From Ancylostoma caninum (taxonomy: Eukaryota; Nematoda; Chromadorea; Rhabditida; Ancylostomatidae): a stretch of 64,000 nt of DNA. Location of the stretch: NCBI GenBank assembly GCA_037903475.1, contig JBAJFG010000559.1:62001-126000 (forward strand), read 5' to 3'. Below are positions 1-64,000 of this stretch, piece by piece (positions within the stretch are counted from its first letter, which is position 1; each line of letters starts with the position of its first letter). The notes under the pieces were generated by a model that was given only the letters and a program-made list of their open reading frames with translations, made no database searches and was not told the DNA's origin. The position numbers and the translations under genes were made by a program.

Positions 1-93
1 GTGGTGGGGTTGGGAGAGTGGAGAATGAGTCGACCAGCCACCAGCACGCAGGCACCAAGAATGTGAATTGGATTGGAATGAATTGGAAACTTA

Positions 94-249
94 CAGCGAA
101 CTCCAAATGTACGCAGACGAGGGTCGGGACCGCGACGCGGCTCTCTCGAGCAGAGACACGGGCGCTTTGCATGCTGAGCGCCTGCGTCTCTGCCCAAGAG
201 AGCCGCGCCGCGATCCCTTCCCTTGTCTGCGTACATTTAGAGCTTCCTG
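94..249. repeat. Hairpin MITE family A, copy 1 (TA-flanked)
   Basis: A near-complete palindrome of about 156 bp. The left arm starts with CAGCGAACTCCAAATG and is mirrored by the right end (CATTTAGAGCTTCCTG). GC-rich inner arms read GGGACCGCGACGCGG against CCGCGCCGCGATCCC. It is flanked by TA on both sides, as for Tc1/mariner-type insertion. There is no coding capacity; open frames across it are artefacts of the palindrome. Other family A copies are at 906, 24935, 56629, 59581 and 61786. Confidence 0.8.
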
Positions 250-251
250 TA

Positions 252-905
252 TGTGTTTGAATAGGGAAATTATGCCCCCGACAGGCTCAGCTTGTACCCC
301 AGCCTTTCTGAAACAGGCTGGCCCCTTTACCGAGCATACAATTCCTGGATTCACATAAGTTTTGTGATCTGATAGCATACATTTATTTTGAGTGCTATGA
401 CGCTTCTTCACCCCAAATTTGGTATCAATCGGTTAAGCCTCGAGTTAACGGGAGAGCCTTGCAATCACTCAGACTCAGAATGTGAGCATATACTTTTCTA
501 GTTCACATAAGTTTAGATTGTCTCTCTCAAAATCTTCTAGTGTTCCCTTAGTTCTTATCTCACTGAAGATTCCAGCTCAATCCATGCAGATTCCGCGGCG
601 CAGGAGTCGTTTAAGTCCTCCGGATTATGGGAACCTGTACATGATCTGCTCCAATCGAACTTTTAAACATCGATCGCCGCAACTGCACTGCTAAAGCTAC
701 GAGCGGTTCTTTTGCGAGCCTTTTTCGTCTTTCATCACCTTTATCAACGCATTTCTTTTCTTTGGACCAACGAACCCAAAGTTTTTCTGGGGCTCGGCCC
801 CGAACCCGTACGAAGCCCCTTTTGCTTTTCGACCCTTTCACGAAGCCCAGCTTGCCCACCGACAAGCTGCGCTGGGGCCTGGTCGACCCCCACGAATGTC
901 TGAGG
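252..905. other. Intergenic, no recognised gene
   Basis: No exon-like or repeat structure was recognised. The stretch near 785-890 is GC-rich (a run of CCCC/GGCTCGGCCCC type) but does not match any family seen elsewhere in the window. Confidence 0.4.
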
Positions 906-970
906 TGACTCTGCCCAAGAGAGCCGCGCCGCGGTCTTGACTCTTGACTGCGTCCGTTTGGAGTTCTCTG
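906..970. repeat. Hairpin MITE family A, truncated (right arm only)
   Basis: Only the right half of the family A palindrome is present: GACTCTGCCCAAGAGAGCC through GTTTGGAGTTCTCTG, followed by TA. The left arm is missing. It lies about 280 bp upstream of the cdk-9 start codon. Confidence 0.7.
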
Positions 971-1231
971 TAATAGACTGTACTTTCATTCTGCACTTCA
1001 ATTTCCTTTATTCTTATCTATTGTTATCCCAATACCCCCTCATCAAAGCTTCCTCACTCAAATTTCTCTCTCTCTCTCTGACGGACTTTCTGCCTTGTTT
1101 TCAAATTCCGCCGTGAGATCATGCATCTCGTCTGCACCCAGTACAGTGCATTTTATTTGACGCTTATGACACTGTAAAGTTAGCATTGAGCTTTACGAAA
1201 TGTACGACTTTCGTTAGCTTTGTTCAGTTTC

Positions 1232-1245
1232 CAGCTCTTACAGCG
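1232..1245 (+). promoter_or_regulatory. Candidate trans-splice acceptor of cdk-9
   Basis: A pyrimidine-rich CTCTTACAG ends two bases before the ATG at 1246. An acceptor this close to a start codon, with no in-frame upstream exon, is what spliced-leader trans-splicing gives in nematodes. Inferred from sequence only. Confidence 0.5.
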
Positions 1246-4158
1246 ATGATTCCGAACGCGCCATCTCACTCTCATTCCAATCCGGCTTCGAGTCACCATC
1301 ACAATCCACATCATAACAGGCATGGACACAGGTAAAATAAACTTTTTTGGATTTCCGATTGTTTCCATGCACTGCGTCGTTCTGATTAGTTTTTTTTTTT
1401 AGCGATTGCTTAGCTTTTCTAATGTGTTGGTTAGTCTTGCTTTTTGATGGTGTTGTGTTATTTTAAGTTCGTCCTCGTCATCGCAAATGAATGGACAAAT
1501 CCAGCAACATCCTCCTTCCCAGATATCACCAGAAGAGATGGCAGAAATGGACAAACAAAAGGTTTATTTTTTTATATTTTGTACTACTTTTCATATTTAC
1601 GGTAATCTCCTTCTATTTCAGGTTAATCCAGCTTTAATCAAATACATCGAGGAGTTCAAGTTCCCATATATAACTGATGTCAGCAATTACGAGAAGCTGA
1701 TAAAAATTGGACAAGGGACGTTTGGGTAGGTGACTTGTCGAAGGTTATCGTTTGAGTGCGTTGTTTAGTTTTATTTTTTTAGAGAAGTTTTCAAAGCTCG
1801 TTGTAAAAAATCTGGCCGGATGGTGGCGCTGAAGAAGATACTCATGGAGAACGAGAAGGAGGGTGTAAGTTCTTCTGTACATTCTCTTTCTTCGTCAAAT
1901 TCTAATCAGTTGAGGTTTAGTTTCCCATTACCGCTCTTCGAGAGGTCAAAATGTTGCAACAGCTTAAGCACGAAAACATCACAGATCTTATCGAGGTGTG
2001 CAGCAGCAAAGGTATGTGGTAAAGCATTGTAAAATGTTGCTGTGGTCATACTATCGTGTTTCCTTTTCCTTCCTTCATTAGAGCAGTTTCAGCATCGGCG
2101 CACAATCGTGACCGGTCCACATTTTACTTGGTTTTTGCATTCTGTGAACATGACCTCGCGGGACTCTTAAGCAATTCCAAAATCAAGATTTCGCTTGTCC
2201 ACATTAAAACAATGATGAAGGTGAGTTTTTTGTTCTCTGCTCAACTGTTGTGTTATGTTATGGTTATCAGTTGGTTAAGAATGAATTTTTGCTCAAGTGC
2301 CCTGCTGTTGTTGAAGACAAAATTTTGAGTTCATGAGGTGATTTCATTAAGTCCTTAGTGATTTAGCACCTCTTCAACGGATTATGGAAAATTCATCGTT
2401 CAAAAATATTGCACCGTGATATGAAAGCTGCCAACGTCTTGCTTTCCCGAGATGGCATTCTCAAACTTGCAGATTTTGGCTTGGCAAGACCATTTTACAT
2501 GGGTAAGTCCTACTAATCATTATTCCACTATTACTTACTTTCTTAAAAAATATCACACAATAAAAATGTCGTTTCTGTATTTACTGAGATATAGTTGGTT
2601 GTACCGCACTTTCACAAAATCAGAAATGTTTGTTTAAGCACTTCGAGTCCAGGTAAGGTGTTTGATGCATTGAACATGAATCAGCACTGTTTTTGTTGGA
2701 TTGCGTCGTATACATATGCCGTAGATGCTCTATTTTCCTGATTTCTCTGGAACTTCACCTAAGGGTTATGTTTCCACGATTATCATAACTATTCCGCATG
2801 ACGCATGACGCAATTTTATTGCCAGAGAAGGGGTTTTCTTCCATTTTTCTGCAGCACCATAGAAAATCAGCGTTTCATCACAAAATCGGTCTGATACATA
2901 TTCCTAGCTATTGTTATGCCAAGAGCCCCCTCACTCAAAGTTTCTGCAGTTCCTATGAAATACCGTCTATATCGTATACTTGCCACAACTGCATACAGGA
3001 AATGTTGTGGGAAATCTCAGAGTGTTCACTTTATTTGTTCCCTTTCGAGAAAGTTTCTTATATGCTTTACTCTTTGAGGCAGTTTGCCCTGAAAAATTAG
3101 ATTTTGTTCAACTGCTGTATGTTTTCTCCCACAGTCAACATTCCCTAAACGTTATATGTAACGCATGGCTGTAATGAAATATAATTTGACTCAATGCAGG
3201 CCATCCTCGTCAACTTTACACGAACAGAGTCGTGACGCTATGGTATCGTCCTCCGGAGTTGCTCCTTGGTACGTTCCTTTTTCTCTCAGTGTTGCAGCAT
3301 AGCATATTTTAATGTATGCATATTATGCAGCACAGCATGTGAAGATCGAACTTCTCCTTACTAACTGCTAGTATATTTTTCTATCATTTCCAGGAGATCG
3401 ACAGTACACAACGTCAATAGATATGTGGGGAGCTGGCTGCATCATGGCTGAACTGTGGACACGTTCACCAATTATGCAGGGTGATACTGAACAGAAGCAA
3501 CTTACCATGATTTGCAACCTTTGCGGGTCTATAGACAAAGACTCTTGGGACAGGGTGCATTCTTTTACTTAATTCATATGTATATGAAATAAACATTATA
3601 AGTCGATAGTAATTGTCGAGGAGAATCTGAAAATCCTGCAGTTTCAGGTTAGTGAGCTGCCGCTATTCGATAGGATGGAACTTCCTCAAGGCCAGCCGCG
3701 CATTCTTCCGCAACGTATGCGAGCTTACATAAAGGTGTGATCGCCAATTCTAGCAGCAAGTTCTTCCCAATCAGTCTTCTCTTGATCCGTTGTTCTCTTA
3801 AGGACGAACTCGCAATCTGCCTCATCGATGAGTTGTTGGCACTGGATCCAAGCAAACGCTTAGAGGCTGAAAAAGCACTAGATCATACATTCTTTTATAC
3901 CGCACCATATTCCAAGGATGACTTCAAAGACCTGATGGACACTGTTAAGGTGTGTTTGTTTAATGTTCTAGTACATTTACAGTGTCGTTCATTCTTGCAT
4001 CACAGCATATCACCTGTCTACTCTCCCCGACTCACGACTTACGGGGCGCGGGAGGGGGACCTTTCATACGAAAAGTAATTAGCGAGACTCGTCTCGCACC
4101 TCGTTCGCACCTTGTTAAGGGCTACCAATTTTCCACATACCCATCCGGTGATTTTTGA
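1246..4158 (+). CDS. cdk-9: Cyclin-dependent kinase 9 homologue (P-TEFb catalytic subunit)
   Basis: CDK9 with cyclin T phosphorylates the RNA polymerase II CTD and pause factors in the nucleus. Exons, all with GT/AG ends and continuous phase: 1246-1331, 1468-1561, 1622-1725, 1783-1864, 1921-2011, 2093-2220, 2367-2502, 3200-3268, 3394-3554, 3648-3734, 3803-3949; these give 395 residues. Residues 1-60 are a His/Ser/Gln-rich tail. Then come the glycine loop GQGTFGEV (about 91-97), VALK lysine 112, the PITALRE-like helix read PITALRE (124-130), HRD aspartate 213, DFG 231-233, the T-loop threonine 248 in YTNRVVT, and WGAGCIMAE. The motif [13 protein letters not shown] and the insert before FYLVF match CDK9 better than CDK12. 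The C-terminus is uncertain: a candidate twelfth exon at 4006-4158 (acceptor CATCACAG) would read 50 codons that run into a MITE before a TGA. Confidence 0.93.
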
Positions 4159-4681
4159 CTATACTGATCACTCGTAGGCTACTTGAACAATTCTCCGTCA
4201 CCCTGCCAAATACTGACTCCTAGAATAACTCATCGTCACATTTCAGTCAATTCAAGAGATTTTTTGAAGTTTTTTCTTTGTTTTGCTTGATTTGCTTGAT
4301 GTATAAGCAAGCATTCCATGGAAAACTCCTAACTCCATCTTCCCTTTTTACTCTAGTGAAGGAGTAACCTGTGAGATGGACCTAGAAATTGTTCTGAGCA
4401 TTGGAAAAATATCTACAATATAGGTGCCGCACATCAGATGGAGAGTACTTTGACTGTCACTAGAGTTTGAGCGCTTGAAAATAAGCACACGAGTTTTTGT
4501 GGCAAAATTCTAGCTACTTCTAGGTCTATGAAATGGCTAGTCGCACTCATTTAGGGATAAAGCTAATCAGAATCATCGATTTGGGTATATTTAAGAGGGA
4601 AATCAGCTAGCTCGTAACAAGGTGCGAGCGAGGTGCGAGACGACCTTGTTAATTACTTTTCGTATGAATAGTCACCCACCC
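4052..4681. mobile_element. Noncoding TIR element in the 3' end of cdk-9
   Basis: Ends are inverted repeats of about 60 bp: TTTCATACGAAAAGTAATTA near the left end matches the reverse complement of the right end, and the match extends inward to the GTCTCGCACCTCG segment. It is flanked by the 11-bp direct repeat ACGGGGCGCGG at 4041-4051 and 4682-4692, a clear target-site duplication. The 630 bp hold no long open frame. A 9-11 bp duplication suggests a Mutator-like element. The insertion lies inside the candidate last exon of cdk-9. Confidence 0.85.
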
Positions 4682-4692
4682 ACGGGGCGCGG

Positions 4693-5161
4693 CAGAGAAG
4701 CCTAGCGCTGTGATTGTAGGGCGTTGTTGGTTTTGACAGTTTTGATGTTTTGTTTATGTTTGCACAGTTTTCGGAATCAAAACAAAGAACAAAATGCATA
4801 AAGAACAAACATCAATACAGACAAGGCCCGACTACCACAGCGCTCAGCTGTTTTGCTGAGCCGTATAGGCGGTGCGATACAGCAGAGCAGACGGGCGCTG
4901 TTCTGTGACACAGGAATGATTGACGGGCACTGTACTTTCCCACACTTCTGCCGATGCCGACCAATTTGCTATTAACAAATTTTGATATTAACAACTTCAT
5001 GGTAGGCATTTTTTTCATTTCCTTACATGCGCGAAATGAAAACATGTTCTGTAGGTTATTTTGTCATTAGTTCTTCTTGTGACTTTTCAAAGTCATGGCC
5101 AGAACTGAATATTTGCTTTTTATTCCTCATCTGTTTGTTTGTGAAGGCACGTGTGTGATCA
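4693..5161. other. Intergenic, no gene seen
   Basis: Mostly AT-rich sequence with one short palindrome near 4838-4860 (CAGCGCTCAGCTG/GCTGAGC). No exon-like reading was found. Confidence 0.4.
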
Positions 5162-5170
5162 AGTTTTCAT

Positions 5171-6859
5171 GGGAGGAGGAACTTGGGTACCCGCAGCCGC
5201 TGGCGACTGTCAATTACTGAGAGGTCGAGCGCTCGCTGCTAAAGCGACTGTAAATTACCACCGGCTCGCGCTGTAGTTTCTTAACCCCGCCCACCGCCGC
5301 AACCCAACCAACCGCGCGCGGCATTCGTGTTGCGATGAAGAAGGGTGAATGGCATCTAAGAGATCGATGAAGCGGAAACTCTTGTGATTAATGGAAATTA
5401 GCGCTGATAATATTGTGATTGGTCAGATATGACAAGTAAATAGTGTGATAGTTCAGATATGACAAATAATAGGCTTTAATAGAGATATTATCAGTAAACA
5501 GGGACTCTGAAGGACAACACTATTTTGAACTGTTTTCACGAGGAATTTTGAAAGCGTTGACGCGCAAAGGAATGATGTTTTTTCTCTGAAAATAAATCTG
5601 CCTTCGCAAAGGTTGCTGAACTGCCTATTGCTCTGCTTTCATCAAAACCATAATAAGGAAGATTTCGATGCAGGCTAAAGCCAACTTTCTTGCGACACTT
5701 CAGAGTTTGCCTACGGCTTCTGATCCTTTGAATTTTTTAAACCTACTAAAGGAGACGTTATTTCCATTACTGTTGCTTTAGTTACCTTTTCTTAAAAATA
5801 TAACTGAATTAAATCATTGAATTGAAATTGGATTTGAAACACACTTACACTTAGATTTCTGAGCAAAACGAAAAAAAAAGTCTACTCCTTATTTTATCAA
5901 TGGAAAAATGAATATTTTAAGCTAACACCAACAAGTTTCACATGTTTTTCGCCTTGGAATTGCAGCCCATCCGACTACTGCATTCTTGGTTCCATGAAAT
6001 CAATATTACCAAAACAGTTATAGTGCGGCGAGTGTAATGGCATTGTATCCATGAGGTACGCCTGCAGGCACAGTACATATCTGCGAGACATTTCTTACAC
6101 CTCATCTGGCGTGGAGTAGTAGTCGATTCGAATAATATCACACACGCTTAAGGACTAGTTGTTAAGAATGTTGAACGCTCAAGTTCTGGAGGAAAACAAT
6201 GAAAAGGATCAAAAGAATTGAAATACATAAATTTCTAGGTCATACACAAGTTTCATTTCCATTACTCTTTTTTTTTTCGGCGAACTGACAGTGTATGCAA
6301 TCTGGTATCAGAATAAGTATAATAATTAGGGGAATGCGCATATAATGAAGGATGCGAGCAGTACGGACGAAACACAAAAGCAAACTGCACGCATGATAAT
6401 TCAGAGAGGGCCAAAATATCCAAAAAAGGTTCAAATCGTTGTGCAAATTTCAAGAACTTTTGACGTCTATGGCAGCTCTTCCTAAAGTGAACAGTATTGA
6501 CGCACTGGTATTTCTGGAATCATTACGCTTTCAGAAGCTCAAAAGCTTCTACATACAAAATCAGTTAACTATCATGATCACCATGTAAAACACATAACTG
6601 AAGTAAAAGCCGATTTCTTTTGCGGCACTTTATCAGAATTACTTTACGATATCCTCTTTAACTCATTTCGCCTATTTTGTGGGCCCCTTCCATGTTTGCG
6701 TACGCGCGCGGCAGAATGGGAGGGGTCGCGACGATTTGGGCGGTGCTAATGCTATGCGCAGCAGAAGTCAGCCGCGGCGCTGGCAATTGCCTTGGAGCGC
6801 GCGAGCTGGCATTAAAGTACCAGCCGCCGCCGGCTGCGGGTACCCAAGTTCACTCACCC
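5171..6859. mobile_element. Mutator-like noncoding TIR element (MULE type)
   Basis: Termini GGGAGGAGGAACTTGGGTACC and the reverse complement of the right end GGGTGAGTGAACTTGGGTACC are inverted repeats, continuing into GC-rich subterminal sequence (CCGCAGCCG). A perfect 9-bp target duplication AGTTTTCAT lies at 5162-5170 and 6860-6868. The interior is AT-rich and has no transposase-like frame, so it is non-autonomous. It shares the TGRGTACC-type ends with the element at 8628-10208. Inside, the motif CAGATATGACAA is repeated around 5424-5465. Confidence 0.85.
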
Positions 6860-7202
6860 AGTTTTCATCGCGCTGTCCATACTCGAATGAACGATAGTTG
6901 GATTTCTGGATGGTTCCTCGATGGCAAGGAAGATTTCTTTGTCGCACACCTTCGCATGAAAGAAAAAAATACAACAGAGCGAATTTTGAAGTCATTACGA
7001 AAACAGTACAGTGAAAAAAAAGATTTAAATTACTAGGGGAGTTTCTTTTTGTTCCATATAAATCGCAAAAGGGATGCATAATGTGATGTTTTTTGAGCAC
7101 ACCCAAACAGATGACATAGTCACTATGTTCAGCCTTTCTAGGGGAAGTACAGTGGTTATATATTTGTTCCCAGATGTGTTTATCCGCCTGCCACCCAATA
7201 TA

Positions 7203-8477
7203 TTAGGTTGGTGCAAAAATAATGCGCGTTTGCATGCCTTTGATTCCAAACCTCATAACTCCGTTCAAAATCGATCTTTTTCAAAAGGCTTGGAAGCATT
7301 TTAATCCGCAAATCTTTAGCAATAAGGTAGACGTTCTCCGACTACCGTGCAAATCTGACAGGATCTTTTAGAATCGACGAACTTCCGGAGGGCAGTTTTG
7401 GTATCACTTTAGTCTACGAGAAAATTCTCCTGGAAGAAGTCGCCCAGGTTCTCGGGGAAGTGGTAGTCGGTGAGCGAGAAGCTTGCTGATTATGATGTAG
7501 GAATCCGATCTTCCTAGCTCAGTTGCTCGAACCTGGGAAGAATCTGTCGTGCAGGGTGTGCCTGGACGGTACCCTGTAGGAGTGAAGAATCCATTTTATT
7601 GAGCAACGCTGGGGTCACACCGTAAAGGTTCTAATTTATTTCGTTTACGTCTTGAAAGGACTTACCAGATTAGGAAGAATGAATGAGCTGCAGTGAGCAA
7701 TTCTTGCAGCAGGTCACCACAAATTCGCAGTGACCTTATTTTGGTGTTCCTTCGGTTTCTGGGAGTGTTTCGGTGCATCTTCCTCGCCCAACTATTCAGC
7801 GAGGCACCTCATTTTGTCGAAGAGGGTCTATACTTACATTTAATTACTAAGCGACCGACTGTTTGCTTGCAATTCTTTCACTGCAAAGGCGCGAAGCAGA
7901 CCTCTCATCGAAGATCAATGTGGTACTCGTTCAGTATGCGCGACATCAACTCGTCGAGCTTTTTCATCCTCCCATTTTAACTGAAGGGAGGAATGGTCTG
8001 ACAACAATTACCGGCAATGTTCTGCGAAACCAAATATGTTGTTTTGGATGGGTGCTGTTTGATAATTGTCATCAGTTGGGAGTTGCAAACCCCAGGAAGA
8101 CCTATGCGACATTCCTTACTTTCGAAGCAAGGCACACCAAGCCGAAAAATCCGGGAGCAGCTCGGCGGAATGCATTCGCTCACACTCCCTTCGCCAAAAC
8201 TATGATAGTATTCCGAGCGGTTCCTGCTGGGATGCCGGCGGGTTTCAGCTCGCTGAAGTGAGTTTGGCGAAAAACTTGTTTTGGCGCCTTTCCTTCCACA
8301 ACTAAAAATTCACCGAAAACATGAACTTCGCTCAAAACGCATGAGATGCTTGAAAAGGCCATAAAATTTGCTACAAAACCATATGCAACTTCTCATACCG
8401 ATGATGAGAAACACCGGAAGTTTTCTGCACCGAAGATGAAGCAGCGGAAAACGCGCATTATTTTTGCACCAACCTAA
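7203..8477 (-). mobile_element. Full-length degenerate mariner
   Basis: The 1,275-bp unit has TIRs TTAGGTTGGTGCAAAAATAA at the left and its reverse complement at the right, with TA on both sides. Both size and TIR are those of mariner. The transposase reads on the minus strand but is full of stops. The C-terminal part is recognisable at about 7300-7480, where the reading SLTDYHF is followed by a degenerate version of the usual mariner tail (…KFVDS…). No intact frame survives, so the element is dead. Confidence 0.85.
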
Positions 8478-8591
8478 TAATTTATCCGTTCACGTGTTCA
8501 TTTCTTGACGCAAGTGTGGTGACCTTTTGGACCCTACAGTAACCCTACAGTAAAGACAGGGATTGACGCTTAGACTTAGGCAAGCCGGTAT

Positions 8592-11017
8592 CTTGGACGC
8601 TGAAAATTCGCACCTTGGAGTTATTAGGGGTGTATACAATGAGGTACCCACACCTGTACTTCCAGCCGCAATTAGCGGGTGCGGCGCCCGCTAGGTGCCA
8701 GCTCATGAGCTGCGCTGTCAGTGGCAGCTCCTGCAGGAGCCTTGCGCTGCGTGAGCCCCTAACTCCGCCCACTTCGCCGCGTGCGGCGCGCGCCGCGATT
8801 GCGTCGGCTTGCGTTCTACGAAGTGGAATTTGCTCTTATTGGAAGAAATGCGGCGGAGTGAAGCCAGGGAAAGCTTTTCAGTGCTATATAGTATTGAACA
8901 CAAAGTATTTAGCAAGTGTTCAACTCAAATTTAACCAGTGAGGCTAGCTTTGTCTAAATTTAATTTCAAATTCAGTTTAGTCTGGATTAAGCTTAGATTT
9001 AGCTAGTAGTTCTTGTTTCCACGGTAATTATCTTCACTACTGGACCGCTTCAGGCGTGAAGCATTCGCCAAGTTAAACTTTTATGGTTGAAATCGCATTC
9101 TTGTTCTTGTGAGCCCATATGCTTATGTGAGCCCATATGCTTATGAGAGCCAGCTAATCAATTGATATTCGCACACAGTGCGTGCTGAGGTGTTAGAAAT
9201 GCCTTGTAGACATGCCCAATGCCTGGAAGCATGGTTACGGGATGCAATGTCATTCGAACGCCATCGAAAGTGGTTTATCACCATATTGATTTTTTGTAGT
9301 TATGAAGTGAGTGCCAAGAAATGAAAAAAGATATTTTCAGTCCTTACACATCGGGATGTCCACAGAAGCTAACAAGTGTAAACAAGTGCACTGACTGTGG
9401 TACACGTTAAAATGTTTTTACAACTATAACACTGGTGTTACATTTTAAATTTTAAGGTAAATTTAAGGTTCAGATGACTCAGGAGCAATACCTCCTCTCA
9501 AAATCAATAAATTGCGTTCTCGTCTGACATTTGGAGGAAGATTAATTAATATCTGTAATCTTACTGCGTAGTTTGAGCAGATTTCGTTTCAGTACTAACC
9601 ACGCTGTGGGCACTGCTAGGTATTTTCGAAGTAAATTTTTATCTACTCTTATTTCAGTCAACTCTTTTCAAAGGAATGGAGCGATATCCAATCAAAGTCC
9701 AAGTTCCAGCTATAAGTCCCCTCTGGCCACCTCATCTTTTTTGAAGTCTCGCATGCCTTGACAAGTTCCTACCGAAGTCTGATTGTTGTTGCCGAAATCT
9801 GATTGTTGAAGGAAGCGAACAAGCTCCCATGTATTTGTCTATATATCCAATAATATGGAGATATTTGCAAAAGAATTTTTAAACCATTTTCTCGGTGACG
9901 TAGCCCTGTTGGAAACTTGCAGTTTTCTGAGTAAATCGCGCTCTTCTATTGGCTGTCTCTATCCTATCCCTTTTTTCCCGACGATTTTCGCTCCCATTTG
10001 CCCATTTTCAGCTTTTGCCGCGTTGCGGCGTTGCGATCGCCGCGCACGAAACCCCTGCGGGGGGTGGGCGGAGTCGGAGACGCACGCAGCACAAGGCTCC
10101 GGCAGCGGCTGCCAGCGACAGCGCAGCTCATGAACTGGCACCTAGTGGGCGCCGCACCCATTAATTGCGGCTGGTGGTACAGGTGTGGGTACCTCATTGC
10201 CGCCCCCCAGTTATTAGACGTGCTCAACACGAATTTCACATACATTTTGCACTAAGATGTCATCTTGCGCAGCAACAATAGGTATGCTGTAGTAATTGTG
10301 TTTCTCAGATTCTTATCAAACTTTGCAAAAACGAATTATTCCTTGTGATAATCTCGATTTTCTCTATGATTATGTGGCTGTCTAGAACTAATGTACTGAT
10401 TGGAAGAGCGCAATATCTGGAAGGTTGCCACTATAAAAACTACACTTTTTTACAGAGATTGCTGGATAAATTTCAGTCATTAATTTGAAGCCATTGAATT
10501 CGAAGTGTCACTGCTTGTATGCGACCTCAGTTACGCCGGGGGGGGGGGTGACAGATTTTCCCTGAGGAACTTTACGGAATAAGATGGTATGTGCTAAGGA
10601 CGGCGAGATGTCCTTAGGTTTCTAGAAGCTAACTCGCAAAAATATTCTTTAACATCTTATGCATCTGGGCCCAAGTTAAGGGAAAAACAGTTTCAAAAGG
10701 ATACCATAGCTTCAAAAAAAACTGTTCAAAATTTTCTTTCAAAATTCATACAAATATTGGTAAGAGAGACGACTTAGAATACAATTTTGGAATAACGCCA
10801 GTGCGGTGCACCAGTGCCAGTGGCACGTAATGAGAAATCAAAGTCAGTATCGTCTAAGGAATAACGTATTTTTTCAAGTTTCATAAAATTTGGAGAAACA
10901 CAATTACTACAGTATTTCTATTGTAGCCACCCAAGATGACATCTTAGTGCAAAATGGATGTGAAATTCGTGTTTAGCATGTCTAGTAGCCCCAAGGTGCG
11001 AATTTCCAGCGTCCAAG
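8592..11017. mobile_element. TIR element Z, interrupted by a nested MULE-type element
   Basis: The outer ends CTTGGACGCTGAAAATTCGC (left) and the reverse complement of the right end (CTTGGACGCTGGAAATTCGC) are inverted repeats. The arms continue after the nested insertion: 10218-10320 (CACGAATTTCAC, GCACTAAGATGTCATCTTG, GTAATTGTGTTTCTC) mirrors 10890-10985. Without the nested insertion the element is about 840 bp. There are no coding frames beyond palindrome shadows. Confidence 0.75.
8628..10208. mobile_element. Mutator-like noncoding TIR element nested in Z
   Basis: The ends GGGTGTATACAATGAGGTAC and the reverse complement of the right end (GGGGGGCGGCAATGAGGTAC) continue as inverted repeats (CCCACACCTGTAC, then a GC-rich block of about 150 bp). 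A perfect 9-bp duplication AGTTATTAG sits at 8619-8627 and 10209-10217. The 1,581 bp have an AT-rich core without a transposase. An 18-bp direct tandem (GTGAGCCCATATGCTTAT) occurs at about 9112-9147. Confidence 0.85.
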
Positions 11018-12490
11018 AGGTTTGGAAACGTTCTGCGTGAGTTAGCTTTTCCGATCCATGGCGGGTTTTCAAACAACATGACAGGCTGGTGGCAGGTACT
11101 TGTTGTTCGTGCATCATTTGAGCGAGTGACATACAACTCATAGAAGCCTTCGCGCTGTCTCCACGCCTTGCCGCGACGACCGCAACGCAGCAGCCGCTCC
11201 GCAGCATACGGCCGGAAACAGTCGACCAATCGCGGCGCCCTATCAGCCAGCCGCTGACCCCGCCCTAATTGCTAGGGCACAAAAGGTCCGTTTCCCGTGG
11301 TGCAAGGTTCATTGCCCTATTAGGCTGGAAAGAATGTTAGAAAGAGCAGCAAAAAAAGTCGTGGGTAAAATCCCCAGCGAATCAGTTGCTATTCTCGTAA
11401 CTAGCTCCTAGAACTCGTCATCCTGCTCATTTCCAGACATCCCAGTTCGAGTATACTGCTGGTGGAGGTGCACATGCAAATCGCGGACGTGCGGTAGGTG
11501 CCGGCCAACGTGTACCTCAACGACCACAGCTGTCACAGACGGGCCAGTTCCATGATATGATTTTCTAGAAGAGCTATTCAGTTTTACACTGAAGTTACAC
11601 ATCGTTAAAGAAGTATTTCATATCGTTCTCATTCCATTACTGTGCACTGTTTCATATCCTCGGGATTCTGATAATGCAAATTGTTCCCAGGAACTGGTGT
11701 TTAAAAAACGGGTTTCTTCAATACGCAGTGGTACTTGCTTCTTTTGTAAGTAAGACAGGAATCAGCGCCTGTTCTTCTGTTCATTATTGTTACGTTTCTT
11801 AATGTCTCCATTTCCGTTTCGAAAAATGTATTGTGTATTGCTCCTTGAGTTAGGCTTATAGGTTTTTGTTGTTCTCCGCTGACATTTTGTACCACAGTAA
11901 AGATTGTCGGCTATGTCCATGAACGGACAAATGTTCCCAAAACATGAAGCATACACGATAGTTGGAACCGAGCCGAATGACCATTCGATTATTTGAGTAA
12001 ATTAGCCAAATCTTCTGAATATTTTGGATCATTCTTTGTCAAATAGATAGGTACAAGTGAATATTTGTAGACTGTAAATTGTTGAGGTGTACAGGCTTAG
12101 CACTCCCTCTCTCTGAAGTCTGTCTTTGACAATCCAATGTTGTGGAGCGACTTGCGCAGCAGCTTTACTGATGTGCGAAATATTCATAACAAATTCAACA
12201 GCTAACATCACAAATTGTAACAGTGATTAAATTTAAAAATGTAAGATCGTAAACCATCAACGGGCAAAATGGGAAAATAGGAAATAACAACAACAGGTCT
12301 TCGCATCATTCCTAGGTAATGCTCGTTCACTGATAACCTTGAAATAAACCAACAGAAGCGTGTAGTTGTGAGACATCGATCAAGAGGTTGATTGTACAGA
12401 AGCAAAAATCAGAGCAACAAATGAAATGTCAATTACCTTATGGAGGTGCACAATTCCCGCATGATGCAAAAGTTAAGAAATAATTTACTA
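11018..12490. other. Intergenic, downstream of npp-4, no gene seen
   Basis: GC-rich patch at 11150-11280, otherwise AT-rich. Only short frames with no recognisable domain. The last part is the presumed 3' UTR region of the minus-strand nucleoporin gene. Confidence 0.4.
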
Positions 12491-14802
12491 TTACTTTTTA
12501 CTACTAAACAACAGCCCACTCGAGTTGTTGGTGATTGTTGAACCGAAGCTTAGAGTTGGCTTCGAAGTGGTTGCTGTAGTAGATGTCAACGATGAGAACA
12601 ACGATCCCGCAGTTGAAGTTGTCAGGGATGGGAATAGAGATGTGCCTCCAGTAGATGTTGAAGCAAAAGAAAATGGCTTGGGTGCTGTCGTGCTTGAACC
12701 AAACAAGGATCCACTCGTTGTCGACCCGAAAAGACCTAAAATGAAGTTCGTACAGTAGCAGACAAATAACAGGAGCACAGCTACTGATCGTTGTTTGGAT
12801 GACAGTTAGCCCCAGATCGTTCTACACGAAAAGCCCAATGAACGTCAGTGAAGGCTTCGACATGATAATACATTAGGACCAATTATTCTCCTTTCTATCC
12901 GGAGACAGCTAGTCCTCAAGGCCTTAGTTCACATTCTTCGATCACTACTATGAAGTCGGACACTTGCAATCGCTATTCGTGCGTGCCTCCTTCCACAATT
13001 TTGATTAAACAGAAACAGGATCCTGATCCTGCAGGTTGAACCGTACCGATTTCCGCAACACTTATACACCTTTACATCATTGCCTCTAACAAGCATTGAC
13101 ATGTTGGACATAGCTGAACTACACGTTCGGCCTTGATATATAGGCTAAAGATAGCGACATGGAGTTGTGGCAAGCGTTGCGGACACCCGTACGGCTTAAA
13201 CTACCGGGCAATATCATCATAGTTTTGAAACTCAAGCAAACAAAAAAGAAAAATCGCGAAATTACCAGTTCCTGTAGCAGCTGGAGCAGCACCAACGGTT
13301 GGTTTTAGTTGTTTACCCAACTCGGCAATCGCAGACTGTGAAGGTATGAAGTCGCTACCACGAAGGTTGTTGAACGACTTTGATGTCGATGCCGCATCGG
13401 CTCGACGGCTAACTGCATCCCGCAACATGCACAACGATCCATCGGCAGTCAGTACTGATTTCACGTCCTGTGGAAAAGATGGGCTTGTTAGAAATGCAGT
13501 GTATGTATTTATTACCTACTACCAACTTCGCAAGTTCAAACAAAAAGTTTCGCAGAATACAAGAAATGTGGGAAAAATTTCCGATGGAAAAGAAAACCCT
13601 AGTTAGACCTACCTGTACTTTTCGAGTTGCATCAAAAAGCTTGCTAGCAACAGTACTAAAAGCAACGTCAAAACGTGTCAGCACTTCCTTCAGGTCGCTG
13701 ACCGTCATGCTGCTCTAAACAAGAAAAAACCATCCAAGCATACCTACTGCACAATCATCAGTATAATAGTTTAAACATAAAAAAACATGTTGATCCTTGA
13801 CTTCGCTACAATGAACTAACCTTTCCGCTGAGAACAACATTCAGTTTCACGCTGATATCTTCAATAATGTTCTGATACTGGATCACAGCTTCATCGTACT
13901 CGCGAATCACATCTACTATGTACCTTAAAACCAGATGACTTCAACAATGCCATAATTACCTCCCAAAGGTATCAGCCTAAAACCTACTGAATGATCTGTG
14001 CTTGCGAGCTAAGGTGTACGTTTTTGGTCACCAAATCCTGGACACGCTGCGCTACGTCACCCAGGTACAAATCCTTCACTACGCGTCTCCTCAGTTGAGC
14101 GCATTTTACATCGCAATCTGACGTTTTGCTGTAGACTTCACACATCTTATGTTCCACCTAAAAAAGTGGGTGATTCAAACTGATCATAATTCTGGAGAAA
14201 AATTGACGTACATCCTTGATTTGTTCCTTCACTTTGATGGTACGATCAGTAGAAGCAGCCGTGAACTCGTCCGCAAGCTTTCGATTTTCTTTTAGCTTTT
14301 CTCTGAATTACAAAGCCAAAAATTTTACAATATTTGACGCACGTATCGAAAAAGAATTAACAAGAAACAAAAGAGAAAAGGAGGGGGGAGGGTAGGCCAA
14401 GGCTCCGGCTCAGCTTAACGCATAGGTTTAGGTTTCCAGGCAAAAGATCACTTGTACATAAGGTGGGTGCTAACACCTCTTCATTTTTGCCAAACAGCAT
14501 TCTCGGCATTACGAAACATTACGAAATTTGGTTAGAATTCTTTCCATTAGTTCCTCCCGAATAGTGCATGAATTTTTCAATTGGCTTCCTTATTTTGGAA
14601 CTAGGAATTCCAGAGTGCAGTGTGCCTTCATACGTCGTTAACTTTTTAGTAAAATGGTTGTAATTCTTCTACGGTAGGGCGGTAAGGAACACATCATATG
14701 CTGCGATATAACTGGGAAGTATTGCTGCTCCTAGTATGAAGAAAATGTGGTGGTCGCTCAATTTCTGATTCTCCACTCAACATGGTTTCCATTTTAGATA
14801 CA

Positions 14803-14845
<43 letters not shown>

Positions 14846-17800
14846 GTTATTGTTATTATTATTATTATTATTCTCTTGTCTACTTTCTGATGAATTAATA
14901 CAAGAAAGAACTTTTCAAAACAGTGATTCTCTCAGTCTACTCTTCAGATCGTTGTAAGATTCATAGAACAACTATAAAAGTAAACCAAGCCCTGCGTTGG
15001 GAAAAGTTCTCGAGGAGAAAATATCCAGCAAAAGACAAAACGACGAAATTTGGAAGTATAGTACGTTTCATCATGGATGATAGTTGGGAAAACAGCAGAG
15101 AGAAAAAGAACGCTGGAAAGTGTGCAGCAATTGGAGAGGAATGAGAGGAAAGCAGGTTATCCGCACCGTTACTCAACCATTGTTGCGTTTGAAACAGACT
15201 ATACCTTAACTGAATGACAACTTCACGAATAGGTTTCGGCACAATTCCCTCCCGCAGATTTTCTTTCTCTGTGGTTGCACCAGCAGCAGAAGAAGTCGTC
15301 CCGAGTGAAGCACTGAGACCTGCAACAGTGATCTCTTCAAGGGATCATGATTATATCTCATTACTGTCCCTCAAGCCACTGCGCTCCTCCGTGGACAATG
15401 TATTACAAATGGACAAAGGCGAGTTCGTTGCAACAAATTCTATAGGAACTTATCAGTGGAAATTATTTGGTATCAAAACGAGAATCATTTCCGAAATATG
15501 TTCGCTCAGGAGACCCCAATGAAGGCTGAAACAAATGCACACACCTGCTGTTTGCGTAGTTCCTCCGAGACCGAGTGATGGCGTCGTTGTTGTTGGAGCC
15601 ACACCTTAATATTGAGATACAAAAACCTAGGTAACATTTTTGAATAATGGGTTGAGCCTCTATGATACAGCACTCACCACTTAGTGAAGTAGTAGCGCCG
15701 AATAGCGAAGGTGTTGTTGTTGCTGTTGTTTTAGCCCCAAACAACGGTGTCGTTGTACTGGTGCCGAGCAAACCTGTCGTTGTCGTAGTAGGTGGTTTAC
15801 TTCCAAACAGCAACCCCCCAGGAGCCGTGCTTGCGGTTGTTGTAGTAGCACTGAACAAGCCGCCAGTGGGTTTCGGAGCGGTCAACGATCCTAGGAGACT
15901 TGTTGACGTTGTTGTCGGAGTCCCGAAGAGGCTCGGGGCTGCAGTAGACGTTGTTGTTGTCCCAAACAATGGTTGTGTTGTGGTTGAAGCAAGAAGGGAA
16001 GCAGTTGTAGTAGCCGTCATGGTTGCTGCCCCAAACAGTGGCGTTGCAGCTGGGGCCGACGTTGTCGCAGCACTGCTTACTCCAAAGGAAAGTGTAGCCG
16101 TGGGAGCTGGTGCAGCCATACTTGAAGTCGGCACAGAAGCAGTCGTGGTAGCAGTACTAGCACCAAAAAGAGGTTGCGCAGCAGAGATTGTTGTGGCTGC
16201 GGAGCCTAGCAAAGATGCGGAAGCAGTAGAGGTGGTAGACGCAGCGGCACCAAAGAGTGGGACAGCACCAGATGCGGCAGTTGTGGTACCAAACAAAGAA
16301 TTTGTAGCAGCAGTCTTGGTGGTTGCATCGAACAACGATGGAGCACCAGTAGAAGTTCCACTACTCGCTCCAAAAAGCGAAGAGGTAGTGTTCGGAGTAG
16401 TGGTAAGAAGGGATGGTGCAGAAACAGCAGCGGTAGTGGTAGTAGTCCCAAAAAGCGATGATGTTGTGGAGGTACCTGCAGTAGAACCAAACGCTGGAGC
16501 TGATGTCGTTGCGGAGGTAGTTCCCGTGCCGAAAAGCGAAGCTGTAGATGTAGTCGCAGTTGCACCAAAAAGTGATGTTCCCGCAGATGTAGCAGGAGCA
16601 ACAGAAGAACCGAACTGCGGGGTAGTGGAAGAAGGTGCTCCAAATAATGATCCTGGTGCCGACGTTTTATGAGTGGCTGTACCAAACAACGGTGCAGATG
16701 ACGCATTTAAGGAGCCGAACAAGGGCATAGAAGTTGTAGTTGCACCACCAAAGAGACCCGCAGATGCCGTTGTGGTTGTGGTTCCTCCTGATGAAGACGT
16801 TGCTGAAGCCGCTCCAAGCGAGTTTGTCGTCGCAGCATTATTATTTGCACCAAACAAAGAGGTAGTAGTCGATGAACCGAATGTTGGTTTAGAAGCTCCA
16901 AAAATAGATGAAGAAGATGTGGTGTTGGCAGAAGCCTGACCAAATAGGCCAGTAGATGGTGCTGCCGCTGATCCAAATAGCGTCGTTGTGCTGGTTGTTG
17001 CTGTCGAATTTCCGAACAGCCCCGTGTTAGATGCTGCTGTTGTTGTTGAACCAAACGCAGGCGCTGAGGGAGCGGTTGTATTAGCAGAGGATCCGAACAG
17101 TCCGGAACTTGATGAAGTCGTGGTAGCTGTTGGGCCAAACAACGAACTGCCTGTCTGCTTTGCACCGAACAGTGATGGTGCACCAGTCGAAGTCGTTGAG
17201 GTGGATCCGAAAAGTGATGGAGCAGTACTGGTGGTGTTTGTTGAGGACCCAAAAAGAGAACCAGTTGTAGTCGATCCTCCAGAAAACAAAGAGGCTCCCG
17301 TAGAAGCGGAACCTCCAAATATTGATGAAGCAGTAGTGGCTGTGGTTGTCACAGAAGATCCGAATAGCGACGAAGCTGTTGTGGTACCTGAAAATAGAAT
17401 AATTTTCACAAGAGTGCATACTGCATATCTAAATCTTTATATTTCCATAGACGCATGTAATGAATTTGCTCATGATACACTAATATGTGTGCGGAATGTG
17501 CTTCGCTTCACACAACGAATAAGTTACCAGCGTTCCTCTGAAGACAATTTTTCTTCGAATAGATCATGTGTAAGACCATTCAGGATGCGGGTCAATATGA
17601 GGCGACTAGAGCTTTTTGAGAGAGAAGATAATACCTACACAAAAAGAAGCGTTGATCTTAAATGCAGTGTCCAAACTCAGGGTAAGTTTGGAGCGTTGGG
17701 CATCAAAATAATCTAGGGGCACTGCTGGTTACAAGGAATATGTAATACAACTCGAAACTGTCAAAAATCCCCTTCTTGAACAGCTTCATTTTGGAGAAAT

Positions 17801-20800
17801 CGTGCAGCCGACGTATGGAAAGCTCGTACGTGCAGTTACGCCTTGATCGATCGATGCCACCTGTGCAACATCACGCCGTTGTGCATGCCGCGTCTCGAGT
17901 TCGACTTCAGTGATTTTTATTGACGTTTTACTTTCCACTAAGCGTTCTCCTTTGTTTCAATCGACGTCGATGACTTTGTCTTTTTTTAAACTGACTGCAA
18001 GTTCTCTGTTGGCTTCTCTTGATTGACGATATTTAGGACTAATCCTTCTATATTACCAAAGGTTTATTCTAAACTTTGTTTACCCTTACCTTGATGATGT
18101 ATAAATACCTCTGTTAATACTAGTCCTCAGTCCTAGTCCTCAATAATGTTCAGAAGAGGAGTCAATCTCCATCGCTGCCGAGGGGCGCAGAGAGATCACC
18201 ATTACTACAACGATGAAGCAAAAGAGAACGTGCAGTCAGTTCAAAAACGTAAGGAGAAATCATCGACGTCGATTGAAACAAAAGAGAACGGTTAGTGGAA
18301 AGTAAAACATCAATGGAAATCACTGAAGTCGAATTCGGGGCGCGGAATGCACGACAGCGTGAAGTTGCACGATTCCTCCAAAATGAAACGGTTCAAGAAG
18401 GGGATTTTTGATAGTTTCGAGTTTTAACACACATTCCATTGTAATCATCGATGCCGCTAGATTATTCTGATACCCAACATTCCAAACTTACCCTGAGTAT
18501 GGACACCGTCCTTTAGGGGTCTTTGTTTTCTCATAAAGCAGACTATGAACATGAAAAGAAGCGATTTAAGGGTTCTTGAAAGAGAAGATACGCCGATGTT
18601 TCGTGAAGAAGCCCAGTAGACATCCATTAATCAATTAATTATGTCGCCCCGCCCCCGAGTCAAGGAGAGGTATAAAACGTAAACAAGGTTTAAAAAATCT
18701 CTCTCTCCCTCCCTCTCTCTCCCCATTTGATTCGTCATTCTAGTTAATTATTTCTCTCATATTGGTTATCTGCTCCTTGCTCATCGACTTTGCCCATCCA
18801 CTGTGTTCAATGGGGCAGGAGGGGTCTCCCTCCCTCCTACCTCATAAAGGCCATTAGTAGGCCACTTATAGTTGTAGTGTAACGAATGTAATGAAGAAGT
18901 TGATCAGCGAGATAAACCCATTCTTTATCTGTTTTTTCTTTGTTGTGGGAAAGGAAGAGAGAGAATGAATAGGATATAGAAAGGAAGGGCCTTACACTTT
19001 CGCGTCGTAAACCGCCGAGTTTAACGTCGGGGTGGTGAATGTCAAACGATTGGGGTTAGTTAGCAGAGGTAGCGGTCCCAGAGGTAACGGTCCTAGGATA
19101 GTATGAATTCAGGTCCAGGGAAGAAACGGGATATTCTTATTTTTTATTACATGGGTCAATATGGGGAAATTAGGGGCTTTTGAGAGAGAAGCAGTGGCGG
19201 ACGCAGAGAAAAGTGGCGGAGGCCTCCTCCCCCGAGAATGAGTCGCCAAATCTTTGATATTACTCTACAAAGGAAATAAAAATGTTGCATTAGTTTATCT
19301 TTGTTTATTTTCATTATTTTTTAAATAATCTTCATTAATTATTTATCATTACGATTGTTATTTTTATTGATTTCGTTTTCCAAGTGGGTCTCCAAAGAGG
19401 CGGAGACCCCACTTTTTTCCCAAGCCCTCCCTCTCGCCTCGCCTACTTTCTGCGTCCGCCACTGGATGTCAGATATACCTAAAGAACAGATGTTTTGTGG
19501 AGAAGCGCCGATCTTAGGGGTCTTAGCTCTGATAAAGCACAATATGGACGTGGAAAAAACACTGGGTCATGGGCGTTGTACCTGGTAAGAATGCTGCGTT
19601 TGGGCGACTGGCCTATGGGTGTATGCTAGGAAGAACGATAGCTGCAATAGTTGGCTGCTATGAACCCTGTGTCAATATTCTATACAATTCTAGCCCCGCC
19701 CCCAGATATATGGAGATATTCACATGCACTAACAGTTGCGTGTATTGATTATCTTGCGCTGCTGAAGATGGTTACGACCTATAAGGACAAAATTTAGTAA
19801 TTTAGCAATCTGAAGGTTGAAATTATCATTTAGGGCCACTGCATTGTTATTCTATTAGGTTGGTCCGAATGTTTTGCACCAAGATATTTTTAGGATCTAG
19901 AATTCCATAAACTTTGAATCAAAATGCCACCATATGTGAACTGTAGAATACACCTGGCTGCTGCCGTACAATAGTAGCCAGACATCTCGAAGCGCTAGGT
20001 CACAGAGAACTGATGACGGGTTGGGCCTCTGACTGAGTGCCTTGCAGGACTGAGTGTTTGCCAGTCTTTGCTGCTGCGTCCACAGAGGAGAAATTTCTCA
20101 GCCAGCTCATTGATGGATATGAGAGTTGGGTACTGTGTGTTAACAAAACACAGGAGGAAAGTTGACTCCCGAACGCTGTGTCGAGAAGTGCTGACACCTG
20201 GGCCACTGTGACTGATTAAGGCTACTGTTGTCAACTACAGAAAATGGCAGACGCAACTCGATTGGAGCGCAGACAAATTGGCCATGTTGGTCCACTTCAT
20301 GACAACGCCCGACCCCACGTGGCAAAGCTTACCCGCCAAAAAATTGCCGAATTAGACTGGGAAGTTCTACCACGCCCTGCTTATTCTGCTGACTTATCCC
20401 CATCTGAATAACACTTGCTGGGAACCCTGAAGCTGCACCTACGAGAAAAGAAATTCGATGATTGGACCAAACCGAAAAGTGAGATTTGAAGTTTCTTTGA
20501 CTCGCAGCTGACAGAGTTCTTCACTTCTGGATTTGATGATCTACTGCAGCGTTGGCCGTATCTCGTGGATCATATTGGTGGTTATTTTGTTGATTGATAT
20601 CTATTCACAATGAACTTAACATTTTTTGAAAAAAGTATGAAATTAGGTGCAAGACTTTCGGACCAACCTAATGAATCCCAAAAATCCATATTCAGTCTAG
20701 CCCTGTACCGAATGAAGCGGTCAGTGATTTGAATCAGTATAAGGCGAAACGACGAGCGGGGAGGGGAGATAACATATCAGTGGGCCATTCAAAGAAGAGA

Positions 20801-21032
20801 TCAATCACAGGAAGATATCACGCCCTGCTTCGCCGCATGATGAGCCCACACACCCTACATTTGATGTTGATGTTACCCAGCGGCACTCATTCTGAGTTTG
20901 CAAATTCGAATAGAGATAGTCGTTCCACTGAAAAGCACCTAGACGCTTCAAAATCAAAATGTGAAAACGCTTACTAGCTCCAAACAGCGACGATGTCCCA
21001 GAAGGTTGTTTCGTTCCGAAATTGAAACTCAT
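12491..21032 (-). CDS. npp-4: FG nucleoporin, Nup58/p45-type (NPP-4-like)
   Basis: Component of the central Nup62-Nup54-Nup58 channel of the nuclear pore. Ten minus-strand exons join in frame: 21032-20975, 17387-15678, 15604-15545, 15319-15205, 14302-14212, 14157-13988, 13923-13821, 13714-13613, 13467-13266, 12735-12491. All have GT/AG ends and give 951 residues with a stop at 12491. Residue 1 starts MSFNFG. About 580 residues of Thr/Ser/Ala-rich sequence with dozens of LFG repeats follow (mostly one 1,710-bp exon). Then comes a helical coiled-coil core of about 250 residues ([17 protein letters not shown] through KVQ), and an FG tail ending FSSKK. FG, then coil, then FG is the Nup58 order; Nup62 ends with its coil. 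The FG domain is much longer than is usual in this family. The start follows a TTATTTAG acceptor at once. Intron 1 (3.6 kb) holds three transposons. Confidence 0.88.
14804..14873. repeat. (ATT)n microsatellite in npp-4 intron
   Basis: About 70 bp of ATT units with two GTT variants, inside the 0.9-kb intron between exons 4 and 5 of the nucleoporin gene. Confidence 0.95.
17667..18506. mobile_element. Long fold-back element in npp-4 intron 1
   Basis: An 840-bp element whose two halves are inverted copies. GTGTCCAAACTCAGGGTAAG at the left mirrors CTTACCCTGAGTATGGACAC at the right. The match continues through CAAAAATCCCCTTCTTGAAC and the segment ACTTCAGTGATTTTTATTGA close to the centre. It has no coding capacity. 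It lies in the sense intron of a minus-strand gene, so the transcript could form a hairpin several hundred bp long. Confidence 0.8.
19193..19464. mobile_element. CAGTGGCGGA-type MITE, copy 1
   Basis: The 272-bp unit has TIR CAGTGGCGGACGCAG at the left and CTGCGTCCGCCACTG at the right. The interior has AT-rich sequence and a GGCGGAGACCCCACTTTTTTCCC block near the right end that is shared with the copies at 62153 and 62449. The CAGTG...CACTG ends are hAT-like. Confidence 0.8.
19855..20671 (+). mobile_element. Internally deleted mariner, copy 1
   Basis: TIR TTAGGTTGGTCCGAA at the left and TTCGGACCAACCTAA at the right, TA at the left edge. About 820 bp instead of about 1.28 kb. The C-terminal transposase reads on + from about 20280 to 20597: the HDNARPH motif, then SADLSPSE followed by a TAA at about 20409, then the [10 protein letters not shown] and [13 protein letters not shown] tail. 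N-terminal coding sequence is missing. Very similar in sequence and in deletion to the copy at 26254-28464. Confidence 0.9.
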
Positions 21033-22425
21033 CTAAATAATCTACTACAAATCATGGACTACAACACGAAAAAAAAACCAGCTTTTTATGATATGATAAG
21101 ATATGATCAAAGAGAAAATAAACTAAAAAAGGAAGGACCATCTCGGCTTCGAAACCGATACTACAACACAACATCTGACACATCGAACATTTATTTAGCA
21201 AATATGAAACGCCTCAGAGAGCGGACAAGGAACCGTACACCTTCCCACTGTTCTGACTTGGCCATGGTTGAACGAACGACATCGTTGTTGTTCCCAAATA
21301 GCTTTTCGATATGTGATAGGATTCAACTATTGGAAAGCAATGCGAATCCAAATCCGCTGATAGGCTTACTGAAAACTTCACGGGAATATACTTTCGGCGA
21401 GAACTCTACGGTGACGCGTAGATCCGCTTATAGCAGCATAAATGGTCAGCAACGAAACAAATGCTATTAATCTGATTACTATATTATCGTTGCTCAGTGA
21501 ACGCTCAAACAGCTAAGCGGCGAAGCGGCTCGAGCGTACTTCTAGCTGATGTGCAATTCGATGCAAGTGAATCATGAAAAAAAAGCACATGAACATTAAC
21601 AAAGAAATCAACAACGATAACAGAATGGACATGAAGAATAAATGAAAACTGTTCAAAGAAAATCTACAATAGCGATTTATGTAGAACTATCGATTTAAAA
21701 GTACAACTGAGCAGAAGCACAGATTATCCGCACGAATTTCTCGCTAACTTTTGATTGAAATGGTACAAATTAATGTTTGCACACTATAATCAGACTAGAA
21801 TGCCAATTTTTCTTGAGCACCAGAAGAATGTGAGGCGGTTGCTCACTCTTTATCAATTTTAAGGTGAGATATGTTACGTAAGAAGCGCTGCTTGACTATC
21901 CCCACGAGATTTTACGTGATTATTGCATTGCCGAATAGAGGGTGCCCCATCCAAGAATGATCAGATAAATCTTTGAAAACTACTTTGTTGAATAATGGGC
22001 TTTGCGACAATATGAGTTTGTGATCACATCATCAATTCATACTCTTCAATAACAATAACGAGCTTCTCAGGATAGTAACATGCGAACAGCTGTTTTTACG
22101 CAAAATATGTTCCTCTGATCAGAAGAGGATATTCCCAGAGATTCTATCTTTGAAACAACTTCTTCACTGGAATGAGAGAACTAGCACTTGGCAAGCTTGA
22201 AAGAAAAAAGAGGGGTCGCAAATAGTTGCTCCACAAGTGAAATCGATACACACTGCTTAAAGTCAATCAACTTCAGAGCACATCACCTACTTTGAAAAAA
22301 TTCACTTCCTTCTGATTCACTGGTCGCATGGAGAGAGAAACGCGTACTGATGATCGATACTTTAAACACTCCACACTAAACTTCTCTCAAAGAATAATAT
22401 CTATAAAGAAATAGTGGAAAAAATG
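21033..22425. other. Spacer between PBDC1 and npp-4 homologues
   Basis: Both flanking genes are on the minus strand, so this 1.39 kb is downstream of PBDC1 and upstream of npp-4. A 169-codon + strand frame (20961-21470) overlaps the npp-4 first exon in antisense and has no recognisable domain. No repeats of the families in this window were seen. Confidence 0.4.
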
Positions 22426-25400
22426 TTATAACTGAGCTCCATTCTTTCTGTGGTCTTCAGTGAACTCCACTTTTAGCCTTTCATTGACGCCTTCGACGTT
22501 TCTCGCGATCTCGACTGCCAAGTAGATTATCTGGGAATATTCATTTTTAGACGAAAGAAAAATGGAATGAAAACAGTAACTATATTCATTATTTATTTGA
22601 AAGTAATAAAAAATAAATAATCAAAAAATAAGCAAAAAGCCAAAATTTCTATGTTTTGCGAAGTAATTTCAACCCCCTCCCCCCTGCGCCCGCCCGTCAC
22701 TGCTATTCGGTCACCAGTGGAATCACAACGACTCCCTGTGTAGGGTATGAATGCCCAAACTATTGCCTAGCTACGAGCACTCCTGATCGCCTGTCGAGAC
22801 GAGCAAAGAGAGTGTGAATTCTTATCCATATGGCGACGATTAGATACAATGATGGTCAATCGTTATTGCACCGCAGAAGACGAAGCCGTTACCGCCCTGC
22901 CAATAGTTCCCACGCCTAATTTCTTTAAATGTGGGCATTCTTTCTGAAAGATGAGCATTGAGTTGAAATTTGAGAGGCATTTTTAGCAAACACTTCTCCG
23001 CGGCGTCAATAACTTCAACACAAAACACAATAAGAATTGTTTATACACGATTCACTGAAATATTTCCACAGCCATAAAAAAGTAGTCCTGAAGCACTGTG
23101 ATAAGTGCAAATTACGCAGGACGTCAGCTTTATAAGAAGGTATGCAGAAAAAGTTTTTTTTTCCTTATGAACAAAACTCATATACGCGAATGGTACAACT
23201 TTGGACTTTCCTCTACTTTCACAGAATTGGTTCTCAGTCACAATTTCGAAAATTGGCTGAAAATCGAAAAAAAATGGAGGAGCGAGAACATTTATCCTAG
23301 GATATGGCTTAGAGTAAAGGAAAAAAGAAGTGACTGAGGGGAACCACGGAGACACTAACTGTCAAACCAATCACATCGGAAATTTTAATTAAAGGTCTTA
23401 ATCCGCCAGTTCTAAATGATCCAGTTGAACTGCTCCGACAGTAATTTCCTCAACCAGATAAAAGGATTGTTCGAATAGCCCATGGTGTGAAAAACTAGAA
23501 TGATTTCTTTCAATGATCCATAAATTAGATAGATTGCCGAATGCGTAATTTGTTGGAATTCCTTCCCCCCCCCCCCCTCCCTCCCCCGCTCTTGAAACAC
23601 CGATTGAATTATTCAAATACTGAAATAATAGTTCGAATAATTCGAATATATTCAACTCGGTCACATGTATAGTGGAGAGTCTAGGCAAAGTGGTAGCTGC
23701 TGCAACGCCCGGAAAGGACAGCCCCATTTTTTTGCGGCGCAATAACAATTAATATCACTGCGAGGTTGGCGTCGTGGCCAAGCTCTATATCTGGTTGGTT
23801 CACCCAATCAACCAATTGCAGAGCCCATCAGCCCCGCTCCAGGTATAATGCTCCACACCAACCCAGAGGCCATCAAATCCCTGCAGGACCTGAACGGAGG
23901 AAGCGGTAGGAGCATGCTTAAAATGCTCAGACATACAGTGGACGTCAATGGCGTTGGCCCATCTGCGGCCTCGGGAAGGACGTCGCGCAACCGCGCCGCG
24001 CGCGCTGTAACCTATGTATTCTGCTGCTATTACGCAATTTCTAGCAGCTTTTCTACCCGAATTTAAGGATTTTCGAGCAGATCGGGGAGAAAAGACCCTA
24101 GAAATAGTGTTCCGGCGGCGACCACATCTTTCCCGACGGGCGCGGCGCGGTCGCGCTGCGTCCTTCTCGAGGCCGCGAATGGGCCACCGCCATTGCCGTC
24201 CACTATAGGTGCCGCTTGAGCGGGCCACGGTATACATAAAGAGCAAGTGGCAGCGATTTCGCGGCCTGCTCGCATGGTTGTCGCAGCCTGCCTGCACGGT
24301 GTTGCGGCCCGTGCGTAGCGCTGCGTGGTGTTATCACCCCTAAATCCAGTGCGAGCGTGCGCAACAACGGTGAGACCGGGCTGCAACAACCATCCGAGTG
24401 AGCCGCGAAATGGCTGCCACCCGCTCTGCGAAGCTATGTCCGGTGTTCTCGTATTTCAATGCTTTACTTCACTGCGGCAGCGCAAGATAGCGACTACAGC
24501 GGGTAGCGAATTCATGCTGCTGTACAAGCGCAGGTCAGCAAGTCATCAGCTACATCGACCTTCAATGTACACACGTCTTCTAAGAAAATGAAGAAAGACT
24601 AAACACTTACCTTGGGCACTACTATAGTGTTCTCTTCACTGTAACCTTTACAAGCTTCCATGCGCATCAAGGTCCCCAGTGAGTAATCTTCCACAAGCTA
24701 TAAAAAAATTCAAGTCACAAAACGGGGTAATTCAAAGCAAATAACAAAGTCATCAAGGGATAGCCCTGTATTATGACATCCATTGAAAAACCAACAATAA
24801 CGCAAAATAACAAACCTCTTTGAAATTTTCACAAAAGTCGTGCCACTTCTCCTTCATACCTCCTTCCTTCAACTCAACTTCTGTAACCTGCAAGAACTAT
24901 TAGAAGAACGTAAACAAAAAAGTGCGCATATATAGGAAACTCCAAACGTACGTAGACAAGGGTCGAGATCGCGGCGCGGCTCTCATGGGCAGAGACGCAG
25001 GCGCACACTATGCTGAGCTCCCGTGACTCTGCCCAAGAGAGCCGCGCCGCGGTCCTGACTCTTGACTGCGTCCGCTTGGAGTTCTCTCTAATACCAAGCG
25101 CATGTATCGCCATCGCATCACAAAAAAAGGCGCGACGACGCTAATTCAACTATTTTGTTTGGTCCTGAACAACACGAACCGGACGTTCCATAAATAATGG
25201 GTGATTTGGTAATTAGGAGAGAGGTGGAAGAGCAATACCAACTCAAGATCATCTAAGATATTCTCCGCTGCCAATAGGGAGATAATTTTGCATTTTAGGG
25301 TAACAAAACAAAAAAGAACCTTGTGCACATCCAGATCAGGAAATGTATTTCTAAACGAAGTGTGAATCACATCCTGAAGCTTATTGAGCCTGAGGGCTGT

Positions 25401-25635
25401 CGTGTCACAGCACATCAAAAGATTCATATGGACGTTGGCTCTTTCAGCAGCCTGTAAATCTCGTCAAAATTTTCGTTGTGAATGGCGATCATAAAACCAT
25501 AAACACATTCACCAAAAGAGTAGGGAACAAACGGGTGATTTTCAGTGCAAGAAAACTTACCTTCACAGCCCAAGCCATCTCAATTGAGGTGTCATTCGCA
25601 TACTTGCTTGCGTCTCCATAGTCGATTTCGTCCAT
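22426..25635 (-). CDS. PBDC1: PBDC1 homologue (polysaccharide biosynthesis domain-containing protein 1)
   Basis: Five minus-strand exons join in frame: 25635-25561, 25451-25320, 24887-24816, 24697-24611, 22530-22426; 156 residues. Landmarks of the family are all present and in order: SIEMAWAVK (animal PBDC1 has DIEMAWAM), LNKLQDVIHTSFRNTFP, MKEKWHDFCENF, LGTLMRMEACKGYSEENTIVVP, and the C-terminal AVEIARNVEG. The human protein has a long acidic repeat tail after this point that is absent here. The family is an eukaryotic small protein reported to act as a chaperone-like/adaptor factor; its function here is not shown by the sequence. The last intron is 2.1 kb and filled by inverted-repeat elements. 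The ATG is preceded two bases upstream by an acceptor-like CGCTCAG, again suggesting trans-splicing. Confidence 0.9.
23936..24205. mobile_element. TIR element C in PBDC1 intron 4
   Basis: The left end CAGTGGACGTCAATGGCGTT matches the reverse complement of the right end (TAGTGGACGGCAATGGCGGT), followed on both sides by GGCCCAT and GCGGCCTCG. About 270 bp, with inner arms reading TTCTACCCGA and TCTCCCCGA-like sequence. A related damaged copy is at 26035-26250. Confidence 0.7.
24247..24420. repeat. Palindromic element in PBDC1 intron 4
   Basis: The left arm GTGGCAGCGATTTCGCGGCC and the right arm read in reverse complement (GTGGCAGCCATTTCGCGGCT) continue as CATGGTTGTCGCAGCC versus GATGGTTGTTGCAGCC. 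About 174 bp; no coding sequence. Confidence 0.75.
24935..25088. repeat. Hairpin MITE family A, copy 3
   Basis: GGAAACTCCAAACGTACG at the left end against CGCTTGGAGTTCTCTC at the right, TA on both sides, GC-rich arms around CGCGGCGCGG. It lies in the intron between PBDC1 exons 2 and 3, close to exon 3. Confidence 0.8.
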
Positions 25636-26034
25636 ATCTGAGCGTGACTAAACGATCCTTTCGCTGAAGCGTTATGCGTTGAAGCTGCGACCAAATAATT
25701 CACCAGCAACTATTGCAGTTAAGCAACTTTGAGGAAGTAGTCCACATGAAAATGGAAATATGTCTCCCGTCCAGGTATGCAGACAGAATCAACAGCTTCT
25801 GAGTGTCAAGCAAGATGTGGTTTTCTCCGAGAGCTTATGAACAATTAAGAAAGCGTATAACAGCAAAATAAGGTGAAGCAAAAGGCTGAATTCTCTCGAA
25901 TTCGAAAATCGTAAACGACCAAGCAACGGATGCAAATGCAGAACCAGTGCTTCACTCAACGCGTAGTCGCTGGACGGCAAGCCCGTTCCATTGTCTGAGC
26001 AGGCAATAAGGGGCGCCAACCACTAGGCGAAATA

Positions 26035-26250
26035 CAGAGGACGTCAACGGCGGTGGCCCATTCGCGGCCTCGAGAAGGACGCAGCGCGACCACGCCGAGG
26101 TTGGTGTCGTCTGCTGCCGGAATGCTATTTCTATTCGCTTTCTTCCAGATTTGGTCGGAAATCCTTAAAATCGGGTAGAAAAGCTGCTAGATATAGCACA
26201 AGAGCAGCAGAAAACATCGTTTACAACGCGCGCCATTGACGTACACTGTA
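26035..26250. repeat. TIR element C, damaged copy
   Basis: CAGAGGACGTCAACGGCGGTG at the left matches the end of the 23936 element, and GCGCCATTGACGTACACTG at the right is its mirror. The right end abuts the mariner starting at 26254, which used a TA at the edge of this copy. Confidence 0.6.
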
Positions 26251-26432
26251 TATTAGGTTGGTCCGAAAGTTTTGCACCAGAATATTTTTTTGGGATCTGG
26301 AATTCCATTGACTTTGGATCAAAATGTCACTATATGCGAACTGTAGGATATATCTGGCTACGGCCGTAGAATAGCTGCCAGACATCTCGAAGCGCTGGGT
26401 TACGGAAAACTGATGACTGGTTGGGTCCCCAC

Positions 26433-27788
26433 CAGGGGTGTGCGGAATTTTCCGTTTTCCGTTTTACGCTTTCCGTTTTCCGCCCATTTTTGGCCTTCCG
26501 TTTTACGTCTTACGGGTTTTTTGGCCCGGAAAACGGAAAATCCCGGAGAATCATGGACAGAGAGGGATCGTTGTTTTCGGCGTACTTCCCTATCCTGAAG
26601 AGGGTTCTCGTATTTCGATGTGCAGTGTACATGAGTTCACAACAGTGGCGCAAAAATTGTCGTCTAAAAGCCACGAAGTTCGAACCATTTTGTTTCTTTT
26701 TTTTGTCTCAGCTGTAGGGTAAATGTCCTGTCGCGGTTTTGCTGGTCTTCATCGTAGTTCCAAATCTGCCATTCAACAGCCCTGCTCTTCTCGAAATTCT
26801 CAAAAAAAAAAAGGTTCCACAGAAGTGAGGAGTTTACTCATACAAAATTTCCATGAAACTGTGACCGGCCATGGTGAGAGCATCAAGCATTCTTGCGAAT
26901 CCACGCATGATGTAGGCTTTCTTTCAACTTGACAAAAGCATAAGGCTACACCGTAATTATCACTTCTTAAATCTGACGATGATCTCCAGCTCTACACTGG
27001 CGCCGCTGGCGCCTGATAGTTTGCGCAATGTTGGGGCTGCTCGTGTTTCACGTTCCCCGTACGCTGTTCTTCTCGTCCTTCCTCCATCGCTGACTTGCCC
27101 TAACAGGATCCGTTGTGGATAAAGTGATCCTTCTCGGATCCCAAGCGTATTAATTACCATCGTTACCTCTTGTCTGAATTTTTGCAGGATAGGTCTGCTC
27201 AAAAGTAAAGCAAAGAAGTCGCACTTTTGACACTTTACAGCTTTTCGTATACTTAAACATTCAGTGGTAAAGATGCCCATCGATTATATAACTCTGATAA
27301 TCTCTCGTAACTAGGTGAAGGATAAATATTCCTCAATCTACCTACAGGAAGCTCCAAATGTCCGCAGTCAAGAGGGACGTGGCCACGACGCGGCTTTAGA
27401 CAGAGACACAGGCGCTCGGCATGCTGCCACTGGTTGGCTGCAGAGTCAGAGAAGCCAGAGGCAGCATAGAGAGCGCCTGTGTCTGACCAAGGAGCCGCGC
27501 CGTGGCCACGCCCTCTTGACTGCGGACATTTGGAGCTTCCTGTATATTCTAGGCGTTTGAAGTACGTACCACCATTGGGCTTTAGGTTACTTAATTACTT
27601 GAAAGAGTCACCATTCATGCTCATCAAGAAGATGCCTAGAAAATCCAATGTTGAAGATGATTTTTGGTCACAAACCTAGCTTGGGCAAAATTTTCCGTTT
27701 TCCGTTTTACGCTTTCCGTTTTCCGCCTATTTTTGGCCTTCCGTTTTTCGTTTTACGGGATTTGAAATTTTACTTCCGCACATCCCTG
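26433..27788. mobile_element. hAT-type nonautonomous element nested in mariner
   Basis: TIRs CAGGGGTGTGCGGA (left) and TCCGCACATCCCTG (right), with a perfect 8-bp duplication GTCCCCAC at 26425-26432 and 27789-27796. These are hallmark hAT features. The ends contain a direct repeat of a TTTTCCGTTTTCCGTTTTAC block (26452-26520 and 27691-27760). No hAT transposase is present in the 1,356 bp. A family B hairpin MITE is inserted within it at 27345. Confidence 0.9.
27345..27542. repeat. Hairpin MITE family B, copy 1
   Basis: A 198-bp near-perfect palindrome: CAGGAAGCTCCAAATGTCCG at the left and CGGACATTTGGAGCTTCCTG at the right, TA on both sides. The loop carries a diverged centre (TGCAGAGTCAGAGAAGCC). 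Third level of nesting, inside the hAT element inside the mariner. Confidence 0.9.
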
Positions 27789-28617
27789 GTCCCCACAAAC
27801 TGAGTACCTTGCAGGACTGAGTGTGTGCCAGTCTTTGCTGCTGCGTCCACACAGGAGGAACTTTCTCCACCAGCTCATTACTGGTGCTAACCATCTTCAA
27901 AACAGCCGAAAGGAGAAGTGCGCGGAAGAAGGTTTTTCTGTGTTGTTGATGGAATTCCTTGGGAATGCTGTACTGAGCGCTGCCGATACCTGGGTCACTG
28001 TGACTGCTTGAGTCTAGTATTCTCAACTACAGAAATTGGCAGACGCAACTGGCCTGGAGCGGGGAAAAATTGACCATGTTGGTCCACTTCATGACAACGC
28101 TCGACCTCACGTGGCAAAGCTTACCCGCCAAAAAAAAAGCCGAACTAGATTGGGAAGTTCTACCACGCCCTGCTTATTCTGCTGACTTATCCCCATCTGA
28201 ATAACACTTGCTGGGAACCCTGAAGCTGCACCTACGAGAAAAGAAATTCGATGATTGGACCAAACCGAAAAGTGAGATTTCAAGTTTCTTTGACCCGCAG
28301 CTGACAGAGTTCTTCACTTCTGGATTTGATGATCTACTGCAGCGTTGGCCGTATCTCGTGGATCATATTGGTGGTTATTTTGTTGATTGATATTTATTCA
28401 CAATGAACTTAACATTTTTTGAAAAAAGTATGAAATTAGGTGCAAGACTTTCGGACCAACCTAATAATTACGGTGACCGATTTGCACAGCCCCATCTATC
28501 AGCTACGGAGCTCTGTGGTGGAGAAGATGTAGAGCGGCTTTTCGGCTGTCAGTAGATGCGGATGAGATTTGGACGCATACTGTTCACCTGGTGTGCTGTG
28601 GCACATCGGGGCTTCTC

Positions 28618-29127
28618 TAAACTTTCTGCCCGCGGTGGACCCGCGGTACGAGGTCTATCCGCAGTGGATCCGCGGTTGCCCGCGATAAATCTGCACATGC
28701 CCACGGTGGACAACCGGGAGTGAAGTCACCCCCGCGCTATGCCGCATGTGCCCGCGGTGTATCCGCACATGCCCGCGGTGGACCCGCGGTAGAGCTGATT
28801 GCGTCATCAACAAAACCTCCACGCACGATGCACGCATAGCCGAGTGGATAAGAGAGCGGACTTGGAAACATGAGTTCGAAAAGGTACGTGGGTTCGAATC
28901 CAGTGGTGTAAAAACGCTTTCAGGATGAAATATCAGTGCCATCGTCGATTTGCCTCCTCCTCCTCACGACAGGGTCTTCGATACAGGACCATTTTTAGAA
29001 GAAAATAACCAGTCCCTTGATATTGCATGTTCCCGCGGTGGGTCCGCACATGCCCGCGGTGGCGAACCGCGGATCCACCTCGGGCGTACCGCGGATCCAC
29101 CGCGGGCAGAAAGTTCAGAGTTGCAAC
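28618..29127. mobile_element. SacII-box TIR element with tRNA-like insert, copy 1
   Basis: The ends AACTTTCTGCCCGCGGTGGA and the reverse complement at the right are inverted repeats. Both subterminal regions are built from repeated CCGCGGTGGA/TCCGCGG boxes separated by CATGTGCG. The middle holds a tRNA-like segment followed by a unique stretch (ATGAAATATCAGTGCCATCG...AGGGTCTTCGATACAGG) that recurs inverted in copy 2 at 38150-38240. There is no protein-coding frame. Confidence 0.7.
28836..28912 (+). other. tRNA-derived (SINE-like) segment with A and B boxes
   Basis: TAGCCGAGTGG fits the polymerase III A box and GGTTCGAATCC is a perfect B box, 65-70 bp apart as in long-variable-arm tRNAs. The acceptor and T stems do not pair well, so this is a tRNA-derived sequence and not a working tRNA gene. 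A minus-strand copy with the same A box lies at 38711-38775. Confidence 0.6.
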
Positions 29128-29573
29128 TACAACCCTTCTGCGCAATCGGTAGAAAGCTTTCGAGCGCGCCCAGCATGCGGCGCGTGCGCGGCGCGGCCTT
29201 CTCATGGCAGCCGTCTGGAGTCCTCGCTCAGCTGTTCGAGGACTCGGTTCGTCAAGATTAAGCCCAGGTGAGTGTTATTCTTTCATTTTTTTTGCCACTA
29301 TTCGGCTAGTTCTGCCCCAAAATTTCAAAAAAAAAAATTCGCCCAAATTTCGCCCAGGGGGGTCATTTGGGGTGCTGATCAGGAATATCGTATCCATTTT
29401 AAACCGTAACCCCATTCTTGTAGGGTTACGGTAAGGTTACCCCAGGTTATCTGGTTATCTGGGGTAACTTTACCGTAACCTACAAAATGGATATGATATT
29501 CGTGATCAGCACCCCAAATACCCCTCCCCTAGGCAAAATTTGAGCGAATTCCGTGAGGTACCGTATCTGGGGT

Positions 29574-29923
29574 TGTAAACGGTGGCAAATTCCCATGACT
29601 AGGCGTGCAGATGTTTCCTTAGATAGGGCATTCCGTAGCTTCTTCTGCGCCGCTCTAACTCTTTATATTCAGGGCGTGGCAACGACAGGGGAGAGCAGAG
29701 GATGCGCCGACTCCGAGCGGTCGACCAGCCGGTGGGCCGACTGCCCAGCTCCAACCGAACCCCCTTCGCCAGCCGTCCCCCTCGCAACGACGTCCGTGAT
29801 CTACCATGTGTATTCCTGTGTGCCAAGCCTGCGTGCAGACCCCTGACAATAAATCTATATAATCCTAGTGTATTCACTGTATTTCTGGGACGTCGATGCT
29901 TCCACGGCGCCACGTTGTTTACT
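29574..29923 (+). repeat. 5' LTR
   Basis: 350 bp. Contains ACTCTTTATATTC near 29657 (possible TATA region) and GACAATAAATCTATATAATCC near 29845 (a candidate polyadenylation AATAAA). Near-identical to the 3' LTR. Confidence 0.93.
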
Positions 29924-29940
29924 GGTAGCAGCGAGTGGTT
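29922..29940 (+). other. Candidate primer-binding site
   Basis: TGGTAGCAGCGAG follows the 5' LTR at once. TGG at the LTR edge would pair with a tRNA CCA end. The donor tRNA was not identified. Confidence 0.5.
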
Positions 29941-29979
29941 TCGCCATCGCTGACGGCGAGAAATCTGGAAGTGCGAAGG

Positions 29980-31553
29980 GTGAGTTTGCAAGGTTTATTT
30001 CGGCTCTGTTTGAGCAGACTCAAAACTGGCCATTTTGTTTCTGTTTCCGCCGAAAGAAAGACCTTTGAGTTGACGGCGGCGCAGCTCTCTCCACAAAGAG
30101 CTGCAGTTTCCCATGGCACATGCTTTCATGATTTGAACCGTGTTCGCCCTTTCGAAAATTTCAGCTTCTTTGTTAATGAAGCGAACACAGGGATGCATGA
30201 ATCATGCGATACTGTAACTCACTTGCGAGTAGATTTGAATAGGGACTAGTGAAGTTTTTGAAGTGCACGTGCAGAGGTTTTGTGAACGAAGTCCCCGGGG
30301 ACCTGATCGGTCAGCTGCAAAAGAGTATGAGGTTTTTTGGCACCAGATGTTCAGTGATAGAAGTGTGCGCACACTTGGAGAATTTGTGGAGCGGTTTTTT
30401 TTGAAGTGGAGAAAAGTGATGTCGAGTTCCGGAACTGAGAATTTTGAGAAGTTTATGGTGCAGATTTGAGGAATTGGAGGTGAGTAATTTGAGAAATGAG
30501 AAATAGTAATGGAATTGGTGCCTATGTATGAGTGAGTTTTTTCGCCCGCGGTGCAAAGTTCTAGTTGTCGAGCAATTCTAAAGATGAGAAATTGATGAGT
30601 GGAGTTGATTTTTGATTTCTGCCAGTATGGATTTGAATTCCTGGCAAGATGCTAATGGCATATGGCGATGAGTATCGCAGCGCAACTTTGATAAGTGCGG
30701 TATCAGGTCACTCTGGATGACCTCATTGTTTATGGCGCAAAGGCCTGCTGGCCATATCCATATCGTTCGAGTTTTGAGTACCTCCTATGGCTAAACCGCC
30801 CGACCGTCCCAAACAGTTATCATTCTAAGGCACTGCTAGCCGGTCGCATATTTCATTTTGATCCTGTCTACCTTTTCTTTTCCTTCCTGTTGCGGACTTT
30901 CGCTTAGAAATCCTATGTCCACTTGATTCTCTTTTAGTTTTCTCTTCCTTCTGTTGGTATACTGAGTATCTCTGCGCCTATTCCTTCGCAAGTACATAAC
31001 TACACTTAAAGAACGTTTGATCTTTCTCACAGCACGCATTTTTGATCCGTTGCCGAGACTTTCCCATCGCGCTGGTCCGAGATCAATGACAATGTAAACA
31101 TTTTGCACAAAGAACCCTTGTTCCCATGCATGCTTTCTCACCCGCGCAAAAGATTCTAGGCTTGATAGAGACTTGTTTACATATTTTTAAAGGCACTTTC
31201 CGAGATCATCATTCATGTCTGAACTTTTTATTCCTTAGTTAGGCATGTGGCATGACTACAGTAACCCATGCCGGCGTACAGTTAGGCCCCGCCCCTTGGT
31301 CTGAGTTCACCAATGGAACATTAAAGCTGGTGAAGCCCCGCCTAGGTCACAGTCTTCGCTTCTGCTCAGCCCTGGGGTGCTTCCCCATTCACTTGTTCTC
31401 CTCTTGACTTATTTGAATATAAGTTGTGACATCATAGAGCTTCATCTAGGTATTCGTTTCATCGCTCATTCATCCATGTTGGTCTCGAATCGTCCCGTTT
31501 TCTTTTATTTCTTGATGATCCATCAGTAATTAATAATGACCTTTCGCTTGCAG
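29980..31553 (+). other. Possible leader intron between 5' LTR and gag ATG
   Basis: A good donor (AAGG/GTGAGT at 29980) lies just after the primer-binding site and a good acceptor (TTTCGCTTGCAG ending 31553) lies three bases before the ATG at 31557. The 1.57 kb between them has no continuous frame and no gag-like reading. Splicing would place the ATG close to the cap. This is an inference from splice-site quality and the lack of coding sequence. Confidence 0.4.
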
Positions 31554-31556
31554 ATA

Positions 31557-31736
31557 ATGGCTCCTGTGACACGTTCACGCACCCATTCAAGTGACTCTGG
31601 GGCTGATGCCCAGCGTCCCCTCGGACCTGACGGCCCGACTCTCGCGAACCCTAACGGACCTCGCGGACACGGACCCAGTCCATGGAAAGCACCCGAAGGC
31701 GCTGAGGGACGCCGCGGCCCAGGCAATTTCGAGTAG
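31557..31736 (+). pseudogene. Gag N-terminal stub
   Basis: A frame of about 60 codons starting MAPVTRSRTHS, Gly/Pro-rich, and ending at a TAG at 31734-31736. A Thr/Arg-rich start of this kind is common at the N-terminus of nematode LTR-element polyproteins. No capsid or zinc-knuckle part follows. The pol frame overlaps it in another frame, so the body of gag and the protease appear to be deleted at about 31735. Confidence 0.5.
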
Positions 31737-33627
31737 TACTTACGATCTGGGTGCTTATCATGGATCCGAAATAGTTATTAAAACAACTACGGAAGTTCCA
31801 CCATCTCGTGTACGCCCACCGCGGATTCCAGTAAAATTCCAAAAAGAGCTGGATGCTCACATTAACAAGCTTCTTCGCGCTGGCCGAATTAAAGGGAGTG
31901 ATACTCCATGGGTTCACAATACTGTTTTAGTTAAGAAGAAGGATGGTTCACTCCGAGTTTGTTTAGATTTCCGTCCTCTTAATGATATTACTATTCCAGA
32001 TTACTATCCTTTACCTCGTATAGAGGATATTTTAACTAAAATAGCTGGTCACAAATATTATACCACTCTAGACTTAGCTTCAGGGTATATGCAACTTTTG
32101 CTTTCCCCTGAAAGCCAACATAAATGTGGTTGGGCCACACATCGTGGCATATATCAGTTTGTCTATTTGCCTTTTGGTCTCAAAAATGCTGGGGCATACT
32201 TCTCTAGAGCTATTTCTCGTATTTTAGCGGGCTTGGAAGACAACTGTTTAGCCTATTTAGACGATATAGTAATATTTAATGAAGATTTTCCGAGTCACCT
32301 CGCTTCTTTACGCAAGGTTTTCGAAAGATTTCGCTCTTTTAACATTAAAGCTTCAGGAAAAAAACTTACGGAAATAGCCCGGTCTAAAATCAACTTTTTA
32401 GGTCATGAAATCTCCGGCTCTTGCTACAGCCCCGCCGACCGGAACGTCCGAGCAATCAAGGACTTCCCAACACCGGCCAACGCCGCTCTCAGGAACCCTG
32501 GGCTCACGCTGCAGCAGGCGCGAATTCCGCGCACTACCGCGCTAGATAACAACACTAATTTCTTCTTTAGGGTTGCGCGCTTTGCCTTTGTCCGCCATGC
32601 GCAGCTATCTCAGGAGGTCTACGGCATAGTGCTCTCGGTTCCTCGCCGCGGCGACAACGCTGTTAACAACATTAGGGCTGTCTTTGAGGGCGCTCCCGAT
32701 GCAGTCGCAGTTCCACCATCGCTTTGCGACTTTGAGCTGACTACGGCCGAGGAGTACGAGATGGTGTTAGCCCATTCACGGCTCAACACGTCAACCGCCG
32801 TCCGTTTTTCGGACCCACCAGTCTCAAAGTCCGCTAGAGCTGCGTTAGCTCACGCTATCCAGTCTTTTGTACCCCTTCACCCACAGGAGGGTATCCTGCC
32901 CCTCCGCGTTTTCAAGCTTCCCCCAGCAGAACAAAATTGGTTGGCAGACCGCGCTGGGCCTTTCGAGAACTACCGTCGCGATCCCGAAGCCGCTAAGGTT
33001 CGCATGGCTCGCGTCTTTAGTGTGTCTTGCGCCGCGCTCTCTGCTATCAAAACTATCGACGACGATAGGCATAGCCATTGGGTCACTGCTTCTGTCCCCT
33101 CTATGAACGCGTACCCGATCCGCTTTGAGTTCCGACTCACGGAAATGATTTCGGAGGCCGGATGGACCGTTCAGCGTCCGGTGGAGTTGTGGGTCGAAGG
33201 TTCCCCCGAGCTTTCCCGCGCACGCGTTATGGCGGTCCAGGCGAATTCCGAGGCACGCGAGCTCAACGTCACGATTGCGGCCTACCGCGATACGGATGAC
33301 GAGCTCGTTCGCTCTATAAGATCCTATGGCCGCCGCGCGGGTCTGGACACTTTCGTGCGCCTCTGCGTGAAAATCGGTCGCATTCCCAACACCGCAAACC
33401 CTGCGCTAGAAACCATTGCCAGGAAAGAGGTGTTCCAGCACGTCGACGAAGATTCGCTCGCATATATCATCATGGACAAAGTCTATGGTGCGGACAGGAG
33501 ACATCTCGGTGACAACGAGGTGCCTTATGTGGAGGACCGAGTCGTCCACACTATTCGGGCCGTCAGATCGCTCTTACTGACGACCAACGCGACGCCCTGG
33601 GTCTGGGCAGCTGCGGACGTTCCATAG
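31591..33627 (+). CDS. Ty3/gypsy reverse transcriptase fused to a helicase-upstream region
   Basis: Open for 678 codons. Residues about 50-290 are a gypsy-type reverse transcriptase: VLVKKKDGSLRVCLDFR, the catalytic LDLASGY (about 160), FGLKNAGAYF, YLDDIVIF (about 222), and a GHEIS thumb. After KDFPTP (about 32470) the sequence changes character: no RNase H or integrase, about 385 residues of unknown, Arg/Ala-rich sequence, and clearly higher GC and C/G-ending codons than the AT-rich reverse transcriptase part. The final part leads into the helicase in a shifted frame. The stop at 33625-33627 lies within the region where the helicase Q motif is already readable in another frame. The natural start is unclear; it may be expressed as a gag-pol type frameshift. 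Confidence 0.85.
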   Translation: MTLGLMPSVPSDLTARLSRTLTDLADTDPVHGKHPKALRDAAAQAISSSTYDLGAYHGSEIVIKTTTEVPPSRVRPPRIPVKFQKELDAHINKLLRAGRIKGSDTPWVHNTVLVKKKDGSLRVCLDFRPLNDITIPDYYPLPRIEDILTKIAGHKYYTTLDLASGYMQLLLSPESQHKCGWATHRGIYQFVYLPFGLKNAGAYFSRAISRILAGLEDNCLAYLDDIVIFNEDFPSHLASLRKVFERFRSFNIKASGKKLTEIARSKINFLGHEISGSCYSPADRNVRAIKDFPTPANAALRNPGLTLQQARIPRTTALDNNTNFFFRVARFAFVRHAQLSQEVYGIVLSVPRRGDNAVNNIRAVFEGAPDAVAVPPSLCDFELTTAEEYEMVLAHSRLNTSTAVRFSDPPVSKSARAALAHAIQSFVPLHPQEGILPLRVFKLPPAEQNWLADRAGPFENYRRDPEAAKVRMARVFSVSCAALSAIKTIDDDRHSHWVTASVPSMNAYPIRFEFRLTEMISEAGWTVQRPVELWVEGSPELSRARVMAVQANSEARELNVTIAAYRDTDDELVRSIRSYGRRAGLDTFVRLCVKIGRIPNTANPALETIARKEVFQHVDEDSLAYIIMDKVYGADRRHLGDNEVPYVEDRVVHTIRAVRSLLLTTNATPWVWAAADVP

Positions 33628-35003
33628 TTGCCATTCAAGCTGCGTTTGGGACTGGTAAAACAGTACTAGGTGCGATAATTGCCGCGCGCTACGCCCTAAA
33701 CGATAAGCTGGTGATTGTCACAGCATCAACAAATGCCGCTGTTGCGCAGTTCACCAACTCCATCCTGGCAATCGAAGAGTTCCGTGGCATAGAGACAATT
33801 CGATATGTCTTGGAAGCGGCACTCCTCGAAGATGCCCCAACCACCCCGGTAGACATGCATAAATTGCTGCTCAGCCTTGGGGATGACCAGCGCACGCCGT
33901 TTGCCTCCGCAGAACGCGCCTCTATCGCAGCGTACGTACGCGGGCGCAGGCGGTATGAGGAGTTCATCCAGAACCCCGAGGGAGCACTAACCATGAGCGA
34001 GCGTGAACGTTTCGAGTTCATGATTGCAGAGCGAGATGTTTCGATCCACGTCGCCGCGATGATTCGCATGTACTTCCACTATAGGGGCCCGCGGATCGTC
34101 TGTCTGACGACTTCCTCGCTGTTGAACACCACGGCCCCGAAGGGTTGCTTCGTCGACTACCTGAACGATTTCGACGTTGTGATAGGCGACGAGGCTTCCC
34201 AGATCCCGGAGCCGGTGTTCGTAGCGATCGCCGATCGTCTGCCAGAAATTCGCCATGTGTACATAGGCGATGTGCATCAGTTGGAGCCGCATGCGCGCTG
34301 CCCGCGTTCCTCCAACCCCGCGGTATTTGGGGCGCGTAGCGTCATGAGCGCACTTACTGCCTCCGCAAGGGTACCGGTCGCCCCTCTAGTCACCACTTTC
34401 AGGGCGCATCCGTCCCTCAATGAGCTCCCGAACCGGCTCACCTACGGAGGGACGCTGGTCAGTGGTGCCGACGCAGCAGAACGCCGCCTGCTCTTCGACC
34501 TCTTCGAGTACCCGGACGAGAACTTGCCATTCTTGTTCGTGGATGTAGCAGGCACATCACAGCGTGCGGTGACAAAGTCCCACTTCAACGAAGTGGAGGC
34601 GACGGTCTGCTTGACCATTGTCACCGAACTCACAGGTAAGGGTGTTCGCGCCGACCAGATATGTGTAATCACCTTTTATAGGGAACAGTATCGGAAGCTG
34701 GCCGAACCCCTACGCGAGATGGGCATCGAGCTGTCCACGGTGGACACGGTCCAAGGACGAGAGAAAGATGTCGTCATCCTACTGACGACGAAGACTGGAT
34801 TCGACCCGGAAACTGCCGAATTTCTGGACGACCAGCGGCGTATGAATGTGGCCCTAACCCTTTCACGCCACGGCCAGTTCGTCCTGGGCCACGTAGAATC
34901 TCTGCGCCAAGTCCGCTACTGGAGTGGTGTGCTCGAGTGGGCCACTGAGCATGACGCTGTGCTTCCAGCATCGGACCTTCCCAGGTTCTTCCGCTCTGAT
35001 TGA
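33585..35003 (+). CDS. Superfamily 1 RNA/DNA helicase, UPF1/MOV10-like
   Basis: Helicase motifs appear in order: a Q-motif-like LTDDQRDAL at the start, Walker A FGTGKT at about 33645, motif Ia TASTNAAVAQF, motif II VVIGDEASQ at about 34180, motif III YIGDVHQLEP, a motif IV-like VITFYREQYRKL, motif V STVDTVQGREKDVVIL at about 34735, and motif VI-like RRMNVALTLSRH. The first ATG in frame is 33711, after Walker A, so translation probably enters from the upstream frame (a -1 relation to the 31591 frame). The motif set is complete and the frame is open to TGA at 35003, which suggests recent activity or selection. The UPF1/MOV10/ERI-6/7 group fits best; the exact subfamily cannot be told by eye. 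Intron-free. Confidence 0.85.
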   Translation, partial: QRDALGLGSCGRSIVAIQAAFGTGKTVLGAIIAARYALNDKLVIVTASTNAAVAQFTNSILAIEEFRGIETIRYVLEAALLEDAPTTPVDMHKLLLSLGDDQRTPFASAERASIAAYVRGRRRYEEFIQNPEGALTMSERERFEFMIAERDVSIHVAAMIRMYFHYRGPRIVCLTTSSLLNTTAPKGCFVDYLNDFDVVIGDEASQIPEPVFVAIADRLPEIRHVYIGDVHQLEPHARCPRSSNPAVFGARSVMSALTASARVPVAPLVTTFRAHPSLNELPNRLTYGGTLVSGADAAERRLLFDLFEYPDENLPFLFVDVAGTSQRAVTKSHFNEVEATVCLTIVTELTGKGVRADQICVITFYREQYRKLAEPLREMGIELSTVDTVQGREKDVVILLTTKTGFDPETAEFLDDQRRMNVALTLSRHGQFVLGHVESLRQVRYWSGVLEWATEHDAVLPASDLPRFFRSD

Positions 35004-35138
35004 GCAGTTTTGCCATTTTCTCCTCGATTTGGGTAAGTATTTCCACATATTTACGCACGCTTACTCATGTCCCGATAGTTTCTCGATTTTGCCTAAATGT
35101 TCCCCACACTATTTAAAGTCCGGAACGGACTTTTGTTT

Positions 35139-35149
35139 ATGGGGGGAGG
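35139..35149 (+). other. Polypurine tract
   Basis: A GGGGGGAGG run (about 35141-35149) directly before the 3' LTR, as needed for plus-strand priming. Confidence 0.75.
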
Positions 35150-35499
35150 TGTAAACGGTGGCAAATTCCCATGACTAGGCGTGCAGATGTTTCCTTAGAT
35201 AGGGCATTCCGTAGTTTCTTCTGCGCCGCTCTAACTCTTTATATTCAGGGCGTGGCAACGACAGGGGAGAGCAGAGGATGCGCCGACTCCGAGCGGTCGA
35301 CCAGCCGGTGGGCCGACTGCCCAGCTCCAACCGAACCCCCTTCGCCAGCCGTCCCCCTCGCAACGACGTCCGTGATCTACCATGTGTATTCCTGTGTGCC
35401 GAGCCTGCGTGCAGACCCCTGACAATAAATCTATATAATCCTAGTGTATTCACTGTATTTCCGGGACGTCGACGCTTCCACGGCGCCACGTTGTTTACT
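35150..35499 (+). repeat. 3' LTR
   Basis: 350 bp, same ends as the 5' LTR (TGTAAACGG to TTGTTTACT). The few visible differences are single substitutions, for example CTGTATTTC followed by T versus C. Confidence 0.93.
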
Positions 35500-35714
35500 G
35501 GGTAACCTTACCGTAACCCTACAAAATGGATACGATATTCGTGATCAGCACCTCAAATAACCCCCTTGGGCGAAGTTTGGGCGAAATTTTTTTTTGAAAT
35601 TTTGGGGCAGAACTAGCCGAATCGTGCCATTTTTTCTTTAATTGAAGTTTCTTTGAATGTGTGAGGCCTGTGGCTGACCGATATTGATCGGACAGCCCCG
35701 CGTGCCTCACTTTT

Positions 35715-36037
35715 TGCACGTTTTGTCCGCGCATGCCCCATTTTGTCATTTTTGATGTTTTTTTATGTGTTTTTTTATTTGTTCTGGCCCCATGGAGAGC
35801 TACTTGTCCCGGTTAGCCTCTTCTTTCTAAGAAAGAGGACCACGGGATGTGGTGGCTCGTAATGGGGCCTCTTTGTCTCGTTTTTTTTTGCACGTTTTGC
35901 TCGCGCATGCCTCAAGACATCATTTTTGATGTTTTTGAACGTATTTTTTTATTTGTTTTGGCTCAGTGGAAAGCTGCTTGTCCCAGGTAGCCTCTTGAAA
36001 GAGGATACCGGGGATGTGGTGGCTGGTAACGGGGCCT
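35715..36037. repeat. Tandem duplication of about 170-bp period
   Basis: Two diverged units, 35715-35869 and 35889-36036. Both start TGCACGTTTTG, contain CATTTTTGATGTTTTT, GCTACTTGTCCC or GCTGCTTGTCCC, GAAAGAGGA and GATGTGGTGGCT, and end GGGGCC. It lies at the right edge of element X and is not coding. Confidence 0.75.
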
Positions 36038-36607
36038 TTTTTTGCTCAGATTCGTTGATGTGCCGTCTCCGTCCGCATGGTCGTAGATGCGCATTTTTTT
36101 GAATTGGTGTGTTTTTCTTTTCTTTTGCTAGGATATTAACTGGTGAGTGTTATTTTGAATGCAAACTATGTTTTGGCACCAATTCCCCTTGAGTTTAGCC
36201 GCGCATCACCGGTTTCCCTTCGTTATAAAAAAGGGAACCCCTTGTCGTTTTGGCTAATGTGTTGTTTTATTAAGATATTTGAGATCACATTTTTAGAAGG
36301 AACATAAACGTATTATGAAATGTTTATGCATTACTTGCATTAAACATGTCATGTTAGGGAAGAAAACTAAAGATGATGTGAGTATTAACTTTACTAGTGG
36401 AACAACAACAGAAACACTTCAAAAACCCGTTGTCAGATAAAACCTGTTATGTTTCGTTAGTGAAAGAAAAAAGGAACCGTGAGATGAGACCATATTAGAA
36501 TAACAAGAAAACAACAACAACAACAACAATACTCTATGCCCTATGGACTATATTATAAAACGATATACATACACTACAATAGATACTATACACCATATAC
36601 AGGTGGT
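36038..36607. other. Intergenic, no gene seen
   Basis: AT-rich, with a short (CAA)n run near 36509-36530. Nothing recognised. Confidence 0.4.
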
Positions 36608-37033
36608 CTACTCGAAATCACCCTCATACAAACCTACCTGTTCCATTTCCACGTCGCTCACCTCAGACAAGTCCTCATAAGAGGACGAGGATTCGTCTGA
36701 GGACCAAACTTCACCATGGTCTCCCACGTTGTTGTTGAGATCCACAACGATTTTGAGTCTCGCCGCTTCCTCCTCTCCAACGACGTGGTCGCACCACTTC
36801 TTGCACAGCGACGCGGGCAGCAACCTTATCACTGCTACCCCAAACTCAGCACAGATGTTTTCGACGGCATAGCTGCGTACAGTGATGTCACCGGTAGTAG
36901 GACAAATCGTGAGATGTGATGGTAGATTTGGTTCATTGTAAAGTGGAAAATATCGTATTGGAAACAAAATTGCCAACTCGTTTTCCAACGTTAGATACGA
37001 ACCTTTTAGCGTGTCTTTGTAATTTTGGACCAC
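36608..37033 (-). pseudogene. C-terminal remnant of an IS630/Tc1-like transposase
   Basis: A 141-codon minus-strand frame. The reading [19 protein letters not shown] resembles the end of a DDE domain (usually …GVKVLRLPPYHCELNPIE). It is followed by [16 protein letters not shown] and a Ser/Asp/Glu-rich tail ([14 protein letters not shown]). The same EEEAARLKI…NNN…SSD tail occurs at 53095-53200 on +. The catalytic core is missing, so this is treated as a relic and not a host gene. Confidence 0.55.
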
Positions 37034-37410
37034 CCTGTAATCAATGCATGCTTTATTCCCATCCTGAGAAGAAATAAGTCATGACTTTAACCCTTGAAGA
37101 CATGAATAGAACTTTAAACGGAGTCATATCAGAACGAAATGAAAGAATTTCGACGAAGGGGGCGTCCCCCTGCATTGCTGGTATTGAATCTGCGGGCGAC
37201 CTACCACCGGCCGAGCCGCGGCCGCTTAACGGCCCACCCGCGGTCTTGGGCGGCGGGTCGGCCGTTGCTCGACCGCGGGTCGGCCGTTCTTATTGTCTGA
37301 GCGCTATAGAAATGCTCTGAACTTTCTGCCCGTGATGGATCCGCGGTACGCCCGAGGTGGAGTGTCGATTCGCCACCGCGGACATGTGCGGGTCCACCGC
37401 GGATGTACAG

Positions 37411-38093
37411 GAGACGTCAATCACGATCAGTATTCCCGTGGAATGGCGCGCCGCACCACTCACGCTGCGCGGCGGACTATCTGAGTGCTGCGGCTGGTTG
37501 ATATTGCGGGGTTTTCAGCTTTTCCCTAGTTTCTGCGACAATTTCACTCATTTGTGGGCCTTCTTGATGAATGTTTCAGATAGAGTGGCGCCGATTCAGT
37601 TCTAATATATGAGTTTGAGGAAGATATCGTCCTGCAGTTTGTTTCCTACGAAGAGGCTTTTTCTCATTGCTTATTAGAAAGCTGTGGTATCGCGTAATTT
37701 GCGGTCTTCACTGTGGTTGATGACTAATTTTCTCCAATTCACGATAATTTTGAGGTCTATCGTGTGAAGACTTTGCATCGTGCGCTCTTTATCGAAGTTA
37801 CTGACGTCAGGTAGAAGTTCTTGTTGAAGCACTTGTGAAAGTTCAATTCAACTCAGGAACATCCGAAGAAGAGTGCAATCGCCCACAGCGCCACTCTATG
37901 TATCTCAAACTTTTACTTAGAAGTTGTCGCAGAAATTAAAGAAAAAAAGAAAATAAAAGAAAGTAATTAAAAGAGAAAGAAATCAAAAAATCCCCCCAAC
38001 ATCCACCAGCCGTAGCAGTCAGCCCGCCGCGCCGCGTAGGTGGTGCGGCGCGCCATTCTGCGGGAATACTGATCGTGATTAATATCCCCTGTA
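37411..38093. mobile_element. TIR element nested in SacII-box copy 2
   Basis: GGAGACGTCAATCACGATCA at the left mirrors TGATCGTGATTAATATCCCC at the right. The match extends through GTATTCCCG and AATGGCGCGCCGCACCAC. About 680 bp, AT-rich core, no coding frame. The short inverted element at 39149 has related ends. Confidence 0.75.
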
Positions 38094-38274
38094 TTGCGGC
38101 TCCACCGCGGGCATGTGCGCATCTACCGCAGAAACATGCATTTTCAAGGGACTGATTATTTTCTTCTAAAAATGGTCCTGTATCGAAGACCCTGTCATGA
38201 GGAGGATGCAAATCCACGATGGCATTGGGATTTCATCCTGCATACGTTTTTCCATCACTGAATTCGAATCCACG

Positions 38275-38474
38275 TCTGTATAGCCTGTCCGAAACTACGA
38301 GTCCGCCCACGCACGCGGAGATCGAGAAGCTGCCAAGTTTGCCAGCACTTCACGTCATCATCTCTAATCTGCGTACCAAGTTTCATCGTTATCTTCATGA
38401 CCAATGATTTGGCTGTGATGTGGACGACGTTTTACATCACCACGTTTTTACATCACCGGATTCAACCTACATAC
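38275..38474. repeat. Truncated TATAGYCTGTCCGAAAC-type MITE
   Basis: TATAGCCTGTCCGAAACTACG through CATGACCAATGATTTGGCTG matches the left half of the complete element at 60717-60958. The right half is missing. Confidence 0.7.
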
Positions 38475-38475
38475 A

Positions 38476-38709
38476 GTCTATTAGCTCACAGAGGGCGCCC
38501 GATCTGACTTTGTCCGCAACTACGACTTCACCATTTTTCGGCTAACTGGTCTATTTTTTGCACTTTTTTGATATACATATGGTGTGGTTCCTTCTATTCT
38601 AATGTTTCCCCACAGCCTTCCGCTAAAATATCCTTCCAGACGCATTCTGCAGGCAAAGTCGTAATTGCAGACAATGTCAGATCAGGAGCCTTCTGTGAGC
38701 TAATAGACC
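38476..38709. repeat. Short TIR element (GTCTATTAGCTCACAG ends)
   Basis: GTCTATTAGCTCACAGAGGG at the left mirrors the right end CTTCTGTGAGCTAATAGAC. The match continues through GATCTGACTTTGTC versus GATCTGACATTGTC. About 234 bp. It separates the two parts of the tRNA-like segment of SacII-box copy 2. Confidence 0.7.
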
Positions 38710-38710
38710 A

Positions 38711-38775
38711 TACCTTCTCGAACTCATGTTTCCAAGCCCGTTCTCTTATCCACTCGGCCATGCGTGTATCGTGCG
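38711..38775 (-). other. tRNA-like segment, minus strand, A box half
   Basis: Read on -, ATGGCCGAGTGGATAAGAGA is the same A-box region as at 28836, followed by CTTGGAAACATGAGTTCGAG. The B-box half (GATTCGAATTC-like, altered) is at about 38255-38272 beyond the inserted MITEs. Confidence 0.55.
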
Positions 38776-39148
38776 CGGAGGTTTTGTTGGCATTGGTGAC
38801 CCAACCAGCTCTTCTGCGCATCCACCGCGCGCGTTTGCAGGTCCACCGTGTGACATGTACGGGTCCGCCGCGGATAGCCATTTTATTGCGGGTGCACCGC
38901 GGGCATGTGCGGTTAGAGCCCGAGAGTGACGTCACTTCCAGTTGTCCCCCGCGCGCATGTGCCGGTTCACCGCGGATAGCCATTTTATTGCGGGTGCACC
39001 GCGGGCATGTGCGGGTCCACCATGATCATGTGCGTGTATAGCGCGGGAGTGGCGTCACTCCCGGGTGTCCACCACGGGTACGTGCGGATTTATCGCGGGC
39101 AACCGCGGATCCACCGCGGGCAGAAAGTTCAGATGACCTCTAAATGTA

Positions 39149-39305
39149 CAGGGAACGTCAATCACCATCACTGCTCCAGCGGCCTGGAGTGTGGCAGCAC
39201 CCACATGGCATCGGCGAGGCAGCACTGATATCCACATCATCCAGCTCCTCCACGTGGGTGTTGTGGTGCCCCAGGCCGCTGGAGTAGTGATCGTGATCAG
39301 GCCCC
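39149..39305. repeat. Short inverted-repeat element
   Basis: The left arm CAATCACCATCACTGCTCCAG and the reverse-complemented right arm (GATCACGATCACTACTCCAG) continue as CGGCCTGG on both sides, and the inner segments around CACCCACATGG/CCACGTGGGTG pair. About 157 bp. Confidence 0.7.
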
Positions 39306-39961
39306 AGCACAGGTCTTCCAGGGGGCAAGCTGGGCTTCGTTAAAGGGTGAAAAACAAAGGGGGCTTCCTACTGGGGTCCGGAGCGGATCCTTTGAAAAAA
39401 TTGTACTTGTTCTACTTCTAAGGAAAGCATCACGTTCACCAGGCGAGATAGGAGGATTAAATAACTTAAGTGACCGATTCATTAACAGATTGACGATAAT
39501 CGACGTCGTGGCGAGTTGTGTCACATGGGACCAAAGCAAGATTTTCGTTTTTAATTCTAATAATAATAGACTTTTTAACTTTAATAATAGACTTTTTAAC
39601 AGTGAATAAATAATAAAAATAATACTCCTAATAAATGAATAATAAATAATAAAACCACAATCAATCTATAAATAGAAATAACATTGATAATTTTCTAGTA
39701 AATTCCAATGATTGTAACACTTATTGAAAATATGGAATTATAATACATTTTGACATATATTCTACAAATACATGAAATGAAAATTATTATCACTACTTCA
39801 GGTGTATTTTTTGTTGATTTTTTACTAAAGGCGTTACAATAGGTCTACGTAATCTGCGAATTCGGTTGCACGCAACAAAATGGTTCTTCCTGATATGTTT
39901 TGCACAGCAAGAAGAAATGTTCATTAGTCGTTACTTTCACTCCTGCCTTTTGTTTATTGTT
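39306..39961. other. Intergenic, no gene seen
   Basis: AT-rich. A 21-bp phrase ending AATAATAGACTTTTTAAC is repeated in tandem near 39557-39600. Confidence 0.4.
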
Positions 39962-39962
39962 A

Positions 39963-40860
39963 TTAGCTTGTTACATAAGTTTCCGCTGTTTTCGCATAGG
40001 CATTTTTAAAAGCTCCTAATAAATGAATACCTATTAGATTTCGCGCATATCTAGGCATCATTTTAAAGCGCATGATCTGCGAACATTCTGCATTGTAAAT
40101 CATATCTCTTCGTCTTGTTTTGAAAATGTAATTAATTTCGGAGTGAACCCTTAAAGAATGTAAATTTGGTAACAGCACTTGCACGGATAATAAGTGAACC
40201 ATCTCGTTGCATGATTCTAACCAAATTTGGGTTGAGTAATCTTGAGGCCAATCCTATTCTCCTGATACTTCCTCTCTACATTTTATTGTCGAGTAGTCTC
40301 AAGCAGAGGCAACAAACTTGGTAACCCAAAATTTTAACTATGTCGTTTTTCTCTCTGGGATTGCAGCGAATTAAAGTGGAATTTTTCCGCTGTGACTGGG
40401 AACATCAACCACTTGAGAACAGCAATCGGTATCATTTTATGAAAGTTTCAAGCGTTCAGTGGAAATCACACCACTTTGCTACACTGTGTCGGGCACCTTA
40501 ATTTTGTTAGTCAAACTCTCCGGAAAGGCGATGAGCCCGCAGAGGAATTTTTAATTGTGCATTATGTAGCATAAATCTAGCTCTAACCATGCGCCAGTTA
40601 TCAGATCACAAGAATGTCTGTTGCGCGAGAACCGATTTGCCAAAATCAGTGACCTCCAGCACTGCCCGACTCAATTCTTTGCCTCGTAGTCCGTGGATTT
40701 CTGGACCAGCGGAGTCAAGCTCTTGCTGTGAAAACGACAAAAGTCCAGGGACTTTTGTTGTACATACCTCGACTGTCACCTGTTGTTGCTTGGTTTTTTT
40801 ATAAAACTTTTTTTTTTTGTCAAAAATTTCAAAACGGCGGAAACTTATGTGACAACCCAA
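39963..40860. mobile_element. Mariner-like TIR element, TTGTCACATAAGTTTCCG type
   Basis: The left end TTAGCTTGTTACATAAGTTTC and the right end in reverse complement (TTGGGTTGTCACATAAGTTTC) are inverted repeats followed by CGCTGTTTT and CGCCGTTTT. TA is present at 39961-39962 and 40861-40862. At 898 bp it is shorter than a full mariner, and I see no confident transposase motif. Confidence 0.7.
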
Positions 40861-40862
40861 TA

Positions 40863-41900
40863 GATTTGATGCTTCTACTGCACCATCGTTTCTAATAGTC
40901 ATCCAGGGGGTCAACGGCACTTTTCGTCCACTCGGGCTTCCATGTATGAAATTCTGAGTCGTCGATCTGCGCGCATCAGAAAGTTCTGCCCTGGTACACT
41001 AGCAATTAAACTTGCCACAGATTTTACTCACTGGGTTTGTTCTTCTCAGGAGTGTTCGCGAAAAAAGCCGCATTAATTTTATGCACTAACCTAATGGCTT
41101 ATGATGAAGATCACAAAAGTGCGAGGAGTAGCGGAGCCTCGAGAAGGAGGCGCCCGTAGCATCGCGTTTGTCATAGTCTCACTCGTAGTCCAGCGCCTAT
41201 AGCTGTGAGTGATCAGCGTTCTTTCCCACTTTTAATGATAATTTATATTATCTCATTGTCATCATTACTGCCATGAATTTTGTCATGGCCATCTCATCCC
41301 ATTGATCATCCGAGACTGTTTATGTTTTTTGATGTTATCTAGTTAGTTTTGCCTAGGATTTTTAATAACATCGAAGTATATTTTGTTGTTGATGTCGTCA
41401 TCACTCGTTAGTGGCATGGAAGCCTACGATGGTCTTAACCTTCGAGGAAGATCGAGGTTTGAAAACAAGCAACACTAACTAAGAAGTTCCTTTGCGTTCA
41501 ACGTAGATGATCAATTTAGTTGGATTTGTCTGATTCTTATATAAATCGTATTTATCCTATGACGTTTATCCTGCTTTATTGCCTAAGTCTGGAAAGTTGG
41601 CGAACGGAGCTAACAACGCGGCTGTTTTGTGTGAATAATTCTCGATTGTTACGTGTAGGTGTCAGCTTGGTATCAATTTGATGAGAGCTCGAAACATTGA
41701 CATCCAGAACAGAAGAAGAAACAGTCATAAAAGAAAGAATATACCAAAACTAACGGAAGAACGACGATGTGAGAAGTCAAAAAATTTGTCATTCTTTCAT
41801 TTCTACTTCATCTCTTCCCATTTTTCCACTTTTTGATTGATTCTCTTTTATTCACTGCCCCTGAGAACTTTCCACTACTTAATACCAGTTTTTCCGAGCT
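40863..41900. other. Intergenic with one possible mariner end
   Basis: GCATTAATTTTATGCACTAACCTAA at about 41070-41094 resembles a right mariner terminus related to the 7203 family, but no left partner was found. Otherwise nothing recognised. Confidence 0.4.
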
Positions 41901-41973
41901 CCGCATATACATATACGCATAGGCCAGCGACGTCGCGACGGCGTCGCTGGCCTATGCGTATATGTATATGCGG
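41901..41973. repeat. Perfect 32-bp inverted repeat (hairpin)
   Basis: CCGCATATACATATACGCAT followed by AGGCCAGCGACG is exactly mirrored at 41942-41973, with a 9-nt spacer (41933-41941). It lies about 250 bp upstream of the gag-like relic. Confidence 0.9.
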
Positions 41974-42223
41974 AGGGACCGACGACAATAGCTTACTTAT
42001 TTCTTTGCCGCGGCGGCACCCAGCGACGTCGTCCAGCGGCGCTGGGCAAGTGGGGTTTCGGATCACGCGCAGCGTTAGCGCGCTTTTCCGCGCCTCTGAG
42101 AGGCATACGGTCGCAGCGCCCCAACTGGGTAGGTGGGTCATTGAGTTCCCCATTCCTGCTATTCAGCGGTGCCATTCGCTCGTTATCGTCTACTTACCTT
42201 TCTGATATTGCTGTTGTTCGGCT

Positions 42224-43375
42224 ATGGCAGCAGAAGATCAAGGACGCGTTCCGGAGGCTGTAAAAGAGATCATTCAACTGAGTCAGGAAGACTGGAGGAC
42301 ATGCTGGCCCAAGCCCGAGTGTCGAATTCCACGATGTCGCTAAATAACGTAACGTCCTCCACGAAACCCTCTTTTTCGAAACCACGGCTGTCACGTCATT
42401 TTGAGTTTAATTCTCAATCGCTCGATTCATTGTCCGCGGTTGTAGAATACGCACCAGGAATATGATATTAAATCTAACCTTTCAGAAGTCATTACTCTTC
42501 TAACTCAGCATAACGAATTCCTTGTCGTGGCAGATAAGGACTCAAAGCATTTCGAGTTTTATGATAAACATACCAAGACTTCTACATCCAATCATCCACT
42601 GGAAGCCGCGTTTCCTTCCGCATCCGCGACTTCAGCCCTTTCGCCCAGGAGGAGCGGCTTGGGCCCCCGCTCCTCCGCCTTACCAGCCTCTCCAGTTCGG
42701 CGCCGAGAGGCCTAACGGTTCGCAGGCGGGATATGGTGCGCAAGGATTCCAAAGTGTCAATAATCAAGGTTTCCAACAGAATCAGCAATTCCGGAGCGCG
42801 AGCCATCCAAGACCGATGTGTTATATGTGTTGTCACTTCGGGCATTATGCCAAGGACTGTGAATTCAAATAAAAGTGAGTTTTTGGCAGGCACTATCCAC
42901 AATAGGTGGACAAAAAGAACGTTGGAATGAATCCCAAGAAAAACGAAACGACCTCGAGGTAGACTACCAACGAGATAGGCCGATGTGTTCAAAATACGGA
43001 TGGAACCGCTGGACGCTCAGCTGGAAACGAATCAGAACTCTCGTCAACGTCATCTACGATGCTCCTGGTTGACAGTGGCGCGAGAACGAATTGAATGGAA
43101 GCGATGCTGGGGCCCGCACGACAAGTGACGACGGGCCACCTAAGTATCTAAGTATTCACAACAGGTTGAATTTTTAGCTCGATTTGAAGCTGTCTTCTCT
43201 TGTGCGTGACGTTTTGGTTTATGGACTTTATCCTAAGCTGTTACAGGTACCATCCCTTTCTTTCCAGCACGTAAATTCCCTGTCCACAAGGACTCATCAG
43301 GTATTTATAGATGAACAAGTCAGCTTACTGAAAAGCGGAGCCATCGAGAAGGTCCACTTGGACCAATCTGATTAA
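42224..43375 (+). pseudogene. Gag-protease(-RT start) relic of an LTR retroelement
   Basis: Broken reading with several frameshifts. It starts MAAEDQGRVPEAV at 42224. A reading TLLTQHNEFLVVADKDSKHF at 42490-42560 resembles the Gag segment before the nucleocapsid. A zinc knuckle CYMCCHFGHYAKDC (CX2CX4HX4C) ends at 42872. An aspartic-protease signature LLVDSGA is at about 43061-43080, followed soon by a stop. The 43184-43375 frame (…LLKSGAIEKV) fits the sequence just upstream of a reverse transcriptase. The catalytic reverse transcriptase part and LTRs were not found. Confidence 0.65.
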
Positions 43376-44338
43376 GTTCGCATTAATTCATTGACTGTGG
43401 CAGAGGGGAGAAAATTACTCTTGATTTTGGATCTCTCATTTTGAATAAGGGACAAGTCGCAATCTGTGTGCCATCTCGGATCGACTAATTACTGCTTATA
43501 TCTGTTCCTTATTAATTATATCCTTGTAACCTGAGAGGTCATACCTAAATTTTGTTTCCTGTATGTCTTTCATATTCATTCAAATCAGCCCAGAGGGTTG
43601 TCAATGTTCTGTCAATATTGCTCATTCATAAGTCTTTTGAGTATTCAACATGCAGCGTTTATTGCCGTTTATAAAGCCTATACCCCTCCGTGTTTGTATT
43701 CGTGTGCATAATCGAAAACGGAGGTTTCCCCGTGGTTATCGGAGGCAAAAGGAATGGCCGTAGGGGTATTTTGTCGCCTGCGACAACTTTTGCCGCTGCG
43801 GCAAAAGTATGCGGGCCCCTTCCAAGTTTAAATTCGCCATGACAGCATTTCGGGAAGAAGTTGCTCATTGTCCCTCGTGAATGTGATTCCAAGCCAGGGA
43901 AACATAAGATTATCGGCTATTTCCGATATAGAGGTAGTCAAAAGGCACGTTCATCCGAAATTGCATTGGTTCATCATTTTTCGCGACCCTATGAAAAGCC
44001 TAGGAAAGAGCTAGTCAGAGAATTGAAGCAACATTTGAAAGGGGTGGAGAAACCTTGCCATAATATTATAGAAGTTGGCTTGAAGTGGATCAAAATATGC
44101 AAAAAGAGTTCATTTATGCATACCGTGGAATGACAGTTATTTTCACAACATCCTGGCATTTCTATGGTTATCACAGAGGTACACAATGTATTAATTATAC
44201 GATTATCTCTTACATGGGAAGTAATACAAGGTATCAACTCAATTACTATTGACAAAAAATCATCTCATTCCATTGCTTTCCTTTTCCGTTACTCCTTACA
44301 AGACACGTTGTAAAGTTCTAAGGTGAAAATTTCAGTCC
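43376..44338. other. Intergenic, no gene seen
   Basis: May include more decayed retroelement sequence (a 90-codon frame from 43861 is Lys/His-rich), but no motif supports this. GCGACAACTTTTGCCGCTGC near 43782 forms a small hairpin. Confidence 0.35.
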
Positions 44339-44737
44339 TTAAAGGCAATGTGTTACGTCGTTTCGTGGGCTGTAGATATCAACGGAATCTAGCCTCCTCG
44401 TCACGTTGATTCCGATGATGTACATCAAAACGCATGAAAGTGATGAAAACCATGTTTCCGGATGGTCCAAAAGTGCAGTTCACGGACCACTTGGGCGGGC
44501 GGTCCGTTACTGTGCTGGCTGCCCACCACGGCCGCAACATTGGCCAACGCGTCTTGACATGTCCGATCGATGAGAGTGAGCTTCACGGCAACGGCTTCAC
44601 GCGTCCACTCGGCCCGACAAGCGGTTGAAAAAAAAAACAAGGATTTAAAGACAGTTTTGTAACAATTTGCTTATAACGCTGGATTCAGCAACTCAGAATC
44701 CGCTAAAACTTCGAGCATGAAAACGAGGTGCCTTTAA
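44339..44737. mobile_element. TTAA-flanked MITE, copy 1
   Basis: Ends TTAAAGGCAATGTGTTACG and CGAGGTGCCTTTAA. TTAA at both edges fits piggyBac-type integration. Internal landmarks shared with the copies at 47077 and 57536 are CACGTTGATTCCGATGATGT, AGTGCAGTTCACGGACCAC and TGTGCTGGCTGCC. Confidence 0.8.
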
Positions 44738-46829
44738 ACACACTTCCACGTCCGAGGCACTAATTAAACGCCAGCTCACAGCCAAGCAATACAGCATAGC
44801 CGAACATTTCCGTCCAACATGTGCATCGAGCTGGGTTCATCGCATTGAAATAAGCTGAGTGCCATCTTATCGCGTTTGAAGAGTGTGGGAGGTGAATAGG
44901 CTCAGAGTGAAGTGCAACGAATGTTCCACTCTGCGTCTTTTCGACTCTTCTACTATTTCCGCAGAATGAGAAGGCGCCCAATCCATTTCAGCAGATGAAG
45001 TTAGTTGGCATGCGTGCTCACATCCACACACGCGTGCTCCCAACGTTGCCGTAAAAATAAATGATCTGCTTTGTTTTGCTGTGCTTGTTTGAGCTGGCAT
45101 GTAATTAGTACTTCGAAGCGGCAACGAGATTTGGAATGAGTTCATCACATCAGAAAATTTTTAGGGGTTAACTTTCCTTCCATCCCATAAATGCCTTTTG
45201 TCTCTACGTTGTCGGGACACAACCCGGAAGTGCACCATCAGGAACTGGTCGGGACATGGGCCGGAAAAAACATGGTTATGAACCAGAGAGGTAGTGTAGC
45301 TCCGCTACAGTAGTTACACAGCATCTATGTACACTATGGTAGGAAAACATTTCTCCATTTTGTCCAATTATTCATCAAGAATGTGCATTAATAGGATATT
45401 TATCTCGGTACGTTTCGGTAACCGTACATCTCCGCCACTAAGAACTAGGACTATGTGAGCATCAGGTAGCGTGCCGAAGGAGAATTCGTCACTCGGACCA
45501 ACCTCCCACTCCCCCGGCCCCCTCCCAGCGCCATTAAATGAGAGACGAATCCGTCACCATCGAGTCGTGGAAATTGTCGTTGAATCCCAGCAAGTTTAGG
45601 AGCAGGAGCTTTGATAATTCAGGAAACGCAGCAACCCAAACGATGCAACAGGAAGCATATGTCAAATGCTAGGGCTTTCCACTCTCTCCTACTACACGCT
45701 AAAAATTTGATTCCTCAGGTTTAAAGATGTCGGTTTTGGCTTGAGATGGACCAGGATCTCGTCGACCGTTGAAGTGGTTTGCGATTGTCTCCAACAGCTG
45801 GGTCGAGAGAACTAGCTAAGTGATATTCATGAGATAGCAGAAGAATATCAGAGTTGTCACAGACAGTACAGTATTCACCGGCACCTCCTCGAAAAGGCGA
45901 GGAACTACGACGCATGGATTTAACATGAGTAACCTGCTCCAGCGACGAGTGCGGGAAGATGCATATCTGAGCTTTTGAACTTTCCACACAACTTCACTTG
46001 GCTTGACAACTTGGATAACAGTGACGAGAAATAGCTTCTACGTAAAATGCATGAGAAAGTGGTTGGCTCGGTTGCACGAGATACGTTCCCCAACTATGTC
46101 AGAGCTTGCTGCGCATCACTGCCTGAGTCTCCCATCTATGTAGTGCCTCCACCCATCATCCCCTGCTCATGTTCTAGCTCCTCGCGGCCACGCAACGCAG
46201 TTGAGGGACGTATCTCATGTAATCGGTTGGCTCGGACGTTGGTAACCATAAATTCCAGTGCAAAACGAGAATTACCTCTGCAGTAGGCAATCTCTGTGGT
46301 CTGGTGAAATTCCAGTGAAATCGCTCACTCGCAGCTGCTGCTAACAAACACTACCGTTGGAATTTCCGTCAATAATAATGATATGGGTATTGCGCAATTA
46401 TCAGTTATACTGAAGAAGAGCAGATTTGAAAGGAAGCACAAAAGTTCCGGGGAACCTTTCCAACAACCTGATATCTCAAAGCTTTGCTGTACTCACAAGG
46501 GAAGTGCACGAGGCTAATCGTGAGGATCAAAACAAAACATCCATTTACAAGAGCTTTTTCTAAGATGATGTTGATGTATGCATACCATTTTTGCTCAATG
46601 GTCCTGATGCGATCAGGAGAGCGCCCCAAAAATTTCTATATTGCACGGCTATAGGACTCTCATGTAGGGCTGGGTTTCGTGAATTTTTGACCACTCAAAC
46701 CAACTGTTGTTAGCTTGATTAGCTTTCCCGGGACCATAGATTGTTTAAAGACGCATTTTCGAATAGCCTGGTTTCGTTTTTGATCACGTTTGAGATTAAG
46801 GGATGACCGGGTAAGGAAATAAACAGTGG
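44738..46829. other. Intergenic, no gene seen
   Basis: Short frames only. No family shared with the rest of the window was recognised. Confidence 0.4.
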
Positions 46830-46902
46830 CGGGGTGGCCGAGGAGAAAGCGGGTCGGGCTACCAAGCAGGAGATCGAAGTTTCGGGTCCTGCCAGCGCAA
46901 CT
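46829..46902 (+). other. tRNA-like sequence
   Basis: GGGGTGGCCGAGG is A-box-like and AGTTTCGGGTCCTGCC is a weak B box, spaced as in a tRNA. Stems are imperfect; probably a tRNA-derived relic. Confidence 0.4.
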
Positions 46903-47076
46903 CTCTTTGCATTTTTGAATTTCAGGCTTTTGAACTTGTTTCAAGCATTTCTAATCATTAGAACACATCAGATAGGTATTCCACTGGAGGAACTACTGCG
47001 GGAACTACGTCCGATGCGTTACTCACTCGGCCACCTCGCCGCGGCCGCCATTCATGCAGCTAGAACTCATGAATGC

Positions 47077-47490
47077 ATAAAGGCAGTGTGTCACCTCGCT
47101 TCGTGAGCTAAAAATACCAATGGACTCTAGACCTCCTCGTCACGCTAATTCCAAAGATGTACGTCAAAGCTCGTAAGAATGACAAAAACCCGGTTTTTGG
47201 AGGGTCCGAAAGTGCAGTTCACGGACCACCTGGTCGGAGCGGTCCGTGAATGTGCTGGCTGCCAGCCGCGTCTGCAGCGTTGGCCAACACGTCTAGATCG
47301 ATGAGATCAACGGCTTCACGCGTCCACTCGGCTCGACAAACCGTTACGAATCCCGCCCCGAAAAACATTTAAAAAGGGTTTAAGGACCCTTTCGTAACAT
47401 TTTAGCTATACCGTTGGATTCAGCGTATCGAGGAGATTCAGAATCTGGTAAAAGCTCAGACATGAAAGCGAGGTGACACACTGCCTTTAA
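47077..47490. mobile_element. TTAA-type MITE, copy 2
   Basis: Edges ATAAAGGCAGTGTGTCACC and GGTGACACACTGCCTTTAA. The left TTAA has a T to A change. Interior matches copies 1 and 3. Confidence 0.8.
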
Positions 47491-48244
47491 CCAGACGAAA
47501 CCAGGTTATTCAAAAATGCGTCCCCAAATCTGTCATCATTTATAGAACAGCAACCACTATTGGATTGCGTGGTCAAAGTTTGAATCCGAGCCACGACCTT
47601 CTTCTAGTGCAATGGAAAAATTGGCACTATTCAATCTTCAAGGCCCCGAACTCTTCACAAGAATTTTTTGACTGAAGTCCTCCATAGGAGGGTCATTTGA
47701 GGTGCTAAACGTATCCATTTTTACGGTAACGCCATTCCGTAGGGTTACGGTAGGTGCATTACCGCATGCAAACATTGAAGAAATTCTCAAATTGTGTTTT
47801 AGCAAAACTAATAAGCAAAAATTAGTTTTTGCCGGATGTAACAAAGTTTTTAATTCATAAAATTATGACCAGTATCCCTAGAGGCAGTGCACTATAAAAG
47901 ATATTATTTTCTTGGTAAATTATCTTCTCAATAATAGTTTTTATTCATTTGGTCCACTAGAATTTATATAGTGCGTTTCATAAATATGAAGGCACCTGCA
48001 AATTTGTAGATATCACAATACTGCGCCAATTTTTGGAACCTCCCGTCAACTTTCTTGAATTTGGCATGACACAAAACCTCTTGTCTGAAAATTCCATATC
48101 ACGAGCTCAAAAGCCTGCTCCACCACATCTTCTATATCTGAACGATATCAAACCGTTCCATAAATATATGAGCAGTCGAAAAAACTATTTATTTGAAATT
48201 GGTAAATTATCTTCTCAATAATAGTTCATTTGGTCCACTAGTAT
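47491..48244. other. Intergenic with element Y fragment and a duplicated 55-bp phrase
   Basis: 47688-47765 is a fragment of element Y (GGAGGGTCATTTGAGGTGCT, GTAGGGTTACGGTA). TTGGTAAATTATCTTCTCAA and the following TTTGGTCCACTAG occur at about 47914-47960 and again at 48198-48241. Confidence 0.6.
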
Positions 48245-49065
48245 TTATATGTGCAAATTATAGGCGTACCTCAAGGTGGCAATTTCAGCCCCCTCTTAGC
48301 AGACCTCCCTCTATCATACTCTGAATAAATCTACGCCAAAAGTTATTTAGATTCTAGCATATATTTCTATTCTTACAGATATATGGACGACCTACTGATA
48401 ATGCATAATACTTTAGACAATACAATTTTAACAATTTTGAATGAAGTCTACCATAAAGAACTATCGTTGGAAACTGCACACGAGTGCACAAATGTAACTA
48501 TTTGGATTTGGAGATTGATATTCACAACAACATTGTAATAACGAAATGTATAATGAGACTTATTCTTTCGGCTTTGCTATCAGAAGACCAGCCTCATCGT
48601 CCGACTAACGGCGCACCACCCTCGCAGCTGCGGATCCGTCAGGTGGCATCTTACCCACCGCTGGACCCCGGTATATCAAACTCGCATCCATGGACCCGTA
48701 CAGTGGCCTCTTTTCCCTTACAGGAAGCCGGCGCAGCTCTTCCATAGCAGTAGCCCGTTTCCCCTAATTTCCCCACCGTCCTTGCTGTTTCACTCTATCT
48801 GGCTCGACCACTTCTCCTTAAACCATTCTCATCCGCATGTTATCCTTCACATGACAAGGATTTCAACTTCTCCACTAATATTCCAAATGAAATCAGAAAA
48901 GCTATCATTTTGAAGTGCGGGCGATTCGTAACACTGAAGTTTTACGAATCGCTCGCACTTGTTCTACTAGAGAAGACTTCATAAACAGACTGACTCTAGC
49001 AAAAAGCATTCCGCTAGCCATGAACTACAATCGATCTGTGATAGAGAGCTCATATTTACATACGT
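48245..49065 (+). pseudogene. Reverse transcriptase relic with YMDD and GVPQGG motifs
   Basis: Broken by frameshifts. Readings in order: IGVPQGGNFSPLLADL (about 48262), RYMDDLLIMHNTLDN (about 48378), LNEVYHKELSLETAH, then NYLDLEIDIHNNIVITK in the next frame (about 48496), and ARTCSTREDFINRLTL at about 48942. This set is unlike Ty3/gypsy (YLDD/YVDD with LDLxxG(Y/F)) and unlike LINE (YADD). The class is uncertain; a Penelope-like or related tyrosine-type lineage would be worth testing. A hairpin with GCGGGCGATTCGTAA arms interrupts it at 48917-48960. Confidence 0.6.
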
Positions 49066-49221
49066 TGTACGTTAAAAAATAATTATATGTTAAATAAATC
49101 CAACAAACATACCTCTGGAACGCAAGGATTTTTAATAACAACATCCTGCTTACAATATGATTAAGTGATGATTGCTGAAAAGATGCTGATTCAAGACTGA
49201 CTATACCATCACATCTAAAGT

Positions 49222-49692
49222 CCTTACGAGCAATCGGCGGAAACTTTTCGAGCGCGCCCAGCATGCGGCGCGCGCGGCGCGGCCCTCTTGTGGCAGCGGT
49301 CCCCAGCCGTTCGTCAGATTTTTGGCTCAGGTGAGTGTTTTTCTTTCCATTTTTCTTTACTGAAGTTTATCTGAAGCTGTGAGGCCTGTGGCTGACCGAT
49401 ATCGACCAGACGGCCTCCCATGCCTCATATTTTGCACGTTTTCCCCATGCATGCCCCAAATGCTTGTTTTTATTGTTTTTATGAGGCCTGCGGGGCCGTT
49501 CGGTCGCCATCGGTCAGCCACATGCCTCACACCTTCAGATAAACTTCAATCAAGAAAAAAAGGAAGGAAAAACACTCACCTGGGCCAAAAATCTGACGAA
49601 CGACGGTGGACCGCTACCACAAGAGGGCTGCCCCGCGCAAGCGCTCCATGCTGGGGGCGCTCGAAAATTTTCCGCCGATTGCGCGTAAGGAC
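49222..49692. mobile_element. TIR element X, complete palindromic copy
   Basis: AAAGTCCTTACGAGCAATCG at the left mirrors CGATTGCGCGTAAGGACTTT at the right. The arms extend through TTTTCGAGCGC, CAAGAGGGC, and TTGAAGTTTATCTGAAG to a centre near 49450-49480. About 470 bp, with no coding sequence. Confidence 0.8.
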
Positions 49693-52329
49693 TTTATGCA
49701 TACATCCATTTGATCATAGTCGACTACAAACAAAAAATTTTGATTCAATAAACCCAGTTAGATATAATCAGCATCGTCTGGTTGATTATATGTATTTCAC
49801 TTTGTACTTCTCATTTTTAATACATCTTACATGCATGTGGCGGGATATCATATCAATCACAAGAGCAAATGTAAGTTCTAAAAGTAAACATTCAGTAGAT
49901 ATATTGCAAAAATATGTGCACACATTAGGCGTCACTTGACAACGATAATTTAGTAGGTTTTCTTCGCCTTACTGATGAGTGTAGGAGGAAACCTACTTTT
50001 ATGTTTTTTTGTGTATTTTTCATATAAGGTTCATGCAGGGAACAAGAACTGAGCAGACTAACAGAATAATACTACGAAATTTCATTATAACTTTAGAATT
50101 TAACGGATTGATCACACCACAGGCTGTCCTTTAAAAAGAGAAGTATCGACCATAGACTTTTATGCTTACCGTACAATAGTGAGAGCCCATTCCAAAATCA
50201 TGATTTGAATTGTTGTCAACTTCTCCACCAATTCATTATTGACATGTACGCCAAAATTAAGAGCGAACGTCTTCTTTATAAATGCTTGAACCAGAAGGAG
50301 CTTCGCGCTGATGACTACATTCACTTGTGTGATGCAGTGGCTAATGACGGCAATGTTTCAGAGTGTTGAACATATGGTAATTTCATGTGAGTGAACAAAT
50401 TGTATAGTGATATATTTTGATCGTTGATCCTGTTATGATCTATCAATTGTGATGGTGGGTCTATCAGCTCGTCAAGTGAACATGATGAAAGGTAGACAGT
50501 TTGAGTGAGAGGGGTCTTGCAAGTTTCTTTTCATAATACACTCTTTTAGATTCCATTTTCTGTCAAGTTCGAATCGCTCTCCATTCATCAAGAACTAGGT
50601 ATCGCATCTGTAGAATGGATGCCAGTACTCCCACTTCATTTCTGAAGCTGTCTCAACTTGTTAGGTAGTTACAAGTCTATGCGACTAATAAGCTAGAATT
50701 TGTGCGACTTGTCAAAAGCACTGCTGCACTCTCCACATACGAATCACCAATGCGCACACCTGTATTTCCCTGTTTATAACACTGACGCTTCGAATACCTC
50801 AATGTTGATGAACAATACGGCTGCAGCCTTGTTTAGAGACGATTTTTTAAATCTATTCGTTCCAGAATTAGTTTCTCGTCAGCGTAGTATTGCTGCGTGC
50901 AGAGTTGGGTGCCGCACGTGCAGTGCTTGCTCTTGAGTAACTGATTTGGTGGATACTGACCCGCCGCACTGATGAACCTAACTGCCGTGCGTCAGCGGGC
51001 TGCGACTGGGCCTATTCTTCATCAAATAGACGTACGCGTTTACTAAAGATTGCCCTTGTTTGAAAGGAAATTGAAACGAAAGGATAGTCATAATTTTGTT
51101 TTCTACGTTTGTTTTTCAATCACGACGACATATGGGAGTCTTTTTGATCTTTCTGATCTGAATGTAACCTTGATCCCCGAGACTCTCTCTGTAACAGTGG
51201 CAAATGTGGTGCACGCGGCACGTCCGAACGGCTGCCACCACAGGAGCGACGCCGCACGTGCGTTTTGATTTGAAACGCTGCTGCGCTGTGTCTTGGACTC
51301 TGCGGGCTGGTTGTGCATTCATTTGCCTCCAGCGAAAGCGACAACCATGTGGGTTTTCAAGTCAATATATCTTTTGAACAATTAATAAGTCGTAAATTGT
51401 TAAATCAGCAATAACACGACGCATGCTCTTTCCAGGAAGCGAATCGCCGATTCGGATAACATTTCAACAGTATAATTCTGCATCTATTTCTCTGTGATGA
51501 GCAAAAGTTTAGGCAGGTTTTCTCGGTGTCTCGACGTACTCCATTGGAATAAATGGGAGCTTCGTAGGGTGTTCCTCTCACACAACCAAATAACGAGCCA
51601 ACTCCTCGATCGCGCCTTCAAAATCGGTCGGCAAACGCAGTTAGTAAACAGTATTTTCCATCTGTCGTATGTATTATTCCATTTCTATAACATTTTTTGT
51701 TATGGGTCTCGCAGCGGCACGATCTCCAAAACAGTACCTTCGCTGTACCTTCGCTGCTTCACGAATTCCTCTAGAGAGGTCGTATGCAGCGACATACTCC
51801 TCGCATCCTGATGCTGTAGGCGCTCAGCATTGGATGGTCAGGCAAAGGTGTTTGAAAGTCTGTAAGGGCTTCTTTCGAGGAACTGAAAAACCAACTCGGA
51901 TACGGGTGTCAGGCACTATTTCTGGCTGATCTATTCATCTGACACTGCTGGCGTGTGACATTTCACGGACAGTACGCAGGATTGGTTGCAGCAAGGAGCT
52001 TGTCCATGAGCCCTTTCCCCAAAAGAGAAAAACAAGGACGAGACAGCAGGAAGTACACCAAGCAGCAGGTAGTCAGCAAGAATGAAGAGGAATGGGATAG
52101 ATGTTATACATCACTTTATTCATGGCAAGCTCAGGCAGAAAGATGTTACTGTTGCCAACGCCCTTTCCGAACTAGCTGAGAACTACCCTTCGTTCAGATG
52201 GCATTCTACTACTTCCTAAGGGTATCCGCCTTAGCTATAAATTAACAAAGGCCAGCGCTTCATTTTCGAGCACCCTGACCTCACACGGAAGAGGGGTGTC
52301 TGCTTGTCAATCATAGCAGTGCCGAGATC
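49693..52329. other. Intergenic, no confident gene
   Basis: The reading is dominated by short frames. 50985-51040 (GCGACTGGGCCTATTCTTCATC) is an inverted fragment of the MITE at 58985. The last few hundred bases may hold a decayed N-terminal half of the transposase that follows. Confidence 0.4.
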
Positions 52330-52394
52330 CCATGGTAGCTGCCTTGTCTTCATTGCGGAAATTTTGGGTGCTGGATAGGATATTGAGGAAGTGA

Positions 52395-53210
52395 ATGGAA
52401 CGACAATACCATACCCAGGCCTCGATTGTGAAAGAGTCTGTCTGTGGGAAAACAGCTGCGAAGAGCAAAGGCAGGAGGGCGACTGTCATCAGTGCGATCG
52501 CCAATGAAGGTGTCGTCCCAGATTGCACGAAGGTTATCATCAGCGGCAAGACCCCAGTTGACCAGAATTACTACCGCGACATGAACAACTCGATGTTCGA
52601 AGTGTGGCTGGAGGTGTTCATCCCTCGAATGAAAGATGTGGCGGAGGGACGTCATGTAGGTGTGATCGTGGAAATGAACCGTCTCACTCTCGTCAACTGG
52701 AGAAGGTAATTCTCCCCTTAATCTCAATTCCACAATGAGCCTCCCTTTTAGATACAGTATAGTTCATCGACAAAGGTCGCAACCGTTGATTACCTCCAGT
52801 CAAAAGGTGCTGAGGTAGCGTTGTGCAGCTCGAAGGATGATCTCATTTTCGAGGTCACTCATTATATCACGCTTCTGACACAACCACCTTTGCTAACCAC
52901 GACTAAATTTTAGCTTCATACCGAGTGACAATCTGGAAACGGTACTAATTTGATATCAAATGTGACTTGACATATGTTAATACAATGACATTAAGGTATT
53001 CGAAGAATATGGTTCTGGCAATAACATTTGAGTACGCTGACATGGATGGGCAGTGTGTCCCCGTCTTTGTGCAGGAGTTGGGCATTTACGTTGTTAGAGA
53101 GGAAGAGGCAGCGAGATTGAAAATCGCTGTCCAACTCCATAACAACAACGGTAACATTGGCGGTGAGAAAGACGTTTCCTCTTCAGATTACTCTTCATCT
53201 GAAAAGAAAA
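52395..53210 (+). pseudogene. IS630/Tc1-like DDE transposase relic
   Basis: The frame 52395-52709 reads like the DDE core of this class: GRRATVISAIANEG, YYRDMNNSMFEVWLEVFIP, then VGVIVEMNR where the second catalytic motif (normally …V(M/L)DNA.YH) has decayed. A GT donor follows. After 52752, STKVATVDYLQSKGAEVAL matches the segment that normally follows the second Asp. At 52990-53200 [19 protein letters not shown] and a Ser/Asp-rich end close the protein. The same tail is found at 36608-36760 on the other strand. Stops and lost catalytic residues make it inactive. Confidence 0.6.
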
Positions 53211-54224
53211 GTTTATTTTTGAAAAGTGTCGACGGAAGTGGCCTTAGTAATATATTTAAATACAGTGGCGGCCACATATTTAGCAAACCCACGATTTTCG
53301 ACCCCAGAAATTTCTGCATATCTCAGCCCTAGGATGAGTAATCAAAATCAAGTTTAAGTATTTGTTGAGGCTCCATGGAGACTTCTCTCCCCCTCCTTAC
53401 CGCTGGCATAGAATCAGTTGGAGCAGGAATAAAAAACAAGATTTTTCGTCACTCTTATCAAACTGGGTATAATCGTTTTGTATCTACTTATTATGAAGAG
53501 AAGTGAAGTGGTGGATAAGTTGAGCACTCTTCTCTTGAACATTTTGCTATGAAAGCTGTTCGCGCACTCTTCGTACCAGCTGGAGCCGGAGACAGAAACG
53601 GAGAGTCAAATTTGTCAAAAATTTCATTTTTATTGAATCTCGAGAATAATGCAAGCGTTGGAATTTTTCTGTGAGTACCTAAATGCCTGTCAGCACAAAA
53701 CTGGGAAAAAACCACAGCCGAAGTGCATGCTTTTTGCGTGTAATTACCATGCATCCTTTTTTCCCAATTTTTTTAGCCATGATGACGGTCTTTGTTCTTC
53801 CCTGAGGGGGACCAACTGCGCATCTAAACTACTATAGCAAAATGTATAATATCTAGAATATTTAGAATAATATTGCATTTTGCCTCGATTTTATAAACTG
53901 ATGTAAGACGAAAATACTATCAAAAATATTGCATTTTGAGCTCCAAACACGAAGATGAGCGCAGTTCTATAGAGAAGCCTTTTCTTGAGGAGTAGAAGTA
54001 AGGAAGGGAACACTAGCCCTCATCAGATCCTCGTGTATTGTCCTGATAGCTCTTTCCGAGCTTGAAGTACGATGAAACTGTCGGCGTGCCAAATATGTGG
54101 CCGCCACGGTATGTAGACTAATATAAGTAGTTGTTAAAGGCATGTAGACTAACATAGTTGTTCGAGTTGCGTTCTTATCCGGCCAAACACTGATGTAGTC
54201 CCGCCCAAAAAGGAATGGTGTCGA
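53211..54224. other. Intergenic, no gene seen
   Basis: AT-rich, short frames only. Confidence 0.4.
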
Positions 54225-54850
54225 TTGGCATCAGCTGTCGCTAGTGCAGCTAGGAACGGCGTGAAAACGATCACAGTTGCCCCAACCCGAGGAGACGCGG
54301 CTCAGCAAAATCGGATGGAAATCAACGAGATGATTGACCTCGCCAGAAACGCAGCCACGATGATGAAGCAAAATTTGGTCAGCTTGATATCCATAATTGA
54401 GGCAGGACAAGAACCATCGCATGGACCGCACAGCGCACCCACGAGCTAACTCGGCAGATCCCTACTCGGTCGCAGTCATGAAGGAATACTTTGGTTCCCT
54501 TTGCGAGTACACGCGGGCCGGAATACAGTTGCCGGAGTTCACACCAATAGGAAGTCGCCCAACTCGCACTCGCCTCTACTTCAAGCAAAGGAAGGAGAAA
54601 AAGAACGCAGAGGAAAAAATCCAGAGACGCGGAGTAGGGAAATACCAACCTCGTCTCAACAATTTCAGGATAGCACCAGAAACCCCACCCTTATTAATGC
54701 TATCACAAGCAATATACATGTAGAGGAATTCGATGATGCCGATGCACCCAAGCAAATTTGTCAACAATTACGGAAACCGTGGAAGAGGCGGCAGTAGCCG
54801 CAGAAGCTCGCGACCCCCACCGCACCACTAAGCGGCAGGTGCGCCGCTTC
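54225..54850 (+). other. Two overlapping frames, unrecognised, possibly a gag-like or decayed ORF
   Basis: Frames 54225-54449 (74 codons, helical, Met/Ala-rich) and 54397-54723 (108 codons, Arg/Lys-rich, PRxR-type) overlap and together cover 0.5 kb. They end in Arg-rich, Pro-rich sequence. I do not recognise a family; a gag-like relic is possible because of the basic tail. Confidence 0.2.
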
Positions 54851-56628
54851 ACCCGGGGTCGGGATGTGAAGGAGTAGAATAGGAAATGTAGGACCAGTAA
54901 TAGTTTTTTTTACCTACATTTTCACTTCTGTTGCCGTTTTTGTTGATCATTTATTGTAGATTATTTATTTCCAATACCTGGCGGAAATCTGGCCGCATAA
55001 AAGGCCAGCGATGTCCAATGAAGTGGGTTTTTTGTATTGTCTCCTTTGTGCGTGGCCTTTTTCTCTCGTTCTGTTGCGGGCCACGAGGCCTTGTTTCTCT
55101 TTTTTTAATAAAAGATTTTTTATCGCAGTGGTTCCTCTAGAATAGTGTTAGGCACCCTGTTATTTTTTTTTTGGGACCCGCCCTTTTGCTTCAAGTGCCA
55201 GGGACTGGGGATACTCCGCGACCTTCCCTGCGAAACCGTTGATTGATGAAAAGCTGGGGCCCAATTCTAGTACGGACAAAGCATTTTGAGAATGTGGAAA
55301 GCCTCCTAACACGGTCACTCGAGCTATTTTTGATGTTGCGTGCTCTGTGGAATCAGTTTCGCGTTCACTACTGTCGAAATGGTCCTCACACCTGATGGCT
55401 GTTGAGCATCACCCCGCGATATACTCAACAGACTGTCGGATTTGCTCTACAGGTAAAGCCATAGAAGGTTGAAATGGGAGTAGTCTGTTAGAGGCAGATA
55501 TAAGGAGTAATATAGGTTAGGTTAGAATTTCGGAGCATGAATGGCCAATTCTTTATACGGCTGACACTGCAACATGCTTGTGTGCGTTATCCCACAGCCG
55601 GACCAGACCACACATTTCTGCCTGGGTCGGCCATATGCTCAAGTGTTTTCCCGTGGTTTTTTTTAGGGAAAAGAAAATACTAGAGGGCGATTATTTTGCA
55701 TTCATTAGAAGAATAATTCATTGCAGATGAGTCACGTTGCTGACCATGAAAGGTCAAAATTTTTTAAAAGAAGGTAGTGATGGTTCGGCCATTTTTAGGT
55801 GGGTGGCAGGAGCCAGGACTTTGTGATGATATCCTCCTATTGTCGTACCTGACCCATTCTCTATCAATAATAACAATTCTTCCATGAAACGAATTGTTAG
55901 AAAATCTGAAGATCGAATATCTGCAGACTTGCCAGTGTGAACGATAGTGCCCTTCGCTCAACTCACGCAAAATCCATCTACTCACCTTTCTCTTCTTACC
56001 GATTCTCTTCCTGTGACAATGCATGGTTGGCAAAATTTCCCGTTATGTCTTCCGCACTTTGCATACGGTTCAACCTGTTCTTTCCTGGCGTCTTTGCGAT
56101 GACCGAATCTCCGACCTACTTCCAAGCTCTCATCTCCGCTCAGAATTCCTAAGAAACTTCGAGCACCTGATATTTTAGAGGACATACTCTTCATAAACGC
56201 ATTATTGATGCTATGGGTCGCTTCTCTTGTTGATCGTCTTTCATAAAGTGAAATTCCCCAAATTATTGCACTACTCATACCATTGGTTTTACACCCAAAA
56301 CAGAGCAACGCTGTGACATAAACCCGAGGCAAAAGTGGCATAGGTAGCAGATGTTTTAAGCTACCAGCTCCGCTTTTTCTAGCTTTCTAGCAGGGGAACT
56401 CGTCCGCTTCAATGTCAAGTTTGGCCTTCAAAATAGGGGTTTTGCCCGTTTTTTTTTAGAAAACAAGCACATTATTCAGATCAGCGCGTCGAGCAGAACC
56501 TGATTCTGTTGATTACGTGTTTGTGTCTTTTCAGTACAGAGGTGAAGCACCTGAAGTTTGGTCCACCCAAGATTTTGTTTTGATGCGAGGAGAGGAGGGG
56601 GGGGGGGGCTGAAACTTTCCTTCATATA
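54851..56628. other. Intergenic, no gene seen
   Basis: T-rich tracts and short frames. Nothing matched the repeat families of this window. Confidence 0.4.
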
Positions 56629-56782
56629 CAGAGAACTCCAAACGTACGTAGACAAGAGTCGAGACCGCGACGCGGCTCTCTTGGGCGGAGTCACGGGAGC
56701 TCAGCGTAGTGTGCGCCTGCGTCTCTGCCCAAGAGAGCCGCGCCGCGGTCTCGACTCCTGTCTACGTACGTTTGGAGTTACC
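56629..56782. repeat. Hairpin MITE family A, copy 4
   Basis: CAGAGAACTCCAAACGTACG at the left against CGTACGTTTGGAGTTACC at the right, TA on both sides, 154 bp. Confidence 0.85.
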
Positions 56783-57535
56783 TATATCTTTTGTGGAGTT
56801 CTCAAAATCCTTCTAGCACTAACTGACTATAATCAACGTATTGACTTTTAAACGTTACTTGATCATTGGAAGATTGATAGAAACAGTAGGGGTTAATGAA
56901 TAGTCGAAATGAACCTAGCGAGGAAGACGCACCGCTCATCGGTGAGCAGCGAGGTCACCAATTTCAACGTTGTAATGGCATAAGCCAATGTTTTTGATAA
57001 TTTTACAAGGGAATGGTGGTTTCGAGGTTACTCAATGGCTTTTAGAACGATCCAGAAGACATGAGCACGAACATTCCTCTTTGTGCAGGTACAAGTCCTT
57101 CTCACCTTCTCCTACCTTGCTACAAGAACTGCTGATGACATAAAACGGGCTAGATCGAATAATTCTTGTTGGAATGGGACTATCCTTTGTTGAGAACGTA
57201 ATGAAAATGAAGCTAATATTTTCGGCATTATCCACACCGTTATCCGGAGCCAAAAGGACGGATAACGGTGCGGATAACGGATAGGCCAAAACATATATAT
57301 GTACATACGGATGATGTCTAAACGGATAACCGGACACGGACAATCCAGTTCCTTTCCCAGGAAGAACAGGTGATCTTTGACCCAATGTATAAACTTATAA
57401 GGTGCTAGAGTGAGTTAATGCATCTTTTCAACCATTTTGACTATTTCTTCACAAGTTTAAAAAAGGCAAAACGGCCTGACGCTACACGTGCGGGTGGTAA
57501 GTGTCCGTAGACGAGGAATGACATCGAATTGGACG
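56783..57535. other. Intergenic, no gene seen
   Basis: Contains a locally repeated CGGATAACGG motif (57240-57335), otherwise unremarkable. Confidence 0.4.
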
Positions 57536-57871
57536 TTAAAGGCAGTGTGTCACCTCGTTTCTTGGGCCGCAGATATCAACAGACTCTAGATCTCATCGTC
57601 ACGCTGATTCCAATGATATACGTCAAAAGGCGTGAAACTGACGAAAACCCCGTTTTCGAAGGGTCCAAAAACACAGTTTGCGGACCACCCGGGCGGAGCG
57701 GTCCACGTGAGTGCTGGCTGCGGCTGAATCTCGTCCGAAAAAAGACATTTGAAAAACGTGTTCGAAGGCCGATTTGTAACATTTTATGTGTACCGCTCAT
57801 CCAGCGCATCGAGGAGATTCAGAATCCATTAAAATCTCACACACCTGAACGAGGAGATATACTGCCTTTAA
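57536..57871. mobile_element. TTAA-flanked MITE, copy 3
   Basis: TTAAAGGCAGTGTGTCACCTC at the left, ATATACTGCCTTTAA at the right. TTAA on both edges. Shorter than copies 1 and 2 by about 70 bp in the middle (after GTGAGTGCTGGCTGC). Confidence 0.8.
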
Positions 57872-58088
57872 ATCACGTTGATGCGAAAAGATCCGCGTCT
57901 CAGCGTGGGTGAACAAGTGATGGAACGCAGCCTATTTTTTGTTTGCGATACAGTAGCACTTGCCCTTCACTGTACGCAGGCGAACCGTACGCACTGGCGG
58001 TCTGGTCACTGTCCGTTCTACATGCATAGTTCTTCACCTTGTAACGCACACTGCCGCGCTCTGCGGTTTCCATTTGTGGGGTAGGCAG

Positions 58089-58315
58089 TATTTATGGTTG
58101 ATGCGCGTCAAATCTGACGCGGCAGTACACAGTGCAGAATGAAGAGGAGAAGAGAATTCTTGGCAGGATGCGAATGATCCTGGTTTTGCCGTCGCGACGT
58201 CCGCGCGAACAAACTGCGTTCTGATCTTCGCCGCATCGAGGCATCGCGAATGCTTCGTGAAATTTCAGGCCGACGCGTCAGAATTTACGCGCATCAACCA
58301 TAAATAGCGCCGTAG
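58089..58315. repeat. TIR MITE (TATTTATGGTTGATGCGCG ends)
   Basis: TATTTATGGTTGATGCGCGT at the left mirrors ACGCGCATCAACCATAAATA at the right, continuing as CAAATCTGACGCG versus AAATTCTGACGCG. About 225 bp. Confidence 0.8.
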
Positions 58316-58984
58316 TCGTGGGGTTCTGTATGCGCCTACAAATTCCGAAATGCGCACGGCTATGCTCTAATGGGCGCTCAATCAATGCCAGTAGGACACG
58401 GCCCACTCTGCCAGCAACGATGTGTAATGTCCATTTTTCTCGGATCTAAGTGTGTTTTGTATTTGGTTCCGTGCATTTCGTGGTAGTATCATATTCTGGT
58501 TGCTGGTCACAGTCATATTTTAGGGGCTTATTTAGCAAAAACACGCGTAACTGGTCATGCGTTGATTATCACTTTTTATGCCTTTTAATTCTCGATTTAT
58601 CCGCTTCTTATTTTAAATCTGCTCTTTCCTCGTTGCTTTTTGCGGAAAGCAGTTTTTTTTGTTTTTTTTTCTTTCCTTGTCACGATTATCGTGAATCATC
58701 AGCGGTAGCGAGGCATTACGTACATAGCAGCAAAGGAATCCAAGCCAAATCTATCTCGTTGCTGCGAGTGCTCATTTCAGCTCTGGTGGAACTGCTTTGT
58801 AGTTGACTGAATTTTGCATGCTGTATGAAGGGACTCAGAATTATGGTACAAGAAAAAAAGCGTACATACACAAACGCGTTTTAACATCATTCGAAGCAAT
58901 CATATATCATTTATGTTTACTACTGAACAAGAGACGAAAGTAGATATTACATCACAAAATATCCACCCGAAGCTGCTATATAAG
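58316..58984. other. Intergenic, no gene seen
   Basis: One 118-codon + frame (58450-58806), Phe/Ser-rich with a poly-T stretch; composition suggests chance. Confidence 0.35.
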
Positions 58985-59231
58985 GGCAATTTATACTGGA
59001 TGCGTGCGACTGACGCGCGTGCGTCTATATGATGAAGAATAGCCCCAGTCGCATTGCAGTCGCATCGCAGTCGCAGCTCAGACGCACGCGTTCACGGCCT
59101 CGCGGCGGTCGCGCGTTCTTTTCATTGAGGATGTACATGCCGTGTTGACCGGTCTTCATCCAAAATCCCTTCCAAATGGATGCGTGCGACTGATGCGCGA
59201 CTGACGCACGCAGCTGGTATAAATTACCCTA
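58985..59231. repeat. TIR MITE (GGGCAATTTATAC ends)
   Basis: GGGCAATTTATACTGGATGC at the left and the right end in reverse complement (GGGTAATTTATACCAGCTGC) are inverted repeats continuing as GTGCGACTGACGCG. The internal motif GTGCGACTG occurs three times. A fragment is at 50985-51040. Confidence 0.75.
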
Positions 59232-59580
59232 TACACACACTGATTCATTTGGCAGTAGTTATCAATCCATGCCAGTCAAAGTTAATTTGTTGAATTCCAA
59301 AGAATAAAGCAACGATTTCACTTACTGATGAGGATGATGACACTTACTGATGAGGTTGATGACATCATTAGAATCTCTTGAAACTTTGGCTGTCTTGGCG
59401 ACTGCATCGGACCTTCTATTCTTCCTCCATTACAGTTTGTGCCTGCAGTAAGGGCCGATCGAAGTGCATTTTCCACAGATCCGGGAAGCCCACAGCGCTA
59501 ACGCGTGGCTGGAATCGACGTCGAAATTGCGAATTATAAATTTTCTTGGTAGCTGACATGGAATAGGATGAAAAGCTATA
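59232..59580. other. Intergenic, no gene seen
   Basis: A short direct repeat CACTTACTGATGAGG (about 59320-59356). Nothing else. Confidence 0.4.
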
Positions 59581-59733
59581 GGGAACTCCAAATGTACGCA
59601 GACAAGGGTCGGGACCGCGGCGCGGCTCTATTGGGCAGAGACATGGGCGCTTTGCATGCTGAGCGCCTGCGTCTCTGCCCAAGAGAGCCGCGCCGCGGCC
59701 CCGACCCTTGTCTGCGTACGTTTGGAGTTTCGT
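59581..59733. repeat. Hairpin MITE family A, copy 5
   Basis: GGGAACTCCAAATGTACGCA against TGCGTACGTTTGGAGTTTC, TA on the left edge, GC-rich arms, 153 bp. Confidence 0.85.
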
Positions 59734-59767
59734 GTATGAAGAAACTCAAACACACTCGACGGTGTCG

Positions 59768-59812
59768 ACACGGATGGCTGAGCTGGTAAGGCAGCGGGCT
59801 TCGAAGATTGGC
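59768..59812 (+). other. tRNA-like A-box fragment
   Basis: GATGGCTGAGCTGGTAAGGC resembles a D arm/A box, followed by AGCGGGCTTCGAAGATTGG. No B box follows. Probably the 5' part of a tRNA-derived repeat. Confidence 0.35.
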
Positions 59813-60494
59813 ACTATTCCTGACAATATCGGCAATTTTTGCGCCGTTGATAACCCTTTCGTTTGACCATATATTCCGCGTTTTGCGTTGCGGCACAATA
59901 GATATATGTAAGTAAGGTCTGCTGGCGATGCGGCAATACATTTGACATTTGTCAGGCTAGCTGGCAAACGAAGTTCGTCAAATCGTCTGCAAGGTTGCTG
60001 AACGGATCTCGCCAAATGTCTCGCCAGTGGACTTCAGAGTACTCTGGCTTTCTTTAAGTTCTAGGTATCTCTCTAATGCTTCTGTGGATACGACTCTTTC
60101 TTTTCGTTTCAGACGACAAATACTGATGATACCCGTCGATAACAAACTACTGATAAGTAATTGTTTTGGTTGTGCCACCAAAGAAATTTGAAAGTGGAGC
60201 ATTGGCGCTGTGATACACAAGCAAAAGCATGTTGCTATTCGCAATATGCCATGTGTTTTGCTTCAATACAAGGCGCTTTTCTTTAATTTTAGTATCTATG
60301 GCGACCAGATGACCGGAATTTCGACTTCCGATCTCCGAAACATCCGATATTCAGGTGTTTTCTGATCTCCGAAACATCCGATATTCCGGTGTTTTCGTGC
60401 GCTTCCGACTTTCGACTTCCGCCTTCAAAAAAAGTGCAAAAAAACCTGGAGTTTTTGGAAGTTTTAGACAATGAACAAGTTGCATATCAGTGGA
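59813..60494. other. Intergenic with a 40-bp tandem pair
   Basis: CTCCGAAACATCCGATATTC occurs at about 60333 and 60372, each followed by (A/C)GGTGTTTTC. No gene seen. Confidence 0.5.
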
Positions 60495-61263
60495 GACTAT
60501 TTCTACATATTTAATTCGGCTCCTTGGCAAATGCCAAGGCTGGCAGCGTTCATCGCTGGACCCACCTACTCCCGAACGCTGCGGTCTTTCGAACGCTACG
60601 TTAGGGAAGAGCTTGGATTAGATAGCTTGTTCGGTTGAACACATTTCCGTCGTCTGCCACTGCTCCATTATTCTGTCAGTTCTTGTGTTTATTGCATTGT
60701 GGGCATTCCGACTGGGTATAGTCTGTCCGAAACGACGAGTCCGCCCACGCACGCAGGGATCGAGAAGCTGCCACGTTTGCCAGCGCTCCACGTCATCATC
60801 CCTGATCTGCGTATCACGTTTCATCGTTATCTTCATGGTATTGACCAATGATTTGGCTTTGACGTGGGCGACGTAGCAGCCAACAGCATCCGTTCCAGCC
60901 GCGCCGCCTCTCGATCCCCGCGTGCGTGGGCGGACTCGTCGTTTCGGACAGACTATACCAGACTGAACTTGAGAGCTAAAATCTGAAATCTGTGCTGAAA
61001 ATCCTTGAACAAATTCGCAAATGCAAATGCATGGCACCAAGTTGGAATGCCCAAAATGTGATAAAGACAAGAGTAGAACACTGACAGAATATTAGCACTG
61101 ATAGGGGACGGAAAGTTGTTCAACTGTACGAGCAACCTATTCCAAACTCTTCCTCAACACAGCGTTCGAAAGATCGCAGCGTTCGTGAGTATATGGGTCC
61201 AGCGATGAACGCTGCCAGCCTTGACAATTGCCAAGGAGCCGAATTAAATATGCAGAAATAGTC
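60495..61263. mobile_element. TIR element interrupted by a nested MITE
   Basis: GACTATTTCTACATATTTAA at the left mirrors TTAAATATGCAGAAATAGTC at the right. The arms run about 150 bp (AGGCTGGCAGCGTTCATCGC, GAACGCTGCGGTCTTTCGAA). The MITE at 60717-60958 sits between the arms. Confidence 0.8.
60717..60958. repeat. TATAGTCTGTCCGAAAC-type MITE, complete
   Basis: TATAGTCTGTCCGAAACGAC at the left mirrors GTCGTTTCGGACAGACTATA at the right, and the TIR continues through GAGTCCGCCCACGCACGC for about 40 bp. 242 bp. A truncated copy is at 38275. Confidence 0.85.
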
Positions 61264-61785
61264 TTTACTGTTGCATTTCTGCCACATGGGATGTCAGCAG
61301 TGGCGGTCTCGTGATCAGGAAGAGAAGAAGCAGGGAAAAGGGGCAGGTTAATGTGATTGGAAACTTTATAGTAGCTTATTTTTAGTTCCGTATTTTTATT
61401 TATTACTTTTTTACAAATTTGCACGTGGTTGTTTAATATCAAAATTAAGGTCATGTTCTAATATCTAGGTCAACATTTCGTTGAGTATATTTTTAAAGTG
61501 CCCTGCATCCGCATTTCTAAACCGACTGTGACATTCTTTCTCTTCAAACTGTTTACCGGACAATACAACAGGTACTAGACCGTTTACTCTCAAAAGAGAA
61601 TTTTATTCTCCAACCTACTCCATTTTAGTGTCTAGCTGTTCATCTACAGTTCATGGGATTATTTCTTATTAATCGGAGTCTTAATTAGATCACCAATTTC
61701 TCAATATTATCAGACAAAGCGTTTCAGATGAACGGAGTAAGTTCAGCATCACACGAGCCACACCACTTCCAAATCTCCATATGTA
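61264..61785. other. Intergenic, no gene seen
   Basis: AT-rich, nothing recognised. Confidence 0.4.
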
Positions 61786-62143
61786 CAGATAACTCCAAAC
61801 GTACGTAGACAAGAGTCGAGACCGCGGCGCGACTCTCTTGGGCAGAGTCACGGGAGCTCAGCATAGTGTGCTCCTGCGTCTCTGTCCATGAGAGCCGCGC
61901 CGCGATCTCGACTCTTGTCTACGTACAGGAAGCTCCAAATGTATGCAGTCAAGAGGGCGCGGCCACGGCGCGGCTACTTGATCATACACACGCGCTCTCT
62001 ATGCTGTCTCTGGCTTCTCTGACTCTGCAGCTAACCAGTGGCAGCATGCCGAGCGCCTGTGTCTCTGTCTAAAGCCGCGCCGTGGCCACGTCCCTCTTGA
62101 CTGCATACATTTGGAGCTTCCTGTACATACGTTTGGAGTTTTC
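61786..62143. repeat. Hairpin MITE family A, copy 6, split by a family B copy
   Basis: The outer ends CAGATAACTCCAAACGTACG and CATACGTTTGGAGTTTTC belong to family A, TA on both sides. The right arm is interrupted after GTCTACG by the family B hairpin at 61926-62123. Confidence 0.85.
61926..62123. repeat. Hairpin MITE family B, copy 2 (nested in A)
   Basis: CAGGAAGCTCCAAATGTATG against CATACATTTGGAGCTTCCTG, TA duplicated at 61924-61925 and 62124-62125, 198 bp. Confidence 0.9.
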
Positions 62144-62152
62144 TATATATGC

Positions 62153-62435
62153 CAGTGGCGGACGCAGCCCCCCCCCCCCCGAGAATTGGTCGCCAAATTT
62201 TCGAAATTACTTTACAATACAAAATTACTTTACAATACAAATAAAAACCTTGTATTAGTTTCTGTTCAAATTGTCTACTTTTATTATTATTTTTAATATG
62301 ATTTTTATTTATTGTCTATTATTATAATTAATATTTTTATTAACTTTATTTTCCATCTGGGTACCCAAAGCGGCTGAGACCCCACCTTTTTTCCCACGCC
62401 CCCCCCCTCCCGCCCACTTTCTGCGTCCGCCACTG
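62153..62435. mobile_element. CAGTGGCGGA-type MITE, copy 2
   Basis: CAGTGGCGGACGCAG and CTGCGTCCGCCACTG ends. An 8-bp duplication with one mismatch (ATATATGC/GTATATGC) flanks it, as for hAT. AT-rich core, poly-C runs near both ends. Confidence 0.8.
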
Positions 62436-62448
62436 GTATATGCATATG

Positions 62449-62804
62449 ACGGACACAGGGGGGCGCCTCCTCCCGATAATGGGTCCAAATTTTTAAAATT
62501 GCTTTACAATACAAATGAAAATCTCTTATTAGTTTGTTTTTAGTTGTTTATTTTCATTATTATTTTTCAAATAACTCTTACTAGCTCAAATGTCTTCTTG
62601 TCTTAAACCTCGGCATAGTGTCAAACTGTTCCATCTACCAAACCTATTTGGCGCAAAAGATGCACACATTAATTTTTATTGACTATTTGTTATTATGATA
62701 GACATTTTTTCAATTAATTTTACTTTTCATCTGGGTCCCCAAACCGGTGGAGATCCCATTTTTTTCCCACACCCTCTCCCACCCATTTTCTGCGTCTGCC
62801 ACTG
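62449..62804. mobile_element. CAGTGGCGGA-type MITE, copy 3 (left end damaged)
   Basis: The right end CTGCGTCTGCCACTG and the block before it (GGTGGAGATCCCATTTTTTTC) match the family. The left end reads GACGGACACAGGGGGG, a decayed version. It lies directly after copy 2. Confidence 0.7.
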
Positions 62805-62813
62805 GCATACATA

Positions 62814-63012
62814 CAGGAAGCTCCAAATATCCGCAGTCAAGAGGGGCGTGGCCACGACGCGGCTTTAGGCAGAGACACAGGCGCTCTGCATGCTGCCACC
62901 GGTTGTCTGCAGAGTCAGAGAAGTCAGAGGCAGCATAGAGAGCGCCTGTGTCTGATCAAGGAGCCGCGCCGTGGCCAAGCCCCTCTTGACTGCGGATATT
63001 TGGAGCTTCCTG
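62814..63012. repeat. Hairpin MITE family B, copy 3
   Basis: CAGGAAGCTCCAAATATCCG against CGGATATTTGGAGCTTCCTG, TA on both sides, 199 bp. Inserted next to the end of the CAGTGGCGGA MITE. Confidence 0.9.
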
Positions 63013-63014
63013 TA

Positions 63015-64000
63015 TATTGTGGTCTCTGTACTTCCGACTTCCGAAATTTCATATCTGATTTCCGCTCAGCCCTCATGGCGGCCGACCGCCGCGAATATTG
63101 GCTACTGTGACATCGGTGCCTGTCGTTCGAGGGCTTTGACACCTGACAGTCGCATCGGTCGACGGTGTTGGCGATCCGCCGTCGCCAGCCACCCGCGAAT
63201 CATGGTGCTGTACTCCACATAGACTATAGCGCCGGTCTTATAAGAAGTTGGTGCATTTAACAGCAGAGGGGAAAAGAGAGTTGGGGGAGGGGATGCAAAT
63301 TCACTTTTATGAAGACTAAGCCTTAGGCTTAGGTCCTTAAACCCATGCGCAAGCATAGGCGTAGGTTTAGCTTTAGGCCTACAAGGTGAAGTCTAGTAGG
63401 TTTTACTGAGTGCCCCCACTCTCTTTTCGTTCAGCAGAGTCTTCCCGCTTCTCAGTCAGATAGGGCCTTTTTGTGACCACCGGGAATTTCCAAAATCTTT
63501 CATCGAGCATTGGAATGAAAAGTTATGCGGAGCTGATACTACAGTCTGTTTCAAACGCGATGATAATGCGTACATATTGCCCGTCTTTTTTTTCACTCCA
63601 ATTTCAGCACACTTCCCTTTGCTCCTCTTCCAACATATGTCCTTTCTCCAACTATCTTCTGAAAGAAAACAGGTTATACTCAACGCTGCCCCGAAATTTA
63701 TCACGTCGCCGTTCGTGTTAAAGTTGATTACTATACAGCACGGAACATTGCCCCCCTTTGCAAGGTCTTCGGTTGTGTGCTCTTCAACAACCATGTGCTC
63801 AGTTTGTTTGTTTTTTCTTCCACCCTCTATTCTGTCCCTGATGCAAAATTTGTATTGGGATGTTTTCACCTTTACTTTCCACGTGATCCTCACTCTGTGA
63901 AAATATATCCAGCGGGATGAGAACCTGCAGTGGTGGAAGTCATGTATTTCACAGAGGCAATATTGATCCTGGCAATCTTCCTTTGATTCTTAATTGCTAT
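63015..64000. other. Right edge of window, no confident gene
   Basis: A 145-codon minus frame (63893-63456) overlaps a 107-codon plus frame (63577-63900). Neither shows a domain or good splice context. Either could be part of a gene continuing beyond the window. Confidence 0.25.

What the first reader, a model, noticed from the sequence alone, without database searches (positions are those of the whole stretch)
29574..35499. LTR retrotransposon that carries an intact-looking SF1 helicase in place of RNase H and integrase
Seen: matched 350-bp LTRs, 4-bp target duplication GGGT, primer-site candidate, purine tract, Ty3/gypsy RT with LDLASGY and YLDDIV, then a complete UPF1/MOV10-like motif series (FGTGKT, GDEAS, GDVHQLEP, VDTVQGREKD). 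Known: autonomous Ty3/gypsy elements carry RNase H and integrase after RT, and host SF1 helicases of the UPF1/MOV10/ERI-6/7 group act in RNA silencing and restrict retroelements. Inference: a retroelement captured a helicase gene (transduction or template switch) and now mobilises it. A transposon-borne copy of a silencing-type helicase could act as a decoy, a suppressor, or a replication aid.
Basis: partly seen in the sequence, partly recalled or inferred. Interest (0 to 1): 0.9.

Follow-up and report, generated by a model that had tools for sequence, protein, structure and literature searches.

The report
Retrovirus-like element with its own helicase
In the genome of a roundworm (likely a hookworm or close relative), a family of retrovirus-like mobile elements carries its own gene for a protein resembling the cell's UPF1 RNA helicase, a gene also joined to such elements in other parasitic worm genera and predicted to help the element's RNA leave the nucleus and escape decay; the copy in this window is a broken, shortened member of that family.

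Summary
Window 29570-35503 is an LTR element: 350-bp LTRs differing at 4 sites, GGGT target duplication, PBS and PPT candidates, Ty3-type RT, then an SF1 helicase core. The helicase does not replace RNase H and integrase. Related copies in the same genome keep integrase followed by a separate helicase ORF of about 1,200-1,400 codons. The window copy lost most of gag to protease, RNase H, integrase and about 40% of the helicase ORF through two internal deletions; its RT-helicase junction is private and the rest of the helicase is split over two frames. The helicase gene itself is an old, conserved part of a nematode Ty3/gypsy lineage: integrase lies upstream in 10 of 14 loci, pol-helicase proteins are annotated in other strongyloid genera, synonymous sites are saturated while protein is conserved, and the tree shows one clade apart from the host's own UPF1 gene. 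Parent elements also hold a gB-like glycoprotein segment between gag and protease. Closest parallels: Cer1 CERV, rotifer ORF3s, viral SF1 helicases in insect retroelements. Function is inferred: RNA export/NMD evasion is most likely; silencing suppression is the main rival.

The parts
29570..29573 (.). target-site duplication GGGT, left copy
   Evidence: sequence
29574..29923 (+). 5' LTR (TGTAAAC...GTTTACT)
   Evidence: 346 of 350 identical to the 3' LTR; 41 LTR matches in the genome
29923..29938 (+). primer-binding-site candidate TGGTAGCAGCGAGTGG
   Evidence: sequence; tRNA partner not identified
29979..29985 (+). leader 5' splice-site-like GGTGAGT
   Evidence: sequence; untested, no control, looked at in the window only
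31541..31553 (+). 3' splice-site-like tract CTTTCGCTTGCAG just before the gag-type ATG
   Evidence: sequence; untested, no control
31557..31736 (+). gag N-terminal remnant, 59 codons then stop
   Evidence: DNA matches the C13 and C124 copies up to 31737
31737..31738 (.). deletion join A (gag start to sequence just before RT)
   Evidence: homology to C13 and C124 copies ends at 31737
31813..32475 (+). Ty3-type reverse transcriptase (LDLASGY, YLDDIV)
32473..32475 (.). deletion join B (RT to middle of helicase ORF), about 3 bases shared by both halves, private to this copy
32476..33588 (+). helicase N-terminal part, truncated, read in the RT frame
33513..35003 (+). ORF with SF1B (UPF1-like) helicase core, RecA1 and RecA2
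35032..35038 (+). 5' splice-site-like GGTAAGT after the helicase stop; such a motif in 7 of 8 loci tested
35115..35133 (+). hairpin AAAGTCCG-GAA-CGGACTTT upstream of the PPT
35141..35149 (+). polypurine tract GGGGGGAGG
35150..35499 (+). 3' LTR
35500..35503 (.). target-site duplication GGGT, right copy

Best explanation
The feature is a non-autonomous, internally deleted copy of a 12-14 kb Ty3/gypsy LTR element family whose fuller members carry, after RNase H and integrase, a separate ORF for a UPF1-like SF1 helicase that likely coats the element's own unspliced genomic RNA and helps it leave the nucleus and escape nonsense-mediated decay. Shown: order gag - gB-like glycoprotein segment - protease - RT - RNase H - integrase - helicase ORF - hairpin - PPT - LTR, pieced from several copies and seen in one LTR-to-LTR copy (C9); helicase core closest to UPF1/IGHMBP2; presence across strongyloid genera; strong protein-level constraint. 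Inferred: the helicase is made from a spliced mRNA (acceptor-like sites near the ORF start in most copies looked at, donor-like sites in the window's leader and after the stop codon), so genomic RNA keeps introns, ends translation far from its 3' end because the helicase ORF follows pol, and would be retained or degraded by the host's UPF1 system. An element-made UPF1-like protein that lacks the host's partners would take UPF1's place on that RNA, in the manner of Cer1 CERV or HIV-1 Rev plus captured UPF1. The window copy would use helper proteins of complete relatives to move.
Against: No RNA, protein or genetic data: splicing, expression, RNA binding and export are all untested. A UPF1-like fold does not fix the role; IGHMBP2 scores equally by structure. 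MOV10 and ERI-6/7, which act in silencing, could not be placed for lack of reference sequences. The Cer1 paper does not mention a helicase (0 occurrences). L032 has no TTTCAG near its helicase ORF start, and the acceptor scan had no control; TTTCAGG in the LTR is found in 5 of 8 loci only. An ORF break between protease and pol is seen in C9 and C79, but in C13 one frame runs from gag knuckle to integrase, so that NMD trigger is not general. The C9 copy shows no matching target duplication. The C13 copy, with the closest helicase, lacks most of RT. No copy was shown active.
Confidence: 0.45

Rival explanations
1. Same element, but the helicase acts as a suppressor or decoy of nematode small-RNA silencing, imitating MOV10/ERI-6/7/ZNFX1-type helicases.
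Against: By sequence UPF1 fits better than ZNFX1 (158 vs 79 bits); the insect cases are viral-type SF1 helicases, not UPF1-like; MOV10 and ERI-6/7 not testable here.
Confidence: 0.25
2. Same element, but the helicase is a replication or packaging aid: it clears structure or proteins from the template during packaging or reverse transcription.
For: Element helicases of several strongyloid genera interleave in the tree, so the gene stayed with the elements; a conserved hairpin next to the PPT in 13 of 14 distinct segments is a possible substrate.
Against: The helicase is a separate ORF in the intact copies seen here, so no obvious packaging route; no direct evidence.
Confidence: 0.15
3. Chance insertion of an LTR pair around a host helicase gene, or assembly chimera.
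For: The RT-helicase junction is unique to this copy.
Against: 95 helicase matches genome-wide, integrase upstream in 10 of 14 loci, joined proteins in other genera; host UPF1 is a different, intron-bearing gene at C26.
Confidence: 0.02
4. The helicase gene is a passenger kept because it benefits the host, for example in antiviral defence.
For: A clade with altered motifs exists whose member in this genome (L042/C57) has no pol, PPT or direct repeats in 9.5 kb; a defence role was proposed for insect cases (PMC6338049, passages).
Against: 10 of 14 loci have integrase upstream; constraint on element copies points to element-level selection.
Confidence: 0.06

Closest known systems
Cer1 of Caenorhabditis elegans with its CERV protein (PMC10309623, passages)
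   Same: Nematode Ty3/gypsy element with a large ORF between pol and 3' LTR, expressed by splicing; CERV is required for genomic RNA export
   Different: The paper reports no obvious homology of that ORF outside Caenorhabditis and does not mention a helicase; Cer1 has no stop between gag and pol; sequence kinship to the present ORF not tested
Insect retroelements with virus-derived SF1 helicases (PMC5563155 and PMC6338049, passages; PMC4686597, listing)
   Same: SF1 helicase carried by retrotransposons, full motif set, conserved
   Different: Mostly LINEs (TRAS, Jockey); LTR cases are fusions with Ty1/Copia proteins in Aedes and Leptopilina; helicase of RNA-virus replicase type; here UPF1-like, separate ORF, Ty3/gypsy, nematodes
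Bdelloid rotifer LTR retrotransposons with enzymatic ORF3s (PMC5408684, passages)
   Same: Extra enzymatic ORF beside gag and pol
   Different: GDSL esterase or DEDDy exonuclease; 'helicase' occurs only in the reference list
Atlas virus of Ancylostoma ceylanicum (PMC9094657, listing and passages)
   Same: Retrovirus-like element with a virus-type fusion glycoprotein in a hookworm
   Different: BEL/Pao pol and class II phlebovirus-like env; no helicase mentioned; here Ty3 pol and a gB-like segment between gag and protease
Host UPF1 (SMG-2) gene
   Same: SF1B core, QGREKD motif
   Different: Host gene has introns and lies at C26; element proteins share 24-37% identity with it over ~124 columns of AAA_12 and form their own clade

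Membership tests
Ty3/gypsy LTR retrotransposons (Metaviridae) | LTR pair with TG start, 4-6 bp target duplication, PBS and PPT | tested here: met
   Window copy: (3' LTR end is CT rather than CA); C9 copy shows no matching duplication
Ty3/gypsy LTR retrotransposons (Metaviridae) | pol order protease-RT-RNase H-integrase | tested here: met
   Met in relatives C9 and C79 (C79 pol best PDB match Ty3 Gag-Pol 385 bits); window copy keeps RT only
Ty3/gypsy LTR retrotransposons (Metaviridae) | RT of Ty3 type | tested here: met
   Window RT best PDB matches Ty3 RT, 149 and 146 bits; no RT tree was made
UPF1-like SF1B helicases | RecA pair with SF1 motifs in a UPF1-type fold | tested here: met
UPF1 proper (NMD factor) | groups with UPF1 in a tree | tested here: not met
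   AAA_12 tree: 33 element-type rows split 100/99 from 10 cellular rows; host UPF1 groups with SETX rows 95/82. Only one UPF1 row, pieced from exons, and 182 columns
UPF1 proper (NMD factor) | N-terminal zinc-binding CH domain | tested here: inconclusive
   N-terminal ~300 residues of the model mostly under pLDDT 50
MOV10 / ERI-6/7 helicases | nearest relatives in a helicase tree | not testable with these tools
   no reference rows obtained
Envelope-bearing retroelements | virus-type fusion glycoprotein | tested here: met
   Relatives only, by sequence profile: PF24664 35.1 bits vs cut-off 27 in C79, 27.7 in C9, below cut-off in C13 and C124, not listed in C160. Fold search supportive but weak: 50 listed rows all herpesvirus glycoproteins, best E 5e-12, model pLDDT 47, TM 0.13
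Cer1-like elements with CERV | sequence or structural kinship of the 3' ORF with CERV | not tested
   CERV sequence not fetched

The most novel reading that the evidence does not exclude
Strongyloid worms harbour an old lineage of complex, retrovirus-like Ty3/gypsy elements with two virus-grade extras: a class III (gB-like) fusion glycoprotein built into the gag-protease ORF, and a private copy of the cell's RNA-surveillance helicase that replaces UPF1 on their genomic RNA, a Rev-like factor made from a helicase; hookworms have in turn kept a stand-alone, motif-altered copy of that helicase as a host gene.
Probability: 0.3. Interest if true: 0.88.

Novelty: new variant of a known kind. Interest (0 to 1): 0.72.

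Why it matters
How retroelements without a Rev-type protein export intron-keeping RNA and survive NMD is open outside a few cases (recalled). A widespread, constrained, element-borne UPF1-like helicase in worms gives a direct test case, and its stand-alone relatives may show a host turning the gene back on the element. For annotation, some strongyloid 'DNA2/NAM7 helicase-like' gene models are likely element genes.

Tried and rejected
Considered and rejected: replacement of RNase H and integrase (private deletion); recent capture of a host gene (tree); chimera. No paper on an LTR element with a UPF1-like helicase in nematodes was seen in the capped listings of searches, and one search returned none (open-licence PMC text only; Repbase reports not searchable). 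PDB sequence search with the C9 glycoprotein region gave nothing better than E 0.16. The RT copy-number search did not complete, so the copy number of the RT part is unknown. No tRNA gene in the window, so the primer tRNA is unnamed. Dropped rows: one search used 15 of the 30 loci L001-L030 plus the window for the domain, and 7 loci for the full ORF (near-duplicates L033 and L037 left out); one search used 8 loci that have a strict PPT; the tree kept only database proteins whose matched stretch exceeded 150 residues, and P0029 is not in it.
Full report
What was checked. The window is G000:C111:62001-126000 of an unnamed 348-Mb genome. LTRs lie at 29574-29923 and 35150-35499 with 4 differences in 350, flanked by GGGT. 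Inside are a 59-codon gag start, a Ty3-type RT and an SF1 helicase core. The element sits inside an inverted-repeat sequence (29316-29527 against 35493-35630).

The parents. Helicase matches number 95 in the genome, a lower bound by the tool's own note; 13 of the 95 rows are stop-free in open frames of at least 1,000 aa. Some are near-identical copies (C80, C75, C588), one is the stand-alone C57 gene and one (C633) belongs to a sister family. I fetched 14 loci at 9.5-10 kb. In 10 of 14 integrase lies upstream of the helicase on the same strand; the exceptions are the window itself (L041), L039, L040 and L042. A strict PPT plus LTR-start string is present in 12 of 14, missing in L038 and L042; in L040 it follows a second helicase fragment. 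The order is RT, RNase H, integrase, helicase N-part, helicase core, PPT. The C9 copy spans LTR to LTR about 13.8 kb by the coordinates, with ORFs of 1278 aa (gag knuckle, glycoprotein, protease), RT-RNase H-integrase (same frame in L047 and L034 by coordinates), and 1400 aa (helicase). Its flanks show no matching duplication.

How the window copy arose. Against the C13 copy, DNA homology runs from the LTR to 31737 and again from 32400 on, with a switch from pol to mid-helicase at about 32473-32475, where the two halves share about three bases. Among 11 matches to the junction probe only the window is continuous; four other loci carry the halves apart, at 3.9-4.0 kb (three) and 0.44 kb (one). 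So two internal deletions made this copy. The helicase remnant begins at about codon 571 of the 1413-codon C13 ORF and is split over two frames. The C13 copy is itself missing most of RT, and the C124 copy keeps gag end and glycoprotein with no helicase match listed. Internal deletion thus recurs in this family.

Conservation and origin of the helicase. A protein search with the 1413-aa ORF gave 22 proteins, 18 of them named from strongyloid nematodes, the other four generic SF1 helicases at E 4e-12 or weaker; a profile search gave 54, 50 of them named strongyloid; only the 7,989 and 7,986 best candidates were scored. Ancylostoma and Haemonchus are both Strongyloidea in NCBI taxonomy; that the other genera belong there is recalled. 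That the host is a hookworm or near relative is inferred from the best matches (79% and 89% identity to Ancylostoma proteins over 47% and 35% of the query). Pairwise NG86 estimates: 110 of 120 helicase-domain pairs have dS of 1.6 or more or saturated; dN/dS is 0.11 for L016/L017 against L018/L020, 0.23 for L018-L020, 0.22 for window-C13; the other near-identical pairs gave 0 to 0.67 from very few changes; for the full ORF 20 of 21 pairs are saturated and L034-L035 gives 0.10 at dS 2.2. The AAA_12 tree (43 rows, 182 columns) splits 33 element-type rows from 10 cellular rows at 100/99, with worm species interleaved among the elements; host UPF1 (C26) groups with SETX rows, and DNA2 and the IGHMBP2-like C603 gene lie on the cellular side. 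Labels of C26 and C603 were checked against PDB. The cellular rows are few and MOV10, ERI-6/7 and ZNFX1 are absent.

Cis signals. A hairpin with an AAGTCCG/CGGACTT-type stem lies just before the PPT in 13 of 14 distinct segments (perfect stem of 6 or more; 5.0% of shuffles). One stem pair is A-T in most and C-G in three segments of one lineage, one compensatory event, and is broken in L040. A donor-like GGT[AG][AGT]GT follows the helicase stop in 7 of 8 loci (3.7% of shuffles), and TTTCAGG lies in the LTR of 5 of 8 (1.4%), not in the window, L031 or L044. Acceptor-like TTTCAG lies within 16 nt of the open-frame start in L034, L035, L036 and L044, farther in for L031, and not in L032 (no control). 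Together they predict a spliced helicase mRNA and a 3'-UTR intron whose removal deletes hairpin, PPT and U3, leaving only unspliced RNA fit for reverse transcription. This is a prediction; no RNA was seen.

Glycoprotein. Between the gag zinc knuckle and protease lies a further coding segment. In C79 PF24664 (Monjiviricetes fusion glycoprotein) scores 35.1 against cut-off 27, in C9 27.7; in C13 and C124 it is below cut-off and in C160 not listed (kinship there by eye). A signal-peptide-like start was seen by eye in C9 and C124, with no predictor run. The fold is low confidence (pLDDT 47), yet the 50 listed Foldseek rows are all herpesvirus glycoproteins, nearly all titled gB (best E 5e-12, TM 0.13). 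Thirteen of 13 protein matches to the C9 gag-glycoprotein ORF are named strongyloid. The window copy lost this part (one search found no gag-glycoprotein match).

Mechanism. Two published facts frame the inference: in Cer1, CERV from the same position is required for genomic RNA export (PMC10309623, passages), and HIV-1 recruits UPF1 for export of its genomic RNA (PMC4693258, abstract). On genomic RNA here the helicase ORF makes a very long 3' UTR behind pol, and C9 and C79 have separate gag-protease and pol ORFs, both expected NMD triggers; in C13 one frame runs from knuckle to integrase, so the second is not general. An own UPF1-like protein on the RNA is the simplest fit. I give the identity of the element about 0.95 and this role about 0.45; silencing suppression remains the main rival.

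Novelty. SF1 helicases in retroelements are known from insects, including fusions with Ty1/Copia proteins (PMC5563155 and PMC6338049, passages; PMC4686597, listing only), and enzymatic ORF3s from rotifers (PMC5408684, passages). A separate, conserved UPF1-like helicase ORF in Ty3/gypsy elements of nematodes was not seen in my searches. Hence a new variant of a known kind.

Noticed in passing
L047:1736-5569, L048:433-4560, L045:4395-6500, L046:2310-4538, L049:1-2625: gB-like (class III) glycoprotein segment between gag zinc knuckle and protease in the parent elements, an unusual place for an envelope gene; over the Pfam cut-off in two of five copies.
   Followed up: partly
L042:2935-6639 (C57); P0011, P0014, P0029, P0034: Helicase clade with altered motifs (TTFR to SFTAH, QGREK to QNSHN); L042 has no pol, PPT or direct repeats in 9.5 kb and is 77% identical to an A. 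ceylanicum protein, with relatives in Necator and Oesophagostomum: candidate co-opted, possibly inactive gene.
   Followed up: partly
window 35115-35133 and relatives: Conserved hairpin directly upstream of the PPT with one compensatory base-pair change.
   Followed up: partly
window 35032-35038 and relatives: Conserved 5' splice-site-like motif just after the helicase stop codon; predicted 3'-UTR intron ending inside the 3' LTR.
   Followed up: partly
C633, C437, C245, C70, C418, C622 (L052, L055, L063-L066): Second multicopy family of UPF1-like helicase ORFs (up to 1261 aa), sister to the element clade; carrier unknown.
   Followed up: no
window 15463-17436, minus strand: 657-aa open frame rich in SLFG-type repeats, likely a nucleoporin gene.
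   Followed up: no
window 29316-29527 and 35493-35630: The element is inserted in an inverted-repeat, MITE-like sequence.
   Followed up: no
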